Origin: Paenibacillus senegalimassiliensis
GTDB taxonomy: Bacteria; Bacillota; Bacilli; Paenibacillales; Paenibacillaceae
Length of the DNA stretch: 64,000 nucleotides
Assembly: GCF_001486585.1 (NCBI RefSeq)
Contig: NZ_LN909034.1
Coordinates: forward strand, 1 to 64,000
Direction: 5' to 3'
Under the pieces are notes generated by a model. The model was not told the origin of the DNA and did no database searches. It was given only the letters and a program-made list of their open reading frames with translations. How positions within the stretch are numbered: position 1 is the stretch's first letter; every line of letters begins with the position of its first letter. Shown here piece by piece: positions 1-64,000 of this stretch. The translations under genes and the position numbers were made by a program.

Positions 1-35
1 GTTCGTCCTGAGCCAGGATCAAACTCTCCAATAAA
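1..35 (-). rRNA. 16S ribosomal RNA, 5' end only (partial)
   Basis: On the minus strand the first 35 bases read as the universal 16S 5' end: the 27F primer site (AGAGTTTGATCCTGGCTCAG) followed by GACGAAC. The gene runs off the window edge, so only the extreme 5' end is present. It starts an rrn operon lying downstream of lysS, as in B. subtilis. The mature end is placed at about position 35 by analogy with Bacillales 16S genes that begin TTTATTGGAGAG. Confidence 0.93.
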
Positions 36-66
36 GTGTTTGACTTGCTCATGTAAACTTGCTGAC

Positions 67-122
67 GAGAACTTTCGTTCTCTTTATTTCTTACTCACTC
101 GTTGTTCAGTTTTCAAAGATCA
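67..122 (-). other. rrn leader with boxA and processing hairpin
   Basis: Positions 108-122 read on the minus strand as TGATCTTTGAAAACT, which resembles the boxA antitermination element of Bacillus rRNA leaders. Positions 67-82 form a perfect six-pair hairpin (GAGAAC, loop GAAA, GTTCTC) just before the mature 16S, a likely pre-rRNA processing structure. The boxA role is inferred from family knowledge. Confidence 0.6.
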
Positions 123-165
123 ACTTGCTTTTTCTTCATCACCGCGTTTCAGCGGCAACTTTTAT

Positions 166-194
166 AATATATCATGTCCGACGTTATTTGGCAA
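166..194 (-). promoter_or_regulatory. rrn promoter P2 (sigma-A)
   Basis: On the minus strand, -35 TTGCCA (189-194) and -10 TATATT (166-171) are separated by 17 bp. It lies about 130 bp before the 16S start. It is the promoter nearest to 16S of a tandem pair with P1, the usual arrangement for Bacillales rRNA operons. Confidence 0.75.
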
Positions 195-260
195 GCATTA
201 TTTTTCATCGCAATTCTTAGCTGACTGCTATAATGCTGTCCGGTTAACGACCGGATTTAT

Positions 261-289
261 AATATACCATCTTTTATCAATGGGCGCAA
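261..289 (-). promoter_or_regulatory. rrn promoter P1 (sigma-A)
   Basis: On the minus strand, -35 TTGCGC (284-289) and -10 TATATT (261-266) are separated by 17 bp. It sits 95 bp upstream of P2 and shares its -10 and spacer length. A short CCGGT/ACCGG hairpin (about 241-255) lies between the two promoters. Confidence 0.7.
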
Positions 290-365
290 CCTATTTATTT
301 AGCTTTTGAGTAAGCAATATAAATTAGGCTTAGGATGTAGAAATCCATTCATAGACTCATCAAAC

Positions 366-403
366 ATAAAAGGCAGTGCAAGGACAACGCCTCACACTGC
401 CTT
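366..403 (-). terminator. Intrinsic terminator of lysS
   Basis: Nine-pair stem AAGGCAGTG/CACTGCCTT (arms at 370-378 and 395-403) followed on the minus strand by TTTTATG. It lies about 70 bp after the lysS stop codon and separates lysS from the rrn promoters. The U-tract is short. Confidence 0.65.
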
Positions 404-470
404 AAGTTATATTCATCCGTTTTAGGACGATGGTTATCCCTTAACTTTCTATAATAAGAGGTTGTCCTAT

Positions 471-2000
<1,530 letters not shown>

Positions 2001-2019
2001 TTATTGGGTCCCACAAACA

Positions 2020-2062
2020 AAAGAAACAGTGAAAGAAGCTTCCGCGGTGGAAGCTTCTTTCA
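2020..2062 (-). terminator. Intrinsic terminator between greA and lysS
   Basis: Fourteen-pair perfect stem (2030-2043 with 2049-2062, five-base loop), then ACTGTTTCTTTT on the minus strand. It follows the greA stop by about 16 bp. lysS starts about 50 bp further on, so lysS depends on read-through or on a promoter I did not identify. Confidence 0.7.
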
Positions 2063-2077
2063 GGCGCTAATTCCGGC

Positions 2078-2554
2078 TTACTTCTTAATGTCTACGATTT
2101 TATATTGAATCACGCCAGCAGGAACTGTTACATCCACTACAGCGCCTTTTTTCTTACCAAGAATCGCTTTACCCACCGGGCTTTCATTGGAAATCTTGTT
2201 TTGCATCGGATCGGATTCCGCAGTTCCGACAATGGCATATTCCATAGTATCGCCGAACTCCAAATCCTCCACCGTCACAATAGAACCGATGCTAACCGTA
2301 TCTGTGGCGATCTCATCATTGTTGATAATACGAGCATTACGCAGCATTTTCTCAAGTGTGATGATACGTCCTTCAATGAAGGCCTGCTCATTCTTGGCAT
2401 CCTCGTATTCCGAGTTTTCACTGATATCCCCGTAGCCGATAGCTACTTTGATCCGTTCCGCAACCTCGCGGCGCTTCACAGATTTCAGATTTTCCAATTC
2501 TTCTTCCAGTCTCTTCAGACCGTCCTGGGTAAGGATAACTTCTTTGTCACTCAT
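2078..2554 (-). CDS. greA: Transcription elongation factor GreA
   Basis: GreA rescues backtracked RNA polymerase by stimulating transcript cleavage. The protein starts [20 protein letters not shown] and is 158 residues long, the usual size. An N-terminal coiled coil carries the acidic tip ([13 protein letters not shown]), followed by a C-terminal FKBP-like domain ending in [12 protein letters not shown]. An upstream in-frame ATG at 2662 would add 36 atypical residues. The chosen start has AGGAGA ten bases upstream. It has its own strong promoter and an unusually long leader of about 250 nt. In B. subtilis greA is not in this neighbourhood. Confidence 0.95.
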
Positions 2555-2577
2555 CTCAACCGATTCTCCTGTCATGG

Positions 2578-2602
2578 AAAAAATTTTCGCACGGTGCGTG
2601 CG
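2578..2602 (-). promoter_or_regulatory. Attenuator-like hairpin in the greA leader
   Basis: On the minus strand the leader contains CGCACG-CAC-CGTGCG, a perfect six-pair all-GC stem with a triloop (2588-2602). It is followed by AAAA and then six T (2578-2583), directly ahead of the greA ribosome-binding site. Placement and composition suggest partial termination or a translational control element. The A4 between stem and T-run makes it an imperfect terminator. Function is inferred. Confidence 0.4.
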
Positions 2603-2810
2603 GCACCCGAAAACCTTCCTGGAAAATGAACTCTCCCTCAGGAATGTTCTTTTGTCTTCCACTACCGCTTAGGTGCTTGGAAGCGCTCGCCTCCGGCAGC
2701 AATGGCCTTCTTGCATGGTGATTCATTGTATATATCATATGCGCTATGTTGTAACGGTCAGACCATCCCAAATAGGAAAGCCCACCACTGAGGCGAATTT
2801 ATATTGTGAA

Positions 2811-2839
2811 ATTATAGGTGAACGGGTCTCAAATGTCAA
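2811..2839 (-). promoter_or_regulatory. Consensus sigma-A promoter of greA
   Basis: Perfect -35 TTGACA (2834-2839) and perfect -10 TATAAT (2811-2816) with the optimal 17-bp spacer on the minus strand. Transcription would start near 2804, giving a 5' leader of about 250 nt before the greA start. Confidence 0.85.
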
Positions 2840-2872
2840 TGACACCGAAAACTGCATATGTAAACGTTTTAT

Positions 2873-2906
2873 GAAAAGGGAGGACTCTTGGAAAAAAAGA
2901 GCCCTC
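2873..2906 (-). terminator. Terminator of the pab-fol-dusB operon
   Basis: Stem GAGGGCTCTT/AAGAGTCCTC (arms 2880-2889 and 2897-2906, one G-U pair) with CCCTTTTC following on the minus strand. It lies 14 bp beyond the dusB stop and just upstream of the greA promoter, so it isolates the folate operon from greA. Confidence 0.7.
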
Positions 2907-2919
2907 TGCCCGGTTCATG

Positions 2920-3921
2920 TCAAGCCGATACCTCGTCACGGGCCGTCTCCAACACCAGGTCGTCAACAAACGTCTCAAGGATTCGCACCATCTCATCACG
3001 CCGGGTCTCTTCCATGATTAAGTCCTTAATGCGCGCAGCGCCCTTCAGACCTTTCAAGTACCAGGCAAGATGCTTGCGCATCTCCCGAACGGCGACATGT
3101 TCGCCCTTCAAGGCAGCCAATCGATCCATATGAAGGATGGCAATACGCATTTTTTCATCCGCAGATGGCTCAGGGAGTAGTTCCCCTGTCTTCAAATACT
3201 CTACAGTGCGGTACAGCATCCACGGGTTCCCCAGAGCACCGCGCCCAATCATCACACCATCGCAGCCTGTCTCTTCCAGCATACGCTTGGCATCTTCGGG
3301 AGTAGACACATCGCCATTTCCGATGACCGGAATGGATACGGCTTCCTTGGCTTGCCGAATGTAGCTCCAGTCTGCCTTGCCCGTGTAGAGCTGCTCGCGT
3401 GTACGGCCATGCACGCTGACCGCCTTGCCGCCAGCCTGCTCTACAGCCTTGGCGTTGTCGACGACGTAGATATGCTCAGCATCCCAGCCAATCCGCATCT
3501 TGACGGTGACCGGCTTACTAACCGCATCCACGACAGCCGATACCATTTCGTAAATTTTACTCGGTTCCAACAGCCAGCGTGCACCTGCATCGCATTTTGT
3601 CACTTTCGGCACCGGGCAACCCATATTGATATCAATAATATCCGCGTTGGTCTCCTGGTCGACGACCTTGGCCGCCTCCACCAGCGATTTGCGGTCTCCA
3701 CCAAAGATTTGCAAGCTTAGCGGCTTCTCACGCTCATCAACAAACAACATTTCCTGCGTACGCTTGTTGCCGTGAATAATCGCTTTGTCGCTCACCATCT
3801 CGGCGCAGACCAGTCCTGTCCCGAACTCCTTGGCAATCAGGCGGAATGCCGGATTACAGACGCCCGCCATAGGAGCAAGTACGACCTGATTCTTCATTTC
3901 AATATCGCCAATCTTCAGCAA
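2920..3921 (-). CDS. dusB: tRNA-dihydrouridine synthase B
   Basis: FMN enzyme that reduces uridines in the tRNA D-loop. I place the start at the TTG at 3921, giving 333 residues, the length I recall for B. subtilis DusB. AGAGGAGGG lies directly upstream, whereas the ATG at 3951 sits before that Shine-Dalgarno. Visible motifs are VVLAPMAGVCNPAFR at the N-terminus, the catalytic-loop NMGCPVPKVTKCDAGA, the HGRTREQ segment and the FMN phosphate site GNGDV...GVMIGRGALGNPW. It is the last gene of the folate operon, in the position of B. subtilis yacF. Confidence 0.95.
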   Translation of the reverse strand: MLKIGDIEMKNQVVLAPMAGVCNPAFRLIAKEFGTGLVCAEMVSDKAIIHGNKRTQEMLFVDEREKPLSLQIFGGDRKSLVEAAKVVDQETNADIIDINMGCPVPKVTKCDAGARWLLEPSKIYEMVSAVVDAVSKPVTVKMRIGWDAEHIYVVDNAKAVEQAGGKAVSVHGRTREQLYTGKADWSYIRQAKEAVSIPVIGNGDVSTPEDAKRMLEETGCDGVMIGRGALGNPWMLYRTVEYLKTGELLPEPSADEKMRIAILHMDRLAALKGEHVAVREMRKHLAWYLKGLKGAARIKDLIMEETRRDEMVRILETFVDDLVLETARDEVSA

Positions 3922-3975
3922 GATGGTTCCCTCCTCTGACCTTATAGTCAAGTTGTGCCTGGGGTGCAGGCGTTG

Positions 3976-4179
3976 CTATTCCGGCTTCAACTCCGTTAGG
4001 GGAATCCCCAAACAATCCGAAATTTTATTTAAAATTTGATCATCTGGGCGGCGGTTTCCCCGCTCTATGGCTCCCAAGACCGCAAGGGATATACCGGACG
4101 CCTCAGCCAACTGCTGCTGGGTAAAGCCTTTTAACTTTCGGAAAGCGCGGATGCGCTGTGCCAGTTGTATGTTTTCCAA
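3976..4179 (-). CDS. yazB: Small XRE-family helix-turn-helix protein (YazB-like)
   Basis: A 67-residue protein that is almost entirely one Cro/C1-type helix-turn-helix: RKLKGFTQQQLAEASGISL gives helices 2-3, followed by IERGNRRPDDQILNKI. It lies between folK and dusB exactly as yazB does in B. subtilis. It starts at a TTG inside the 3' end of folK (49-nt overlap) with GGAAGG upstream, which implies translational coupling. The regulated target is unknown. Conserved linkage to folate genes makes a regulatory role in that pathway an attractive but unproven idea. Confidence 0.85.
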   Translation of the reverse strand: MENIQLAQRIRAFRKLKGFTQQQLAEASGISLAVLGAIERGNRRPDDQILNKISDCLGIPLTELKPE

Positions 4180-4679
4180 AACCGGACGCCTTCCTTTCCA
4201 TCAATGGTGCCAAGCGCACGGCGTATATTCTCATACAGCCCGGAAGGCTCTCCTTCCGGAACGATATCCGATAAAGGAATCAGCACGAAGGCCCGCTCCA
4301 TCATACGAGGATGCGGCAAGGTTAACAAGGCGGTATCCATTTCCCGTCCGGCAACCCATAGCAAATCCAGATCCACCGTTCGTGGCCCGAAACGAATCTT
4401 GCGCTCCCGGCCAAGTCGCTGTTCCACATCAAGCATGACCGATAACAGTTCCTCGGGGGCAAGGGTGGTGCGAAGGGCGACCGCCATATTGACAAAGCAA
4501 GGCTGGTCCAGATAACCTACTGGATCAGTCTCATAAAGATGGGAGCCCCGCAAAACCTCAATTCCGGGATGCTCCTGTAAAGCTGAAATGGCCTTCATCA
4601 GGGTAGCCTCTCGGTCTCCCAAATTGGCGCCCAAAGCAATATAAGCCTCTGAAAACTCAGAGGTAGAAGATGTGCTCAT
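4131..4679 (-). CDS. folK: 2-amino-4-hydroxy-6-hydroxymethyldihydropteridine pyrophosphokinase
   Basis: Transfers pyrophosphate from ATP to 6-hydroxymethyl-7,8-dihydropterin, making the FolP substrate. The 182-residue protein shows the HPPK hallmarks: AYIALGANLGDRE at the N-terminus, the VGYLDQPCFVNMAV segment, and the catalytic R-x6-RTVDLDLL signature with two aspartates for magnesium. The C-terminal 25 residues vary in the family. The 3' end overlaps yazB, and the gene starts 9 bp after folB ends. Confidence 0.96.
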   Translation of the reverse strand: MSTSSTSEFSEAYIALGANLGDREATLMKAISALQEHPGIEVLRGSHLYETDPVGYLDQPCFVNMAVALRTTLAPEELLSVMLDVEQRLGRERKIRFGPRTVDLDLLWVAGREMDTALLTLPHPRMMERAFVLIPLSDIVPEGEPSGLYENIRRALGTIDGKEGVRFWKTYNWHSASALSES

Positions 4680-4688
4680 ACGGAGTTC

Positions 4689-5051
4689 TCACTTTCTTGA
4701 ACGGTGCAGCTTCACGGTCACACCCTCAAAGTGAATATCAAATGGAGGATGCGGCTTGGTCACCTGAACCGTTAAAGCATCTACCCTAGTATAAGTGTCC
4801 AAAACAGCAGATGCAATATGCTCAGCTAGCGCTTCGATCAATTTGAAGCTTTTTTTCTGAACAATTCCTTGGACCAGTTCATGCACTTCGGCATAATTTA
4901 CCGTCAGCGACAAATCATCGTTCTCCCCTGCCTCGCGTAAATCCAGCTCTAACTCCAGATCTACGTAGAACCGCTGGCCCAGCTTCCGTTCCTCTTCAAA
5001 TACGCCGTGGTATCCGTAATATTCCATACGACGCAGTATCATTTTATCCAT
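4689..5051 (-). CDS. folB: Dihydroneopterin aldolase
   Basis: Converts 7,8-dihydroneopterin to 6-hydroxymethyl-7,8-dihydropterin and glycolaldehyde. At 120 residues it has the standard small FolB length. Markers are GYHGVFEEERKLGQRFYVDLEL at the N-terminus (Tyr-His-Gly-Val plus the conserved glutamate), VNYAEVHELV, the catalytic-lysine region near the C-terminus (VTKPHPPFD) and a conserved EALAEHIA helix. It lies between folP and folK in the folate operon. Confidence 0.96.
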   Translation of the reverse strand: MDKMILRRMEYYGYHGVFEEERKLGQRFYVDLELELDLREAGENDDLSLTVNYAEVHELVQGIVQKKSFKLIEALAEHIASAVLDTYTRVDALTVQVTKPHPPFDIHFEGVTVKLHRSRK

Positions 5052-5081
5052 AAATTCAGCCCCTTTTCCAGCAATACATAA

Positions 5082-5921
5082 CTAGGCGTAAAGTATAGCA
5101 TCACACATACGCGCAGTTTCTTTCATTTCCTTCACGTCATGGACGCGTACAATCTGGCAGCCTTGGGCAATGCCCAGCGCTACGGTCGCCGCCGTTCCCA
5201 TAACGACCTCATCTACCGGCAAATCCAGTGCGGTGCGAATAAATCGCTTGCGAGATGTGCCGAGCAGCAATGGAAAGCCAAGCGTGGCCAATTGGTCCAG
5301 GTTAGCCATTACCTTTAGATTCTCCTCATAGTCCTTAGCAAACCCGATGCCCGGGTCCAAAATAATTCGTTCGTCGCTCACTCCCGCCTTCCTGGCCAAT
5401 TCCACGCTCTCCAGTAAGTCCGCAGCAACATCGCTCATCAAATCACCATAGGCAAGGTCCTGCCGATTATGCATAAGAATGACCGGGCATCCGAACTCCG
5501 CGGCCACCTGCGCTATGCGCGGCTCCGCCTTGAACCCCCACACATCATTAATGATATGGGCTCCGGCGCGCAGTGCTTCCTCAGCTACCTGTGCCTTATA
5601 CGTATCCACCGATAAAGGAATCTGCGGCATCTCATGATGAAGCTTCTCCACGATAGGAATGACTCGCGCCAACTCTTCCTGCTCGTTCACGGGCTCATGT
5701 CCCGGGCGCGTTGATTCGCCCCCGATATCAATGATATCCGCGCCGGCCAGTACCATCTCCCGGGCATGCTGCACTGCGTGTTCCACCTGGTTGTACCGCC
5801 CACCATCCGAGAAGGAGTCTGGAGTAACGTTAAGAATCCCCATAATTAAGGTGCGCTCTCCCAGCGCAAGAGACGCTTCTCCCATCTCGTAGCTACGCTT
5901 ATACCACCTAGGTTGCATCAT
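5082..5921 (-). CDS. folP: Dihydropteroate synthase (sulfonamide target)
   Basis: Condenses 6-hydroxymethyl-dihydropterin pyrophosphate with p-aminobenzoate; the enzyme sulfonamides inhibit. The 279-residue protein carries both DHPS signatures: IMGILNVTPDSFSDGG (pterin/pABA loop 1) and the ADIIDIGGESTRPG loop 2. The GTSRKRF segment near residue 223 follows. Its start overlaps the end of pabC by 14 nt, indicating coupling with the enzyme that makes its second substrate. Confidence 0.97.
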   Translation of the reverse strand: MMQPRWYKRSYEMGEASLALGERTLIMGILNVTPDSFSDGGRYNQVEHAVQHAREMVLAGADIIDIGGESTRPGHEPVNEQEELARVIPIVEKLHHEMPQIPLSVDTYKAQVAEEALRAGAHIINDVWGFKAEPRIAQVAAEFGCPVILMHNRQDLAYGDLMSDVAADLLESVELARKAGVSDERIILDPGIGFAKDYEENLKVMANLDQLATLGFPLLLGTSRKRFIRTALDLPVDEVVMGTAATVALGIAQGCQIVRVHDVKEMKETARMCDAILYA

Positions 5922-6867
5922 GATCCCTCGCTTTCTCTCTATAATCTCCCAACAAGTGGCTTGTTATCGCACCAATCCGACCTTCGCCTACGATACGCGA
6001 TTGAGACAACAATTCATTCACCTTCAGTTCTGCATCACTTGCCATCCACCATAACTCTGTAATAGGCACCAGTTCCTGAATTGAGTTCGTCATAAACACT
6101 TCATCTGCGCTTAACAGACGGCTCCAGGCATAGCGACCTTCCTCCACAGCCAGCCCTTGGCGAGCACCCAATTCCATAACCATTGCCCGGGTAATTCCGG
6201 GCAGGATGCCTGTTCCGACTTCCGGCGTATGCAGCGTCTGTCCTTCTACAAAAAACAAGTTGCTAACAACGCCCTCGGCCAGACAGCCATCGGTCGTCAA
6301 TTGCAGACCCTCCGCCGGAACGTGTGAGGATTTCGCAACAGGACTAGCCGCTGACTGCCGGGTCGCTTCTAGTTGGACCAACTCCCGCTTGGCAAGCATG
6401 CTGTTCATATAATGCAGCGATTTAAGGCGAATGTCGCCCTCCGGCGTGTTCCGCGAGGTCGCTAGCCTCCACAAAGGCTTGCCCTTGGTATACAGCGCCG
6501 CCCCCGTCTCCGGGAGCGGCTTCACATAAATAATAATCCGCGGCTTGCCGTAATCTCCTGCCGGCAAACCTAGCGGCCCATCTCCTGCGGTTACGGTATA
6601 CCGGATATACCCCTCCGCCAATCCGTTCAGCTTCAGCAGCCCGGCGATCTGCTCGGCAATCTCTTCCGGCTCGGCAGCATATTCTATGCCAAGCGTGCGA
6701 CATCCTGCCTGAAGCCGCTGGATATGCCGCTCCAGCAAGAATGGGCGGCCGCCATAAGTGCGGAACGTCTCGAACAGGCCGATCCCGTACATCAAGCCGT
6801 GATCCATCACAGAGATCACGGCTTGATCTGCTGGGGTCGGAACTCCGTCCACCCCGATATAATTCAT
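5908..6867 (-). CDS. pabC: 4-amino-4-deoxychorismate lyase
   Basis: PLP-dependent fold-type IV enzyme that releases pyruvate from aminodeoxychorismate to give p-aminobenzoate. At 319 residues it is slightly longer than many PabC proteins, partly through a low-complexity insert rich in Ala and Ser around residues 170-190. The [20 protein letters not shown] start and the [16 protein letters not shown] segment with the PLP lysine are typical, as is [12 protein letters not shown]. It overlaps pabA by 4 nt (ATGA) and folP by 14 nt. Confidence 0.93.
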
Positions 6868-7445
6868 GCTCTCTCTTTCGCTTTCCGGCTCAGGAAATTA
6901 CGCAGGATCTGATGCCCATGATCCGTAATAATGGATTCGGGATGAAACTGAACGCCCTCCACCGCATAGGTTTTATGACGCAATCCCATAATTTCACCCT
7001 CGGCTGTTTCTGCGGTAATCTCCAAACAATCAGGTAAGCTCTCCCGTTCCACGATCAAGGAATGATACCGGGTCGCCGTAAAAGGAGACGGCAAACCAGC
7101 GAATACCGATTCTCCCTGATGAAGAATCGGAGAGGTCTTGCCATGCATCAGCCGTTCGGCGCGAATCACCCGACCTCCGAAGGCTTGGCCAATGGCCTGA
7201 TGACCCAGGCATACACCAAAGATCGGGATAACTCCCTTGAATCGCTCAATCAGGTCCAGGGAAATTCCCGCCTCGCTTGGCGTACATGGACCCGGTGATA
7301 TCAAAATATGATCTGGCCGCAAAGCCTCAATACCCGCAAGATCAATCTCATCATTGCGGCGGACAGTCACTTCCTCGCCTAGCTCGCCTAAATACTGTAC
7401 CAGGTTATACGTAAAAGAATCATAATTGTCGATAACCAAAATCAT
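6864..7445 (-). CDS. pabA: Aminodeoxychorismate/anthranilate synthase glutamine amidotransferase subunit
   Basis: Class I glutamine amidotransferase, 193 residues, supplying ammonia to PabB and, in B. subtilis, also to TrpE. The catalytic triad is readable: Cys in GVCLGHQ, His and Glu in FHPES. The N-terminal [14 protein letters not shown] and the SPGPCTP oxyanion region are standard. It is placed between pabB (18-bp gap) and pabC (4-nt overlap). Dual use by tryptophan synthesis is likely by analogy but cannot be told from this window. Confidence 0.95.
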
Positions 7446-7463
7446 CTCGTCTCATCTCCTGTC

Positions 7464-9023
7464 CTAGGCTTTGTCCGGCACGCCTTCGCTATGTCGAACC
7501 GCCAGAGCAATGGCTCTGGCCTTGTTATGGCATTCTCTGAATTCACGATAAGGCACGGAATCGATAACGATGCCGGCCCCTGCTTGTACGTATCCGGTGC
7601 CGTCCTTCGCCACCAGCGTACGTATAATAATATTTAATTCCATATTGCCGCTATAGTCAATCCATCCCATAGCACCCGTATAGGGTCCCCTAGTGACCGG
7701 CTCCAATTCCTCGATAATTTCCATCGTTCGCACCTTGGGAGCCCCTGTAATAGTCCCCCCCGGAAATACGGCAGCAATGGCATCGTAGATGGTGTGGTCC
7801 TCCCGCAAACGTCCTTCAACCTCGGAGACCAGATGCATGACATGGGAATAACGCTCAATAACATACAACTCGCTTGCCCGTACTGTGCCATAGGCCGCCA
7901 CACGGCCGATATCATTGCGGAGCAAGTCAACCAGCATAATATGCTCGGCCAGTTCCTTCTCATTGTTCTTGAGTTCTTCCTCCATACGCTGGTCTTCCTC
8001 CGGGGTATGACCACGGCGGCGCGTACCGGCAATCGGCCGGGTACTTATTACCCCTTGCTCCACCTTCACCAGTAGTTCGGGCGAGGCCGATACCAACTGG
8101 AAGTCAGGGAAGCGGAGCAATCCCATGTAAGGGGACGGATTCATCCGGCGAAGCTGCTCATATACCTGTTCTGGGGTCGCAAGCAACGGGAAGGCTTGTC
8201 TGAGCGACAAGTTAACCTGAAACACATCGCCAGCACGGATATAGTCCTGTACTCGGCTTACAGCATCTTCGAACGCCTGCTGGGACATGGACACCCCCAG
8301 ACGATATTGTTCCAAAGCTTCATCGCTCATTAGCGAATCTAGCGAGAAGGAATCGTTAGATTGCTGAGAGGCCCCCAGCTCTTCACCACCACTCGCCTCG
8401 CAGATCCTCTGCCAGCGGTCCAGCATCTTGAGAGCACGCTGCTCTGCTTGTGTAAATGCTTCCCTCCAGCCCTCTATAGTTGGTGAAGCATCCACAGAAC
8501 GAGCATAAACGATGCAATACAACTTGCTTAATTGTTGGTCAATAACCCAAAGCTCGTCCATTCGCATCCAGACATAATCGTCCAGACCGAGATCATCCTG
8601 AGCCTGAGATGGCAAGCGCTCCAGGGAACGAGCGACATCATAGCCCAGATAGCCTACCGCCCCGCCGCTGAATTTAGGTAGTGCAGGAATCGCGGGCGAT
8701 TGATAGGGCTTCATCCACTCTTGCAGCAGCTTCAGGGGTTCACCTTGCACATCCTCTTGCTTCCCTGACGACAGTTCATGAATGGTTGCTCTGTTCCCCT
8801 TACCCCGAAGTACAGAGATCGGGTCCACGCCCAAGAACGTGTAGCGCCCCCCCTTGCCACTCTCCAATACAAAGGAATAAGGACCCGCGTCCTGCCAGGC
8901 CGCGCTCCAATCCACAGGCAACTCCGCTGAAGGCAAGGAAATGCTTACTGCATACGGTAACAGTGTCCATGTTCCTTCCTCTATCCATCTATTCCACTGC
9001 TCCCATGTCGTTATCTGTTCCAT
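7464..9023 (-). CDS. pabB: Aminodeoxychorismate synthase component I
   Basis: Chorismate-using enzyme that, with PabA, makes 4-amino-4-deoxychorismate. The 519-residue protein has the anthranilate-synthase component I fold: an N-terminal domain with KFSGGAVGYLGYDVAR, then the chorismate-binding domain with DVFQVNLSLR, STRPIAGTRRRG, ELAEHIMLVDLLRNDIGRV, FPGGTITGAPK and GAGIVIDS. Component I proteins of tryptophan and folate synthesis are similar, and the pab/fol context decides for PabB. It is the first gene of the operon. GGAGGG precedes the ATG at a longish 13 nt. Confidence 0.94.
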   Translation of the reverse strand: MEQITTWEQWNRWIEEGTWTLLPYAVSISLPSAELPVDWSAAWQDAGPYSFVLESGKGGRYTFLGVDPISVLRGKGNRATIHELSSGKQEDVQGEPLKLLQEWMKPYQSPAIPALPKFSGGAVGYLGYDVARSLERLPSQAQDDLGLDDYVWMRMDELWVIDQQLSKLYCIVYARSVDASPTIEGWREAFTQAEQRALKMLDRWQRICEASGGEELGASQQSNDSFSLDSLMSDEALEQYRLGVSMSQQAFEDAVSRVQDYIRAGDVFQVNLSLRQAFPLLATPEQVYEQLRRMNPSPYMGLLRFPDFQLVSASPELLVKVEQGVISTRPIAGTRRRGHTPEEDQRMEEELKNNEKELAEHIMLVDLLRNDIGRVAAYGTVRASELYVIERYSHVMHLVSEVEGRLREDHTIYDAIAAVFPGGTITGAPKVRTMEIIEELEPVTRGPYTGAMGWIDYSGNMELNIIIRTLVAKDGTGYVQAGAGIVIDSVPYREFRECHNKARAIALAVRHSEGVPDKA

Positions 9024-9077
9024 CAGCGGCTTAAACCCTCCAAATGTGTAAGTCTGATCGCTTGCTTCTATTGCTAG

Positions 9078-9109
9078 CTAGTATACTAGATGCCATCCCC
9101 GTTTGAAAA
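9078..9109 (-). promoter_or_regulatory. Candidate promoter of the pab-fol operon with palindrome
   Basis: On the minus strand, -10 TATACT (9080-9085) lies 18 bp after a weak -35 TTTTCA (9104-9109). The -10 is embedded in the perfect 12-bp palindrome CTAGTATACTAG (9078-9089), which could be an operator. The -35 is poor, so this is a candidate only. Confidence 0.35.
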
Positions 9110-9121
9110 CGGAAAATAATT

Positions 9122-9175
9122 TAAAAATAAAATACCCCGTATCTATCTCTGGATTATCCGGAGATAGATACGGGG
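9122..9175 (-). terminator. Strong intrinsic terminator of cysK
   Basis: A perfect 15-pair stem (CCCCGTATCTATCTC and its complement, spanning 9135-9175) with an 11-base loop is followed by TATTTTATTTTTA on the minus strand. It lies about 37 bp after the cysK stop and before the pabB promoter. Confidence 0.9.
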
Positions 9176-9211
9176 CTTACCGGGCGTAACTCCCGGGGAG
9201 TCCTGACTAGC

Positions 9212-10150
9212 TTATGCCTCAAAATTATAAAGCGGCGTACTGAGATAACGTTCGCCATTACTTGGAATGATGGCTACCACACGCTTGCCCTTACCCAATT
9301 CCTTGGCTATCTTCAGCGCAGCGAATACGGCAGCACCGGAGGAAATACCGGACAGAATGCCCTCTTCCTTCGCTACAATACGAGCTTGTTCAAAAGCTTG
9401 GTCGTTCTCAACATGAACAATCTCATCGTAAATTTCCCGGTTCAAAATCTCCGGCACAAAGTTAGCTCCGAGTCCTTGAATTTTGTGAGGACCTGGCTTG
9501 CCACCCGCCAAAATAGGCGAAGCTGCAGGCTCTACAGCATAGATTTTCACTTCAGGGAAGCGTTTCTTCAACACTTCACCGGCACCACTAATGGTACCGC
9601 CTGTACCGATCCCTGCCACAAACGCATCCAAACGTCCATCCAGCGATTCGATGGCCTCTACGATTTCAGGTCCTGTCGTCTCACGGTGAATCTTCACGTT
9701 GGCTTGTGTTCTGAACTGATCGGCCAGGAAATAATCGGGATTAGCCGCAAGCAGTTCCTCCGCCTTCTTGACCGCCCCGTTCATCCCTTCTGATCCTGGT
9801 GTCAATACCAGTTCTGCCCCATAGGCACGCAACAGGTTACGACGCTCCAAGCTCATCGTCTCAGGCATAACAATAACGGCCTTGTAACCCTTGGCCGCTG
9901 CGACCATCGCCAAGCCAATTCCCGTATTGCCGCTGGTAGCTTCAATAATAGTGCCGCCTTCCTTCAGCTTACCCGCCTTCTCGGCCTCTTCAATAATGCT
10001 GATAGCAATCCGGTCCTTAACGCTGGAGCCTGGGTTTTGATATTCCAATTTGACGTAAATTTCCGCACTGTCCTCTGGAACGATTCGGTTCAAGCGAACC
10101 AACGGCGTGCTGCCGATCAAGTCCGTTACACTGTTTACGACTTTGGCCAT
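9212..10150 (-). CDS. cysK: Cysteine synthase (O-acetylserine sulfhydrylase)
   Basis: PLP enzyme that makes L-cysteine from O-acetyl-L-serine and sulfide. The 312-residue protein shows the Schiff-base lysine in [10 protein letters not shown], the asparagine loop [12 protein letters not shown], the phosphate-binding [13 protein letters not shown] and SGISSGAAV near the C-terminus. It is monocistronic, with its own promoter and a strong terminator, and occupies the same slot between hslO and pabB as in B. subtilis. GGGAGG sits just upstream of the ATG. Confidence 0.97.
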
Positions 10151-10220
10151 ATTAAATATCCTCCCTTATATATGTTGCTGTTGTTTATATCCGATCAATT
10201 AAGTTGGTATTCTGTTTATT

Positions 10221-10249
10221 ATCTTAACAACCCCTATCGGAGTTGTCAA
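10221..10249 (-). promoter_or_regulatory. Sigma-A promoter of cysK
   Basis: Consensus -35 TTGACA (10244-10249), 17-bp spacer and -10 TAAGAT (10221-10226) on the minus strand. Just downstream, about 10187-10212, an AT-rich interrupted palindrome (ATACC...GGATAT) overlaps the likely start site. It is a possible operator for a CymR-type cysteine repressor, which is inference only. Confidence 0.75.
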
Positions 10250-10257
10250 GAAAAGTC

Positions 10258-10310
10258 ACAAAAAAATACTTTGCAGCCAAGGGTTTCCTCACCCGCAAAG
10301 CATATTTTTT
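10258..10310 (-). terminator. Terminator of the nad-coaX-hslO operon
   Basis: Nested stem on the minus strand: CTTTGC/GCAAAG with an inner GGGT/ACCC, followed by TATTTTTTTG. It begins about 10 bp past the hslO stop and ends next to the cysK -35. Confidence 0.8.
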
Positions 10311-10320
10311 TGCCCTCATT

Positions 10321-11232
10321 TTAAGCTTCTCTTTTTGGCTTTCCTACCTGCTCGATCAAGCTATCAATTTCCTCGGGACTAAATACGTAAGCCTCATTAC
10401 AGAAGTCACATATGACTTCCGCCTCTTTGCCTTCTTCCCGTAATTCCGTTAATTCCTGCTTGCCCAAGCTAATTAGCGTGCTTTCCACTCTCTCCCGCGA
10501 ACAGCTACAAGAGAAGACGATGTCCATTTCCTCCAATACCTGTACGTCCGGTAGCATCCAGCTCAGCATTTCCTCAAGCTCCAAGCCTTGGTCCAGCAAC
10601 GAAGTCACCGGAGGAAGCCCGCCTACGGCACGCTCGATTTCACTAATCTCTTCATCCTTCAAGCCTGGCAGCAACTGAATAATGAAGCCACCTGCCACAA
10701 TGACGGAGTTGTCGACATCCACCAGTACGCCCAGACCTACCGCGGACGGGGTTTGCTCAGATACGGCAAAATAATAAGTGAAATCTTCGCCCAGTTCGCC
10801 GGAAATCAAAGGAACGCTGCCCCGGTAAGGCTCCTTCAGGCCCAGATCCTTGGTAACATTGATAAAGCCTTCCGTACCCACGGCTCCGCGCACATCCAGT
10901 TTGCCTTGGCTATTGCTCGGCAATTGAACATGAGGGTTCTTAACATAGCCGCGAACCTCCCCGCGCGCATTGGCATCCACGATAATTTGCCCGACAGGTC
11001 CATCGCCTTTGACTTGTACCGTCAACTTCTCATCGCCTTTAAGCATGGCACCCATCATGGCACCCGCCGATAACGTTCGGCCAAAAGCTGCGGTTGTGGT
11101 AGGGTAAGTATCATGACGGCGGCGTAATTCTTCCACCAATTCCGTAGTCCGCACGGCAAAAGCACGAACTTTCCCGCCCATCGCAATTGCCCGAATCAAC
11201 CGATCTTTCTTCTTATTTATGTTAGAGTCCAT
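10321..11232 (-). CDS. hslO: Redox-regulated chaperone Hsp33
   Basis: Holdase activated by oxidation of a C-terminal zinc centre. The 303-residue protein ends with the four zinc ligands CSCS...CDFC (about residues 240-275), the redox switch. The N-terminal body contains the conserved [25 protein letters not shown] region. It follows coaX by 30 bp, the order known from B. subtilis, and appears to be the last gene of a cofactor operon. Confidence 0.96.
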
Positions 11233-11262
11233 CGCTTGAGGACCTCCTTCCTGACTTCCTGA

Positions 11263-12027
11263 TTATTGATTTCGTTCATAAATGAGACGAAGCCCCTCCA
11301 GCGTAAGCTGAGAGTTGACCTCCTCAATTGTGCGCGTCTCACTGGCAATCAGCTCAGCAAGGCCACCCGTGGCTACTACCTTCGGCTTGGTATTCATCTC
11401 GCGGGCAATCCGTTCCACGATCCCATCCACCTGACCAGCATAGCCGAAAATAATACCCGCTTGCATCGCATGCACCGTGTTGCGGCCAATGACCTTCTTT
11501 GGCTTCTCCAATTCAATGCGCGGCAACTTGGAAGCCCGTTGATAAAGCGCCTCGGTCGAGATTCCGATCCCCGGTACGATGGCCCCGCCCAAGTAATTGC
11601 CCTGGGCATCGATGCAATCGAAGGTTGTAGCTGTCCCAAAATCGACAACCACCAGCGGTCCACCATATTGCTCAATGGCAGCCACGGCGTTAACAATCCG
11701 GTCAGCTCCCACCTCCCGGGGATTCTCGTAACGTAAATTCAGCCCCGTTTTGATTCCAGGTCCGACAATTAACGGCTTACGGCGCAAGTACTTAACACAT
11801 AACTCCTCCAGGGCATGCATTAATGGAGGAACTACAGAGGATATAATGACTCCCTCCATCTCACTCTCGCGGATTCGAGCCATATCAAATAAATTGTGAA
11901 TCAGGACGCCGTATTCATCCACCGTCGCCTGGCGATTTGTGCTGATACGGAAATGATGGAGCAGCTCCTTGCCCCGATACACCCCTAATACGATATTGGT
12001 ATTGCCTACATCGACTACAAGGAACAT
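11263..12027 (-). CDS. coaX: Type III pantothenate kinase
   Basis: Phosphorylates pantothenate in the first committed step of CoA synthesis. This is the feedback-insensitive type III form of the ASKHA superfamily. The 254-residue protein starts with the phosphate-1 motif [14 protein letters not shown], has [11 protein letters not shown] and [13 protein letters not shown] in the middle and [11 protein letters not shown] near the C-terminus. It starts only 7 bp after nadC and precedes hslO. Confidence 0.96.
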
Positions 12028-12034
12028 CGGCTGG

Positions 12035-12901
12035 TTAACCCTCCTTCTTAGCGTTCAGATCCAGACTGATATCCAGACTCTCGAACGAATACGTCAGCCG
12101 TCCGACGGAAATGACATCCACACCACTCTCGGCGATGTCACGAATGGTCTCCAGCGATACGTTGCCGGAGGCTTCGACGATCACATGTGGTGCCGCTTGC
12201 TTGATTCGCTGAACCGCTTCCTTCATAAGTACAGGTGCCATATTATCCAGCATAATAATGTCGGCCCCGGCCTGCAAGGCTTCATCCACCTGCTCCAGGT
12301 TCTCCGTCTCCACTTCGATCGTCATCGTATGCGGAATAGCGGCGCGAGCACGGCTGACCGCCTGGGCAATACCGCCAGCTCCCTTAATATGATTATCCTT
12401 GATCATCACCGCATCATACAACCCGAAGCGATGATTCGCTCCGCCCCCGGTACGCACCGCATATTTCTCCAGCATCCGGTGTCCCGGAGTCGTCTTGCGC
12501 GTATCCACCAGCCGTGTTGGCAATCCACCCAACGCCTCTACAAAAGTACGGGTACGTGTAGCAATACCCGACATGCGTTGCAGCAAGTTCAGGGCCAGCC
12601 GTTCTCCCGTCAAAATCCGATGCGTACTGCCCTCCACTTCGGCAATCACGGCGCCCTTCTCCACCCGCTGACCGTCCTGCACAAGCGGCGTGAAGCGAAG
12701 ACTTGGGTCCACAATTTCAAACACCATTTGGGCCACCGGCATCCCAGCAATCACCCCGCCTTGCTTGGCGTGAATGATTGCCTTCGATTCATGGCCTTGA
12801 GGAATCGTGACGGCGGTTGTGACATCGCCGGAACCTACATCCTCCTGCAGCCAGCCCCGAATATAGCGGGTTATCTCTTCATTATATCCGTTAAACATCA
12901 T
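12035..12901 (-). CDS. nadC: Nicotinate-nucleotide pyrophosphorylase (quinolinate phosphoribosyltransferase)
   Basis: Converts quinolinate and PRPP to nicotinate mononucleotide with loss of CO2, the third step of de novo NAD synthesis. The 288-residue protein has [16 protein letters not shown], the arginine-rich [18 protein letters not shown] active-site segment, [10 protein letters not shown] and DIIMLDNM. It overlaps the 3' end of nadB by 11 nt, which indicates coupling. The nad block sits between nadA's upstream neighbour ftsH and coaX, a position not seen in B. subtilis. Confidence 0.97.
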
Positions 12902-14516
12902 CGCTAACTTCCTCCATCATTCCTTTTTCCCGTTGCCATAGAAGATGCTTGTGCCACTTCTCGTCGCTACGCTCCGGGAAGTCCTCGCGATAGTGGCCAC
13001 CACGGCTCTCTTCCCGTACCAGTGCCGACTGAGTTAAGAGCAGGGCACAAGTCAGCATGTTCGCATACTCCCAGTGCTCCCGAGTGTGAAGAGCTTGGCT
13101 GAAAATCGGGATCTGCCGTTCCAGTTCACGGATAGCCTTGGCCAGCTCTTCTCCCGTACGGCGCAATCCGACGCGGCGAACCATAACCTTTTGCAGTTCA
13201 AGCCGCTTGGCGGTCAGGGAAGTGGGAGCTGTCTCCGCTCGTCCTCCCTGATAGGAGATCGCTTCCCCTGTTCGAGTCAGCGGCTGTAGCTCACGAATCC
13301 GCTCAATGATGCGTCTACCAAACACTATCGCCTCGGATAACGAGTTACTTGCCAGGCGGTTGGCCCCGTGAACGCCGGTGGACGAGACTTCTCCGCAGGC
13401 AAACAAACGGTCCACACTCGTCTCGCCGTGATGGCCTGTCCGAACCCCGCCCATCATATAATGCGCGGCCGGAGCCACCGGAATCCAATCATTGGTCATA
13501 TCCAGTCCATAGCTCATACAAGTTTCGTAAATCGTCGGGAACCGGCGTCTTATTAGCTCAGGATCTTCATGTGTAATATCCAGATAAGCCATGCTCGCAC
13601 CCGTAGCCTCCATCTCGCTTACGATGGCCCGGGCCACAATATCCCGTGGAGCAAGCTCCAGCAGCTCATGGTATTTACTCATAAACCGCTCACCTTTAAT
13701 ATTGCGCAGCACTGCACCTTCGCCACGTACAGCCTCGGAGATCAAAAATCTCGGTGCTCCCGGATAGCAAAGGGCCGTCGGGTGAAATTGGATAAATTCC
13801 ATATCCCGTACTACCGCACCTGCACGATAAGCTATCGCCACGCCATCCCCGGTCGCCACCTCCGGATTGGTTGTGTACCGGTACAACTGTCCGGCGCCCC
13901 CGGAACATAGAACGGTCGCCTTGGCACGCAGGAACAGTTGCCCTCCGTCAGGTCGTTCTACCAATGCACCCAGGCATTCGTTATCCTCCGTGATTAAATC
14001 GATCACGTAATGATTATCCCATACCTCAATATGAGGATGCGAGGCAACCTGAGCAGATAAGGCTCGTACGATTTCATAGCCTGTGGCGTCACCATTAGCA
14101 TGCAGTATCCGGCGGTGGCTGTGTGCTCCCTCACGTGTTAAGGCCAGCTCCCCATTCTCCAAATCAAATAAGGTGCCCATCGCCATTAATTCTTTGACAC
14201 CCTCAGGCCCTTCATTTGCCAGAATATCGACCGCAGCAGAGGAACAAAGGCCCGCTCCCGCCAGCAGAGTATCTTGACGGTGATAAGTGGGCGAGTCATC
14301 TTCGGAAATAACGGCAGCAATACCGCCTTGCGCATACCGGGTATTGCTGTCCAGCAGCGACTTCTTGGTAATCATAATGACGCTTTGATGTTCGCTGGCC
14401 TTAATGGCGGTGAACAGGCCGGCAATACCCGAACCAATGACAATAACATCCGTATCAACTGTGGGCAGCTTACCAAGCTCAAAATCAGTTAAATATTGTG
14501 GAATCACGATCGTCAC
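12891..14516 (-). CDS. nadB: L-aspartate oxidase
   Basis: FAD enzyme that oxidises L-aspartate to iminoaspartate, the first step of de novo NAD synthesis. The 541-residue protein has the dinucleotide motif VIVIGSGIAGLFTAIKA, the SLLDSNTRYAQGGIAAV substrate loop, the succinate-dehydrogenase-like HPTAL and GARFLISEAVRGEGA-type segments, and MMGGVRT...LFACGEVSSTGVHGANRLASNS. It lies between nadA (27-bp gap) and nadC (11-nt overlap). Confidence 0.97.
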   Translation of the reverse strand: MTIVIPQYLTDFELGKLPTVDTDVIVIGSGIAGLFTAIKASEHQSVIMITKKSLLDSNTRYAQGGIAAVISEDDSPTYHRQDTLLAGAGLCSSAAVDILANEGPEGVKELMAMGTLFDLENGELALTREGAHSHRRILHANGDATGYEIVRALSAQVASHPHIEVWDNHYVIDLITEDNECLGALVERPDGGQLFLRAKATVLCSGGAGQLYRYTTNPEVATGDGVAIAYRAGAVVRDMEFIQFHPTALCYPGAPRFLISEAVRGEGAVLRNIKGERFMSKYHELLELAPRDIVARAIVSEMEATGASMAYLDITHEDPELIRRRFPTIYETCMSYGLDMTNDWIPVAPAAHYMMGGVRTGHHGETSVDRLFACGEVSSTGVHGANRLASNSLSEAIVFGRRIIERIRELQPLTRTGEAISYQGGRAETAPTSLTAKRLELQKVMVRRVGLRRTGEELAKAIRELERQIPIFSQALHTREHWEYANMLTCALLLTQSALVREESRGGHYREDFPERSDEKWHKHLLWQREKGMMEEVSDDV

Positions 14517-14543
14517 CTATCTTAGACAAGAGAGTAGCGCATG

Positions 14544-15482
14544 CTATTGAACTTGCAGCATGCGCTCTAAGGATAATCTGGCTTTATCGGCAACGACCGG
14601 CGGTACGTAAATTTGCGGTTGCATTGTCTCCAGACATTTGACCAGCTTCTTCAAATTGTTAACCTTCATATTAGGACACACCAGGAATTTAGTGGCAAAA
14701 TGAAATTCTTTATCCGGGCTATCCAGACGGAGCTGATATCCGGTTCCATCCTCAGTGCCCACGATAAACTGCTTGGTAGACGAATTTTTACAATAGTTCA
14801 AAATGGCCGTGGTACTCCCTACGAAATCACCCATCTCCACTACTTCCGGGCGGCACTCTGGATGAACTACGAACTCGGCGTTTGGATATTTGGCCTTCAT
14901 TTCGATTACATCTTTAACCGTCAGCATATCATGCGTGTTGCAGTAACCTTCCCAAATAATCAGCTTCTTGTCTGTATGCTGCTGTACATAGTGGCCCAGG
15001 TTCTTGTCCGGTACCCAGATAATTTCATCTGCGTCCACGGAATTAATCACTTGCACGGCATTGGATGACGTACAGCAGATATCCGTCTCCGCCTTAACAT
15101 CAGCCGAAGAGTTAATATAAGTCACGACCTTGGCATTGGGATGCTGGGCCTTCAGCTTGCGCAAGCCATCCACGTTGACCATATCGGCCATGGGACAACC
15201 CGCTCGTTCATCCGGAATGAGCACGGTCTTGCCCGGTGCCAGAATCTTGGCACTTTCCCCCATAAAGTGTACACCACAGAAGACAATCGTCTCCGCATCC
15301 GTAGAAGCCGCCTTCTGGGCGAGTAAAAAAGAGTCGCCACGAAAGTCAGCTACCTCTTGAATTTCATCGCGCTGATAATAGTGCGCTAATATAATTGCGT
15401 TGCGTTCCTTCTTAAGCTGAGCCAGCCTTTCACGCAGTTCACGGTTCATTTCCGCTTTCCGCTCTAGTGCTAAAGCCTCCAC
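14544..15482 (-). CDS. nadA: Quinolinate synthase (4Fe-4S)
   Basis: Condenses iminoaspartate with dihydroxyacetone phosphate to quinolinate. The 312-residue form is the compact type. Three cysteines spaced like the known cluster ligands are visible: Cys96 in GCPMAD, Cys181 in WEGYCNTH and Cys269 in LVCPN. NAIILAHYYQRDEIQEVADFRGDS at the N-terminus is the family signature. It starts with GTG, with GGGAGGAA eight bases upstream, and is the first gene of nadA-nadB-nadC-coaX-hslO. No desulfurase gene (nifS/iscS) accompanies it, unlike in B. subtilis. Confidence 0.96.
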   Translation of the reverse strand: MEALALERKAEMNRELRERLAQLKKERNAIILAHYYQRDEIQEVADFRGDSFLLAQKAASTDAETIVFCGVHFMGESAKILAPGKTVLIPDERAGCPMADMVNVDGLRKLKAQHPNAKVVTYINSSADVKAETDICCTSSNAVQVINSVDADEIIWVPDKNLGHYVQQHTDKKLIIWEGYCNTHDMLTVKDVIEMKAKYPNAEFVVHPECRPEVVEMGDFVGSTTAILNYCKNSSTKQFIVGTEDGTGYQLRLDSPDKEFHFATKFLVCPNMKVNNLKKLVKCLETMQPQIYVPPVVADKARLSLERMLQVQ

Positions 15483-15635
15483 CTGAATTCCTCCCCCATA
15501 AGGTGCTTGACTTGTAGCAACGGTATGCCCGCTGCTTCCCGTCCCTCTCGCATCGGCTGGCTTCTATTCTCTATACGCCACTCTTCCGCATCATCTCACA
15601 AGAACGTATCAAATTTCACACGGTGTTTAAGAACT

Positions 15636-15664
15636 AATTTACACAAGGTCCAAGACACTGTCAA
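15636..15664 (-). promoter_or_regulatory. Promoter of nadABC-coaX-hslO
   Basis: On the minus strand, -35 TTGACA (15659-15664), 17-bp spacer, -10 TAAATT (15636-15641). The leader is about 150 nt. The spacer reads GTGTCTTGGACCTTGTG. This GTGTCTTG core resembles operators I recall for the niacin-responsive repressor NiaR, so repression by NiaR is possible but only inferred. Confidence 0.65.
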
Positions 15665-15713
15665 ACATTTATCTAAAATTTTCGATAACTTACGTCTGTC
15701 TCTCTGTTTAGAC

Positions 15714-15748
15714 GCAAAAATCCGGGAAACACAGAGTTTCCCGGATTT
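15714..15748 (-). terminator. Intrinsic terminator of ftsH
   Basis: Perfect 13-pair stem (15718-15730 with 15736-15748, five-base loop) followed by a T-rich tail and GCG on the minus strand. It starts about 20 bp after the ftsH stop. Confidence 0.9.
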
Positions 15749-15768
15749 GATCGTCAACGATGTATCAT

Positions 15769-17850
15769 TTATACGGTAGGCGTGTTGCCCCCGTTATTTG
15801 AACCTTTGTCGTCATCGCCCTCAGGTTTCGCTCCCTCGGAAGCTCCGCCGGCTGCACCTTCTGGTGCATCGTTCGGAATATCTCCCGCTGGTGCAGAAGG
15901 TGCCGCATCATCAGGTTTACCCTGAATACGAACGCGCACATCCCCCAGGCTATCCACAGTTGGTTCGCCCGATTCCGAAGAGTCGCCATCCACATGTGGG
16001 GCACTTTCGAAGCCTTCCAGCGAGCCGTTCTCAATCAGATACTTGATCTGATCCAGTTCCAACGTCTCCACTTCAAGCAACGTCTCCGCAATGAGGTGAA
16101 CTTCCCGAGAATGCTCGGTAAGCAACGCTCTGCAGCGTTCGTAAGATTCATTAATAAAGCGCTGCATCTCTTGATCGATATCATAGGCAATCTGATCGCT
16201 ATAGTTCTGCTCATGTCCGATATCACGTCCAAGGAACACCTGTCCTTGGGATGTGCCGAATTGCATCGGTCCGAGCTTCTCGCTCATCCCGTATTCAACA
16301 ATCATGCTACGCACAATGCTGGTTGCTTGCTGGAAGTCACTATATGCACCGGTACCAATTTCACCGATGTAGATTTCCTCCGATACGCGTCCGCCAAGCA
16401 GGCCGGTCACTCTATCGAGCAATTCGTTCTTAGTAGCAAGCATACGATCTTCCTTCGGCAGCATGATAACATACCCGCCAGCGCGTCCCCGCGGAATAAT
16501 CGTAACCTTGTGAACCATATCAGCATGCTCCAGATAGTAACCAACAATCGTATGACCCGCTTCATGATAAGCGACGATCCGTTTCTCTCGGTCGCTGATT
16601 ACGCGGCTACGCTTCTCTGTACCCACAATTACTCGGTCAATCGCTTCATCTACTTCCCGCATGGAGATGTCTTTACGGTTCCGCCGCGCTGCAAGCAACG
16701 CCGCCTCATTCAGCAAATTCTCCAGATCGGCACCGGTAAACCCGGTGGTCCGCTTCGCAATGACGTCCAGACGTACGTCCTTGGTCAACGGTTTGTTGCG
16801 GGCATGAACCTTCAACACCGCTTCGCGTCCTTTGACATCCGGACGGTCTACGGTAATTTGACGGTCAAACCGTCCCGGACGCAGCAAGGCAGGGTCCAAA
16901 ATATCCGCACGGTTTGTTGCGGCTATCATGATAATACCTTCGTTGCCACCGAAACCATCCATCTCTACAAGCAATTGGTTCAACGTTTGTTCACGCTCAT
17001 CGTGACCACCGCCAAGACCGGCGCCACGCTGACGTCCAACCGCATCAATTTCATCGATAAAGATAATACATGGTGCATTCTTCTTCGCATTCTCGAACAA
17101 GTCACGAACACGTGATGCCCCGACCCCTACGAACATTTCCACGAAGTCAGAACCGGAAATACTAAAGAACGGAACCCCGGCTTCACCAGCAACGGCGCGA
17201 GCCAAGAGGGTTTTACCTGTCCCTGGAGGACCTACGAGCAGAACGCCTTTTGGAATTCTGGCGCCTACTGCAGAGAACTTCCGTGGATCTTTCAGAAACT
17301 CAACGACTTCCACCAATTCCTGCTTCTCTTCGTCAGCCCCGGCTACATCCTCAAAGGTAACCTTCTTCTTCTCTTCATTGTACAGACGCGCCCGGCTCTT
17401 GCCAAAGTTCATTACTTTGCCGCCGCCACCTTGCGCCTGATTGAACAGGAAGAAGAACAAGATGAACATAATCGCAAGCGGTATGATCGATGTCAGGAAG
17501 GTTAGCCAAATGCTTTCGCCCCGCATCTTCTCCCACGTGACCTGAAAATTGTTTTGTTCACTCAGGTCAGTGATTTCCTTCAACACATTCTCGTCAAAAG
17601 GAACATGTAGCGAGAACTTCTTTGTTTTCTCGTCCCCAACCTCTTGTTTATATTCACCGGTTACCAGATAAGCATAACCGTCGAATTTACCGGTTAGTTC
17701 ACTCACATTGTCATCCTTCAACTGCTGACGCAGTTCCGTATAACTAGGGGTGACGGTCGCTTCTTGTCCGCCGTTGAGGAATTGGACGATGCCCACCACG
17801 ACTAAGAAAAGTATCAAATAAAAACCAGAATTCCGGATGAACCGATTCAT
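15769..17850 (-). CDS. ftsH: ATP-dependent zinc metalloprotease FtsH
   Basis: Membrane-anchored AAA+ protease that degrades misfolded membrane and regulatory proteins. In B. subtilis it is also needed for Spo0A-dependent sporulation entry. Two N-terminal transmembrane segments (about residues 9-26 and 114-136) flank an extracytoplasmic domain. The AAA domain has Walker A GPPGTGKT (207-214) and Walker B IIFIDEID (262-269). The zinc site HEAGH is at 429-433. The last 45 residues are a Gly/Ala/acidic low-complexity tail longer than in B. subtilis (693 versus about 637 residues). Confidence 0.98.
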
Positions 17851-17878
17851 CCCCTACCTCCTCTCAAGACCTTAAGTT

Positions 17879-17908
17879 ATTTTAACATAGCCACTCTCGC
17901 GATTTCAA
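17879..17908 (-). promoter_or_regulatory. Candidate sigma-A promoter of ftsH
   Basis: On the minus strand, -35 TTGAAA (17903-17908), 18-bp spacer, -10 TAAAAT (17879-17884). It is close to the ftsH start, which has GAGGAGG as ribosome-binding site. Confidence 0.55.
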
Positions 17909-17950
17909 AAATCCGGCGAGGGGGTGGTTTGCCCTAACAGGGCACTGAGA

Positions 17951-18490
17951 TTAATGGGTGTAAATTTCAGGTTTCAACACGCCAATAAAAGGAAGGTTGC
18001 GGTATTTCTCAGCATAGTCGAGACCGTAACCGACCACAAAAGCATCCGGCAGTACAAATCCCGACAAATCCGCTTCCAGCTTCACAGTGCGGCGAGCAGG
18101 CTTGTCAAACAGTGTTACGATTTTGACGGACTTCACCTTGCGCCGCTCCAGAACATCGACCAGGTAGCTCAGCGTTAGCCCACTATCGATGATATCCTCC
18201 ACAATCAGCACATCGCGCCCTTCTACGGAGCTGTCCAGATCCTTGATGATCTTCACTTCTCCCGAAGAACGGGTCGAAGCACCATAGCTGGAAACAGCCA
18301 TGAAATCAAGCTCGATGGGTACGGTAATCTCTTTGACCAAGTCAGCCATAAAAATAAAAGCGCCCTTCAAAATACAGATGACCAGCGGGTTCCGGCCCGC
18401 ATATTCTGCGCTCAGTTGTTTGCCAAGCAACGCAACCTTCTCCTGTATCTGTTCCTTTGTAATCAGCACTTCTTGAATATCGTTTTGCAA
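17951..18490 (-). CDS. hpt: Hypoxanthine phosphoribosyltransferase
   Basis: Purine salvage enzyme converting hypoxanthine or guanine plus PRPP to IMP or GMP. In B. subtilis it also acts with TilS. The 179-residue protein has the PRPP loop [14 protein letters not shown] (about residues 94-107), the flexible-loop SSYG, and [16 protein letters not shown]. The start is a TTG at 18490 preceded by GGGGG. It follows tilS by 72 bp, as in B. subtilis. Confidence 0.96.
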
Positions 18491-18562
18491 AATAAGTAAA
18501 CCCCCTACGTTATACTATGAATGCCGGTCTTTCGCTAATCCTGAAGTGTAAATGACTTGCTC

Positions 18563-19999
18563 TTACTGCCCGAAAACCATGTGCACGACGGAAGTCGTGC
18601 CCCGGTTGACCGCGGCAATCGCGGAACGCCGAACGCCAGGTATCCATAATATCCGGCCCGCAGCATCTGTCACGACGGGAATGCGGGAGCGCAGGGAAGG
18701 AGGTATTTTCGCATCGATGAAAATATCTTTTACCTTTTTGCTGCCGTTTAATCCCATGACTTTCATGACATCTCCCGGAAGGCGGGAACGTACTGTAAGC
18801 GGATAGACCAGCTCATCCGCATCAAATTTCGCCTCGTCATTGCTATCTGCCGCCACTCTTGCCTCATCCCGGTCCACCACAAGCTGCGTCATGCGCAAGC
18901 TCTGGCCCATGCCAGCAATCGGCACTTCTGCCGGAAGTTGCTCCACCAAATATGTATAGTGAGGAATCTGACTCTCCACAGCAGCGGAGACAAAACGGAT
19001 TGTGCCATACTCACGCAAGCACTTTATGCCGCTGCCCAGATCTAGACTCCAGGTCGAGGGATGATGCTGAATCGTCCCTTGACGAATAGCTTCGATCTTG
19101 ACAAAATCGCTTTCATCCGTCCTTAAAGGCAGATAATTTAATATTAGTTTAATCAACCGCCGTTGTAAAGCAACATGTAACTCGTTAAAAACAGGGATCT
19201 CAAACGTGGGGTACCCATGATCTTGCCGAACGATTTCCTCATAAAGCCGGAGCGACTCCTGCTGCAAATAATCATCTTCGGCAGCAGCCAGCTCTGCTAA
19301 CCGGTTCAACGATTCCGGCAACTGACCATTATATTGCCCCAAAAATGGGAGCACATCCAACCGAATTGCATTCCGAGTAAAGTCTGTTTGTTGATTGCTG
19401 CTATCCTCCACAAAGGAAATGCCCGATTCATGACACGCCCGGAGCAAATCCGTCTTGTATATACGAAGCAGCGGTCTGATTAGTTCCACATTTTTTTCCC
19501 GTCGCTTAAACCTCATTCCAGCTAGTCCGGATAGCCCGCTTCCGCGCAATAAGCGCATTAGCACAGTTTCGGCCTGATCATCCGCATGATGGGCCAGAGC
19601 TACGGAAGTTGCCCCGTATTTCCGGGCCACCTCGCGCAAGAAAGCATAACGCACCTCACGCGCGGCAAGCTCTAAGCTCTTCCCAGTTTCCTTCATATAA
19701 GCATATACGTCGGCATGCCCCAACTCGAATGGAATCCCAAGCCTTTCGGCCAAGGCTTGAACAAAGGCAGCATCCCGATCCGCCTCTGTGGCGCGCAAGC
19801 CATGGTGCAGATGCGCACAGACTAATTCAAGCCCAAGCTTCGGGTCGGCGGCCAATTCTTTCATTATATGTAGTAGCAGCGTCGAATCCACTCCACCGGA
19901 AACAGCAACCACAATACGGTCTCCCGGATTCCACAGCCGCTCTTGTCTGGCCGTTCGACGAACATTCTCTACCAGACGGTGCATCATTTGTTCCTTCAT
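18563..19999 (-). CDS. tilS: tRNA(Ile)-lysidine synthase
   Basis: Modifies C34 of the tRNA-Ile CAT anticodon to lysidine, changing it from methionine to isoleucine decoding; essential. The 478-residue protein has the N-type ATP pyrophosphatase loop SGGVDS at residues 34-39, the LAHHADDQAETVLMRLLRGSG segment, an AANLRE-like region and a C-terminal domain (LTVRSRLPGD...KKVKDIFIDAKIP) typical of the long Bacillus-type enzymes. It follows yabT by 21 bp. Confidence 0.96.
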   Translation of the reverse strand: MKEQMMHRLVENVRRTARQERLWNPGDRIVVAVSGGVDSTLLLHIMKELAADPKLGLELVCAHLHHGLRATEADRDAAFVQALAERLGIPFELGHADVYAYMKETGKSLELAAREVRYAFLREVARKYGATSVALAHHADDQAETVLMRLLRGSGLSGLAGMRFKRREKNVELIRPLLRIYKTDLLRACHESGISFVEDSSNQQTDFTRNAIRLDVLPFLGQYNGQLPESLNRLAELAAAEDDYLQQESLRLYEEIVRQDHGYPTFEIPVFNELHVALQRRLIKLILNYLPLRTDESDFVKIEAIRQGTIQHHPSTWSLDLGSGIKCLREYGTIRFVSAAVESQIPHYTYLVEQLPAEVPIAGMGQSLRMTQLVVDRDEARVAADSNDEAKFDADELVYPLTVRSRLPGDVMKVMGLNGSKKVKDIFIDAKIPPSLRSRIPVVTDAAGRILWIPGVRRSAIAAVNRGTTSVVHMVFGQ

Positions 20000-20020
20000 C
20001 CCGAGATTTCCTCCGTTCGT

Positions 20021-20986
20021 TCAGAAGCGCAAGGTCAAATAGATGGCGCAAGCAAGCAGACCTAAGGAGACAACAAAAGCGCCCACCATCCAGTTCGGCG
20101 TGGCCCCCCGCTTGCGCCGCGGCCTTGTGGCGAACCGCTCCGCTACCTGCTCCCGCCATAGACGGCAAGCCTCCGCAGTATCGCGGAACTCCCCGCGCAG
20201 TGCCAGTTGCAGCCAAGCCTTATAGGGCTGAAGCGCCTCGTGATTGTCAACAATCGCAAGCAAGTCCTGCCTGCTGCGCATCTGCGGCAACTGCGTCGCC
20301 GCCTTCTTAAGCGGCTGCTCGGCAAGCATATGTAAGCACACCACAGCAAACGAGAACAAGTCATAGGACGGATCTGCCGTCCGATTACCTGCGTCCCAGA
20401 AACCACGGTCGTACCATTCCGTGAACTGCTTGACGCTTCTCCCTATACTGGTAGCACCGCCGTAATCAATCAGTTCGACCTCGCCATAGGGACCAACGAG
20501 CATATTTTCCGGCTTGAGATCCCCGAACACCCAGCCCGACTCATGCAGACGCTTCAACTGCTGCAGCAATTGCAATCCCGCCGCATCCAGCCAGCGTGGT
20601 CCACGCCGGGCCAGAAACACCCGCAGCGGTTCACCCTGCACATAGCGCATAACATAAAACGGAACCTCCCTGCCCTGGTAAGCATAATCGTCTACCTCCA
20701 CCAGATAAGCGAGATCCCGTTCCGTCGGTCCGCGCCGCCGCCTTTGACGTTGCAGCGCCTTCAGCACATTGATCTCCGATTGGATATCAAGCGTATCGAA
20801 GCCCAGCTTCAGCGCATATAGTTTGTTGTTCTTCTCTCGTTTCACCAAATATACAACGCCGTTCGCACCTTGTCCCAGCAAACGCTGGATGATGTACTTC
20901 CCGCCATGCCAGCGTCCGCGAATTCGCGTCCCCTGCGGCAGGCTGATTTTAAACGACGTAGCCACCGAGGATTCCATCTTGTCCAT
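20021..20986 (-). CDS. yabT: Membrane-anchored Hanks-type Ser/Thr kinase (YabT-like)
   Basis: Eukaryotic-type kinase, 321 residues from the chosen ATG at 20986 (GAGGAG precedes it; the ATG 33 bases upstream has no Shine-Dalgarno). Readable motifs are the glycine loop LGQGANGVVYLV, the lysine in YALKL, the alpha-C glutamate in SEINVL, a catalytic loop VFGDLKPENM (HRD replaced by FGD) and DYG in place of DFG. A single C-terminal transmembrane helix (last 22 residues) anchors it with the kinase inside. B. subtilis YabT acts during spore development. The gene overlaps yabS by 38 nt and precedes tilS, the conserved order. Confidence 0.88.
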   Translation of the reverse strand: MDKMESSVATSFKISLPQGTRIRGRWHGGKYIIQRLLGQGANGVVYLVKREKNNKLYALKLGFDTLDIQSEINVLKALQRQRRRRGPTERDLAYLVEVDDYAYQGREVPFYVMRYVQGEPLRVFLARRGPRWLDAAGLQLLQQLKRLHESGWVFGDLKPENMLVGPYGEVELIDYGGATSIGRSVKQFTEWYDRGFWDAGNRTADPSYDLFSFAVVCLHMLAEQPLKKAATQLPQMRSRQDLLAIVDNHEALQPYKAWLQLALRGEFRDTAEACRLWREQVAERFATRPRRKRGATPNWMVGAFVVSLGLLACAIYLTLRF

Positions 20987-21692
20987 CCGTCTCCTCACGC
21001 CAAGACTTTCCATGTCCATTCAGTGTACCATATTGGATAAATTCCATCACCTTCAAGATGGCCGGGCCCGTAGGAGTAGCGCCCCTCATGGCAATTCGCT
21101 GGAATATGGACCGTGCGGCTCCCAGATCCTCTGTCCAGTCTACATCGAGCACTGCATCTTCACCGCTGTGAGAGCCCGGGAAATGAAATACGGCCAGCTT
21201 GCTCTCCCCTGCTCTTGAACTGAGGCTCAGCATCATATCGCGAATGGCTTCCTCTACGGCACGCAGCTTGGGCTTCATGCTGGCACTGGCATCAATCAGG
21301 AGTGCCACCTGCAATGGGCTGCTCTCACTCAATTCATCGATGACCTCGACAACCTGCGACCGGGTCTCCGGAGGCAAATCGCCCACCGTTTGATCGCCCA
21401 GAATATGCCTGATTTCCTTGTTAACCGCGTGCTGAATCGTCTGTACCACCGTCTTGCGCGTTAACATTTGCATCGTCTGAGCCAAGTTCTCTGTTCCGGC
21501 GATCCGGCTCATGCCGCCCCCCGCCTTGGCGATTTCGCTAATCTCCAAGCTGCCTAGTTCCCCAATCGTGCCATAATCGACGATGCCGATCACATTGACC
21601 GTAATCCCTTCCTGTCTAGCCAACGCCGCTGCCATAACCGGACTATCGCCCACGTTCGAGCAACCGTCCGTAATCAACATAATTTGCTTCAT
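20949..21692 (-). CDS. yabS: von Willebrand factor A domain protein (YabS-like)
   Basis: A 247-residue protein with two regions. The N-terminal half (MLITDGCSNVGDSP...) looks like the C-terminal portion of a VWA fold. A second VWA domain beginning LLIDASASM has the metal-ion-dependent adhesion site DxSxS (about residues 132-136). No signal peptide is visible, so it should be cytoplasmic. It overlaps the kinase gene downstream, matching the B. subtilis spoIIE-yabS-yabT-tilS order. The molecular role is unknown; a partner or substrate of the kinase is plausible from coupling alone. Confidence 0.8.
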   Translation of the reverse strand: MKQIMLITDGCSNVGDSPVMAAALARQEGITVNVIGIVDYGTIGELGSLEISEIAKAGGGMSRIAGTENLAQTMQMLTRKTVVQTIQHAVNKEIRHILGDQTVGDLPPETRSQVVEVIDELSESSPLQVALLIDASASMKPKLRAVEEAIRDMMLSLSSRAGESKLAVFHFPGSHSGEDAVLDVDWTEDLGAARSIFQRIAMRGATPTGPAILKVMEFIQYGTLNGHGKSWREETDGQDGILGGYVV

Positions 21693-21805
21693 TCTGCTTC
21701 CCGCCCTTCTCGGATATCAAAAAATACCTTCTCTCGTATCTAGCATTTCCAGAGTAGGTAGATTTCAAACGAGTCAGTTGTAACGTTAGCGGGACATTCC
21801 CTCAA

Positions 21806-21839
21806 GGCAAAAGAACCTAAGGCCATGGCCTTAAGTTCT
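21806..21839 (-). terminator. Terminator of the opp operon
   Basis: Near-perfect inverted repeat AGAACTTAAGGCC/GGCCTTAGGTTCT (21812-21839) followed by TTTTG on the minus strand. It begins 12 bp after the stop of the hypothetical gene at 21851 and closes the transporter operon before yabS. Confidence 0.75.
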
Positions 21840-21850
21840 GTAGTCCTCAA

Positions 21851-22318
21851 TTATTCGGTTGATGTTGCGTAGCGGTGCTCAATCCGGACTTGGAAATACC
21901 CTACTACAGCAGGGTCAGGCTGACTATCGATGACCCAGTAATCCGGAGTCAGTTGTTCTAATAGTTGATAGCTTGAGGTATCCAACATCAGCCCGGTTAA
22001 TTTCGTAGCGTGCAGTTGATAATCTCGCTCAGGCTGGAGTCCGAATTTGATATCAAGCAAGCTGCGAAGACCACCTATCGTCATAAATTTGAATGTATAG
22101 CCACTCCGGACGGCTTCCGCGAACTCCGCAGCATGGACACTCGTATATTCCAGAAATTCAGTCCACCCCAGTTCCGCACTAATCCGTTCCTTGAACTCAG
22201 CTTCATCCCGGCGCCCAACCAGGTCCAACACCTCACGATTTGAATATCCCTTAGCGCGAATGAGCTCCAGACGGAGTGCATAAGGCTGTGGCAACCCCGC
22301 AGTCAATCCATCTCCCAA
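21851..22318 (-). CDS. Conserved-looking hypothetical protein at the end of the opp operon
   Basis: I do not recognise this 155-residue protein. It is soluble, with no signal peptide or membrane segment, and starts at a TTG with AAGGGGAG seven bases upstream. Recognisable traits are an N-terminal LELIRAKGYSNREVLDLVGR helix pair, an FTIGG-like segment (FKFMTIGGLRSLLDIKFGL) and a C-terminal half rich in Tyr and Asp. It lies 47 bp after oppF and before the operon terminator, so it is probably cotranscribed with the transporter. It has normal composition for the region and looks like a true gene. Confidence 0.65.
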   Translation of the reverse strand: MGDGLTAGLPQPYALRLELIRAKGYSNREVLDLVGRRDEAEFKERISAELGWTEFLEYTSVHAAEFAEAVRSGYTFKFMTIGGLRSLLDIKFGLQPERDYQLHATKLTGLMLDTSSYQLLEQLTPDYWVIDSQPDPAVVGYFQVRIEHRYATSTE

Positions 22319-22365
22319 AAAGATCTCCCCTTCATCAAAAAGTAAAAGTAACTAATACATTCCAG

Positions 22366-23331
22366 TCAGACCCAGTGACAAGCGACGTAGTGATTACTGC
22401 CAACATTGCGCATGTTCGGTATTTGCTCCCGACACTCCGACGTGGCGAACGGACACCTTGTATGGAATTTGCAACCGGAAGGCGGATTCGCCGGGCTGGG
22501 AATATCCCCCTTCAGAATGATTCGTTCCCGCTTCAACCGCGGAATGGGCATCGGCACGGCCGACAGCAATGCTTTGGTATACGGGTGAAGGGGATGAAGG
22601 AACAATTCGTCCCGGGTCGCCGTCTCGACCATTCCTCCCAAATACATGACGCCCACATGCGAGCAAAGATGCTCTACCACGCTAAGATCATGAGAGATGA
22701 ATAGATAGGTCAGGCCCTGGCTTTCCTGTAGCTTGCGAAACAGGTTGATGATCTGTGCCTGAATGGACACGTCCAGCGCAGAGACTGGCTCATCAGCAAT
22801 CATTAAGTCAGGATTCAGAATGAGCGCCCGGGCAATGCCAATTCGCTGACGTTGTCCACCAGAAAATTCATGGGGATACCGATCAATATGATATGAGGAT
22901 AACCCGCAGGAGTTCAGCACCTCCAACACCCGCTCTCTGATCTCCCCTTTGCCCAACAATCCGTGGTCCAGCAAGGCTTCCCCGATGGCATCGCCTACTC
23001 TAATTCGTGGGTTCAGGGAGCCGTAGGGGTCCTGAAAAATCATTTGCAGCTTCGGACGCAGTCTGCGCAATTCATCGCCTTGCAAGCTATGCAAATCTGT
23101 TCCCCGGAACATGATTTCGCCATCTGTCTTCTCGGTAAGTCGAACGATGCTTCGACCCACCGTGCTTTTACCGCTGCCCGACTCGCCGACGAGCCCAAAG
23201 GTCTCTCCTTCCTGAATCGTGATGCTGATATCGTCAACAGCCTTGACTTGACCTGTCGTTCTTCCTAACAATCCCGTTTTGATAGGAAAATACTTCTTCA
23301 AATGCCTTATCTCCAACAAGGGTTCAGCCAT
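22366..23331 (-). CDS. Oligopeptide/dipeptide ABC transporter ATPase, OppF/DppF type
   Basis: One of two nucleotide-binding subunits of a peptide- or nickel-type importer. The 321-residue protein has Walker A GESGSGKST (about residues 50-58), the Q-loop in MIFQDPYGSLNPR, the ABC signature FSGGQRQRIGIARAL, Walker B LMIADEPVSALD and an H-loop in FISHDLSVV. It ends with the oligopeptide-transporter C-terminal cysteine-containing segment (CKFHTRCPFAT...C) that in relatives binds an iron-sulfur cluster. It overlaps the partner ATPase gene by 8 nt. Confidence 0.94.
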   Translation of the reverse strand: MAEPLLEIRHLKKYFPIKTGLLGRTTGQVKAVDDISITIQEGETFGLVGESGSGKSTVGRSIVRLTEKTDGEIMFRGTDLHSLQGDELRRLRPKLQMIFQDPYGSLNPRIRVGDAIGEALLDHGLLGKGEIRERVLEVLNSCGLSSYHIDRYPHEFSGGQRQRIGIARALILNPDLMIADEPVSALDVSIQAQIINLFRKLQESQGLTYLFISHDLSVVEHLCSHVGVMYLGGMVETATRDELFLHPLHPYTKALLSAVPMPIPRLKRERIILKGDIPSPANPPSGCKFHTRCPFATSECREQIPNMRNVGSNHYVACHWV

Positions 23332-24307
23332 GATGTGCTACCTCCCCATATAGCCAGCAGGCCGCCTTCTGCTGATGACCTACCACTCCTAGCTCTGGCT
23401 CCTGCGTCCGGCAAATCGCCATACAATGTTCGCAGCGGTCGTGGAAATAGCAATACGGCTGTAATTCCAATAAATTAGGCACCTGGCCAGGGATAGAGAA
23501 TAATTCCTCCTGCCGCTGGCCCAGCACAGGCTTAGACCTCAAGAGACCTTGCGTATATGGGTGCTTTGGGTCTTCGAACAGCTTGGTCACTTCGCCCTCC
23601 TCCACAATCTTGCCGGCATACATCACGACGACATAGTCAGCCATTTCGGCAACGACACCCAGATCGTGCGTAATCAGCAGAATCGCCATGCCCGACTCCT
23701 CCTTGATTTGACGCAGCATATCCAGAATCTGCGCCTGAATCGTAACATCGAGGGCCGTGGTTGGCTCGTCGGCAATCAAGAGCTTGGGGCCACAAGAGAT
23801 CGCCATAGCAATCATAATCCGTTGCAGCATACCTCCACTCAGCTCATGGGGGTAACTATTCATGATCTGCTTGGAACGCGAAATCCCCACTTGTTCAATA
23901 AGTGCAGTCGCCCGTTCCCTTGCTACTTTTTTATTTAGCTTCAGGTGCTCCATCATCGGCTCGATTAACTGTTCACCAATGGTCAACACCGGATTTAACG
24001 AAGACATCGGCTCCTGAAAGATCATGGCAATCTCATGACCACGAATCGCTCTGATCTCGGCTTTGTTTAGAGATAGCAAGTCGGTGTCTTGGAAGGTAAT
24101 TCGCCCGTCAATGGCTACGCCAAGCCCACCTTGCAGCAGTCCCATTACGGACATAGCCGTAACACTCTTACCACAGCCGGATTCACCGACAATACAGACG
24201 GTTTCGCCTTGGAGAATTCGCAGGCTCACCTCGTCAACCGCCTTGATTCGCCCTTCTTCCGTGATGAAATGCGTGCTTAATCCTTCGATCTTTAGCAAAG
24301 CTGACAT
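23324..24307 (-). CDS. Oligopeptide/dipeptide ABC transporter ATPase, OppD/DppD type
   Basis: Partner ATPase, 327 residues. Walker A is GESGCGKS (about residues 40-47), the Q-loop is in MIFQEPMSSLNPV, the signature is LSGGMLQRIMIAMA, Walker B is LLIADEPTTALD and the H-loop is in LITHDLGVV. The signature carries ML where many relatives have MRQR, a minor deviation. The C-terminal cysteine segment (CYFHDRCEHCMAICR) is present. It starts 10 bp after the OppC-type permease gene. Confidence 0.94.
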   Translation of the reverse strand: MSALLKIEGLSTHFITEEGRIKAVDEVSLRILQGETVCIVGESGCGKSVTAMSVMGLLQGGLGVAIDGRITFQDTDLLSLNKAEIRAIRGHEIAMIFQEPMSSLNPVLTIGEQLIEPMMEHLKLNKKVARERATALIEQVGISRSKQIMNSYPHELSGGMLQRIMIAMAISCGPKLLIADEPTTALDVTIQAQILDMLRQIKEESGMAILLITHDLGVVAEMADYVVVMYAGKIVEEGEVTKLFEDPKHPYTQGLLRSKPVLGQRQEELFSIPGQVPNLLELQPYCYFHDRCEHCMAICRTQEPELGVVGHQQKAACWLYGEVAHHG

Positions 24308-24317
24308 GATTGTTCAC

Positions 24318-25253
24318 CTACCTCTTCAATTTGGGGTCCAGTACGTCCCGCAACCCGTCACCAAACAGATTAATAGCTATGACGGTAGCAAAGATGGATA
24401 GTCCCGGCGGAATCCATAACCAAGGCCGTTGCTGGAAGTCAATCATATTGTTGGCGGCATCGATCATATTGCCCCAGGTCGGCGTAGGTGGCATAACGCC
24501 AAGCCCGAAGAAGCTTAACACCGATTCGCTGAGAATAGCTCCACCAATATTAAGCGTAGCCATGACGATGATAAGCGGCACCAGGTTGGGCAGCAGATGA
24601 TGAAGCAGCTTGCGGCGATCTCGGAGTCCCAGCACCACCGCAGCATGCATGAATTCCTGTTCCCGCAGGCTAAGCAATTGACCCCGGATCATTCGGGCAA
24701 GCCCCGGCCAGTTCACCAGGCTTAACATCAGCATCACGATATACATCCGGTAGTCAGTAGGCACTTTCCATTCGGATAGCAGGGCCCCGGAAATAAATAA
24801 TAGTGGCAAGCCGGGAATGGTTAGCAGCAGATCTGCTATTCTCATAATAATCTGATCTACGATGCCGCGATAATATCCTGCGAGAGCCCCTAACAAAGTA
24901 CCAAGAAAAACGGATAGCGCCATAGAAGCGAGGCCAACGGTAAGCGAAATTCTGCCCGCTTGCAGCACACGCGTAAGCACATCCCTTCCCAGCTTGTCTG
25001 TACCTAACCAATGCTGCCAGCTAGGCGGCTTGTTCATGATGGACATATTGATCTTATTGTCGGCATAAGGCGAGAATAGGGGGCCGATAAAGCAAGCCAA
25101 GAACATAAAGGCAACAACGATAAAGCCCGACACCGCCAGCTTGTTGCGAAGTAAATGGCGTAGCGCTTGCTTCCAGAGCGATGGCTTCTTGTACCTTGTT
25201 TCCGATTTCTGTGATTCTGCTGCCCGCGCCGTGTGCGGTTCCATTAGTGTCAT
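24318..25253 (-). CDS. Peptide/nickel ABC transporter permease, OppC/DppC type
   Basis: Integral membrane permease, 311 residues. A cytoplasmic N-terminus (about 30 residues) precedes a first membrane helix (AVSGFIVVAFMFLACFIGP) and a binding-protein-dependent transport domain with five further helices. The LGTDKLGRDVLTRVLQAGRISLTVGL stretch is the hallmark of OppC/DppC proteins, and the EAA-like loop is LGLRDRRKLLHHLLPNLVPL. It lies between the OppB-type permease and the ATPase genes. Confidence 0.94.
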   Translation of the reverse strand: MTLMEPHTARAAESQKSETRYKKPSLWKQALRHLLRNKLAVSGFIVVAFMFLACFIGPLFSPYADNKINMSIMNKPPSWQHWLGTDKLGRDVLTRVLQAGRISLTVGLASMALSVFLGTLLGALAGYYRGIVDQIIMRIADLLLTIPGLPLLFISGALLSEWKVPTDYRMYIVMLMLSLVNWPGLARMIRGQLLSLREQEFMHAAVVLGLRDRRKLLHHLLPNLVPLIIVMATLNIGGAILSESVLSFFGLGVMPPTPTWGNMIDAANNMIDFQQRPWLWIPPGLSIFATVIAINLFGDGLRDVLDPKLKR

Positions 25254-25265
25254 GTTGACTCCCTC

Positions 25266-26240
25266 CTAATGTAATCTGACACGCGGGTCAGCGAGATGAT
25301 AGAGAAGATCAGATATTAAGGTCCCGATCACGGTCAGGATAGCAATCAGCATCGTAAACCCCATCAATAGAGGGTAATCCCTCACGGAGAAGGAAGACAT
25401 ATATAACTGCCCGATTCCCGGCCAATTGAAGATTTTCTCTATAATTAAAGAGCCTCCAAACAGTGCGGGCAATTCAAAACCAACCAAGGTTATGGCCGGA
25501 AGCAGGGCATTACGCAAAGCATGGCGATACAGCACCTTGCCCTCCTTTAACCCTTTAGCACGGGCCGTTCTTATATAGTCCTGCTTGATCACCTCGATCA
25601 TGTTGGTACGGAAATACCGTGTCAATGAACCTACACCCAGAATGGTCATGACGATAACCGGCAGCGCCATATGATGAATGACTTCCTTGATATAGGCCAT
25701 CCCGGTTGCATTACTCCCCGTAGTCAGCATCCCCCCCGGCGGCAGCCATTTAAAGTCCACAGCAAGAACCTTAATTAGAAACAGGCCGATAAAAAAGGAC
25801 GGTAGCGACATGGCTGCGAAGATAAGTAAAAGCACCAATGTATCGAACCAGGAATACTGCTTATAGGCCGACACTACACCCACAACCACTGCTATGAACC
25901 AGGTCAGAAAGGTAGATACCGCCGCTAGTAAGAAAGAGTTCCAAATATAATCGTTAAACAGGGTTAAGACCGGTCGTTGCTGAGCGAGTGAATAACCAAA
26001 ATTCCCATGAAAAGCGTTGTTCATCCAAGTAGCATATCGCTCCAATAAAGGCTTGTTGAGACCATAAATCTCGCGGAGCTCGGCTTTTCTCTCAGGAGTG
26101 AGCTTGATGTTTCCGCTAATGAAATCCCCAGGGGTCAGGGCATATAAACAAAATATCAACAACGAAGCGGCAAGGAGAATGACCGCCATGTAGATCAACC
26201 GTTTGGTGATGTAAGTGCTCATAAGTAGCTCCTTAGACAA
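25266..26240 (-). CDS. Peptide/nickel ABC transporter permease, OppB/DppB type
   Basis: Membrane permease, 324 residues, with six predicted transmembrane helices. The first spans about residues 12-30. The GDFISGNIKLTPERKAELREIYGL periplasmic-type segment and NFGYSLAQQRPV are typical of OppB/DppB. The EAA-like loop is ARAKGLKEGKVLYRHALRNALLP. It is separated from the binding-protein gene by 46 bp that hold a very GC-rich hairpin, and is followed 12 bp later by the OppC-type gene. Confidence 0.94.
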   Translation of the reverse strand: MSKELLMSTYITKRLIYMAVILLAASLLIFCLYALTPGDFISGNIKLTPERKAELREIYGLNKPLLERYATWMNNAFHGNFGYSLAQQRPVLTLFNDYIWNSFLLAAVSTFLTWFIAVVVGVVSAYKQYSWFDTLVLLLIFAAMSLPSFFIGLFLIKVLAVDFKWLPPGGMLTTGSNATGMAYIKEVIHHMALPVIVMTILGVGSLTRYFRTNMIEVIKQDYIRTARAKGLKEGKVLYRHALRNALLPAITLVGFELPALFGGSLIIEKIFNWPGIGQLYMSSFSVRDYPLLMGFTMLIAILTVIGTLISDLLYHLADPRVRLH

Positions 26241-26241
26241 G

Positions 26242-26280
26242 CCACCCCCCTCGCGCGTTCACCAACGCGAGGGGGGGCGG
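26242..26280. repeat. GC-rich intergenic hairpin between binding-protein and permease genes
   Basis: Inverted repeat with an 11-pair core CCCCCCTCGCG/CGCGAGGGGGG (26245-26255 with 26266-26276). On the minus strand no T-tract follows, so it is not a classic terminator for the operon. It fits the stabilising or differential-expression hairpins often seen after binding-protein genes. On the plus strand it is followed by seven T and would act as a terminator, though no plus-strand gene precedes it. Confidence 0.6.
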
Positions 26281-26286
26281 ATTTTT

Positions 26287-28038
26287 TTATTTAAGAGTCC
26301 AATTTGGCAGGCTGGAGGAGAGTCCCGTAAACGGACTAACAGATAAATTCTCGATCCGGCCATTGTAGGCGTAGACTGTCTTCTTGTAGTTGGTGAATAT
26401 CACTGGCAACTCATCATTCAAGAGTTGGAATAGCTCCTGATAAGCTGCCTTACGTTGCTCGATATCGCTGGTAGCCAGGGCTTTGTCGTACAACTCTTTT
26501 ACCTTGGGATTGTCATACCCTTCAATTTCCCCGTTCACAAACTTCTGCACGCCCTCGGAAGGATCGGTGAGCATCGGTGTTGAGAATGAAGCGACATCGT
26601 AATCTCCACTTTCCACCTTCGAGATTAATGCGTTAAAGTCGGCAAAGACCTCCGGTTGAAAATCAACCCCGATGGCCGCCAGGTTCTCGGTAGCGACGGC
26701 GATAAAAATATCATTTTGTGCATTCTTATAACCCAGGTAATGAAGCGTCAGCTTCTGACCATCCTTCTCACGGATACCGTTCGCTCCTACCGTCCACCCT
26801 GCCTCATCCAGCAGTTGGCCCGCCTGCTCAGAATCAAAGGCATAGCTATTGATTCCCTCTTCGGTGTAAGCCCACGAGATTGGCGATGCCGGGATGTTAG
26901 CCACACTGCCAGCACCCTGGTTAGCATCGACATAGATACTTTGACGATCCAGGCCAACTGCCAGCGCTTGTCTTACTCTCTTATCCTTCAACTGTTCATG
27001 TTCCAGATTCAATTGCAGATATCCATAGGTGCTTGGCGTATACGGCAAAATATTAACAAAGCCCAAGCTCTTTAATTTCTCAATATTTTCCGTAGTTGCA
27101 CTGAAGGAAGAATAATCAACTTCACCTGTCTCCAGATACTGCCACACATCCCCTTCAGAGGTTTTATAAATAAAGCGCGGTGTTTTTGGAGGTCCCGCAT
27201 AATAGTGCTCATTAGCTACATAACGAACCTCTTGGCCGGGAATAAATTTCTCCAGCACATAGGGACCGTTGCCCAGCGGCTTCTCATGCAGCTTCTTGAT
27301 ATAATCCAGTTCACCAAATGTATAATCCTTGCCATAATACGCCTTGGACAAGATATCTCCGCCAAGAATAACCAAAGCGGTCGCATTAGGACTCTGTAAT
27401 TGAGCCGAAACGGTCAACGAATCGGTAATGGTGATTCCAGAGATACCATCGACAGTACCGGACTTGTAATCCTCCCCACCCTCAATACCCAGTGCTGGAA
27501 TTTGAGAGTCTCCGTCATAAGACTTGTCATGTAACAAGGTCCAGGTGAACGCAACATCCTCTGCGGTTAGTGGCGACCCGTCGCTGAACTTTAAATCCTG
27601 GCGTAGATGAAAGGTATAGGTAAGCTGATCGGATGAAACCTCCCAGCTCTCCGCCAGTCCCGGTGTGGGCAGGCCGCTATCATCGACGGTAACCAATGGC
27701 GTATACAGCAGAGACGAAACATTGCCATCGTAGCCGCTTTGCTGGAAGTACGGAGTGAATGCCCCACTTGGATCAGTTAACCCGACAATAATGGTATCCG
27801 TTCTCTCCTTGGCTACGTTGGGTAGCTTGGATAGATCGCTAGCTGCAATAAGCTGTAAATCCTCCGTTAAATTCTCAGTATCGCCGCCCGTCTCCCCCGC
27901 TGTATTTTGGCTATTTTGAGCTTGCGTTGCTCCTGCGTTCGGTGCGGCAGAATTGCCCCCTTTACTCGCGCAAGCCGACAATAGCAGCACCCCAACCAGC
28001 ATAATGGTAAACCATACCGTAGATCTTTTTCTGTCCAT
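26287..28038 (-). CDS. Peptide/nickel ABC transporter substrate-binding lipoprotein (SBP family 5)
   Basis: Extracellular receptor of the importer, 583 residues from the ATG at 28038. An upstream in-frame ATG at 28137 would add 33 residues and lies inside the promoter. The signal peptide has the lipobox LLLSAC, followed by a Ser/Ala/Asn/Gln linker. The SBP_bac_5 body is recognisable: LTYTFHLRQDLKFSDGSPLTAEDVAFTW, NGPYVLEKFIPGQEV and LKDKRVRQALAVGLDR. Ligand specificity (peptide, nickel or other) cannot be told from sequence. It is the first gene of the operon. Confidence 0.93.
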   Translation of the reverse strand: MDRKRSTVWFTIMLVGVLLLSACASKGGNSAAPNAGATQAQNSQNTAGETGGDTENLTEDLQLIAASDLSKLPNVAKERTDTIIVGLTDPSGAFTPYFQQSGYDGNVSSLLYTPLVTVDDSGLPTPGLAESWEVSSDQLTYTFHLRQDLKFSDGSPLTAEDVAFTWTLLHDKSYDGDSQIPALGIEGGEDYKSGTVDGISGITITDSLTVSAQLQSPNATALVILGGDILSKAYYGKDYTFGELDYIKKLHEKPLGNGPYVLEKFIPGQEVRYVANEHYYAGPPKTPRFIYKTSEGDVWQYLETGEVDYSSFSATTENIEKLKSLGFVNILPYTPSTYGYLQLNLEHEQLKDKRVRQALAVGLDRQSIYVDANQGAGSVANIPASPISWAYTEEGINSYAFDSEQAGQLLDEAGWTVGANGIREKDGQKLTLHYLGYKNAQNDIFIAVATENLAAIGVDFQPEVFADFNALISKVESGDYDVASFSTPMLTDPSEGVQKFVNGEIEGYDNPKVKELYDKALATSDIEQRKAAYQELFQLLNDELPVIFTNYKKTVYAYNGRIENLSVSPFTGLSSSLPNWTLK

Positions 28039-28126
28039 CTCCCTCACTCTTCCCCTTTCGCAAGCTAATTTCCAAAATTCAATACTCTTAAATTCCGATA
28101 AGATAACAAGGCTATATGATTTCAAT

Positions 28127-28155
28127 ATTATACGCAACTCTATTTGTTCTGTAAA
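28127..28155 (-). promoter_or_regulatory. Sigma-A promoter of the opp operon
   Basis: On the minus strand, -35 TTTACA (28150-28155), 17-bp spacer, perfect -10 TATAAT (28127-28132). The leader is about 80 nt. Confidence 0.75.
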
Positions 28156-28189
28156 TAGAGAACCATTTTATTTTTCTTTATATAGAGAA
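28138..28189. promoter_or_regulatory. Putative operator overlapping the opp promoter
   Basis: A perfect inverted repeat CTCTATTT/AAATAGAG with a 7-nt spacer (28138-28160) covers the -35 and spacer of the opp promoter. A further half-site TATAGAGAA occurs at 28181-28189, matching AAATAGAGAA at 28153-28162. Arrangement next to an ArsR-like regulator gene suggests that protein as ligand. This is inference. Confidence 0.5.
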
Positions 28190-28194
28190 TGAAC

Positions 28195-28228
28195 AACAAA
28201 AAACTCCCTTCCGTCCTCGGAAGAGAGT
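28195..28228 (-). terminator. Terminator of the ArsR-like regulator gene
   Basis: Eleven-pair stem ACTCTCTTCCG/CGGAAGGGAGT (one G-U pair, four-base loop, 28203-28228) followed by six T on the minus strand. It lies 30 bp after the regulator stop and just before the opp promoter. Confidence 0.85.
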
Positions 28229-28258
28229 CACTTATGCGTTTCAATCTGTGAATAATGG

Positions 28259-29170
28259 CTACTTGGTCAAGATAAAGTCCATCAGTTTGCCATGCATCTC
28301 GCTTAGCATCTCAGGCCGCAGGCTATATTCAGCAACCGTCTCACCTTCAAAGTGGGCCCGGATAAAGCCTCCGCTCCGCAGTTTGGATACATGATCATGC
28401 GTAATCCCCTTGGATAGCTTCAAATGGCGAACAATCTCGGTAAAGGTCCGTGGGCCTTGACTTAAATATCGTAAAATTTTCAATCGACTTTGCTCGCCCA
28501 AAGCACGAATCATTCGGTACTCCTGTGGAGGGAAGTTCTTATCATCACCTAAATAGATCCTTGCGGAGTAGTGACACAGAGTGACTTGACCAAAATGATA
28601 AATGACATTCATAGGTTGAAAATGATATTGCGGGATTAAGACCAGCCTCTCCAAGCCTTCTTTTGGCCTAAATGCCAGCCCGTTTGTCGTTCGGTCTACA
28701 AATTGATCTGCCTTCATAGAAGGTTGCTCTTTCTTCCGTTGTTCGACCTCTTCACGCAAAGCACTCAGTACAGTGGGGTCCAGCCGGCGAAAATATTGCT
28801 CGTTCCAGCCTGACAGTAATTTCAAAGTACGGGAGCGGAACTCCCCCATGTCCTTGGGAAATTGCTGGCTATATGCCGCAATCTGCTCGTACAAATCTCC
28901 TGGGGATTGAGCTTCTAGCCAAGCCAAGAAGCCTTCCGGAGACAACTCCCCCGGACAGACATAGTTCAGTAGGTAGGTTGTCTTCCAGTCGCTATCAATT
29001 TCTGCCTCGCCAAGCAAAGTAGCAAATTCCGGGGTTAGCTGATTCAGTGTGTCCTTAACCCATTTGGAGGAGATATCTATTTTTTTATGTGATTTACGGC
29101 AAATCATGGTATGTAAGCTGCTAAGCAGTTCGAACCGTGGCTCAAACGCTGTGTCAACAACGTAGTTCAT
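28259..29170 (-). CDS. ArsR-like winged-helix transcriptional regulator
   Basis: A 303-residue protein whose C-terminal 80 residues form a winged helix-turn-helix of ArsR type (RMIRALGEQSRLKILRYLSQ, then FTEIVRHLKLSKGITHDHVSKLRSGGFIRAH). The N-terminal 210 residues match no domain I can name with certainty; many Firmicute ArsR-like proteins carry such an uncharacterised sensor region. The metal-binding ELCVCDL motif of classical ArsR/SmtB is absent. It lies immediately upstream of the opp operon in the same direction but with its own terminator. The operator-like repeats at 28138-28189 make it the probable regulator of that operon. Confidence 0.75.
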   Translation of the reverse strand: MNYVVDTAFEPRFELLSSLHTMICRKSHKKIDISSKWVKDTLNQLTPEFATLLGEAEIDSDWKTTYLLNYVCPGELSPEGFLAWLEAQSPGDLYEQIAAYSQQFPKDMGEFRSRTLKLLSGWNEQYFRRLDPTVLSALREEVEQRKKEQPSMKADQFVDRTTNGLAFRPKEGLERLVLIPQYHFQPMNVIYHFGQVTLCHYSARIYLGDDKNFPPQEYRMIRALGEQSRLKILRYLSQGPRTFTEIVRHLKLSKGITHDHVSKLRSGGFIRAHFEGETVAEYSLRPEMLSEMHGKLMDFILTK

Positions 29171-29231
29171 TTCTTCAAGCCCCTTTCTGTCTCTATTATA
29201 ACTTGCTCCCCCAATTTAGAACCAAGCTTAT

Positions 29232-29270
29232 GACAAAAAAAGAGCTTGAGGTTTTCCACCCCAAGCTCTT
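29232..29270 (-). terminator. Strong terminator of spoIIE
   Basis: Eleven-pair stem AGAGCTTGGGG/CCTCAAGCTCT with a short loop, followed by seven T on the minus strand (T-run at 29235-29240). It directly follows the spoIIE stop codon and marks the border between the conserved spoIIE locus and the inserted transporter region. Confidence 0.9.
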
Positions 29271-29272
29271 GA

Positions 29273-31774
29273 CTAACTGACCGTGCGCGGCCGCTCCAAT
29301 CGGCTGATGCCCGGAATATGCAGCGTAGACCACTGTGGCCTGAAATGATCTACGGTCGCTACTACAACGGTCATATCATCATGAACTACATTCTTCTGAT
29401 AGCGGATGACCGATTCAAGCAGACGATCGGCAATCTCCTGCGGTTCCTCGGCCCCGATCTCCTGAATCAGCCGTTTGATCCAGAGTTCCTTGTTCACGGC
29501 CGGCCCCGGTGCATCATAGATACCATCGGTCATCATAATCAGCGTATCCCCCGGATACAACTGTACTGATACCAAATCTACCTCGATATCCTGAATAATC
29601 CCAATTGGCAGATTGCTTGCAGAGATAGGAATGACCTCCTGGCCCCGCTTGATAAAACTCGGCGATGAGCCAATCTTCATAAATGTCGTCCGTGCGGTGT
29701 ATTGGTCAATCAGCGCCATGTCCACCGTAGCATAGAATTCATCCGGCGAGCGCAGCAGCAGCACAGAATTGACCGATTTGATCGCCAGCGTCTCTTCCAT
29801 TCCCGACTGCAGCAATTGCTCCAAAATATTAAGTGCGGTACTGCTCTCCAGCCTGGCCCGCTCTCCATTACCCATTCCATCGCTTATCGCTACCGCAAAA
29901 GTACCGTTACCAAGTTCCTTCGCACTGAAGCTGTCCCCGGAGAGAATGTCGCCCCCCTTGGCCGTACCTGCCACGCCGGTCATAATCTCGAAGGTCTTGG
30001 CGGAGCCGAAGGTCACCGTGGCGAGTCCGTCCTTGCCCTTATGGAGCGTCTCGTTCATAACGGCAATATGCTCGCCCAGAATATCGGACAGCAGCGGACC
30101 GATGATTTTGCGGCATTCATCATACCCGCGAGTATACGCATGTACGATCTCAATCTCTACATTGCCATGGTCCAGGTTGATAATATCAATGCCATGTATA
30201 GACAGCCCCATCTGCTCCAGGGCCTCGCGAATTTGTGCCTCCTGTCGGTACATGGCTTGTCCTTCGCGCTGAATCTCACGAGCCAAATCCTCCATCACTT
30301 GCGAGACGCCAGATAATTGCTCGGCAACAAGTTGACGACTATCGTATATCTGCCGTTTCCAGTGCATATCATGTTGGTAAAGGTTGTACTCATGCTTCAT
30401 AATCTCCAGTACCTGATCCGGCTTGACGCACAACTTGGTCCATCTTGCAGGAACCTCTGCGGCCGTGATGTCCGGCTTCTCTTCAATCGCCGTCATCATG
30501 TCGGTCATCAGCTTGTAGGTTTGGTAGAACTTCCCGTCCCAGCAACTGTTCCGCCGGTAGCAGGTAGCGCAAGCCCCTTCTGTTACCGCATTCATAAAAT
30601 GGTCCATTTCCTCGCCCCGCTTGGCGATTTCCCCTGAGCTGGACACCTGCCCAAAGCTCCGCGCCAACTGCTTGAACACTTGGGAGAATTGGGCCACGCG
30701 TTCTGCCGTGATATCGCGTACCCGCTTGGCATACTCATGTTGCGTCTTGGCATGCTCCTGCGTACCCGGCACATACCCGGCAATGATTTGGATGGTTCTC
30801 TTTGGTGTTAACAAGAAGAACAACACGGCGGCACAGCTCTCCCAAGTGGAGGACATCACGTCAGTGGGACCAGCAATGTAGATGGACAGAATGGACGAAC
30901 CGAGTAGCATCCCAAACCCAACCGCCCATTTGCGTCCTTCCTTCAGCATCCCGGCCAGCAGCCCTGAGAAGGCCAGCAGGCTCATCTGATATAACGCCCC
31001 TGTATCGGCCAGACTCAGAATAAGTCCGGTGATCACTCCGACCGAAGCCCCCAAGGGTGCTCCCCCGACAAAAGCAAACAATAGAATCAAATATCGCGAC
31101 AGCACATGCTCTGCGGACAAGCCGGTAATCTCCCAGCCTACCGTTCCGGTCATGACCGAGGCCAGCAGAATAACCAGGCATAATATCTCTTCGCCGCGTA
31201 ATTGGTGGTGCTTCTTCCTATGTGTAAATACCGGAATAGCTTGAATGAAGACCAGCGTAAGCACAAAGCTTAACAGCGCATCCATAACGGTCATCGTCAA
31301 GGCATACCATGTCAATGAAGGACCAATAACAGCACTGAACAAGCCAACGAAGAAGGTACTGGTAAATACCATAACCGGAGCATAAGAGATGTCCGCCCGT
31401 TCAAACGACTCGAGGCCCCGGTGAATTAGATAAAAGATCAGCAGCTCCACGGATATTTGCAGCACATGAGTATGAGCACCAGGCGCAAACGCTGCTCCGG
31501 CCAGCATAGCCACCCCTGTAATCCAGGCGATGTCTCGCCGCATAAATAACATAACCGCGAAGAAAGCGACGGCAAAGGGAGCCAGCTCGTCCAATATCGT
31601 GGCTTTCCCTAACAGGAAACTCATCATGATCAGCAATCCGTTCCATTTGTTAGCAGCCAGCATATGCTCAGCCCTCTGTACGGCAGGTAGTTCCGCAACA
31701 GCTTTTCGCCACGCGCCTTGGTCCCACATTTTTCTCATCCCCATAAACAGGGTGATATTCCACTTGTTCAACAT
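29273..31774 (-). CDS. spoIIE: Stage II sporulation protein E (PP2C-type phosphatase)
   Basis: Bifunctional membrane protein that places the polar septum with FtsZ and dephosphorylates SpoIIAA-P to activate sigma-F. From the ATG at 31774 (AAAGGTGGTG upstream) it has 833 residues, close to the B. subtilis 827. About ten transmembrane helices fill residues 40-330. A middle region with a cysteine cluster (CATCYRRNSCW) and coiled-coil character follows, then the PP2C domain with VAISDGMGNGERA and MMTDGIYDA carrying metal-binding aspartates. An in-frame ATG 141 bases upstream lies in the promoter and is rejected. Confidence 0.97.
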   Translation of the reverse strand: MLNKWNITLFMGMRKMWDQGAWRKAVAELPAVQRAEHMLAANKWNGLLIMMSFLLGKATILDELAPFAVAFFAVMLFMRRDIAWITGVAMLAGAAFAPGAHTHVLQISVELLIFYLIHRGLESFERADISYAPVMVFTSTFFVGLFSAVIGPSLTWYALTMTVMDALLSFVLTLVFIQAIPVFTHRKKHHQLRGEEILCLVILLASVMTGTVGWEITGLSAEHVLSRYLILLFAFVGGAPLGASVGVITGLILSLADTGALYQMSLLAFSGLLAGMLKEGRKWAVGFGMLLGSSILSIYIAGPTDVMSSTWESCAAVLFFLLTPKRTIQIIAGYVPGTQEHAKTQHEYAKRVRDITAERVAQFSQVFKQLARSFGQVSSSGEIAKRGEEMDHFMNAVTEGACATCYRRNSCWDGKFYQTYKLMTDMMTAIEEKPDITAAEVPARWTKLCVKPDQVLEIMKHEYNLYQHDMHWKRQIYDSRQLVAEQLSGVSQVMEDLAREIQREGQAMYRQEAQIREALEQMGLSIHGIDIINLDHGNVEIEIVHAYTRGYDECRKIIGPLLSDILGEHIAVMNETLHKGKDGLATVTFGSAKTFEIMTGVAGTAKGGDILSGDSFSAKELGNGTFAVAISDGMGNGERARLESSTALNILEQLLQSGMEETLAIKSVNSVLLLRSPDEFYATVDMALIDQYTARTTFMKIGSSPSFIKRGQEVIPISASNLPIGIIQDIEVDLVSVQLYPGDTLIMMTDGIYDAPGPAVNKELWIKRLIQEIGAEEPQEIADRLLESVIRYQKNVVHDDMTVVVATVDHFRPQWSTLHIPGISRLERPRTVS

Positions 31775-31813
31775 CCCGGCACCACCTTTTCCTGAGTTAG
31801 TAAGGTATGTCCC

Positions 31814-31846
31814 ATTATAGGAGGCCGCAAGTGGAAAGTTTGTCAG
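31814..31846 (-). promoter_or_regulatory. spoIIE promoter with 21-bp spacing (Spo0A type)
   Basis: On the minus strand, -10 TATAAT (31814-31819) lies exactly 21 bp from CTGACA (31841-31846). The B. subtilis spoIIE promoter is known for a sigma-A -35 and -10 separated by 21 bp and for activation by Spo0A. A Spo0A-box-like TGTCGGAA lies upstream at 31872-31879. The match in spacing strongly supports conserved control. Confidence 0.75.
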
Positions 31847-32069
31847 ATACCGGAACCTGTCCAAAAGAAATTTCCGACAAATTGAGAGCGAAGGGCGACA
31901 ACAGCGCGAACGCACGCGCCTCTAAAGGTTGAATGAGCTGAGGGGTGCTTATGTTCGTATAAAAACAGGGCATGTCTGTAGGGAAACCTCTTTTCTTTGC
32001 GCGCAGTCCTCGTAAAAACCCGTAACAACCTGTCGGCAAAAGTGGAGAGGCGACAAAAGCTGCTTTGTT
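31847..32069. promoter_or_regulatory. spoIIE upstream region with several TGTCG motifs
   Basis: No gene is visible between the spoIIE promoter and the yabR terminators. The stretch holds repeated TGTCG-type motifs: TGTCGGAA (minus, 31872-31879), TGTCGCCC (minus, near 31895), TGTCGGCA (plus, 32031-32038) and TGTCGCC (minus, near 32050). They resemble the Spo0A box TGTCGAA with one or two mismatches. The tRNA-Met/tRNA-Glu pair present here in B. subtilis is absent. Confidence 0.45.
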
Positions 32070-32109
32070 TATAAATAAAAAATAAAGCGACTCTTTAAAA
32101 AAAGTCGCT
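32070..32109 (-). terminator. Second (backup) terminator after yabR
   Basis: Seven-pair stem AGCGACT/AGTCGCT (32086-32092 with 32103-32109) followed by TTATTTTTTA on the minus strand. It lies directly behind the first yabR terminator, forming a tandem that shields the spoIIE promoter from read-through. Confidence 0.7.
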
Positions 32110-32114
32110 AAGCA

Positions 32115-32150
32115 TACAAAAAACCGCAGGCTAATTACGCTGCCTGCGGT
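32115..32150 (-). terminator. First terminator after yabR
   Basis: Perfect nine-pair stem ACCGCAGGC/GCCTGCGGT (arms 32123-32131 and 32142-32150) with a T-run TTTTTTG following on the minus strand, 22 bp after the yabR stop. Confidence 0.9.
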
Positions 32151-32172
32151 GGGTCTAATATTGGATTAGGGA

Positions 32173-32652
32173 TTACATTCGTTTGGCTCCGCGTCCTCCA
32201 CGCTTCCCTTCCGTATTCTTCTTCAACGAAGAAATACGCTCCTCACTATCCTTAAGGAACCTGGAAACCTTATCCTCAAAGGTAGCTTTGCCGGCCGGGG
32301 GCTTGAAAGAACGTCCTCCACGATCCCGGTTAAATCCGCCGCCTGGACGGTCTCCGTCTCTTCCGCTAGGCCGATCTGTTCTCGGTGCACGAGGCGGTCT
32401 GGCAGCCTCTACCGGTTTGTCAACAGCCTGCTTGATGGAAAGTCCGATCTTGCCGTCCTTATCGACATTGATTACCTTCACGGTAACTGTGTCGCCGATC
32501 TTCAGATGATCGTTGACGTCCTTGACATAGTTGTCGGCGATCTCCGAGATGTGAACGAGACCCGTGACACCTCCTGACAGATCCACAAATGCTCCGAAGT
32601 GTGTAATGCCTGTCACTTTTCCTTCTAACTTGGTGCCCACTTCAATTGCCAT
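32173..32652 (-). CDS. yabR: S1 RNA-binding domain protein (YabR/general stress protein 13 type)
   Basis: A 159-residue protein. Residues 1-75 form one S1 domain (GTKLEGKVTGITHFGAFVDL, then GLVHISEIA, then VKVINVDKDGKIGLSIKQA). The second half is a basic Arg/Gly/Pro-rich tail ending GGRGAKRM, which probably adds non-specific RNA affinity. It is expected to bind RNA or ribosomes; the exact role is not established. It has its own consensus promoter and two terminators, and keeps its B. subtilis position after divIC. Confidence 0.92.
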   Translation of the reverse strand: MAIEVGTKLEGKVTGITHFGAFVDLSGGVTGLVHISEIADNYVKDVNDHLKIGDTVTVKVINVDKDGKIGLSIKQAVDKPVEAARPPRAPRTDRPSGRDGDRPGGGFNRDRGGRSFKPPAGKATFEDKVSRFLKDSEERISSLKKNTEGKRGGRGAKRM

Positions 32653-32717
32653 AAAATAAAATGATCCTCCCTTAAAAATATACAGCCAGGCCTCGAAATC
32701 ATGACTGCGGTGATTTG

Positions 32718-32746
32718 ATTATACCGAATGACTGAAACAAGGTCAA
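32718..32746 (-). promoter_or_regulatory. Sigma-A promoter of yabR
   Basis: On the minus strand, -35 TTGACC (32741-32746), 17-bp spacer and perfect -10 TATAAT (32718-32723). A short CCCCG/CGGGG hairpin right after the divIC stop precedes it. Confidence 0.8.
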
Positions 32747-32768
32747 CAGACGTCTACCCCGCACGGGG

Positions 32769-33131
32769 TCAGTCATTTTCGGCTTCAGACTCGGATACCC
32801 GAACCGGAATTTCGCCGGGCTTGTACAGACCGTATTTCTTCATGGCAATTTGTCCAATATATTCGGGGTCATTCAGACGGTTAATTTCATATTTGAGTTG
32901 GTTCAAACTCTGCTCATTGGCATCCCTGGAAGCCTGCCGCTGTGCAAGTTGTTCAGATTTGGCGTTGATCTCCCCGGATTGGGAGACATAGGTGTAGCCG
33001 GCCCAGCCGAGAAATAGCACCATTAACGTCATCCAGAGCCGCAGACGCCGCTTGGCTGACACCGATCCATTCTTGGTAGAAGACTTGGAGTTGTTTGAAA
33101 TTTTCGAATTTGTCGGCACAGCACGCCGCAT
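32769..33131 (-). CDS. divIC: Cell division protein DivIC (FtsB-like)
   Basis: Bitopic septum protein that works with FtsL and DivIB. The 120-residue protein has a basic cytoplasmic N-terminus rich in Ser/Asn/Lys, one transmembrane helix (LWMTLMVLFLGWAGYTYV) and an extracytoplasmic coiled coil (about residues 55-100) ending DPEYIGQIAMKKYGLYKPGEIP, the DivIC/FtsB signature. I prefer the ATG at 33131 with GGGGGTG before it. An ATG six codons upstream has only a weak Shine-Dalgarno. Confidence 0.92.
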   Translation of the reverse strand: MRRAVPTNSKISNNSKSSTKNGSVSAKRRLRLWMTLMVLFLGWAGYTYVSQSGEINAKSEQLAQRQASRDANEQSLNQLKYEINRLNDPEYIGQIAMKKYGLYKPGEIPVRVSESEAEND

Positions 33132-33150
33132 CAGGGCACCCCCAAACATG

Positions 33151-33738
33151 TTATTCTTTATTAAACCAACGTAACAAACGCAAACAACGATCCCGCCACA
33201 TGGCCGCCCAATGCTGAACCTTGGTCCACCCTTCCGGAATTCTCAGCTTCCTCCAGATAGGCCTAAACGCCCACCGGATTAACTTCCAGATCGGCAACAA
33301 CGTTATCCGAAGCAGGAATAATAACCCAATCCATAGGAAACCAAGCATAAGCCGGATCAAATTGACCAGCCATTTCAGCGGAGCGATCAATAAAATCTCA
33401 ATCGTTCGTACGATCATGCGATAAATTTTGTTAGATATCCTCATTAACATTAACACAAAACGCTCTGTTATAACACTTAGGAACAAAAAATAAATCCAAA
33501 TGCCTATAAACAATCCCAAGAAAACATAAAATCGTAATTCTCCATGGTTGCTATGGTACAACACCCGAAATACGAACAAAGCTGCCGCTACCCAATACAA
33601 TAAATCGAGAACATGAATACTCCACCGGGGAAAATGAAGTTGTCCAGATACAACCCGGTAGCTGTCGAAGGCTACCCCCAAAATGCCTCCAGATGCGAGC
33701 ATCCATAGCAAAGTGATCCATTGTGTCTCCAGATTCAT
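33151..33738 (-). CDS. yabQ: Spore cortex biosynthesis protein YabQ
   Basis: Membrane protein of 195 residues needed for spore cortex formation in B. subtilis, made under sigma-E and located in the forespore outer membrane. Three to four hydrophobic segments are visible: residues 5-25, 42-62, 70-92 and one or two around 110-150. The C-terminal 40 residues are basic and Trp-rich. It overlaps yabP by 4 nt and precedes divIC, as in B. subtilis. Confidence 0.92.
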   Translation of the reverse strand: MNLETQWITLLWMLASGGILGVAFDSYRVVSGQLHFPRWSIHVLDLLYWVAAALFVFRVLYHSNHGELRFYVFLGLFIGIWIYFLFLSVITERFVLMLMRISNKIYRMIVRTIEILLIAPLKWLVNLIRLMLGFLWIGLLFLLRITLLPIWKLIRWAFRPIWRKLRIPEGWTKVQHWAAMWRDRCLRLLRWFNKE

Positions 33739-34016
33739 CGGAACAGCTTGCCGAGCAAGCCTTTCCCGGATGACTGGGAACCCGGCTCCAGATAGGACAG
33801 CGTATGGACCAAACCTTCAATGCTGACCAATCCTTGCTCCAAATTGAGATTTTTGATATGTAAATTCTGCCCTCGAATCGTCAAATGCCCAAGCTCGGTC
33901 TGAAGCAGGAACTCCTCACTGTCAAAGCTCTCCACATTGAGTACCCCCGAAATCTCCAGCAGCTTGCGATTCATCAAGTGCAGCTCCTGATGCTTGCCCT
34001 TATTAAGCTCGACCAT
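33735..34016 (-). CDS. yabP: Sporulation protein YabP
   Basis: A 93-residue YabP/YqfC-family protein required for sporulation. Characteristic segments are HELHLMNRKLLEISGVLNVESFDSEEF-type start, LGHLTIRGQNLHIKNLNLEQGLVSIEG and a short C-terminal tail. In B. subtilis it is sigma-E dependent. Here a loose sigma-E-like element (CATAAGCT, minus strand near 34045) lies upstream, but I do not consider it reliable. It is coupled to yabQ by a 4-nt overlap. Confidence 0.92.
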   Translation of the reverse strand: MVELNKGKHQELHLMNRKLLEISGVLNVESFDSEEFLLQTELGHLTIRGQNLHIKNLNLEQGLVSIEGLVHTLSYLEPGSQSSGKGLLGKLFR

Positions 34017-34105
34017 AGCATGTACCCCTCCTTCTTATCCCTAGCTTATGGGGGTGAGGGAGGGTTTAGAACTCCAGAACAATACTCAGCGCCTACGTAG
34101 TTAAA

Positions 34106-34136
34106 AACAAAAAGCCCCGCACGTAATGTGCGGGGC
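34106..34136. terminator. Terminator of the mazG-hup-rqcP unit
   Basis: Perfect nine-pair stem GCCCCGCAC/GTGCGGGGC (34114-34122 with 34128-34136), five-base loop, with TTTTTG after it on the minus strand. The plus strand also has CCTTTTG, so it could work both ways. It lies 20 bp past the rqcP stop and separates it from yabP. Confidence 0.9.
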
Positions 34137-34155
34137 CTTTTGTTAGCTTCTCGCC

Positions 34156-34437
34156 TTACATCCAGTCTAGACCGGACTCCTTGGCGATCGGCTCTTCCTT
34201 GACCAAGGTATACATGGTAGCAGCTTCGTCCTTACGAGTAGTCTCAACCAAGCGTTCGACACGAACGGTCACCAGCTTTTGGCCGAATTGAACCGTAATC
34301 TCATCGCCGATCTTGACGTTACTGCTCGGTTTAGACTCACGTCCGTTGATCAGGACTCTGCCTTGCTCGGAGACATCCTTGGCCACCGTACGCCGCTTAA
34401 TCAACCGTGACACCTTCAGGAATTTATCAAGACGCAT
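34156..34437 (-). CDS. rqcP: Ribosome-associated quality-control protein RqcP (YabO), S4 domain
   Basis: S4-domain RNA-binding protein that supports RqcH-driven poly-alanine tailing on obstructed 50S subunits. At 93 residues it is the standard size. The S4 fold is seen in MRLDKFLKVSRLIKRRTVAKD and GRVLINGRESKPSSNVKIGDEITV. The start codon overlaps the hup stop (TAATG), so the two are translationally coupled. Position next to mazG and yabP is conserved. Confidence 0.94.
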   Translation of the reverse strand: MRLDKFLKVSRLIKRRTVAKDVSEQGRVLINGRESKPSSNVKIGDEITVQFGQKLVTVRVERLVETTRKDEAATMYTLVKEEPIAKESGLDWM

Positions 34438-34709
34438 TATTTTACAGCTTCTTTAAGCTTGTTGCCCGCTTTGAATGCCGGAACATTGGAAGCCGGGATC
34501 TCAATAGTTTTGCCGGTTTGCGGGTTGCGGCCCGTACGACCGGAGCGTTTGCGAGTTTCGAACGTACCGAAGCCGATCAATTGTACTTTGTCTCCGCCAG
34601 CAAGCGCTTCGGTAATTTCACCGAGGAAGCCGTTCAATACGGATTCAACGTCTTTTTTAGTCAAACCGCTTTTGCTGGAAATGTTGTTGATCAGATCTGT
34701 TTTGTTCAT
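34437..34709 (-). CDS. hup: DNA-binding protein HU
   Basis: Histone-like dimeric DNA-bending protein of 90 residues. Recognisable parts are MNKTDLINNISSKSGLTKKD, the GFGTFETRKRSGRTGRNPQTG beta-arm with the intercalating-proline region near NPQTGKTIEIP, and VPAFKAGNKLKE at the end. In B. subtilis hbs lies elsewhere, so its position between mazG and rqcP marks this lineage. The 180-bp upstream region contains a hairpin and presumably its promoter. Confidence 0.97.
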   Translation of the reverse strand: MNKTDLINNISSKSGLTKKDVESVLNGFLGEITEALAGGDKVQLIGFGTFETRKRSGRTGRNPQTGKTIEIPASNVPAFKAGNKLKEAVK

Positions 34710-34757
34710 TAATAATGCCTCCCAATATTAAAAGAAATAGGTGATACCTTGGTACTA

Positions 34758-34773
34758 CAGGCATAAATGCCTG
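34758..34773. repeat. Palindrome in the hup leader
   Basis: CAGGCA-TAAA-TGCCTG, a perfect six-pair inverted repeat about 50 bp before the hup start, probably within the transcript. It may be a leader hairpin or protein-binding site. No T-run follows. Confidence 0.4.
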
Positions 34774-34892
34774 ATCTAGGCCCGTCGATATCTTTGTATG
34801 AGTATTCTTGCTTGAGATGAAAAATCCTGCACCATTTGGAACTTTTTTTTGTTTTTTTCGCAAAAAAACCGATATTTAGGCCTTTTATCCCA

Positions 34893-36392
34893 TTATTCCC
34901 GTTCTTTCGACTTAGCTTCATCCCACAGCTTGTCCATCTCCGCTAAAGTGCTGTCGCTCATGGATTTTCCCTGTTCGCTCAATCGCTGCTCCACATAGTG
35001 AAACCGCCGGGTGAATTTGCGAATGGTTTGCGTTAGCGCCAGTTCCGGATCAGCCTTGATATGACGAGCGGCATTGACGACGGAGAACAATACATCGCCA
35101 AGCTCCAGTTCCTGTAGCTCCGGCGCTAACCCTTCGGCTACCGCTGCTCTCAATTCAGCAACTTCCTCCTCCAGCTTGGCCCAGACACCATCGATTTCAT
35201 CCCAGTCAAATCCGACCTTCGCCGCCTTCTTCTGCAACTTGTAGGCCTTCATGAGCGCGGGTAGATCGCGAGGCACCCCGTTCAGCGCAGATGGCTGCTC
35301 GTCGATGACGCCCTTCCGCTTCTTCTCCTCTGCCTTCATTGCTTCCCAGTTGTTCAATGCGGCCTCGGCATCCTCAGCACTTAATTGTCCGAATACATGC
35401 GGATGACGATAAATCAGCTTCTCATTCAACTCCTGGATGACGTCATACACCGTAAAGACGCCTTCTTCCTCTTCCATCTGTGAATGGAGCATCACCTGGA
35501 GCAGCAAATCCCCCAACTCTTCCCGCATATGATCGGGATCATCCTCGTCAATGGTCTCCAACACCTCGTAGGTTTCCTCAATGAGATTTTTGCGGATAGA
35601 TGCATGGGTTTGCTCCCGGTCCCAAGGACAGCCGTCTGGACTCCGCAGGATTGATACGATCTCATGAAGACGCTGAAAGCTGCGCATACGCAGCGCGTCG
35701 TCGTTACTGGCAGGGACATATACCAAGGATAAATTACCGTACCCCTGAATTCGGTCCAGTTCATACAACGGAATTCGCTCGATCTGCTCCTGCCCGTCTA
35801 CGCCCAGCGCGTGTCCAACAACAATGGGGTAATCATCCGGTAACAGTTCCATCAGTCCAAGCTTCACCTCAGAGGCGGTAAGCACGTCATACACCTGCCC
35901 AATCAACGTATGCTGACGGGGATCAATCGCCCACCCACTGCCAAGGGCCGACGCATCCAATAATTGAAAACCTTCAATGGGATCGAAGCCCAGCCGGAGG
36001 AAGGCCTCGTCTAAGAAGCTCTCTCCCCCAATAATAGAAAGGGGAATCCCCCTCTCTTCGCAACGCTCTCGCAATAGCTTCACCGTAGCCTCCGCCACCA
36101 TGGGGTGCCCGGGAACCGCATAAACAATCTCGGAGCCTGGAGAGCTAGCCTCAGCATAGCTCAGCAAACGGGTAGCAATCTCCTCATACACTTCGGAGAA
36201 TTGATCCTTCGCTTCATATACCTCGTCAAACGAGGTGAATTCCACTCCTGTCTCCGCCAGCCAGGAGACGACCGGATGATCCTTCGTTCTTATGTAACGC
36301 TCGCTGGCGCCCTGCAATCGTTTCAGGCTCCCTAACGTGAGCCGGTCGGGATCACCGGAACCAAGGCCAATGACCGTAATGGTTGCGCTCAT
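34893..36392 (-). CDS. mazG: Tetrapyrrole methylase-like/MazG nucleotide pyrophosphohydrolase fusion (YabN)
   Basis: Two-domain protein, 499 residues from the ATG at 36392; GAGTGAGGAAG lies upstream, within the reading frame of a rejected earlier ATG. Residues 1-220 resemble the SAM-dependent tetrapyrrole methylase fold (TVIGLGSGDPDRLTLGSL, VYAVPGHPMVAEATVKLL). Residues 235-499 contain MazG repeats: LRSPDGCPWDREQTHASI, then EELGDLLLQVMLHSQMEEE with the magnesium-binding EExxE/D ladder. MazG removes non-canonical NTPs; the role of the first domain is not known. It precedes hup. Confidence 0.93.
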   Translation of the reverse strand: MSATITVIGLGSGDPDRLTLGSLKRLQGASERYIRTKDHPVVSWLAETGVEFTSFDEVYEAKDQFSEVYEEIATRLLSYAEASSPGSEIVYAVPGHPMVAEATVKLLRERCEERGIPLSIIGGESFLDEAFLRLGFDPIEGFQLLDASALGSGWAIDPRQHTLIGQVYDVLTASEVKLGLMELLPDDYPIVVGHALGVDGQEQIERIPLYELDRIQGYGNLSLVYVPASNDDALRMRSFQRLHEIVSILRSPDGCPWDREQTHASIRKNLIEETYEVLETIDEDDPDHMREELGDLLLQVMLHSQMEEEEGVFTVYDVIQELNEKLIYRHPHVFGQLSAEDAEAALNNWEAMKAEEKKRKGVIDEQPSALNGVPRDLPALMKAYKLQKKAAKVGFDWDEIDGVWAKLEEEVAELRAAVAEGLAPELQELELGDVLFSVVNAARHIKADPELALTQTIRKFTRRFHYVEQRLSEQGKSMSDSTLAEMDKLWDEAKSKERE

Positions 36393-36435
36393 GCTCTTCC
36401 TCACTCCCTGTCCGTTCATCATGTTTTTAACTATA

Positions 36436-36475
36436 CCATTGCCGGAGCCGAATATGAAATCGGCGAAGGCAATGG
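36436..36475 (-). terminator. Stem-loop between yabM and mazG
   Basis: CCATTGCC/GGCAATGG outer stem (36436-36443 with 36468-36475) with an inner GCCGAT/ATTCGGC stem. No T-run follows on the minus strand, only TATAGTT. It may be a weak terminator or a processing element. Confidence 0.35.
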
Positions 36476-36494
36476 ACTCCGCAGGAGTAAGCGC

Positions 36495-38081
36495 TTAGGC
36501 TAGCCGCATCAGGATGGCGGCAGCAAGCGCAGCTTCCGAAGCAGCGACAGCAGCTTCGTCCCCACCCGCGGCAGAGCGCCCAGCTCTGCCGCCGTAAGCA
36601 GCCGTGTGCGTAGCACGGCTGCGACAAACACGGCTGCGCCCAGCAGCACGCCGAGCAGGCTCACAGCCGCAGCCAGGCAGCAGCAGCGCAAGGTTCAGCG
36701 CAGCGGCTACGCCATAGGCGGCGATACCCGCAATCGCCGCCCCGGTAATCCCAAGCTGCGGCACCAGCAGCGCGTTCAGCGCGGTCTTCAGGATCGCCGC
36801 AGCAAGCAAGTGCCAAGCCGGGGCTCGTACATGCCCGAGCCCCTGCAGTAAAGCGCTCGTCACGGCGACCATAGCGCCTGGCGCCGCCGTCCAGGCGATC
36901 CAGGCCAACGTGCCGGTGCCTGTCGCATCCTCGTACAGCATCACATTGATCGGCTCCGCCAGCATGGATAAGCCCAGTGAAGCCGCCAGGCCGATCAGCC
37001 AGAACCACCGCAGAGCCAATTGCACCTGCTTACGTATAGCTGAATCGTTCCTTTTAATTTGCAGTTCGGCCATAGCCGGGATAAATAACACCGACAAAGA
37101 ACTGGCCAACATCGTTACTAGCTGCACCAGCGGAATTCCCCGATTATAGACCCCTACCTGAGCCATGATCTGCAACTCCCCGCCATGTCCAGGCAAGAGA
37201 CGTGGCAGAGTAAATGTATCAACCAGACTCATCAGCGGTACAGCAAGCGCCGCCAGGCTGATAGGCAGGGCATACTTCCATAACGCCCCTAAGAGAGCTA
37301 TTCTGGTCACAGAAGACGCGGCAAGAGACTTGCCTTGTCCATCTTCAAGCTTCGCACCTGGCTCCGACACAGGGCGCTCAGCGCGAGCTACCGAGAGTCT
37401 CCCGCCGAATTTTGGCCGCGCTGAACCTCTCCCATGGTTATGCCAATAAATCAGCATCACCATCAGGCCTACCGCTGCTCCCGCAGCCGAGCCTGCCAAA
37501 GCCCCTCCAGCAAGCACATGCTCCGGCATATGTAATCCACTTAGATAAAGTAATAAAAGGATCATAACCGCGACGCGGGCAGCTTGCTCTGTCACTTGAG
37601 ACAGAGCAGTAGGCACCATGTTCTGCAAGCCTTGAAAATAACCTCGCAATGCCGCCGTCAGCGGCGCAAACAACAGCGCTGGAGCAGCGCCCTGCAAAGC
37701 CGGGACAAGCAAGCTGCTGCCAATGAGCCGAGACAGCAATGGCGCTCCAAAATAAAGCAGCGCAGCACAAACAGCGCCCAGCAACGACATGCCAACAGCG
37801 GCCGTCCTCAACACTTCCCTCTGTTCGCTCTCTCGGCCGCTAGCTTGCCGCTCTGCCACAAATTTGGCTACCGCCGCCTGGAACCCCGCGGTCGTTAACG
37901 TCAGAAAGAGCAGATAAAAAGGATACACCGTATTATAAATGCCAAAAACACCGTCTCCCCCAATATTTTGCAGCGGAATCTTCTGCAGCATCCCGAGCAA
38001 TTTGGTCAGCAGAGCCGCCGCGCTAAGCACGGCTGCCCCCTTCAACAGCTTGGAGGACAGGTTGTCCTTCGTCGTCATCAT
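36495..38081 (-). CDS. yabM: YabM/SpoVB-family polysaccharide flippase with apparent C-terminal frameshift
   Basis: MOP-superfamily membrane transporter (MATE/MurJ-like), 528 residues as read. Twelve or more hydrophobic segments run from residue 12 to about 470, including TKLLGMLQKIPLQNIGGDGVFGIYNTVYPFYLL. After about residue 467 the frame turns into an Ala/Arg/Gly-rich stretch unlike a membrane protein. The +1 frame (36509-36691) instead encodes another hydrophobic helix (SLLGVLLGAAVFVAAVL) and the expected ending ELGALPRVGTKLLSLLRKLRLL. A single-base skip near 36667-36686 would restore a 523-residue protein. It lies downstream of spoVT and upstream of mazG, as yabM does. Confidence 0.85.
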   Translation of the reverse strand: MMTTKDNLSSKLLKGAAVLSAAALLTKLLGMLQKIPLQNIGGDGVFGIYNTVYPFYLLFLTLTTAGFQAAVAKFVAERQASGRESEQREVLRTAAVGMSLLGAVCAALLYFGAPLLSRLIGSSLLVPALQGAAPALLFAPLTAALRGYFQGLQNMVPTALSQVTEQAARVAVMILLLLYLSGLHMPEHVLAGGALAGSAAGAAVGLMVMLIYWHNHGRGSARPKFGGRLSVARAERPVSEPGAKLEDGQGKSLAASSVTRIALLGALWKYALPISLAALAVPLMSLVDTFTLPRLLPGHGGELQIMAQVGVYNRGIPLVQLVTMLASSLSVLFIPAMAELQIKRNDSAIRKQVQLALRWFWLIGLAASLGLSMLAEPINVMLYEDATGTGTLAWIAWTAAPGAMVAVTSALLQGLGHVRAPAWHLLAAAILKTALNALLVPQLGITGAAIAGIAAYGVAAALNLALLLPGCGCEPARRAAGRSRVCRSRATHTAAYGGRAGRSAAGGDEAAVAASEAALAAAILMRLA

Positions 38082-38148
38082 AAGTTACCTACTTTGCCAA
38101 TTAAGATTAGCTTGCTTCACTCGCAGGTTTCATTATAAGACGAAACGC

Positions 38149-38209
38149 AAAAAACTTACACCTCCGTCCCGTGGCAGACTGACCGCCTTAGTAACCGGAT
38201 GTGTAAGTT
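38149..38209 (-). terminator. Terminator of spoVT
   Basis: Long stem ACTTACAC-TCCG/CGGA-GTGTAAGT with one mismatch and a loop of about 29 bases, followed by six T (38149-38154) on the minus strand. It lies 32 bp beyond the spoVT stop. Confidence 0.75.
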
Positions 38210-38241
38210 TATAGATGCGCCCTGCGTGAATAGCAATCGTC

Positions 38242-38784
38242 CTACTGCTCCATTTGTTTAGCCAGAAAACCTGCTGCAGTTTCAGCCATTTTAGACTCCA
38301 GATCAGACATCTTCACAGAGTCATCTTTGTTGAGCAGTATCACTGTGCCAATAGGGTCGCCACCAGCAATAATCGGAGCGATAACAAAGGAAGAGATATT
38401 TTCAGGTCTGTCCTTGGTAATCTCATAAGATCCCGAATCGGTGTCCACAATGATTTTCCGACTTTCCATACTACTCTCAAGGAGCATGCTGACTTGCTTG
38501 TCCAGATATTCTTTCTTGGAAGCCCCTGCTACCGCAATGATGGCATCACGGTCGGAGATCAGTGTAATATGTCCTGTGCTCTCATACAGCGATTCTGCAT
38601 ACTCCTTGGCGAAATCGCCCAGTTCACCAATCGGTGAGTATTTCTTCAGAATCACTTCTCCATCCCGATCCACGAAAATTTCTAACGGGTCTCCTTCACG
38701 AATACGTAAGGTCCGGCGAATTTCCTTAGGGATAACGACACGGCCCAGATCATCGATACGGCGTACAATACCAGTAGCTTTCAT
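38242..38784 (-). CDS. spoVT: Stage V sporulation protein T (AbrB-family regulator)
   Basis: Forespore regulator that tunes sigma-G genes. The 180-residue protein has an N-terminal AbrB swapped-hairpin DNA-binding domain (MKATGIVRRIDDLGRVVIPKEIRRTLRIREGDPLEIFVD) and a C-terminal GAF-like domain (residues 60-180). It matches B. subtilis SpoVT in length and position. A sigma-G-type promoter precedes it and a terminator follows, so it is probably monocistronic. Confidence 0.97.
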   Translation of the reverse strand: MKATGIVRRIDDLGRVVIPKEIRRTLRIREGDPLEIFVDRDGEVILKKYSPIGELGDFAKEYAESLYESTGHITLISDRDAIIAVAGASKKEYLDKQVSMLLESSMESRKIIVDTDSGSYEITKDRPENISSFVIAPIIAGGDPIGTVILLNKDDSVKMSDLESKMAETAAGFLAKQMEQ

Positions 38785-38942
38785 TTTACTTGTTGCCCCA
38801 CTTTCTTAAGAAGTTTTGAACTACGGTTTTATAGACGGTCTCTATGCAAATCGGATGAACGCAGCTTTATGCGTCTTACACTTTTGCCAAAGCGCTGACC
38901 GAGGTTCGCGAATAGGGAGAGATGCCTCTGTGATTCTGACCA

Positions 38943-38973
38943 TAGTATTCATCGGTGGGGAACACCTTATTCA
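38943..38973 (-). promoter_or_regulatory. Sigma-G-type promoter of spoVT
   Basis: On the minus strand, TGAATA (38968-38973) and AATACTA (38943-38949) are separated by 18 bp. They closely fit the remembered sigma-G consensus (TGAATA and CATACTA). B. subtilis spoVT is sigma-G controlled. The leader would be about 150 nt. Confidence 0.65.
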
Positions 38974-39029
38974 TCATAATGCACCATGATTTTTTATTAT
39001 CGACTGTGCATAAGGATTTGCCTTTAGGG

Positions 39030-39069
39030 CAAAAGAAAACAGCGCAAACACATGTTTGCGCTGTTTTAA
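39030..39069. terminator. Strong bidirectional terminator after prsA
   Basis: Perfect 14-pair stem AAAACAGCGCAAAC/GTTTGCGCTGTTTT (39036-39049 with 39054-39067), four-base loop, with T-rich tails on both strands. It ends the mfd-prsA transcript before the spoVT promoter. Confidence 0.92.
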
Positions 39070-39100
39070 TTTTTTCTTGCTTATGATCGGGAATCTGAGT

Positions 39101-40198
39101 TTACTTGCCCGTGTTAGTGCTGTTGCCTTCGCCTTCAGCACCGTTTGTAGCCCCATCGGTATCAGTGCCCGCATTTCCAGAACCTTCGGTTCCGGCATTG
39201 GTGCCTGCATCTGTACCTTCATCGGTCTTCACTGGAGGCAGCTCAATTTTCTTAATAATGTTCTTCTCCAGGTCCCCTGCCATGAACTCGTCCAATTTAT
39301 TCGCGGCCAAGTTCGTTTTAATCATTTCCTTCTCTTCATTAGTCAAAGCATCATAGGTCTTCTCCGTACGCGCTTCAACGCGAATCACATGATAACCAAA
39401 TTGAGATTCCACAGGCTCGCCGATTTCGTTCAAGGGTTGCGTTAAAGCAGCCTCTTTAAACTCGGGTACCCACTGGTCTACGGATACATTTTCATACAGT
39501 CCACCATTTTCTTTGGACCCTGGATCTTCGGAGTATTCCTTCGCGAGTGCAGCGAAATCATCCCCTTTATCCAATTTAGCCTTAACGTCTTGAGCTAACT
39601 TGAGTGTATCTTCTGGAGTCCGCTCTTTGCCTTCAGGATCGGTAAAGTTAATCAATATATGACGCACAGATGCTGTAGTGTAGCTATCTTTGGTAGCATC
39701 AAATTCTTTCTTCACATCATCTTCAGTAATTTTCTGCTGCTCACCTTCCATGACGGTGAAGATCCGCGTCATGTAGGCCGCGAACTGAGCTTCGGTCAGT
39801 TGCTGAGAATCGAGCATTGTCTTAAAGGTTTCATCACCATAAGCAGCCTTCATTTCTTTAAGCTGATCTTCGGCTTTTTTCTTGCCTGCATCCTTTGTCT
39901 TCTTATCAGCCTTGCCTTCCAGATATTCGTAGGCAATTTCCTGCTTGATCAGGAATTCCCGGAAATCCTCCATTTGGATCAATTGCTCCATTTGTGGTTG
40001 AAGAGCCAGGACCATGCGTTGCTCGAGGTCAAACTCATTCTCGGTAATCTCGCCGCCCTCATAGGTAGCAATCACCTTGCTGCTATCCTTGCCTTCTCCA
40101 GCTTCTTTTTTCCCGCATCCCGCCATCACGGTGAAGGCTAGTACCGCCACAAGGGCAATCATTAGCGTTTTCCAAGAACGCTTTTTACTTTGAAACAT
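39101..40198 (-). CDS. prsA: PrsA/SurA-type peptidyl-prolyl cis-trans isomerase lipoprotein
   Basis: Extracytoplasmic foldase for secreted proteins. From the ATG at 40198 (AAAGGGGAA upstream) it has 365 residues. A signal peptide with lipobox VMAGC is followed by a SurA-N-like chaperone region with charged helices (residues 50-165), then a parvulin domain (VRHILINFTDPEGKERTPEDTLKLA to FGYHVIRVEART, about residues 175-275). The last 40 residues are a Gly/Thr/Asn/Asp low-complexity tail. It overlaps mfd by 14 nt, so it is coupled to it. The gene is absent from this position in B. subtilis. Confidence 0.92.
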   Translation of the reverse strand: MFQSKKRSWKTLMIALVAVLAFTVMAGCGKKEAGEGKDSSKVIATYEGGEITENEFDLEQRMVLALQPQMEQLIQMEDFREFLIKQEIAYEYLEGKADKKTKDAGKKKAEDQLKEMKAAYGDETFKTMLDSQQLTEAQFAAYMTRIFTVMEGEQQKITEDDVKKEFDATKDSYTTASVRHILINFTDPEGKERTPEDTLKLAQDVKAKLDKGDDFAALAKEYSEDPGSKENGGLYENVSVDQWVPEFKEAALTQPLNEIGEPVESQFGYHVIRVEARTEKTYDALTNEEKEMIKTNLAANKLDEFMAGDLEKNIIKKIELPPVKTDEGTDAGTNAGTEGSGNAGTDTDGATNGAEGEGNSTNTGK

Positions 40199-43100
40199 TT
40201 TGTAGTTCCCCTTTCGCTTTGAACGCATCTTTTAACGCATCCAGAAATTGTTCCAATAAACTCATCAACTCTTGATCGTTCATCCCTTTGACTTTCATGC
40301 GGATGAGCATCACGGACCCTTGACTAAATTGTACACGTCTTCCGAACAGATTTCCAATTTCCGCAAGTTTATTCGGAATGACCACTTTCTCTCGCCCCTC
40401 GTGGAACTTCAGGACAACCTCATCAGCACGAAGCGCGATGGACTCAATACCGAACTGCTTGCCGTACAGCTTGACCCGAGCCACGGACAGGAGGTTGCGT
40501 ACCGCTTCAGGTAGGTCTCCGAACCGGTCCAGCATCTCGTCCTCAAGCTCGGCCACGTCCTCGAAGGATGTAACGGAAGCTGTCTTCTTATAAATCTCAA
40601 TCTTCTGAATACTATCATAAATGTAATCAGACGGTAAATACGCATCGATACCAAGGTCAATGGAAGTGTTCCAACTTGTATCGGCCACATCGGTCTCGCC
40701 CAGCATCGTTACCTTACGCTTCTGAATTTCCTCAGCCAGCATTTGCGAATACAAATCAAAACCGACTGACGCGATAAATCCATGCTGCTCAGCGCCCAGC
40801 AGATTACCGGCGCCCCGAATGGAGAGGTCACGCATCGCTATTTTGAAGCCAGAGCCAAGCTCAGTGAACTCTTTGATCGATTGCAGCCGCTTCTCAGCGA
40901 CCTCTGTCAGCGATTTGTCCCGCTGATACGTAAAGTAGGCATACGCAATCCGGTTGGATCGCCCTACCCGTCCACGCAATTGGTACAACTGGGACAAGCC
41001 CATTTTATCGGCATCATGGACAATCAACGTGTTCACGTTAGGAATGTCCACCCCGGTCTCAATGATACTTGTACTGACCAGCACGTCGTACTCCCCGTCC
41101 AGGAAATCAAGGATGGTCTTCTCCAGCTCCTGCTCCGACATCTGACCATGTCCAATCCCTACACGGGCCTCAGGTACAAGCATCGATATTTGCGCAGCCA
41201 TCTCCTGAATGCCTTGTACACGGTTATACAAGTAATAAATCTGGCCGCCTCTTGCCATCTCGCGTTCAATCGACTCTCGTACCAGCGCCTGGCTATGCTC
41301 CACCACATAGGTCTGTACAGGGAAACGGTTCTCCGGCGGTGTCTCAATAACGGACAGGTCACGCACACCTAGCATCGACATATGCAGCGTCCGCGGAATA
41401 GGCGTTGCCGTCAATGTCAACACATCGACATTGGTCTTCAGCTTCTTGAGCTTCTCCTTATGAGTTACGCCAAAGCGCTGCTCTTCGTCAACAATTAACA
41501 GACCGAGATCCTTAAATACCAGGTCCTGCGACAGAATCCGATGGGTTCCGATCACAATATCCACTGTACCCTGACGCACACCTTTAATGGTCTCATTCTG
41601 TTCCTTGCGGCTACGGAAACGGCTTAACGTTTGGATATTGATAGGATAACCTGCAAAGCGTTCACGGAACGTCTCGTAATGTTGCTGAGCCAGAATCGTC
41701 GTTGGCACCAGTACCGCTACTTGCTTGCCCTCAATGGCTGACTTGAAGGCAGCCCGAATGGCCACCTCGGTCTTGCCATAACCGACGTCGCCGCAGAGCA
41801 GCCGGTCCATAGGACGGCTCTTCTCCATATCCTTCTTAATCTCTTCAATGGCCCGAAGCTGATCAGGGGTCTCATCGTAAGGGAACATTCCTTCAAATTC
41901 ATGCTGCTCCGGTGAATCCTTCTCGAAGCCATAACCCGGTGCGGCCTGACGTTCAGCGTACAATTTAATTAGGTCATCAGCAATATCCTGTACCGAGGAA
42001 CGAACTTTGTTCTTTACCCGAGTCCATTCATTACCGCCCAGCTTGTAAACCTTCGGTTCCTTCTCTTCCGAGCCCACATACTTCTGAATCATGTCGATCT
42101 GTTCGATCGGGACGGAGAGCTTATCACCACCAGCATATAGAATATGCATATAGTCTTTATGAATGCCCGCGACTTCCAGCGTACCGATGCCTAAGTATTT
42201 ACCGATACCGTGGTTCTGATGGACCACGTAATCGCCCACCTTAAGCTCCGTATAGCTCTTAATGCGCTCAGCGTTGTCCATGCTCTTGGCGACGCGACGT
42301 GCCTTGCGTTGCTTCTGAGAGAACATTTCTCCCTCAGTAATGACAACCAGATGCACGGAAGGTAGCTCAAAACCTGATTGCAGATTGCCCTTAAGCAGGG
42401 TCGGTTCCTCAATTCCATAGTCCTGTAGCACCCGCCGCATACGCTCCATGCGTTCTTCGCCGCTTGCCAGCATCATAACGTTAGCGCCGCTCTTCTTCCA
42501 ACGCTCCATCTCGGCCTTAAGCACATTCATCTGACCGTGAAAATCCTGCATTCCCCGGCTGACAAAATTAATAATGTTCTGCGGCTGGGAATGTGGCACT
42601 TGCCGCAAGAATAAGGACAGGAACAAGGTCTGGAACGGTCGATGGTATAAGGCACTATCTCCATCCACACCCAGCGGCAACTCGGGCAAGCTCTTCCCAT
42701 TCTGGAACAAATGCAGATTCCACTCGGCTTCGTCACGTTCAAGCTGCTTGGCCGTCTCCAGCAGACGAGCCGGTTCATCCAGAATGAGCAGGGTATCCTC
42801 AGGCATATAGTCATACAAGAGACTTCTCTCCGGATAGATCTGTGAGATGTATTTGTACATCTCCGGGAAATGAACATGCTCTCGCAGCATCTCCATTTCC
42901 TTGAACAGTTCCTCACGCAGTCGGTTCTTCGCCTGACGGTCAGTCATTTTATCCAATTGGATTTCCAGCTTCTCCGCCACCGCTTGGGCTGCCCGCTCCA
43001 ACCGTTCTGTCGAAGCGATCAATTCCTTGCATGGAGGGATGAAGACCTCCTTCACCTGGTCTACCGACCGTTGATCTGCCGGATCAAAGGTACGGATCGA

Positions 43101-43709
43101 ATCCACCTCATCATCAAACAGCTCAATCCGATAGGCCATGGTGGAGGTCAACGGGTAGATATCAATAATACCGCCCCGCAGACTCATTTCCCCACGTGAC
43201 TCGACGCGTTCAACGCGTTCATAGCCAAGTTCAACCATACTCTTTAGAAAAGCTTCCAACTCCACCGTTCCGCCCAAGGTGATGTGTATGCCAGCTTCAG
43301 CCATCGCTTTCGGGGTTGGAATATACCGCCGAATACCGGAATAAGGCACCACTACAATGCCCCGATAACCTCGGGAGCATTGTAGAAGTACCTCAATCCG
43401 CTGCGCCAGCGTTTCCGGACTGGATACAGCCGACTCCGCAGCCACCAACTCATTCGCCGGGTACAGCAACACCCCGTCCGGTGTTAGCGCTTCCTGTAAA
43501 TCTTCAAATATTTTCTGGGCAGCAAACATATTGTGGGTCACGACAAGAAGGGGACGATTTGTTTCCTGCTGCAAAGCGGCCAGCATGACCTGTCTGGATG
43601 ATCCTGACAAGCCGGAAATCAACTGCTCCTTCATGCCTGAATGAACACCCGCGACTGTAGTAGCAAAGTCGTCATCCCGGGAAAAAGCTTGAATAAGTGC
43701 TTGTAGCAA
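40185..43709 (-). CDS. mfd: Transcription-repair coupling factor
   Basis: Removes RNA polymerase stalled at DNA lesions and recruits UvrA. The 1174-residue protein starts at a TTG with GAGAGGTG upstream. The N-terminal UvrB-like region (residues 1-340) is followed by the RNA-polymerase interaction domain (about 490-555, [19 protein letters not shown]). The RecG-like helicase has Walker [24 protein letters not shown] box [12 protein letters not shown] and [15 protein letters not shown]-terminal domain closes it. The order pth-fin-mfd is conserved. Confidence 0.98.
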
Positions 43710-43762
43710 AATGAGGCACCTCTCTTACTGCTTATTAAATCTATATCGTTTCCATACTCGAA

Positions 43763-43796
43763 CCAAAAAGGAGCCTCAGCAAACGTGCCAAGGCTC
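43763..43796 (-). terminator. Terminator between fin and mfd
   Basis: Six-pair stem GAGCCT/AGGCTC (43771-43776 with 43791-43796) followed by CCTTTTTGG on the minus strand. Moderate strength. mfd begins about 55 bp further on, so mfd may have its own start or receive read-through. Confidence 0.6.
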
Positions 43797-43867
43797 TATA
43801 ACCGTAATTTTCCCTGAAATCCGGTAGACTGCTGCGGAACAGAAATGCGCCACTTCATCCGCTGTAA

Positions 43868-44098
43868 TCATTGCAGCGGGTTTGTTAGCAGCAGCAACTC
43901 CGGGTTATGGTCAATGGCTTCCCTGCAATAATCGCAGGTCACACGGACCGTCATTTCACCATGCGAATCATACGCTATTATATCTCTCCGCTCATCGGGG
44001 GTCAAGGAATGAAAGCCTAATTGGGCTTCTGTGACCCCGGTTGCCTCTATTCTACCTATCAGAGTACGACAATGCCGGCAAACGTAATTTATAGCCAT
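43868..44098 (-). CDS. fin: Anti-sigma-F factor Fin
   Basis: Small zinc protein that inhibits sigma-F to allow the switch to sigma-G in the forespore. The 76-residue length matches B. subtilis Fin (YabK). Two CxxC pairs bind zinc: CRHC near residue 7 and CDYC near residue 55, with SLTPDERRDII between. It is encoded between pth and mfd, the conserved position. AGGAGG precedes its start. Confidence 0.93.
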   Translation of the reverse strand: MAINYVCRHCRTLIGRIEATGVTEAQLGFHSLTPDERRDIIAYDSHGEMTVRVTCDYCREAIDHNPELLLLTNPLQ

Positions 44099-44145
44099 CT
44101 TATGCCTCCTGGAGAAGGGTTATGTCTCCAGTATGCCCTGTACAA

Positions 44146-44706
44146 CTATCCGTTAAACTTGGCCATGGTCTGTTCAAAGGTATGATCCAGACTGAATTCG
44201 AGCGCATCACATGCGGCCGAAATTGACTGCTCCAATAAAGGCTTGTCCTTCTTGGCAAAGCCGGACAGAACATAGTCCACCACAGCATATCCCGGTTCAG
44301 GACGTGATATCCCCATGCGGATTCGATTAAATGTTTGCGTACCCGTATGCTGAATTATTGATTTAATTCCATTATGCCCGCCCGCACTGCCTTGATAACG
44401 GAGTCGGTTGCGCCCGATTTCCGTATCCAGGTCGTCATACACAACAATCATGTCGTCCAGGGAGGCTTTATAATAATCCATATAAGCCCGCACCGCTTCA
44501 CCCGACAGGTTCATGTAGGTCATCGGTTTAATCAGCACGACCTTGCCACCAGGCAGTGTACCCTCACCAATTAATGCCTTGCATTTGCTCTGCTTGATTT
44601 CAATGCCATGGCGGCGAGCCAGTTCATCCACGGCCATAAATCCGATATTATGCCTCGTCTTGGCATATTGGGCTCCAGGGTTACCGAGTCCGACGATCCA
44701 CTTCAT
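44146..44706 (-). CDS. pth: Peptidyl-tRNA hydrolase
   Basis: Recycles tRNA from prematurely released peptidyl-tRNA; essential, known as spoVC in B. subtilis. I place the start at 44706 (186 residues), where GGAGGTAATTGTGGT precedes ATG. A reading frame from 44781 would add 25 residues containing the upstream hairpin. Signatures: WIVGLGNPGAQYAKTRHNIGF with the catalytic His, KPMTYMNLSGEAV, VVYDDLDTEIGRNRLRYQGSAGGHNGIKSI and FNRIRMGISRP. Confidence 0.97.
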   Translation of the reverse strand: MKWIVGLGNPGAQYAKTRHNIGFMAVDELARRHGIEIKQSKCKALIGEGTLPGGKVVLIKPMTYMNLSGEAVRAYMDYYKASLDDMIVVYDDLDTEIGRNRLRYQGSAGGHNGIKSIIQHTGTQTFNRIRMGISRPEPGYAVVDYVLSGFAKKDKPLLEQSISAACDALEFSLDHTFEQTMAKFNG

Positions 44707-44749
44707 ACCACAATTACCTCCACCATGATCTTCAATCCAGCATACGCCG

Positions 44750-44788
44750 ATAGGGGTTGCATCCCGGGGAAAGGAATGCAACCCCTAT
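44750..44788. repeat. Long hairpin between prs and pth
   Basis: Inverted repeat of 13 perfect pairs plus two more after a mismatch (44750-44765 with 44773-44788, seven-base loop). No T-run follows on the minus strand. It lies 30 bp after the prs stop and 44 bp before the pth start, in place of the ctc gene seen in B. subtilis. Possible roles are RNA processing, 3'-end protection or leaky termination. Confidence 0.6.
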
Positions 44789-44817
44789 ACAAGTCCAAGA
44801 GAATCGCCTTGATTCTG

Positions 44818-45771
44818 CTATTCGATCTCAAACAGCTTGCTGATAGACAGTTCTTCGTGAACACGAATAATCGCTTCGCCCATTAATGGGGCCACGGATA
44901 ACACTTTCAGCTTGCTGGTCGGATTCGGATGCGTAATCGGAATCGTATCTGTAACAATGACTTCTTTCAACGGAGAGTTCTCCAGTCGATCCATAGCCGG
45001 ACCAGACAGCACCGCATGTGTACAGCAGGCGTAAACCTCTTCCACGCCGCCTTCCTTCAGGGCATTAGCACCAAGAACAATGGTTCCGGCGGTATCGATG
45101 ATATCATCGACCAAGATCGCTGTCTTGCCTTCAATATTCCCGATAATGTTCATCACTTCGCTGACATTCGGCTCCGGACGACGCTTATCAATAATTGCCA
45201 GCGGCGCATTCAAGAAGTCAGCCAATTTACGTGCCCGTACAACGCCGCCATGGTCAGGAGACACAACAACCGGATTAACAATATGCTTCGAACGGAAATA
45301 TTGAGCCAAAATAGGTACGCCTAACATATGATCCACCGGAATATCGAAGAAGCCTTGAATCTGCATCGCATGCAAATCCATCGTAATGACCCGGTGAGCG
45401 CCAGCCTTCTCGATGAGATTGGCTACCAGTTTGGCCGTAATCGGATCACGTGAGCGAGCCTTCCGGTCCTGACGGGCATAGCCGTAATAAGGGATAACCA
45501 CGTTGATACTCTTGGCGGAAGCTCTCTTCAAAGCATCCACCATAACAAGCAGTTCCATCAGATTGTCGTTCACAGGCGCGCATGTAGACTGAACTATATA
45601 GACATGGCAACCCCGAACACTTTCCGACAGCTTGACTTGAATCTCGCCGTCGCTAAAGCTCGTCGTATCCGAATCTCCCATGGGAATACCGATGTAATCG
45701 GCAATTTGATGGGCCAGTTTGGGATTAGAGTTACAGGTGAATATCTTTAATTTAGAATCGCAATAAGTCAT
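44818..45771 (-). CDS. prs: Ribose-phosphate pyrophosphokinase
   Basis: Makes PRPP from ribose-5-phosphate and ATP for purine, pyrimidine, histidine, tryptophan and NAD synthesis. The 317-residue protein has the class I signatures: [18 protein letters not shown] and DGEIQVKL at the start, [11 protein letters not shown], the [17 protein letters not shown] loop, VVSPDHGG and the PRPP-binding [14 protein letters not shown]. It lies downstream of glmU and supplies PRPP to hpt and nadC in the same window. Confidence 0.98.
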
Positions 45772-45869
45772 AAATTCAAAACCCTCCGTGCTGTGTAGAT
45801 AGCGAAAGGGAGCATCTATTAACCCGCCTTCAAGCTACCCCGTCATTGAAATGGTCACTGCTAAAATAA

Positions 45870-47273
45870 TTACTCCGACTCTTGCTGCCTTTGTTTCTTA
45901 GCTTTCGCACGGGCACGAATCTTCTCTGCGTATCCCGCCTTGTTCTCTTGTCTTGCTCTGGCAATGGCCAAGTCATTCTCGGGAACTGCTTGGGTAATCG
46001 TTGAGCCGGCTACCACATAGGCGCCTTTGCCCACCTTCACGGGTGCAATCAAGTTGACATTGCTGCCCACGAATGCATCGTCCTCAATCTCCGTAATAGA
46101 CTTATTATAACCATCGTAATTCACTGTAATCGCACCACAGCCGATATTGACGTTCTTCCCGACCTTGGCATCCCCGACATAGCTAAGATGCGATACCTTG
46201 GCTCCATCGTCAAGCGAAGCGTTCTTAATCTCGACAAAGTCGCCAACCTTGACCTTGGAGCCGAGCTTGGTCCCGGGACGCAAATAAGCGAACGGTCCCA
46301 CCGTCGATTCCCGGCCGACTTCGGCCTGACTGAGAACGGACTGCTTCACCTTCGCACCGTCAAGAATTATGCTGTCCTCGATTTGAGCCGAGGGTCCGAT
46401 GATGCAATCTTCACCGATCACCGTTTTGCCGGACAAAAATGTCCCTGGATAGATCACGGTGTCAGAACCAATCGTAACTTCCGCGCCAATATAGGTCGAG
46501 CTTGGATCAATAATCGTTACCCCGCCAAGCATGTGCCCCCGCACAATACGTTCCCGCATCATCTGCTCAGCCTCGGACAACGCGATCCGGTCATTGACCC
46601 CAATCGATTCGCGAACATCGGGCACTGCGTACCCTTCGACCACTTCGTTCTCACGCACCAAAATGCCGATTACGTCGGTCAAGTAATACTCCTGCTGGGA
46701 ATTATGATTTGTGACCTTCTCCAGTGCAGCGAATAATTTTGCATTATCAAAGCAATAAGTGCCTGTATTGATCTCTTGCACGGCCGCTTCCTCAGGTGAG
46801 CAATCCTTCTGCTCAACAATTCGTAAGACGGTACCGTTCTCCCCTCGAACGACGCGTCCATAACCGTAGGGTTGGTCCATATGGGCAGTCAGTACCGTAG
46901 CCGCTGCACTCTTGCGGGTATGATGATTAATCAGCGCTTCAATCGTTTCAGCAGTTACCAGGGGCGTATCTCCACAGATGACAACGGTCGTCCCTTGTTC
47001 TTCAGCAAGTAATGGTCCGGCCTGCTTCACCGCATGTCCAGTACCGAGTTGCTGCTCCTGAAGCACATATTCCGCCGATGAACCCAAATAGGATTTCACC
47101 GCCTCTGCGCCGTGGCCAACCACCACGATGCTGCGCTCGCATCCAGCCTGGTTCACCGCATCAAGCACATGCCCAACCATCGGCTTACCACATACAGGAT
47201 GAAGAACCTTATAAAGCTTGGACTTCATGCGCTTCCCTTGCCCTGCGGCAAGAACAATCGCTAACCTTTTCAA
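45870..47273 (-). CDS. glmU: Bifunctional GlmU (N-acetylglucosamine-1-phosphate uridyltransferase/acetyltransferase)
   Basis: Makes UDP-GlcNAc for peptidoglycan and teichoic acids. I start it at the TTG at 47273 (467 residues), which has AAGGAGG eight bases upstream. The ATG at 47297 lies before that site. The N-terminal nucleotidyltransferase shows [11 protein letters not shown] and [11 protein letters not shown]. The C-terminal left-handed beta-helix of hexapeptide repeats follows (residues 255-450), with [26 protein letters not shown] near the end. The last 20 residues are basic ([11 protein letters not shown]). Confidence 0.97.
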
Positions 47274-47331
47274 AGCCCCGGCCTCCTTACCTCTCACTTA
47301 AACTCATTACTGAATATATCTCATTTAGGGG

Positions 47332-47371
47332 AAAAAGAAAAGGGAGCCATGCACAGGCATGACTCCCTTTT
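47332..47371 (-). terminator. Strong terminator of spoVG
   Basis: Stem AAAAGGGAG-CATGC/GCATG-CTCCCTTTT (one mismatch, four-base loop) followed by CTTTTTCCCC on the minus strand. It lies 40 bp beyond the spoVG stop and 60 bp before glmU. Confidence 0.88.
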
Positions 47372-47410
47372 CCTCGAACCCCAATCGAGCATCAAAAAAA
47401 TGACTACGAC

Positions 47411-47701
<291 letters not shown>

Positions 47702-47733
47702 TCACCACCTTTTTCCATCAGAGACTTGGTGTA

Positions 47734-47762
47734 ATATTCCACAAAGCAAACGGAAATCCTTT
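47734..47762 (-). promoter_or_regulatory. Sigma-H promoter of spoVG
   Basis: On the minus strand, AAAGGATTT (47754-47762) and GTGGAATAT (47734-47742) with an 11-bp spacer. This fits the sigma-H consensus (RnAGGAwww, 11-12 bp, RnnGAATww) at every defined position. B. subtilis spoVG is the textbook sigma-H gene. Confidence 0.85.
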
Positions 47763-47817
47763 TTTTTGGATGAACAAAATAGGCTAAATTCACGATTTTT
47801 TTTGAATTTATGGGCTT

Positions 47818-47865
47818 TTCGACAGGTTTCGTCGGAATTTCCACTTTTTTGAGGTACAATCGACA
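47818..47865 (-). promoter_or_regulatory. Spo0A-type boxes upstream of spoVG
   Basis: A perfect TGTCGAA (minus, 47818-47824) and TGTCGAT (minus, 47859-47865) lie 55-110 bp upstream of the sigma-H -35. They may affect spoVG or simply lie at the purR 3' end. The surrounding region is AT-rich, as at AbrB-regulated promoters. Confidence 0.5.
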
Positions 47866-47871
47866 CGGTTC

Positions 47872-48708
47872 TTATTGTCCTATTTTTGAGAAATAGTTAC
47901 CTGGCTCCACCGAAATTTCTTTGCCTTTGGCATCCACTGCCCGAAGTGTAGCGAGGGAAATATAATCATGCAGCAGACGTTGCTCCGTAGCAATCTCTCC
48001 AGATTCCACCAATACGCCGACACCAGCCACCTTGGCATTAAACTCAGCGAGCAGATCAACCATCCCTTGAATGGTCCCACCCGCCTTCATGAAATCATCA
48101 ACGATCAGGACCCGAGAGTTCTCCTTCAAGGCCCGCCGTGACAAAGTCATCGTATGCAGGCTCTTATGAGAGCCGGACACATAATTAATGCTTACGGCCG
48201 AGCCTTCGGTCACCTGATGGTCTCTACGCACCAGAACGACCGGTAGGTTCAGTTCAGCACCCGTCGCATAAGCCAGTGGAATCCCTTTGGTCTCCACGGT
48301 CATGATGCAATCGATGTCCAAATCGCCAAAGGCGGTAGCAAACAATTTGCCCGCTTCATTCATTAAGGCCGGTTGACCTAGCAAATCAGACATGTATAAA
48401 TAACCGCCTGGCAAGATTCGGTCCGGCTGCGCCAACTTGTCACACACTTGTTGAATAAAGGTCAGTGCCTGCTCCCGGGCAACCCGGGGGATATATTTCA
48501 CGCCACCAGCAGCGCCAGCGAGCGTTAACAGCTCTCCCATACCCTCTTCCTCAAATACTTCCTTGATGATCCCAAGATCTTCACTGATGGACGATTTGGC
48601 TGCCCCATAGCGCTGAGCAAAGGTTGTCAATGGAATCAAGTGGTGTGGGCGGGATAATAAGTAGTGGGTCATCTCCACTAAACGAGCGCTTCTCTTTAAT
48701 TTTTTCAC
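47872..48708 (-). CDS. purR: Purine operon repressor PurR
   Basis: Repressor of purine synthesis and transport genes that responds to PRPP. The start is the GTG at 48708 (278 residues) with GAGGGG upstream. A longer frame would extend into the promoter. An N-terminal winged helix (LVEMTHYLLSRPHHLIPLTTFAQRYGAAKSSISEDL) precedes a phosphoribosyltransferase-like domain with the PRPP loop VLIVDDFMKAGGTI. Paired PurBox-like sites flank its own promoter, so autoregulation is likely. Confidence 0.96.
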   Translation of the reverse strand: MKKLKRSARLVEMTHYLLSRPHHLIPLTTFAQRYGAAKSSISEDLGIIKEVFEEEGMGELLTLAGAAGGVKYIPRVAREQALTFIQQVCDKLAQPDRILPGGYLYMSDLLGQPALMNEAGKLFATAFGDLDIDCIMTVETKGIPLAYATGAELNLPVVLVRRDHQVTEGSAVSINYVSGSHKSLHTMTLSRRALKENSRVLIVDDFMKAGGTIQGMVDLLAEFNAKVAGVGVLVESGEIATEQRLLHDYISLATLRAVDAKGKEISVEPGNYFSKIGQ

Positions 48709-48723
48709 GAAGTACCCCTCGCT

Positions 48724-48773
48724 AAATCCGAATATTTTAAAGAAACTATAACATTTTTGTACGGATTTGTCCA
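48724..48773 (-). promoter_or_regulatory. purR promoter with paired PurBoxes
   Basis: On the minus strand, -35 TGGACA (48768-48773), 17-bp spacer, -10 TATAGT (48745-48750). Two PurBox-like sequences (consensus AWWWCCGAACWWT) lie in inverted orientation: 12 of 13 matches at 48724-48736 (plus-strand AAATCCGAATATT) and 11 of 13 at 48756-48768 (minus-strand AAATCCGTACAAA), 19 bp apart and spanning the core promoter. Confidence 0.7.
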
Positions 48774-48835
48774 AGCCTTGAACCTTATCCGGTCAGCTAC
48801 TTTATTTGACCTTTGGATGGTTTGGCGAAGAGCAC

Positions 48836-49690
48836 TCAGGTCAACAGCCGTACAGCGTATACCTCTTTGCAGAAGCCACGCAACCCGTTATATATGCGAG
48901 ATACCTTTGATTCCTTGGATACCAGACCAAATACGGTTGGCCCACTGCCCGACATCAGGACGCCGTCCGCTCCGAGACGCAACATCGTCTCCTTGAGATG
49001 AGCCACATCCGGGTGAATTTGCAGCGTGACCCGCTCTAGCACATTGCCAAGCTCCTGACAAACGTCCTGGAAAGAGTGCCTCTCCAGTGCCTCCTGCATG
49101 CGCTTCGCGGATGGATGATCTGTGATGCCCTCGCTGCGTAAGCGGCCGTATACCTCTGCTGTTGACACGTTGATTGGCAGCTTCGCCAGCACCACCCAGC
49201 ACTGGGGCGGATTCGGCAGCGGCGTAAGCAGCTCGCCTCGTCCTGTCGCCAGGGCCGTCCCTCCAGTGACGCAGAAGGGGACGTCCGAGCCAAGCTCTGC
49301 GCCAAGCTCCTTGAGTTCCTCCTCAGGAATCCCCAGCCCCCACAGACGGTTCAGTCCTCTGAGTGTAGCTGCAGCATCACTGCTGCCACCGGCCAGGCCA
49401 GCGGCTACCGGAATTTTTTTGTCCAAATGAATATATACACCGCTACGCACGTTGTAGCGCTCCTTGATCAGCTTTGCTGCCTGGAAGGCCAGGTTCTTCT
49501 CGTCGAGCGGAATATACCCCGCCTGGCTCGATATAATGATCGTATCCCGGGGGAGAGCGCTCATTTCCAATCGATCCGCCAGATCCACCATCGTCATGAT
49601 CATCTCGACCTCGTGGTATCCATCCGGACGCTTATGCAGAACATCAAGCATCAGATTGATTTTGGCCGGTGCTTTCTCGTAAATTTTCAT
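48836..49690 (-). CDS. ispE: 4-diphosphocytidyl-2-C-methyl-D-erythritol kinase
   Basis: GHMP-family kinase of the non-mevalonate isoprenoid pathway. The 284-residue protein begins [29 protein letters not shown] (substrate motif). It has the GHMP phosphate loop [17 protein letters not shown] at about residues 90-106 and ends with the third motif [12 protein letters not shown]. It is flanked by sspF upstream and purR downstream, as in B. subtilis. Confidence 0.97.
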
Positions 49691-49833
49691 GGCGCTTCCC
49701 CACCTTCAACAAGTCCGTGTAGTTCCTCAGGTTCCCTAGGTCTACCTTTACGTTTCTCTATTCTAAAAAAATGTTAGCTCTACGTCTATGTATGAAAGAC
49801 AAAAATTCCTGATTCTATCTTACTTCATAAGGC

Positions 49834-49869
49834 GCAAAAAACGAAGCTCCTCCTTCGAGGAACTTCGTT
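49834..49869 (-). terminator. Terminator of sspF
   Basis: Stem AACGAAG-TCCT/AGGA-CTTCGTT (one internal mismatch) followed by TTTTTTG on the minus strand, about 11 bp past the sspF stop. It separates the spore-protein gene from ispE. Confidence 0.85.
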
Positions 49870-49879
49870 CTGGCTTACG

Positions 49880-50056
49880 CTACTGCTGCTTCGCGGCTTG
49901 CTCGGCAAGCTGGATCGCCCGTTTCACCATGTTCCCGGCGTCCTTTGCTTTAATGCCTCCCCAGCCCTCCTGCTGAACAGTATCATAAAATCCCAAATCC
50001 TTGGCAAGTTCGACCTTGAAGTTCTCCGACATAACGCTGCGTCTTCTGCGCGACAT
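49880..50056 (-). CDS. sspF: Small acid-soluble spore protein, alpha/beta type (SspF-like)
   Basis: A 58-residue DNA-coating spore protein. The translation begins [20 protein letters not shown] and contains the alpha/beta-SASP signatures [19 protein letters not shown] and [13 protein letters not shown]. The Lys-Glu-Leu-Ala-Lys region resembles the germination-protease cleavage zone. AAAGGAGGAGG lies 8 bases ahead of ATG. Position between veg and ispE matches B. subtilis sspF. A sigma-G-like promoter precedes it and a terminator follows. Confidence 0.93.
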
Positions 50057-50096
50057 CGTCAGCCTCCTCCTTTGATCTTGGATAAAGGAACAAGGT

Positions 50097-50125
50097 TAGT
50101 ATACGTCCCGCCGTTCCCTTCATAC
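50097..50125 (-). promoter_or_regulatory. Sigma-G-like promoter of sspF
   Basis: On the minus strand, GTATGA (50120-50125) and ATACTA (50097-50102) are spaced by 17 bp. The -10 fits CATACTA; the -35 is looser. Forespore expression is expected for a spore protein gene. Confidence 0.5.
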
Positions 50126-50179
50126 GAGGGAAAGCTGTCCACTTGGGTGCACCAAGCTTCAGACGGCGTGTAAGGCAAG

Positions 50180-50214
50180 AAAAAAACGGCCTTCGCTTAA
50201 GGCGAAAGCCGTTT
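50180..50214 (-). terminator. Terminator of veg
   Basis: Stem AAACGGC-TTCGC/GCGAA-GCCGTTT (one mismatch, short loop) followed by a T-run of about seven on the minus strand, 18 bp after the veg stop. Confidence 0.9.
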
Positions 50215-50232
50215 GCTGGCTCTTCATGATGT

Positions 50233-50508
50233 TCACGGTTTAATATACGAAATCCGCATCTCATCGTTGTCATTGCAAATCATGACCTCAACAGATTCGG
50301 TCAGTATATCGGCATAACTGTAAGACACACGCTTAAAGGTTTGCTGCTCTTCATCCAGCTTCACAATGAAGACCGAAGGATAGGTCTCTTCCAAGACTCC
50401 GGTACGTTCCACGGTCTTGCGACGACCTCCGTTGGCCCGAAGCATAATTTTCTGTCCTACGTGGGCGTCGAGACTATGCTTAATTTCCGACAGCGCATTT
50501 TTAGCCAT
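50233..50508 (-). CDS. veg: Veg protein (biofilm-associated)
   Basis: Small conserved Firmicute protein, 91 residues from the ATG at 50508 (AGAAGGTGG upstream). B. subtilis Veg stimulates biofilm gene expression by opposing SinR. The core [28 protein letters not shown] and [15 protein letters not shown] is almost identical to the family. Like its homologue it is driven by extremely strong vegetative promoters. A reading frame ten codons longer has no supporting ribosome-binding site. Confidence 0.95.
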
Positions 50509-50536
50509 TGCCTGTGACCACCTTCTTTCTTTGTCC

Positions 50537-50565
50537 ATTATACAGAAAAGTCACAGGTTTGTCAA
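50537..50565 (-). promoter_or_regulatory. Perfect-consensus veg promoter (proximal)
   Basis: On the minus strand, TTGACA (50560-50565), 17-bp spacer, TATAAT (50537-50542): a full sigma-A consensus. B. subtilis veg is one of the strongest vegetative promoters known. Confidence 0.9.
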
Positions 50566-50578
50566 TTCAAAACAAATA

Positions 50579-50608
50579 ATTATAGCAGTAGGTAAAAAGC
50601 GATGTCAA
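50579..50608 (-). promoter_or_regulatory. Second veg promoter (distal)
   Basis: On the minus strand, TTGACA (50603-50608), 18-bp spacer, TATAAT (50579-50584), 43 bp upstream of the proximal promoter. A perfect Spo0A-type box TGTCGAA (minus, 50618-50624) lies just upstream of its -35. Confidence 0.8.
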
Positions 50609-50662
50609 CGTTTTTTTTTCGACAATTATAGTTTGATGTAGGATAAGCCTAAAGACAAGTAA

Positions 50663-50699
50663 CCGGAAGGCCTCAGGCTAACGCCAAGAGTCCTTCCGG
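50663..50699 (-). terminator. Stem-loop after yabG
   Basis: CCGGAAGG/CCTTCCGG stem (50663-50670 with 50692-50699) with a 21-base loop, 22 bp after the yabG stop. The following minus-strand sequence is only modestly T-rich, so termination would be partial. Confidence 0.5.
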
Positions 50700-50721
50700 A
50701 ATGGACAAAAATATTATTAGT

Positions 50722-51627
50722 CTACACTGAAGGAACGACATGAAGGGTCGATAAATCCTGCAGCTTGGGCAGTCCGATTCGGTAGCTGCCTCGTGTTTCG
50801 ATCCCACCTACACCTTGAGCCCCGCTGATCGTATGATTCAGAACATCGGTAATTTGAATCGTCTCCCGTATGGAGGTTAATGCAGCCTTTGCCGCGATAT
50901 ACACCGGGTCCAGGGCATGAATCAACACGCGTCCCGGTGAGCTGGCGAAGTTAGCGCCAGCTTGCAGAAGCGCCTCAAAATGCGACTGACAAGCTCCCGC
51001 TACAATCGTCAGCGTATCAAAATTCCGTTCGTACTCGCGAGCACGCGCGATCGCCTCGACGAAATGCCGGGAATTTTTGTAGCTGGCAAGCTGATACAAA
51101 TCGCCCGAAGGACGTGACTTCAGCACGCCATCATGCCCTGTAAGCACTACAATATCCGGCTTGACAACGGGCAACAGACGATACAACGTTTGGGCCATCT
51201 GAGCCTCTGTGACATAGTAGCCCTGAGCCGGAACACGCAGCTTCTCATATAAGCTCAAGCTCTTTTGCAAATAACGTTCGTCCCCATCCAGATGCAACAC
51301 CTTACCGGGAACCTCGAAATAAGCCGGCTCCCCTTGCGTATAATACGCCCGGCCAATGGTCGTACGGTTTCTTTCCGTTAGTTCCTCACGGTCTTGCGTG
51401 AGCCGCTTGAGCGATTCTGTCGCTTTGATACGGACCCGCTGCGTCTTCTCACCCGGGGAAGCCGGATCGACCTTAATCAGATCGTTCAAGGGCGCATCCG
51501 CCAGCAGTCGGAACTCCGTGCCTTTGATGATAGCTTCGCTCCGCTCAATTCGTTCAATTCGGAACGTCACGTCTCCACCGTAAGATTTGCGGACGACCAA
51601 GTCTCCCAAATTCGTCAAATCCATCAC
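50722..51627 (-). CDS. yabG: Sporulation-specific protease YabG
   Basis: Cysteine protease that processes spore coat proteins; sigma-K dependent in B. subtilis. The 301-residue protein is close to the usual 290. Candidate catalytic residues are Cys213 in AGACQSHF and His165 in VLTGHDGV. The N-terminal 60 residues form a small beta-rich region (GDLVVRKSYGGDVTFRIERI). It can start at the GTG at 51627 or the ATG one codon later. It lies between veg and rsmA, as in B. subtilis. Confidence 0.94.
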   Translation of the reverse strand: MMDLTNLGDLVVRKSYGGDVTFRIERIERSEAIIKGTEFRLLADAPLNDLIKVDPASPGEKTQRVRIKATESLKRLTQDREELTERNRTTIGRAYYTQGEPAYFEVPGKVLHLDGDERYLQKSLSLYEKLRVPAQGYYVTEAQMAQTLYRLLPVVKPDIVVLTGHDGVLKSRPSGDLYQLASYKNSRHFVEAIARAREYERNFDTLTIVAGACQSHFEALLQAGANFASSPGRVLIHALDPVYIAAKAALTSIRETIQITDVLNHTISGAQGVGGIETRGSYRIGLPKLQDLSTLHVVPSV

Positions 51628-51662
51628 CTCTACCCCATCGTATGGGCGTATACAGTGAATGG

Positions 51663-52559
51663 TTACAATTGGAGTTCCTTTACGCCTGCCTCCAGTAGTA
51701 CATCGGATAGCTTAGCGAATTCCTCGATACTTAGCGTCTCGGCCCGCCGTGACGGTACAATTCCCGTCTCCGTCAGCAACTGGTCCAGCCGTTCCCGCCC
51801 TTCTTTAGGGAAGTAGCGGCTCTTCAAATTATTCGAGATCGTCTTGCGCCGTTGAGCGAAGGAAGCCTGAACAACATCGAAGAAGAATTCCTCGTCCTGT
51901 ACAGCAACAGCCGGCTGCTTGCGAACCGTTAGGCGGATGACAGCAGACTCCACATTCGGCTGAGGAATGAAGACGCTGTGAGGCACCGTGCAGATCAGCT
52001 CTGGTACACTGTAATACTGCACGGCGATACTCAAGCTTCCGTAATCCTTGCCGCCTGGAGAAGCCGACATCCGCTGCGCTACTTCCTTCTGGATCATGAC
52101 TACAATATGCTCCAGAGGCAGCTTCTCCTCTAGCAGCCGCATCAGAATGGGCGTCGTCACGTAATATGGCAAGTTCGCCACCACGCTAACACCATTCAAC
52201 CCGCCAAATTCTGCTGCAAACAACGCTTGAAGGTCCAGCTTAAGTACATCCCCGTGCACGACATGAACATGCGGGTACGGCTCCAATACCTCTTCCAGAA
52301 TGGGCAGTAGCCGCTGATCAATCTCTACCGCTGTAACCTTGCCAGCCTCACGAGCAAGCTTCTCCGTCAAGGCACCAATGCCCGGTCCAATCTCCAGCGC
52401 TCCCTTGTCCGCGTCCAAGCCTGCCGCAGCCACAATCTTGCCGAGAATATTCTGATCAATCAGAAAATTTTGTCCCAGGCTTTTTTTGAATGAGAAGCCA
52501 TGCCGATGGATAATTTCCTTCGTTCGACGAGGCGTTGATATATCCTCCCTCATGCCCAT
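51663..52559 (-). CDS. rsmA: 16S rRNA (adenine1518/1519-N6)-dimethyltransferase
   Basis: KsgA; dimethylates two adjacent adenines near the 16S 3' end. The 298-residue protein shows [16 protein letters not shown] at the N-terminus, the SAM motif [17 protein letters not shown], acidic loop [10 protein letters not shown], and the catalytic [11 protein letters not shown] helical C-terminal domain with [12 protein letters not shown] follows. It overlaps rnmV by 10 nt, the conserved rnmV-rsmA pairing. Confidence 0.97.
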
Positions 52560-53110
52560 GTTTCGTTAACCCCTTTATCTTCCAGCTTCACAATTGCTGC
52601 TGCAAATTCTTCCTGACTAATGCGAAATACCGTTAGACGCTTATATAGCTGCTTCCCGTTACAATATCCGATGCCGAGCAGTTCTCCCAGCGCCTTTCTT
52701 CGCGCGGCTGCCTGCGGATGAACGATGAGTCCCGCCGCAATCAGGTCTTCCCAGGCAATGATAGGCTCCACCCCTGGCACTTCGTTATGCAAGCGTGCCA
52801 GCGCCGTACGAATGGCCTCTGGCGTAGCATTCTCCACACCGATATCCCCACGCTTCGTGGCCTCCGCTTCAGGTAAGAAGGCATGCTTGCACCCCGGTAC
52901 CCGGGCCGCCACGATTTTGCGAATCCGTTCTCCTGCGTGATCGGGATCGGTAAATATAATAACGCCCCGGCGTTCTTGCGCCAGAGCAATCTTCGTAAGC
53001 GTAGTCTCGTTGATGGCTGACCCGCCCGTTTCAATCGTATCCGCCTCAACGGCTCGCTTGACGGCGACGGTATCATCCCGGCCCTCCACCACGATGACTT
53101 CCTTGATCAT
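52550..53110 (-). CDS. rnmV: Ribonuclease M5
   Basis: Toprim endonuclease that matures 5S rRNA, acting with ribosomal protein L18. The 186-residue protein has the Toprim motifs: [16 protein letters not shown] with the catalytic glutamate and [15 protein letters not shown] with the DxD metal site. The remaining two-thirds is helical and specific to RNase M5. It precedes rsmA and follows yabE, as in B. subtilis. Confidence 0.96.
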
Positions 53111-53140
53111 CTGAGTTACCTTCTTTCCATTGCCTCTACA

Positions 53141-53170
53141 ACAAAAAGAAGAGGATTCTCATCCTCTTCT
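53141..53170 (-). terminator. Terminator of yabE
   Basis: Perfect ten-pair stem AGAAGAGGAT/ATCCTCTTCT with a four-base loop (53147-53170) followed by TTTTTG on the minus strand, 80 bp after yabE and ahead of rnmV. Confidence 0.88.
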
Positions 53171-53250
53171 AATCCACTGTCTTTATCATCATCCTGAATA
53201 CTTTGTGTACATATTGTATCCCACTTCTTCCGCATTGTAAAACGGAGAAG

Positions 53251-54387
53251 CTAGTTTAATTCCGGCTTCGTCGGGCCGATGACGTATACAGTACGACCTT
53301 TCTTACGGCCAAAGTTTTTAGCCGTCTTCAAGCTGTCATAGTAAACGTCCATTTTATTTCCCTTGATGGCTCCGCCGGTGTCTTCAGCCTTGCGGAACCC
53401 GATTCCTTCAATGTAGACCCACCAGCCAAGCGGAACGACAGATTTGTCAACGGCAATCGTTCTGCCCTCCGTTACACGAGTACCGGAAGCCGTACGAGTG
53501 CCGATTCCTTCTTGCTCCGAAGAGTAGGCGGTCAGCGTAACGTTCTTAAGCACCTTTTTATATTTAAAAGAGACACCGTTCTTGGTGGCATTGCCGCCAA
53601 TGTTCACAGTATTTGCACTGCGGCTGATGCTGGCCGACAGAACGGCTGTCGGTTCCTTCGTGCCTACGGCCACGACTTTCGGCTGGGCCTCCTTCGAGAC
53701 CTCCTTGCCAAGCCAGCGCTTGGTCACGAATATTCCGTCCTCATAGGTTTTCTCGATGTTGTGAATGACCATGCCCTCACTGCCGGGCTGAACGACCTTC
53801 GTCGTCCCTTTCAGCAGTTCCTTATCGGATGTCTTCACGACGCTAAAAGGCACAGCTTCTTCGGTTTGTACCAGATGCTTGCTCACCCGAACAATTGTGA
53901 TTCCTGCATCCGCGTCCAGCTTGCGGTCCAGGGCAGGAGTTACCTTATCATCTTGATTCAAAGTGACACCTAGCTCATCTAGCACATCTTTGACCTTCTC
54001 CTTGGTAGTGAAAGTCGTTTTTGTCTCTCCGTCCACGCTCACCTTTACCGGAACCGCCCGTACAATGACGACTCGGTCGCCATCCGTAAGCACGCTACCC
54101 AGCGGACGCGATAATGTATCTTTGGGATGCAGATTGATGGCCTGTTCATCCAGCAGGTCAGCAACGCTGTCTTCCCGTGTTTCCACCGATTGGACGTTAC
54201 CGTCGATAACCAGGGAAATTTGTTTATTTTGCTGGCCATACAGCCATATGAGGATGATGATGATTACCGCGATGGTCAGAACGCCGACGAGCGCAACCTG
54301 ACGAATATTTAACTGCTTCCATCGCAATGCGTAAGACATGCTGGATGAGCGTGATTCATGGGTCTCCTCTTTGTGGAAAATGCCCAT
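53251..54387 (-). CDS. yabE: Cell-wall-active YabE (DUF348/G5/3D domain, Rpf-like)
   Basis: Secreted or membrane-anchored cell-wall remodelling protein, 378 residues. After a basic N-terminus there is one membrane segment (ALVGVLTIAVIIIILIWLY, about residues 32-50). Two or three DUF348 ubiquitin-like repeats follow (SLVIDGNVQSVETREDSVADLL and copies), then a G5 domain. The C-terminal 3D domain (LTAYSSEQEGIGTRTASGTRV ... DTGGAIKGNKMDVYYDS) holds conserved aspartates, as in lytic transglycosylases. A c-di-AMP riboswitch and terminator precede it, linking its expression to that second messenger. Confidence 0.93.
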   Translation of the reverse strand: MGIFHKEETHESRSSSMSYALRWKQLNIRQVALVGVLTIAVIIIILIWLYGQQNKQISLVIDGNVQSVETREDSVADLLDEQAINLHPKDTLSRPLGSVLTDGDRVVIVRAVPVKVSVDGETKTTFTTKEKVKDVLDELGVTLNQDDKVTPALDRKLDADAGITIVRVSKHLVQTEEAVPFSVVKTSDKELLKGTTKVVQPGSEGMVIHNIEKTYEDGIFVTKRWLGKEVSKEAQPKVVAVGTKEPTAVLSASISRSANTVNIGGNATKNGVSFKYKKVLKNVTLTAYSSEQEGIGTRTASGTRVTEGRTIAVDKSVVPLGWWVYIEGIGFRKAEDTGGAIKGNKMDVYYDSLKTAKNFGRKKGRTVYVIGPTKPELN

Positions 54388-54463
54388 ATCTTCCGTCCTC
54401 CTTACATAGCCTCGCCGTCAAGATCGATGCACAATTACATTTGACGCGACTACATTCTTGATT

Positions 54464-54498
54464 TACGAAATGCGCCCCTTGCTCACTTGCATTTCGTA
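54464..54498. repeat. Perfect inverted repeat in the yabE leader
   Basis: TACGAAATGC (54464-54473) and GCATTTCGTA (54489-54498) form a ten-pair stem with a 15-base loop, between the riboswitch terminator and yabE. No T-run follows on the minus strand. Further upstream, at 54525-54533, the minus strand has a perfect Shine-Dalgarno AGGAGGTGA with no ATG within reach. The role is unknown. Confidence 0.5.
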
Positions 54499-54569
54499 TC
54501 CTTTCCCAGTCTGCCCTGCGGGTGTCACCTCCTGTTTATCAACAGTATGATGACCCTACTACTTTTATT

Positions 54570-54620
54570 CAAAACAAAAGAAGCCTAAAGAAAGAGTTAG
54601 AGGAACTCCTTCGTGGCTTC
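54570..54620 (-). terminator. Expression-platform terminator of the yabE riboswitch
   Basis: Stem GAAGCC/GGCTTC (54615-54620 with 54580-54585) with an inner GAGTT/AACTC stem, followed by TTTTGTTTTG on the minus strand. It sits 34 bp downstream of the aptamer, as expected for a transcriptional riboswitch in which c-di-AMP binding favours termination. Confidence 0.85.
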
Positions 54621-54653
54621 CTGATGGTCTTGGTGTAGTAGGCTGCACGAGTT

Positions 54654-54862
54654 ACCTCTCTTGATACGCTTACGAGGTTAGCTGTCGGGTTAGGACGAAA
54701 GAGAGCCGCCCCTTCTCAGTACATTCGCTCATGGCGCAATGACCTCGAATTCACCCCATAGACCCTGGTAAAGAAATCAAATACGAGCGCAGTTGGCAAA
54801 TTCGCCGCTAGTCGCTTGCATTGGTTCCCCCGTTCTCCATTCGGAGATTCAGCGAGACTGGT
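54654..54862 (-). promoter_or_regulatory. ydaO/yuaA-class cyclic-di-AMP riboswitch aptamer
   Basis: The minus strand carries the conserved blocks of this class in order: CGCTGAATC, a GAACGGGGGAACCAAT loop, GGGGTGAATTCGAGGTC, then CCTAACCCGACAGCTAACC TCGTAAGCGT, then GAGAGGT. The outer helix P1 is ACC-TCTC (54854-54862) with GAGA-GGT (54654-54660). These riboswitches bind two c-di-AMP molecules and typically repress genes for cell-wall remodelling or ion transport. It controls yabE here, a known target class. I recognise it from consensus memory; a covariance search would settle it. Confidence 0.92.
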
Positions 54863-54931
54863 TCATGGAATCAAGCATCGAGTGATCCAAATTTCAAGTG
54901 TTCGAAACGGACCAAAACGATCACTGAAAAA

Positions 54932-54961
54932 ATTCTATCCTGTTTCGATGCATGTTGTAAA
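54932..54961 (-). promoter_or_regulatory. Candidate promoter of the yabE riboswitch transcript
   Basis: On the minus strand, -35 TTTACA (54956-54961), 18-bp spacer, -10 TAGAAT (54932-54937). Transcription would begin about 60 nt before the aptamer. The stretch 54962-55077 up to the tatD stop is very AT-rich and holds no further gene. Confidence 0.5.
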
Positions 54962-55077
54962 GGACGAATCAACCACGTTTTTTTAAATAAATGGTTAAAA
55001 AAATGTAATTATATCCGTTTTAATGGTTAAAATGTATTAATCTTTCCGAAATCCTCGTTTTTTCATTCGTTTATCTC

Positions 55078-55851
55078 TCAAATACTCGTAATACCAAATC
55101 GTTCCAGTGCATTTTGAGTGGTAATTTGGGCAATTTCCTCAAAGGTTACCCCTTTTAGCTCGGCAGCCATTTCGGCAACCAGGCGCACATGAGCAGACTC
55201 ATTTCGTTTCCCTCTAAATGGATGTGGTGTTAAATAAGGGGAATCCGTCTCGATCAGTAATCGGTCAAGAGGTGTCTTCGCCAACACTTCCTTCGGCTGC
55301 TTTGCATTTTTAAACGTAATCGGTCCGCCAAACGACAAATGAAATCCCAAATCCAGACACATTTTGGCAATTTCCCAACTGCCAGAGTAAGAGTGCATGA
55401 CGCCTCCCACTTCATGGGCTTTTTCTTCGCGCAAAATTTTCACTACATCCTCATGGGCATCACGATTATGAATGCAGATTGGCATACCAAGACTGCGAGC
55501 CAGTCCGATTTGCTTGCGGAACACCTCATGTTGTACCTCTTTAGGGGATGTATCCCAATAATAATCCAGTCCAATCTCGCCGATAGCGACTACCTTCTCA
55601 TGCTTGCATAATTCAGCAATCCAGTCCAAATCGCCCTCCTGCATCGTAATGGCATCTTGAGGATGCCACCCTACCGCAGCATAAATGAAGTCATAAGACT
55701 CGGCCAGCTTCATCGTTGTCGGGATTGTCTCCCGATTAAACCCAATGTTAATCATTCGCGTAACCCCTTGTTCTACGGCACGCGCAATCACTTCCTCGCG
55801 ATCTTCGTCAAATTGGGTCGCATCCAAATGTGTATGTGTATCAAATAACAT
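55078..55851 (-). CDS. tatD: TatD-family metal-dependent deoxyribonuclease
   Basis: TIM-barrel hydrolase with 3'-5' exonuclease activity in homologues. I start it at the ATG at 55851 (257 residues), where AGGAGGTCAGAGG precedes and MLFDTHTHLDATQFDEDRE is the family N-terminus. An 87-residue upstream extension in frame is spurious. Metal ligands are seen in DTHTHLD, GEIGLDYYWD, CIHNRDAHED, MHSYSGSW and ETDSPYLTPHPFRGKRNE. It follows the HD gene by 16 bp. Confidence 0.95.
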   Translation of the reverse strand: MLFDTHTHLDATQFDEDREEVIARAVEQGVTRMINIGFNRETIPTTMKLAESYDFIYAAVGWHPQDAITMQEGDLDWIAELCKHEKVVAIGEIGLDYYWDTSPKEVQHEVFRKQIGLARSLGMPICIHNRDAHEDVVKILREEKAHEVGGVMHSYSGSWEIAKMCLDLGFHLSFGGPITFKNAKQPKEVLAKTPLDRLLIETDSPYLTPHPFRGKRNESAHVRLVAEMAAELKGVTFEEIAQITTQNALERFGITSI

Positions 55852-55867
55852 GATGTCCTCTGACCTC

Positions 55868-57157
55868 CTAAATGCGTTGTTTAAAAATTTGCGCAACTTC
55901 CTGGGGTAACTGATCCATGACAGCGCATAACTTATTGTCGGGATAATACAAATGATATTTCCCCCGATGCAGTCCGCTAATCGACCTGACAATATCGGAC
56001 ACCTCAGAGATTTCCCGCAACTGCTCCTGGCGGTCCAATAACAGAATTTGCTTCTCCCCGATCCCCTCATCCGGACGGAACACATCATAAGGTAGATCGG
56101 TTGGAAAATCAATTTCCATATCGTAATCCGGATTTAACCCTACCTGTTCAAAAGCGGTACGAATTTGTCCCAACATTTCCAGATCAATTGTCTCAACCTC
56201 TACATATTTATACAATTTCCGATTTAAAAACCGGATACACAGGTCGCTTAGCCGCTCATCCGCCTCCCGAGTCCACTGCATGAAGGCCGTTTGCATCAAT
56301 GCCTCGTCCAACTGCAGATAATCACGAACGTTTATGTTGCCGTCGAAGAGGCTAGGAAGCGGGTAGGGTAGGAATTCAAACTCATAATGCTCCCGATATA
56401 GTTCTTTTGCCCGGCGCAGGATTTGGCGAAGAATAATTTCTGAACTGCGTGTCACCGGATGGAAGTAAATCTGCCAATACATCTGATAACGGGACATCAG
56501 ATAATCTTCCACAGCATGCATTCCCGACTCCTTCACTACCACCCTCCCCTGGAAAGGCCGCAGCATCCGCAAAATTCGGTCCATATCAATCGTACCGTAG
56601 TTCACCCCGGTGAAATAGGCATCACGCAGCAGATAGTCCATTCGATCCGCATCGAGAGGACTGGATACCAGATTAACCACGATCGGATTATCATAGTCCT
56701 TCCGAATGACGGAAGCCACCTTCTCTGGAAAATCAGAAGAAATTCGGCGCAGCACGTTACCTACCTCGGTATCCCCGAGCAAAATTTTGCAGGTCCAATC
56801 CTCATGGTCCATCTCGAAGGCCTGCTCAATGGAGTGAGAGAATGGCCCATGGCCCAGATCGTGCAGCAGTGCCGCACATAAAGCTACTAATTTCTCCTCC
56901 CCAGGCCAGTCTGCATAACCCCCGCGTTCAAACTGAGAAATAATTCGGCGCGTAATTTCATAAACACCTAGCGAATGCGAGAAGCGACTGTGCTCTGCAC
57001 CATGGAATGTCAGATACGAAGTACCTAATTGACGAATCCGACGAAGACGTTGGAACTCGGACGTATTAATGAGCGACCAAATCACTTCATCCTGCACATG
57101 AATATAATTGTGTACGGGGTCCTTAAATACCTTTTCTTCACGAAGTTGACGATACAT
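55868..57157 (-). CDS. HD-domain phosphohydrolase (dGTPase/SAMHD1-like, YwfO type)
   Basis: A 429-residue HD hydrolase. The metal ligands are spread through GAEHSRFSHSLGVYEI (His61 region), ALLHDLGHGPFSHSIE (His99, Asp100) and SSPLDADRMDYLLRD. This pattern matches the dGTPase/SAMHD1 branch, of which B. subtilis YwfO is a member, so nucleotide triphosphohydrolase activity is likely. The substrate is not certain. It replaces metS at this position in B. subtilis. Its upstream region is shared with abrB and packed with Spo0A boxes. Confidence 0.85.
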   Translation of the reverse strand: MYRQLREEKVFKDPVHNYIHVQDEVIWSLINTSEFQRLRRIRQLGTSYLTFHGAEHSRFSHSLGVYEITRRIISQFERGGYADWPGEEKLVALCAALLHDLGHGPFSHSIEQAFEMDHEDWTCKILLGDTEVGNVLRRISSDFPEKVASVIRKDYDNPIVVNLVSSPLDADRMDYLLRDAYFTGVNYGTIDMDRILRMLRPFQGRVVVKESGMHAVEDYLMSRYQMYWQIYFHPVTRSSEIILRQILRRAKELYREHYEFEFLPYPLPSLFDGNINVRDYLQLDEALMQTAFMQWTREADERLSDLCIRFLNRKLYKYVEVETIDLEMLGQIRTAFEQVGLNPDYDMEIDFPTDLPYDVFRPDEGIGEKQILLLDRQEQLREISEVSDIVRSISGLHRGKYHLYYPDNKLCAVMDQLPQEVAQIFKQRI

Positions 57158-57207
57158 GGTTCACACACTCCTCTTCATTTTTATTGAAATGACGAAAAAA
57201 TGACTAA

Positions 57208-57270
57208 TGTCGAAGGTTTTTGTCGAATATTGTCGTATAAAGTCATATATAGTCTTTGTCGAATGTCGAA
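57208..57270. promoter_or_regulatory. Array of five Spo0A boxes between the HD gene and abrB
   Basis: On the plus strand, TGTCGAA occurs at 57208-57214, 57221-57227, 57257-57263 and 57264-57270, plus TGTCGTA at 57231-57237. Two copies are directly adjacent (TGTCGAATGTCGAA). They match the Spo0A box consensus TGTCGAA exactly in four cases. The array lies 50-115 bp upstream of the HD gene start and about 95-160 bp upstream of the abrB -35, so it could serve either gene. Confidence 0.7.
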
Positions 57271-57366
57271 TTATAGAATATCACTAACTTCCTAGGTATA
57301 ATCATGCTTTTCAGAGATATTCATCAAAAAAATTTAGAAATAACAAAGAACTCTGCCATAAATAGG

Positions 57367-57425
57367 TTGACTATTCTGGCAATCGTTGGTATTATAAATA
57401 TCATAAAAGATAGAACAATGTCGAA
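57367..57425 (+). promoter_or_regulatory. abrB promoter with downstream Spo0A box
   Basis: -35 TTGACT (57367-57372), 17-bp spacer, -10 TATTAT (57390-57395). A perfect Spo0A box TGTCGAA lies at 57419-57425, just past the expected start site near 57402. In B. subtilis, Spo0A-P represses abrB through boxes placed downstream of its promoter, so the arrangement is conserved. Confidence 0.75.
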
Positions 57426-57466
57426 AAATGACGATTAAAAATGAACTGAAAGGGGCTATCATCAGT

Positions 57467-57721
57467 ATGTTGAAATCAACAGGTATCGTAAGAAAAGTCG
57501 ACGAGTTGGGCCGCGTTGTTATCCCTATCGAATTGCGTCGCACCCTGGGTATTGGCGAGAAAGATGCGCTTGAAATTTATGTAGATGGCGAGCGGATTAT
57601 GCTCAAGAAATATGAGCCAGCCTGCATCTTCTGCGGTAATGCCGAAAACGTAACATACTTCAAAGGCAAAATTGTTTGCCATGAATGTATTACTGAGCTT
57701 CCTACCCCTGTGACAAATTAA
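57467..57721 (+). CDS. abrB: Transition-state regulator AbrB
   Basis: Global repressor of post-exponential genes, the only convincing plus-strand gene here. From the ATG at 57467 (AAAGGGG upstream) it has 84 residues. The N-terminal swapped-hairpin domain MLKSTGIVRKVDELGRVVIPIELRRTLGIGEKDALEIYVDG is near identical to B. subtilis AbrB. The C-terminal half carries three cysteines (CIFCG...CHEC), one more than I recall for B. subtilis AbrB, forming a possible zinc site. A reading frame 13 codons longer has no support. Confidence 0.96.
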   Translation: MLKSTGIVRKVDELGRVVIPIELRRTLGIGEKDALEIYVDGERIMLKKYEPACIFCGNAENVTYFKGKIVCHECITELPTPVTN

Positions 57722-57782
57722 GAATTATAGTATATAATAGATTTACTGAAACTGTTAATTCTAACCTTTTTCATATCTCCTT

Positions 57783-57830
57783 GGTGCCTTCCTTGGCTTG
57801 AACCCGGCCTAGCGAGGGCACCCTTTTTTT
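57783..57830 (+). terminator. Terminator of abrB
   Basis: GGTGCC (57783-57788) pairs with GGCACC (57817-57822), followed by CTTTTTTT on the plus strand. The loop is long and may have internal pairing. It lies between convergent abrB and rsmI. Confidence 0.65.
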
Positions 57831-57866
57831 GTCCAAAATTTACTATCGGCTTAAAATGCTTCTATA

Positions 57867-58766
57867 TTATAAAAGTTGATTATAAATATCCCGTTTCGAC
57901 ACTCCACGATCAAGCGCTGTTTTCTTCATCGCCTCCTTCCGCGTCAAGTCTTCCTGCTCCTCGTAATGCCGTACATGATCTTCCAACGACAACGTTTGCC
58001 ACCAGGCCGCCTGTCTTTCCTTAACCTCTTCAGATCCCGCCCCTTCAATAACCAGACAATACTCTCCAAGCGGAGGATGCTCCAGCAGCCAGTCCAGACA
58101 ATCTTGAATCGATCCACGAGTCAGTTCTTCATAGCGCTTCGTTAACTCCCTGGCTAATACGATACGTCGGTTGCCCCAAACATCAAGCAGAGCCTCCAGC
58201 GTCTTTATCACACGATGAGGGGATTCGTACATCAATAATGTCCCCATCTCATCCTCCAGCGATTTCAGCAATTGTCCACGTTCTTTTGAATCGCGGGGGA
58301 GAAAGCCTAAAAACATGAAGCGTTCTGTGGGCAAACCCGAGACAATTAAAGCCGATAAAGCTGCATTAGCACCAGGTACAGGAATGACAGAAATATTCGC
58401 TTCCAGTGCCAATTTCACCAGATCGCTGCCGGGGTCGGAAATCGCTGGTAGACCGGCATCACTGACCAATGCCAAATTTTTTCCTTCTATTATAAGGCGT
58501 ATCAATTCAGGCCCACTGGCGGCCTTATTATGCTCATGATAACTGACCAGTTTGGCAGGAGATATATTAAAATGCGTTAGCAGCTTTCGCGTCTGTCTCG
58601 TATCCTCCGCAGCAATAATATCTGCCTCCTGCAACGTACGCACCGCCCGGAAGGTCATATCCTCCAAGTTGCCGATGGGCGTACCTACCAGAAACAACTT
58701 TCCCTTCTCCCCTAAGACCGATTCACCGGAACTCGCAACAAAGCTTTTTTGTACATGTATGCTCAT
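57867..58766 (-). CDS. rsmI: 16S rRNA (cytidine1402-2'-O)-methyltransferase
   Basis: RsmI methylates the ribose of C1402 in the decoding centre. The 299-residue protein belongs to the tetrapyrrole-methylase fold: LFLVGTPIGNLEDMTFRAVRTL, IIAAEDTRQTRKLLTHF, LVSDAGLPAISDPGS and PVPGANAALSALIVSGLP. A C-terminal RsmI-specific HTH-like region follows (KKTALDRGVSKRDIYNQLL). Its start overlaps the yabB stop by 4 nt, and it runs convergently to abrB. Confidence 0.97.
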   Translation of the reverse strand: MSIHVQKSFVASSGESVLGEKGKLFLVGTPIGNLEDMTFRAVRTLQEADIIAAEDTRQTRKLLTHFNISPAKLVSYHEHNKAASGPELIRLIIEGKNLALVSDAGLPAISDPGSDLVKLALEANISVIPVPGANAALSALIVSGLPTERFMFLGFLPRDSKERGQLLKSLEDEMGTLLMYESPHRVIKTLEALLDVWGNRRIVLARELTKRYEELTRGSIQDCLDWLLEHPPLGEYCLVIEGAGSEEVKERQAAWWQTLSLEDHVRHYEEQEDLTRKEAMKKTALDRGVSKRDIYNQLL

Positions 58767-59518
58767 GATCTACCCTCTTTTGGTCCGTAATAAATGTTCA
58801 TGACTTCTTCTGTATATCCCCCATCTTCTCCGTATACTATCAGTGGAGGCATAACCCGCATATCGGGCTTGCCATCGCGCAAAGCTTCTATTAATACCAT
58901 ATTGGCCTCTGCTCCGATTCTAGGATGGACAAAGCGAATCACCTTAGGCTCCAGACGGTACTGACGCAACACAGTAATAATCTCTCCCAAACGCTGTGCC
59001 TTGTGGACCATCGAGACCTTGCCTCCAGGACGCACCAAACGCATGGCGGCGGCGGCCACTTCATCCAGCGTACAATAAATTTCATGGCGGGCGATGGCCT
59101 GATGCTCATTGAGCTTGGTCTCCCCCGTCGTCAGGGGCATATAGGGTGGATTGACGGTGATGGCATCATAGGTTCCATGTCCGGTAATATGCACAAGTTC
59201 CCGCAAATCACCTTCACGGATATGAATGCGATGCTCCAATTCGTTCATAACCACGCTACGACGCGCCATATCAGCCACCCGCGGCTGAATTTCAATCCCC
59301 TCAATAGTCGCCTGCGTTCGAGTGGACAACAGCAGGGGCACTACTCCATTCCCCGTGCACAAATCAAGAACCTTCCCGTATTTGGGTACAGCCGCAAACC
59401 GAGCAAGCAACACTGCATCCATCGAAAAGCTAAAGATCTCATCGCTCTGGATAATGGAGAGCTGATGGGTGAGCAAATCATCAATTCGTTCCTGAGCATA
59501 TATAGTTACCTTGTCCAT
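58763..59518 (-). CDS. yabB: tRNA1(Val) (adenine37-N6)-methyltransferase (YabB/TrmN6)
   Basis: SAM-dependent adenine methyltransferase, 251 residues from the ATG at 59518 (a TTG at 59527 with better Shine-Dalgarno spacing is possible). Motif I is VLDLCTGNGVVPLLL, and the catalytic motif IV is NPPYMP. The IIQSDEIFSFSMDAVLLARFAAV segment matches the B. subtilis homologue I recall. It is followed by rsmI with a 4-nt overlap. A strong terminator hairpin lies only about 30 bp upstream. Confidence 0.92.
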   Translation of the reverse strand: MDKVTIYAQERIDDLLTHQLSIIQSDEIFSFSMDAVLLARFAAVPKYGKVLDLCTGNGVVPLLLSTRTQATIEGIEIQPRVADMARRSVVMNELEHRIHIREGDLRELVHITGHGTYDAITVNPPYMPLTTGETKLNEHQAIARHEIYCTLDEVAAAAMRLVRPGGKVSMVHKAQRLGEIITVLRQYRLEPKVIRFVHPRIGAEANMVLIEALRDGKPDMRVMPPLIVYGEDGGYTEEVMNIYYGPKEGRS

Positions 59519-59548
59519 AAACCTCAATTTCCGTCCTTCCCGAAACTT

Positions 59549-59578
59549 TAAAAAAACCGTAGGGAATCCCCTACGGTT
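59549..59578 (-). terminator. Terminator directly between yabA and yabB
   Basis: Perfect ten-pair stem AACCGTAGGG/CCCTACGGTT (59555-59564 with 59569-59578), four-base loop, followed by TTTTTTTAAAG on the minus strand. It begins 3 bp after the yabA stop and ends about 30 bp before the yabB start, leaving no room for a promoter in between. Confidence 0.9.
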
Positions 59579-59580
59579 CA

Positions 59581-59952
59581 CTATTTATTCAAAAACGACA
59601 AACAAAACAGGCAATCGCCTTCCGTGCGAAGATGTCCATAATAAACATTGCAAATATGGAAGCCTTCATGGTACAGGCGCGCTAAATTATCATAGCCCTC
59701 ACCTACCACGTCGATGGCTTCTTTGCCCGGTGGTATTGTCCCATCCGCGCCTTCGGCTATACCGGGAGGTAGACGCCCCTCCGTGCTTTCCAGCTTGAGT
59801 ATTTTGCGCAGTTGTTCATTCTCGAGCAGGAGCCGTTGGTTTTCTTCCACCAGCTTCTTGACCTCCAGCTTCAGGCTGCCCAAATCGCCGTGTACTTTTC
59901 CCATTTGCGTTTCCAGCGTCTGCATATGTGTGAAAATATCCTTGTTCTCCAA
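59581..59952 (-). CDS. yabA: Replication initiation control protein YabA
   Basis: Negative regulator of DnaA that bridges DnaA and the DnaN clamp. The 123-residue protein has an N-terminal coiled coil (residues 1-55, [25 protein letters not shown]) that tetramerises. The C-terminal zinc domain HEGFHICN...CLFC holds one His and three Cys. Length and position between ricT and yabB agree with B. subtilis. Confidence 0.95.
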
Positions 59953-60000
59953 GTTCCCACCCCAGAGTCATCTCTAAAGTCTTTCTATATGAGTAAGCTC

Positions 60001-60801
60001 CTATTTGACAACAACCTCGTCCAAGGGGAGCTCCTTCACCTTGCCTACTTCAAACAATTGCACATGCACTGTACGCGACCCGGCGTTAATTCCCACTACC
60101 TTACCGTCGCCCAGCGAGGTAATGACCATTTTCCCTACCGATGGAAGCTCTTCTTTGACACTCTCATAGTTATCATGCTCATACTTCAGGCAGCACATCA
60201 AGCGCCCACACAAACCGGAAATTTTCGTCGGATTCAGCGACAGGCTTTGATCCTTGGCCATCTTAATCGATACCGGCTCGAAGTCGCCCAACCAGGAAGA
60301 ACAACAGAGAATCCGTCCACAGGGTCCAATACCACCCAGCATCTTCGCTTCATCTCTGACCCCAATTTGCCTCAATTCAATCCGTGTTCGGAAGATACTG
60401 GCCAAATCCTTGACCAATTCGCGAAAATCGACGCGCCCCTCAGCCGTGAAGTAGAAAATAATCTTGTTGCGGTCAAAGGTAAACTCCACATCAACCAACT
60501 TCATTTTGAGTTCGTGATCCTTGATTTTATTTAAACATGTGGCAAAAGCATTCTTTGCCGCAAACTTGTTCTCTTCGACAACACGGGCGTCAGCTTCGTC
60601 AGCAATCCGAATGACTTTCTTCAGTGGAAGAACAACATCGGATTCTCCGACCTTCTTCTTGCCGATCACCACTTTACCATATTCAATCCCACGCGCGGTT
60701 TCGACAATCACGCTCTGGTCCTTCTCTACAGGAAGCTCCAGTGGATCGAAATAATAAATCTTGCCCGCTTTTTTAAAGCGAACGCCCACTACAGTATACA
60801 A
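60001..60801 (-). CDS. ricT: RicT (YaaT), PSP1-domain regulator of RNase Y
   Basis: Iron-sulfur protein that forms the RicT-RicA-RicF complex, which steers RNase Y and the sporulation phosphorelay. The 266-residue protein has a PSP1 domain and the cysteine motifs GPCGRILCC (about residue 160) and GLCGRLMCC (about residue 197) that ligate 4Fe-4S clusters. The start is a TTG at 60801 with GAGGGGG upstream. It sits between holB and yabA, as in B. subtilis. Confidence 0.96.
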   Translation of the reverse strand: MYTVVGVRFKKAGKIYYFDPLELPVEKDQSVIVETARGIEYGKVVIGKKKVGESDVVLPLKKVIRIADEADARVVEENKFAAKNAFATCLNKIKDHELKMKLVDVEFTFDRNKIIFYFTAEGRVDFRELVKDLASIFRTRIELRQIGVRDEAKMLGGIGPCGRILCCSSWLGDFEPVSIKMAKDQSLSLNPTKISGLCGRLMCCLKYEHDNYESVKEELPSVGKMVITSLGDGKVVGINAGSRTVHVQLFEVGKVKELPLDEVVVK

Positions 60802-60955
60802 AAACTAACCCCCTCGTCTAGCTCCAAACTGGTGAACCGCTTTCGTTAATCAATCCCTGCTCTCAGGGGAGGAAGTTTCCTGACGGTCTGCCTTACTCTG
60901 TATCTGGTCTTTCCCTACGTCGTCTTTCTTTCCTCTGGTACTCCAAATCTGCGGA

Positions 60956-61939
60956 TTACCGCAATCCTTCCACCGCAATCACGAATTGCTCCACACAAAG
61001 CTGGGCATTCATATGCTGGCGAAGCTTCTTCTTGCCTTCCGCAGCCAACGCCATCGCATCAATCCATTGTTCTGCGCTTAGCGAAGATGCGTGCCGGTTA
61101 ATAAATTCAAGCTCATCTATGAAAACGATCTGATCATGTTTATGATAGAGCGCATGGATCATATCCTTAAACCACAAATGAAAAAGATTAAACAACATGT
61201 CCAAATGATCGGATAACCCGGATTTGAACAATTCTTGTTGTGCAGTAATTAATGGAGAACCGCCACGGCCTGCGATTTCCTTCCCTAATTGTAACACTAC
61301 GTTTCTAATTTCTGCAAACCAATTCTGTTTGATAAGATCACGGCACGATCCTAGTCCTGCCGCAACATGAACAGCACTTCGTGCTAATGTTGGCGAAAAT
61401 CCCTCATCCGCCAAAATCTGGAGCATACGCCCTGGATCAAGTGGTGAAAATGGGACCCACTGCGAACGGGATTGAATGGTCGGCAACAAGGCCCGTCCAT
61501 TATCGGACAATAGAATAGCAACTGCTGGAGAAGGGGGCTCCTCCAGGAACTTCAGCAAGCTGTTAGCTGCCTGAACCGTCATCTTGTCCGCTTCGTCGAT
61601 AATATAGGCTTTCGGATTACCACTCTCCGAACGATATGAGAAAATCCGCTGCAATTGGCGGATTTGTTCTATTTTAATCGTAGCCCCGTCAGGCTTTACC
61701 GTAAATAAATCTGGGTGGTTGCCATGCAGCACCTTGCGGCACTCCAGACATTCTCCACATGCGTCGTCGTTCTCGCCCTGAGTGCAGAACAACGCCTGGA
61801 CGAAAGCCATGGCCATTTCCATTTGCCCACTTCCAGGCGGTCCGCTAAACAGATAGGCATGAGATATTTCCTGGCGCCGCAGGCTGCTTTGCAGCAGTTG
61901 CTTCGCCGTATCCTGCCCGATGATATTCTGGAATGACAT
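60956..61939 (-). CDS. holB: DNA polymerase III delta-prime subunit
   Basis: Clamp-loader subunit, 327 residues. The AAA+ fold begins FQNIIGQDTAKQLL and includes the four-cysteine zinc module (Cys52, 61, 64, 67) and the SRC-like arginine region in LLPTIQSRSQWVPF. The P-loop reads GPPGSGQM (residues 33-40): the Walker A lysine is glutamine. Delta-prime often lacks ATPase activity, so this loss is tolerable but notable. It is followed by about 150 bp without a convincing gene before ricT. Confidence 0.95.
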   Translation of the reverse strand: MSFQNIIGQDTAKQLLQSSLRRQEISHAYLFSGPPGSGQMEMAMAFVQALFCTQGENDDACGECLECRKVLHGNHPDLFTVKPDGATIKIEQIRQLQRIFSYRSESGNPKAYIIDEADKMTVQAANSLLKFLEEPPSPAVAILLSDNGRALLPTIQSRSQWVPFSPLDPGRMLQILADEGFSPTLARSAVHVAAGLGSCRDLIKQNWFAEIRNVVLQLGKEIAGRGGSPLITAQQELFKSGLSDHLDMLFNLFHLWFKDMIHALYHKHDQIVFIDELEFINRHASSLSAEQWIDAMALAAEGKKKLRQHMNAQLCVEQFVIAVEGLR

Positions 61940-61972
61940 TTTATTTATTTCGTCCTTTCAACAACCACAATA

Positions 61973-62416
61973 CTAGAAACAAAGATTAATCAACATGCCG
62001 CGAATCTCACCGATCTTCTGCAGCAGTTCAATTTTGCCCTGCTCCGTCTCCAGCAGTTCCTCTGCCATGGCAAGCAGCGCCGAATCCACCTCATCCAACA
62101 GCTTATAGCGTTTCCCCCGGCCGCGGCGATCCCAGCCCTTCGATTCCTTAATGGTCACGCCTCTCCGGACAGTATCCTCAAGGAACCGCTTGACCATCAA
62201 TCTATAGGCCTTCAGTTCACGAACCGTCATCGACTTAGCCAGCCGATCGCCTTGCATCTGAATCTCCTTGAATTTGCGGTTCAATTCCTCTTGTGTGGCC
62301 TGATGCCCATGCTGCTGCATCACATCCGAGAAGCTTTTGGATTGCACCGGTTTGGCAGGGCTTTCGCTTACTCCCAACCCACTTTTGAGCGGCCGATATC
62401 CCGGATCAATTTTCAA
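61973..62416 (-). CDS. yaaR: DUF327 protein YaaR
   Basis: Conserved Firmicute protein of unknown function, 147 residues from the TTG at 62416 (GGTGG upstream), close to the B. subtilis 146. It is a mostly helical, charged protein with the DUF327 signature FRKFKEIQMQGDRLAKSMTVRELKAYRLMVKRFLEDTV and the basic WDRRGRGKRYKLLDEVD segment. GTG codons 9 and 12 bases further upstream are alternative starts. It normally lies directly after yaaQ, but here repeats intervene. Confidence 0.9.
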   Translation of the reverse strand: MKIDPGYRPLKSGLGVSESPAKPVQSKSFSDVMQQHGHQATQEELNRKFKEIQMQGDRLAKSMTVRELKAYRLMVKRFLEDTVRRGVTIKESKGWDRRGRGKRYKLLDEVDSALLAMAEELLETEQGKIELLQKIGEIRGMLINLCF

Positions 62417-62451
62417 AGCCCTCACCACCTATTCTTAAATATAGTATATTC

Positions 62452-62516
62452 GTTCAAGATTCGACGCCGATTCCACTCCCTGAATCTTCTTCGTGGTTGG
62501 AAGCTGTATTTTAGAT
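62452..62516. mobile_element. Truncated copy of the MITE-like element
   Basis: A 65-bp fragment that resembles the last third of the complete elements that follow. It differs from them by several substitutions and a one-base indel, so it is older. It ends in the same 13-bp terminal repeat (CTGTATTTTAGAT, 62504-62516), followed by the same 17-bp spacer found between the complete copies. Confidence 0.7.
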
Positions 62517-62533
62517 GACCTATTCCAATGAAG

Positions 62534-62700
62534 ATCTAAAATACAGGTTACTAGCACCAAGAAGGTTGGACGATACCAGGGACTGAGCAGCGCAGCGTAG
62601 GTAAATCCTACGTGAGCAGCGCAAGGCGCGGGTAGAGTTCAAGATTCGACGCCGATTCCGCTCCCTGAATTCCTTCGTGATCGGAAGCTGTATTTTAGAT
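62534..62700. mobile_element. MITE-like element, complete copy 1 (167 bp)
   Basis: Bounded by perfect 13-bp terminal inverted repeats ATCTAAAATACAG (62534-62546) and CTGTATTTTAGAT (62688-62700), with weaker similarity extending about 15 bp inward. The interior holds the hairpin CGTAGG/CCTACG and a duplicated GAGCAGCGCA. No transposase is encoded. Flanked on both sides by the same 17-bp sequence (62517-62533 and 62701-62717). Confidence 0.8.
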
Positions 62701-62717
62701 GACCTATTCCAATGAAG

Positions 62718-62884
62718 ATCTAAAATACAGGTTACTAGCACCAAGAAGGTTGGACGATACCAGGGACTGAGCAGCGCAGCGTAGGTAAATCCCACGTGAG
62801 CAGCGCAAGGCGCGGGTAGAGTTCAAGATTCGACGCCGATTCCGCTCCCTGAATTCCTTCGTGATCGGAAGCTGTATTTTAGAT
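62718..62884. mobile_element. MITE-like element, complete copy 2 (167 bp)
   Basis: Second complete copy, differing from copy 1 at one base (near 62795) and bounded by the same terminal repeats (62718-62730 and 62872-62884). It ends four bases before the yaaQ stop codon. Near identity points to recent tandem duplication or repeated insertion. The tandem period is 184 bp. Confidence 0.8.
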
Positions 62885-62888
62885 TTCC

Positions 62889-63257
<369 letters not shown>

Positions 63258-63273
63258 TTAAACTATTAGACGG

Positions 63274-63924
63274 CTAGATCATGAAATCCTTTAATGTTAC
63301 CGAAAGTTGCCTGCGAATCTCAGCAGCCACCTGTTCTTTACTGAGGGAAGCATCCACAATTCGAATCCGCTCCGGATACATTTCGGCGATAAGCAAATAC
63401 CCTTCCCTCACCTTCTGATGGAACTGAAGGCTCTCCATATCCAGCCGATTCACCTCTCGACTTTGACTGGAAGCGATTCTAGCTAGCCCTGCCTCCGGTG
63501 TAATATCCAGATAAAAGGTCAGATCGGGGAAACGTCCCTTAGTCGCAAATAAATTAATTTCCAGAACCTCATCCATGCCAAGCCCACGGGCATAACCTTG
63601 ATAAGCCAAGCTGCTGTCGAGAAAACGGTCACAGAGAACGGTTATCCCCTTATCCAGTGAAGGCTCTACCTTCTCCGCCAGATGCTGTCTTCGCGAGGCG
63701 GCATACAGAAGCGCCTCTGTACGCGCATCCATCGCCGTATGCTGTGGATTTAAAATAATACTGCGAATCTTTTCAGCAATTTCGATGCCACCTGGCTCAC
63801 GGGTAGTAACAAACTCCACTCCCTGCTCTCTGAGCACTTGTTCCATTTCCCGCATGACGGTAGTCTTGCCCGATCCATCACCTCCTTCAAGCGTAATGAA
63901 CAGTCCCTTGGCTTGATGATTCAT
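63274..63924 (-). CDS. tmk: Thymidylate kinase
   Basis: Phosphorylates dTMP to dTDP, essential for DNA synthesis. The 216-residue protein has the P-loop FITLEGGDGSGKTTVMREM, the DR[FY] motif in VLCDRFLDSSLAYQGYARGLG and a LID region RSQSREVNRLDMES-like segment. The ATG at 63924 has only a weak Shine-Dalgarno (GCAGG). The frame is open upstream to the window edge but without a family-like sequence. It leads the yaaQ-yaaR-holB group. Confidence 0.95.
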   Translation of the reverse strand: MNHQAKGLFITLEGGDGSGKTTVMREMEQVLREQGVEFVTTREPGGIEIAEKIRSIILNPQHTAMDARTEALLYAASRRQHLAEKVEPSLDKGITVLCDRFLDSSLAYQGYARGLGMDEVLEINLFATKGRFPDLTFYLDITPEAGLARIASSQSREVNRLDMESLQFHQKVREGYLLIAEMYPERIRIVDASLSKEQVAAEIRRQLSVTLKDFMI

Positions 63925-63965
63925 GTAGTTCTGTACCTGCTTTCTATATAAAAAATATTGTGCTG

Positions 63966-64000
63966 CTAGCTTTCTTCCTTCAATACCTGAATGGTGTACA
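63966..64000 (-). CDS. Possible 3' end of an upstream gene (partial)
   Basis: One minus-strand frame reads YTIQVLKEES then stop, ending 42 bp before tmk and running off the window edge. Too short to identify. It could be the end of the gene that precedes tmk in relatives, but ten codons prove nothing. Confidence 0.25.
   Translation of the reverse strand, partial: YTIQVLKEES

Follow-up and report, generated by a model that had tools for sequence, protein, structure and literature searches.

A MITE-like repeat family with a covarying branched fold in Paenibacillus, and its probably old tandem array between yaaQ and yaaR

The repeat array between yaaQ and yaaR

The window, i.e., the whole 64-kb stretch of Paenibacillus senegalimassiliensis DNA analysed here, encodes yaaQ with tmk upstream and yaaR with holB downstream, and a repeat array lies between yaaQ and yaaR (Table 1). 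The + strand of the window is antisense to both genes. The ORF that we call yaaR presumably deserves this name on the basis of gene order. Located at 62452-62884, the array is the sole tandem array in the whole window, with a period of 184, 2.3 copies and 97% matches (TRF). The initial annotation described a truncated copy followed, at a period of 184-185 bp, by two units of 167 bp that have perfect inverted ends of 13 bp and one base difference between them, and all of these features were recovered. Both 167-bp units end in ATCTAAAATACAG and CTGTATTTTAGAT, and they differ by a single base (T at 62609, C at 62793). The truncated copy matches the unit over 62452-62516, with 92% identity to unit positions 104-167. 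The placement given for the array, between the yaaR start and the yaaQ stop, was also correct: yaaR likely starts at the TTG at 62414-62416, 36 bp from the array, and the far end of the array is 4 bases short of the yaaQ stop codon (62889-62891). The yaaQ-yaaR spacer is lengthened to 472 nt in this genome, and by eye the yaaR ribosome-binding site survives.

A 17-bp spacer, GACCTATTCCAATGAAG, is identical between the array copies, as had been noted, and its description can be refined. Because the ends of other family members extend past the 13-bp repeats, the element ends in the array would, by analogy, also fall outside these repeats. The spacer would then consist of 4 bases of right tail, the 5-bp sequence TATTC and 8 bases of left tail. 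The array is bracketed by a TTAAA direct repeat, the right copy of which contains the yaaQ stop codon. The pair is a putative 5-bp target duplication or, as one short match, could be a chance occurrence.

Table 1. Features of the yaaQ-yaaR locus, in window coordinates
Feature	Position	Strand	Basis
holB, DNA polymerase III delta prime	60956..61939	-	TIGR00678 above cut-off
yaaR-like gene, likely TTG start	61973..62416	-	ORF; without NCBIfam match
Left TTAAA, putative 5-bp target duplication	62435..62439		Equals 62889-62893; family duplications 5 bp, mostly TNNNA
Truncated copy: 62452-62516 and tail, preceded by about 12 bases of uncertain origin	62440..62520	+	Unit match; breakpoint common to G048, G013 and G021
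5-bp junction TATTC between copies	62521..62525		Identical to 62705-62709; position inferred from other members' ends
Full copy A (13-bp inverted ends; core 62534-62700)	62526..62704	+	Model R2, 169.4 bits
5-bp junction TATTC	62705..62709		Identical to 62521-62525
Full copy B, core 62718-62884	62710..62888	+	Model R2, 167.4 bits; core 1 base off copy A
Right TTAAA, putative target duplication, holds yaaQ stop	62889..62893		Equals 62435-62439
yaaQ / darA, cyclic di-AMP receptor	62889..63218	-	NCBIfam NF058593, 175 bits (cut-off 140)

A dispersed repeat family in the genome

Searching the genome and related genomes with the unit, as the initial annotation had proposed, revealed dispersed copies. 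A sequence search with one 167-bp unit found 45 matches in the P. senegalimassiliensis genome (40 of 97 candidates scored). A covariance model from 45 copies of this and related genomes identified at least 93 copies (E ≤ 1e-3), a lower bound because 150 of 1867 candidates were scored. Model R1 was built on the weaker strand and set aside, and the scores of the window copies are those of model R2. Ninety of the 93 copies lie outside predicted ORFs. The elements are mostly about 170-250 bp in length, with most of the 93 copies at 166-250 bp, and matches group by length (73-106, about 168, about 205 and 230-250 nt), many long-form matches beginning inside the element. Three identical copies occupy separate loci on contigs C10, C14 and C15, with flanks that have only TATAA in common.

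Typical copies end in GTGCGTGTTCAAAAAGTC...GACTTTTTGAACAACCTC or close variants. The end motif GTGCGTGTTCAAAAAGTC / GAGGTTGTTCAAAAAGTC, with up to 2 mismatches, occurs at 206 sites versus 4 for the reversed control. An exact 5-bp target duplication, typically TNNNA, was detected at 18 of the 62 copies with canonical ends, compared with a mean of 2.07 and a maximum of 6 in 300 shuffles; the offset used was the best of 100 tried, the shuffles were evaluated at that offset only, and the analysis excluded 31 of the 93 copies, which lack canonical ends. The family therefore has three features of MITEs: it is short, non-coding and dispersed, it has terminal inverted repeats, and it makes a target duplication of a fixed 5 bp.

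Genes flank 89 of the copies on both sides, and of these copies 27 lie between co-directional genes in sense and 27 in antisense orientation, 20 lie between divergent genes and 15 between convergent genes. The even sense/antisense placement argues against a general role of the copies in transcripts. In each of the four gene contexts, genes lie closer to the element's right end (medians of 35-44 nt) than to its left end (85-117 nt), an effect that comes partly from long forms whose match begins inside the element. The long forms (L007, L011, L062, L065 and own copies of 205-250 nt) have, by eye, apparent extra hairpins at fixed places of the fold, e.g., near CATATGCTTTCGAAGTATG and AAGCGTTTTGAAAAAACGC. 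At the other extreme are mini-elements of about 50-75 bp that comprise little more than the two inverted ends (L186:2078-2126, L187:2031-2081, L181, L182 and L183). Among these five, read by eye, two have exact 5-bp duplications (L182 and L187). If mini-elements transpose as such, the inner fold would not be needed for this.

The ends of the subfamily found in the window differ from the conserved family ends, so the mobility of this subfamily itself is only putative. It was found at just two loci, in P. senegalimassiliensis and in its relative G048 (40 candidates scored in each), and a narrow pattern designed for it had no match in named genomes.

Distribution across Bacilli

Of the 296 genomes in a sample of the order, 120 have a match to the model (P. 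senegalimassiliensis among them), as do 19 of 48 genera; these counts are lower bounds, obtained with stricter filters and 9 candidates scored per genome. In a sample of the class, 39 of 398 genomes have a match, 14 of them outside the order. Ten of the 14 belong to one genus (f32/g69), one to f33 and three to f51, the last four being weak. Eighteen copies from f32, f6 and a further genus were read; their interiors differ, but the ends are in most cases identical or similar to those given above.

Among named genomes, a pattern for the family core had 99 matching stretches; of the 80 that were listed, 79 are from Paenibacillus. The remaining listed match (L255, JAIRVH010000087.1) is on a contig labelled as a Sphingobacterium MAG that carries a Paenibacillus repeat, and is probably misbinned. 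Two plasmid records, both from Paenibacillus, were the sole plasmid matches by blastn, with none among plasmids of Bacillus cereus, and there was no family match in phages. Nothing exceeded the Rfam gathering score for the window stretch or for 11 related loci. Neither by name nor by end sequence was the family found in the open-access papers searched, where the end sequence retrieved one unrelated primer paper. Judged from these Rfam and open-access literature searches only, the family is apparently undescribed.

A conserved branched fold

The units had been proposed to fold into large RNA hairpins, and their capacity to fold strongly is borne out. On either strand, one unit folds better than expected by chance (z -3.60 and -3.57; 0 of 200 shuffles as good in each case), and the transcript strand of the array does so too (-140 kcal/mol, z -3.1). 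The 45 copies share a branched structure of 56 pairs in which 95.1% of cells are paired, a percentage that is biased upward because the structure was derived from the same sequences. When the partner is slid by one column, pairing falls to 46-48%. Double changes occur in 23 of the 56 pairs, and the 183 doubly changed cells compare with 46.7 in shuffles (0 of 500 as high), although related copies inflate covariation counts. One interior pair is UA in 20 copies, GC in 11, CG in 8 and AU in 6, and is broken in none of the 45; in the alignment of the other strand it has the top covariation score of all column pairs. Covariation thus exceeds both the shuffles and the slid controls, as would be expected of a structured RNA, although the element may act as RNA or as DNA.

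The two strands differ in predicted stability. RNAalifold gave -75.5 for the window + strand and -53.2 for the other strand, and mean energies in the 45 copies were -61.6 vs -51.8 kcal/mol. The + strand folds better in 85 of 87 copies from this genome and in 17 of 18 from elsewhere. However, the same is true of 82 of 87 shuffled copies, and the mean strand difference is -12.8 for real copies and -8.8 for shuffled ones. The energy advantage is thus mostly due to base composition, and we do not treat it as proof. Among one-sided changes, G-U exceeds A-C by 29 to 10 on the window + strand (12 to 2 for common ones), which leans to that strand, with a bias because the structure was derived on it.

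History of the locus

The yaaQ gene is present in 40 of 40 genomes of the genus, and we read the 30 best-scoring yaaQ-yaaR spacers. Two full copies and a truncated one occur in P. senegalimassiliensis and in G013, one full copy and a truncated one in G048 and in G021, three copies in G010 and one in G047. There is a chimera in G020, a deleted form in G045, and a long form with a fragment in G007. In a yaaQ+yaaR tree (30 of 40 species), these nine carriers form one clade (support 0.997). At the yaaQ stop codon, members of this clade have 0-3 full copies along with truncated or rearranged ones. Read by eye, P. senegalimassiliensis, G048, G013 and G021 share one end point of the truncated copy, TCGAATCTTGAAC (a variant in G048). 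Because the truncation point is common to all four, the array is ancestral to them.

These results rule out a recent insertion as the recent event that the near identity of the two units had suggested: the element or parts of it are at the same position and orientation across the nine species. What can be recent is only the latest step of tandem doubling, or a homogenisation, that left the two units nearly identical. At a second locus, C14:85441-85982 (L126), next to a gene that we take from its translation to be fabH-like, this genome has another array of the window subfamily, comprising a truncated and two full copies. The corresponding sequence in G048 is a single truncated copy, which implies that copies were gained along one of the two lineages or that the array collapsed in the second.

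In 18 of the 30 spacers, which are 23-98 nt in length, there is no model match and no full element. Short end-like remnants were noted in G006, G040, G039 and perhaps G023, and such remnants in species without the element raise the possibility that the spacer was hit earlier or repeatedly. The spacers of G004 (298 nt) and G001 (231 nt) are long and have no model match. A tenth carrier, G053, is placed outside the nine-species clade. Its 291-bp element (L065) lies between TTTAG repeats and is a weak long-form match (49.9 bits), and the sisters G022 and G005 (L063, L064) have an empty site at this insertion point.

The empty site also bears on whether the array is a purely local minisatellite that never moved. 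The initial annotation held that relatives with the same array would point to a fixed local repeat, and this is half right, in that the tandem array is indeed old and a whole clade has inherited it at this locus. The unit, however, is mobile: with 93 dispersed copies, target duplications, identical copies at different loci and the empty site, a local origin is refuted for the family as a whole and is scarcely credible for the array.

Tandem growth

Neighbouring copies at a spacing of 184-187 bp are head-to-tail in every case listed. In P. senegalimassiliensis they comprise the window copies, those on C14, and C15:380392/380576 (184 bp), with C15:1492993/1493203 as a longer form at 210 bp. Among the relatives, G117 has a run of four copies at exactly 184 bp and G055 one of three at 185 bp. 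Tandem pairs occur in G042, G045, G047, G165 and G007, and arrays in G010, G011, G020, G021 and G013. Inverted pairs exist at wider spacing (L249 and L293, gap of about 323 bp). For 92 copies, a flank scan allowing 4 mismatches found a sequence resembling the right end immediately upstream in 13 cases and one resembling the left end immediately downstream in 3, two of these in known pairs, together with two weak head-to-head cases. Junctions retain about 5 bp between element ends. Because all neighbours listed at 184-187 bp are head-to-tail, duplication of the element plus 5 bp, or insertion of a joined dimer, probably fits better than independent insertions.

In combination, these observations make it probable that a MITE-like mobile repeat inserted here long ago and that its copy number has since changed in tandem. 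The elements would have been moved in trans by a transposase that cuts with a 5-bp stagger, and tandem copies would have arisen by duplication of the element together with 5 bp. At yaaQ-yaaR they would be inherited passengers that lengthen the spacer.

Rare and propagated changes in the fold

The number of copies permits a test that is rarely possible, in which rare changes are compared with propagated ones. The test used 55 copies of 164-171 nt out of 91 aligned matches, the others being dropped for length or as duplicates, and an alignment that was fitted to the structure. Changes in 1-3 copies have about equal frequency in paired columns (68 in 112) and unpaired columns (35 in 55), and the pair is broken by 39 of the 68, where about 63% is expected for random single changes. 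Changes in four or more copies occur at a lower rate in paired columns (47 in 112) than in unpaired ones (36 in 55), and of the 47 in paired columns, only 9 break the pair and 26 are double changes. Rare and shared changes thus differ in pair-breaking (Fisher p 5e-5, or 6e-4 with each double change counted once). Because rare changes break pairs about as often as chance and widely shared ones mostly keep them, the fold seems, on this sequence evidence, to matter for propagation rather than for the yaaQ-yaaR operon. It would be needed by the lineages that keep multiplying, not by the host operon.

Copies at the locus itself were also compared with one another (gapped pairs left out). When copy B is compared with the copy in G048, 8 pairs have changed and 7 of them are broken in one of the two, with a similar density of changes in paired (8/112) and unpaired (6/63) columns. 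Against the copy in G021, 15 pairs have changed, 8 by double changes, and the two G013 copies differ at 14 pairs, 7 by double changes. Close copies decay while deep differences are compensated. The paired changes among distant copies at the locus weigh against a fold that serves propagation and not the operon; they could reflect co-evolution in place or replacement by other subfamilies, and we infer that the deep differences derive from source subfamilies.

These comparisons also address the alternative that host selection has kept the array as a functional RNA element of the yaaQ-yaaR-holB transcript, e.g., an attenuator, a spacer or a processing site. We consider this improbable. Among the distant copies, the high share of double changes would suit such a role, but the closest orthologues, P. 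senegalimassiliensis and G048, have nearly all of their changed pairs broken on one side and are no less altered in paired columns. Retention of the element or parts of it by all nine species of the clade is in its favour, as is the better-than-chance fold of the transcript strand. Against this, several carriers have deleted, chimeric or interrupted forms, most of the spacers read are short and have no full element, and relative to genes, copies of the family occur in both orientations. The possibility of a terminator within the array was rejected, as no terminator-like site was found there. Two weak promoter-like sites were predicted on the + strand, where 1.3 are expected. The earlier proposal that the hairpins change the expression of yaaR-holB finds little support, given the absence of orientation bias relative to genes and the near-chance rate at which rare changes break pairs.

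A different alternative is that the element moves via a single-stranded folded intermediate, RNA or ssDNA, with the fold of one strand as the mobility substrate, as proposed for REPINs. In integron cassettes, a folded single strand is the substrate of mobility. The strong covariation in interior helices far from the ends is consistent with this, as are the pair-keeping shared changes with their pair-breaking rare counterparts and the apparent whole hairpins that longer forms add. The excess of G-U over A-C on the + strand points the same way, but was counted on the strand from which the structure was derived, and the energy gain of that strand is mostly compositional. Moreover, the 5-bp duplications resemble those of an ordinary DDE transposase, and Y1 transposases do not track the element. 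On balance we regard such an intermediate as rather unlikely. Somewhat more doubtful still is the composite proposal that these are miniature elements across several Bacilli orders whose spread requires the 170-nt branched fold of one strand, combining a structured RNA or ssDNA intermediate with 5-bp target duplication and head-to-tail tandem growth.

The test of rare against propagated changes points to a structure selected in multiplying lineages more than at the host site. It makes the question of what the fold of a MITE does directly testable, and it cautions against reading such hairpins as regulators of operons without further evidence.

The search for a transposase partner

In 1.73 Mb of partly overlapping DNA, no long element was detected that has the same ends together with matching duplications. 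Likewise, no transposase with matching ends was found at the three PF01609 (DDE_Tnp_1) loci of this genome or at the best 30 PF05598 (DUF772) loci of the genus, one insertion sequence being in both sets. On C15, at about 209.9-211.4 kb (L171, L199), there is an insertion sequence with a 623-aa open frame and ends AAGGGGCTGTCCRAAAAGTC, which we take to be IS1182-like. Its ends match the right end of the repeat, GAGGTTGTTCAAAAAGTC, at 14 of 18 positions, but they are not equal and this copy has no clear target duplication, and for these reasons it was rejected as a proven partner. A DUF772 match is absent from the element-bearing genomes G013, G020, G007, G015 and G023. Two transposase genes of equal score (C13:118877-119623 and 923683-924429; L169, L170) have 18-bp ends, CAATGTCATTAAGTTAAG, and one of them is near a contig end.

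We also rejected a RAYT-driven system, because Y1 genes do not track element content in the genus. P. senegalimassiliensis has only a broken Y1 gene and the element-bearing G013, G021, G011, G015 and G007 have none, whereas the element-free G018 has 20 matches; G010, G020, G045, G047 and G048 have both.

The initial view of the units as a non-autonomous mobile element therefore stands in part: the family is dispersed, non-coding and MITE-like, with inverted ends, target duplications and an empty site in a relative, and the partial search for a transposase found none. It works like a MITE, and we call it MITE-like rather than a strict MITE because the three defining features are present and the partner was not found.

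Comparison with known repeat systems

ERIC and other enterobacterial MITE-like repeats are intergenic, can fold in transcripts and have modular insertions. The present element resembles them by description only and has no Rfam match. A further parallel comes from plasmid repeats of Borrelia, which are reported to show compensatory changes (PMC2674063).

The bcr1-bcr3 repeats of the Bacillus cereus group (group A repeats) are described as short intergenic mobile repeats that are structurally and functionally MITE-like; a strain has on average 39 copies of bcr1, in two strains 40-51% of the bcr copies are in transcripts, and mobility is tied to a 5-base TTTAT motif (PMC6542083, PMC3446304). The present family is likewise short, intergenic, mobile and MITE-like, but it spans several families and orders, a comparison with bcr1 that is by description only. 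REPINs are described as small mobile units with conserved ends and compensatory hairpin changes, with REPs in tandem arrays (PMC3116915). The present family shares the conserved ends, the compensatory changes and the tandem arrays, and differs from REPINs as described there in its far larger branched fold, its 5-bp target duplications and the lack of a consistent link to Y1 transposases. In behaviour, bcr1-bcr3 and REPINs come closest to it.
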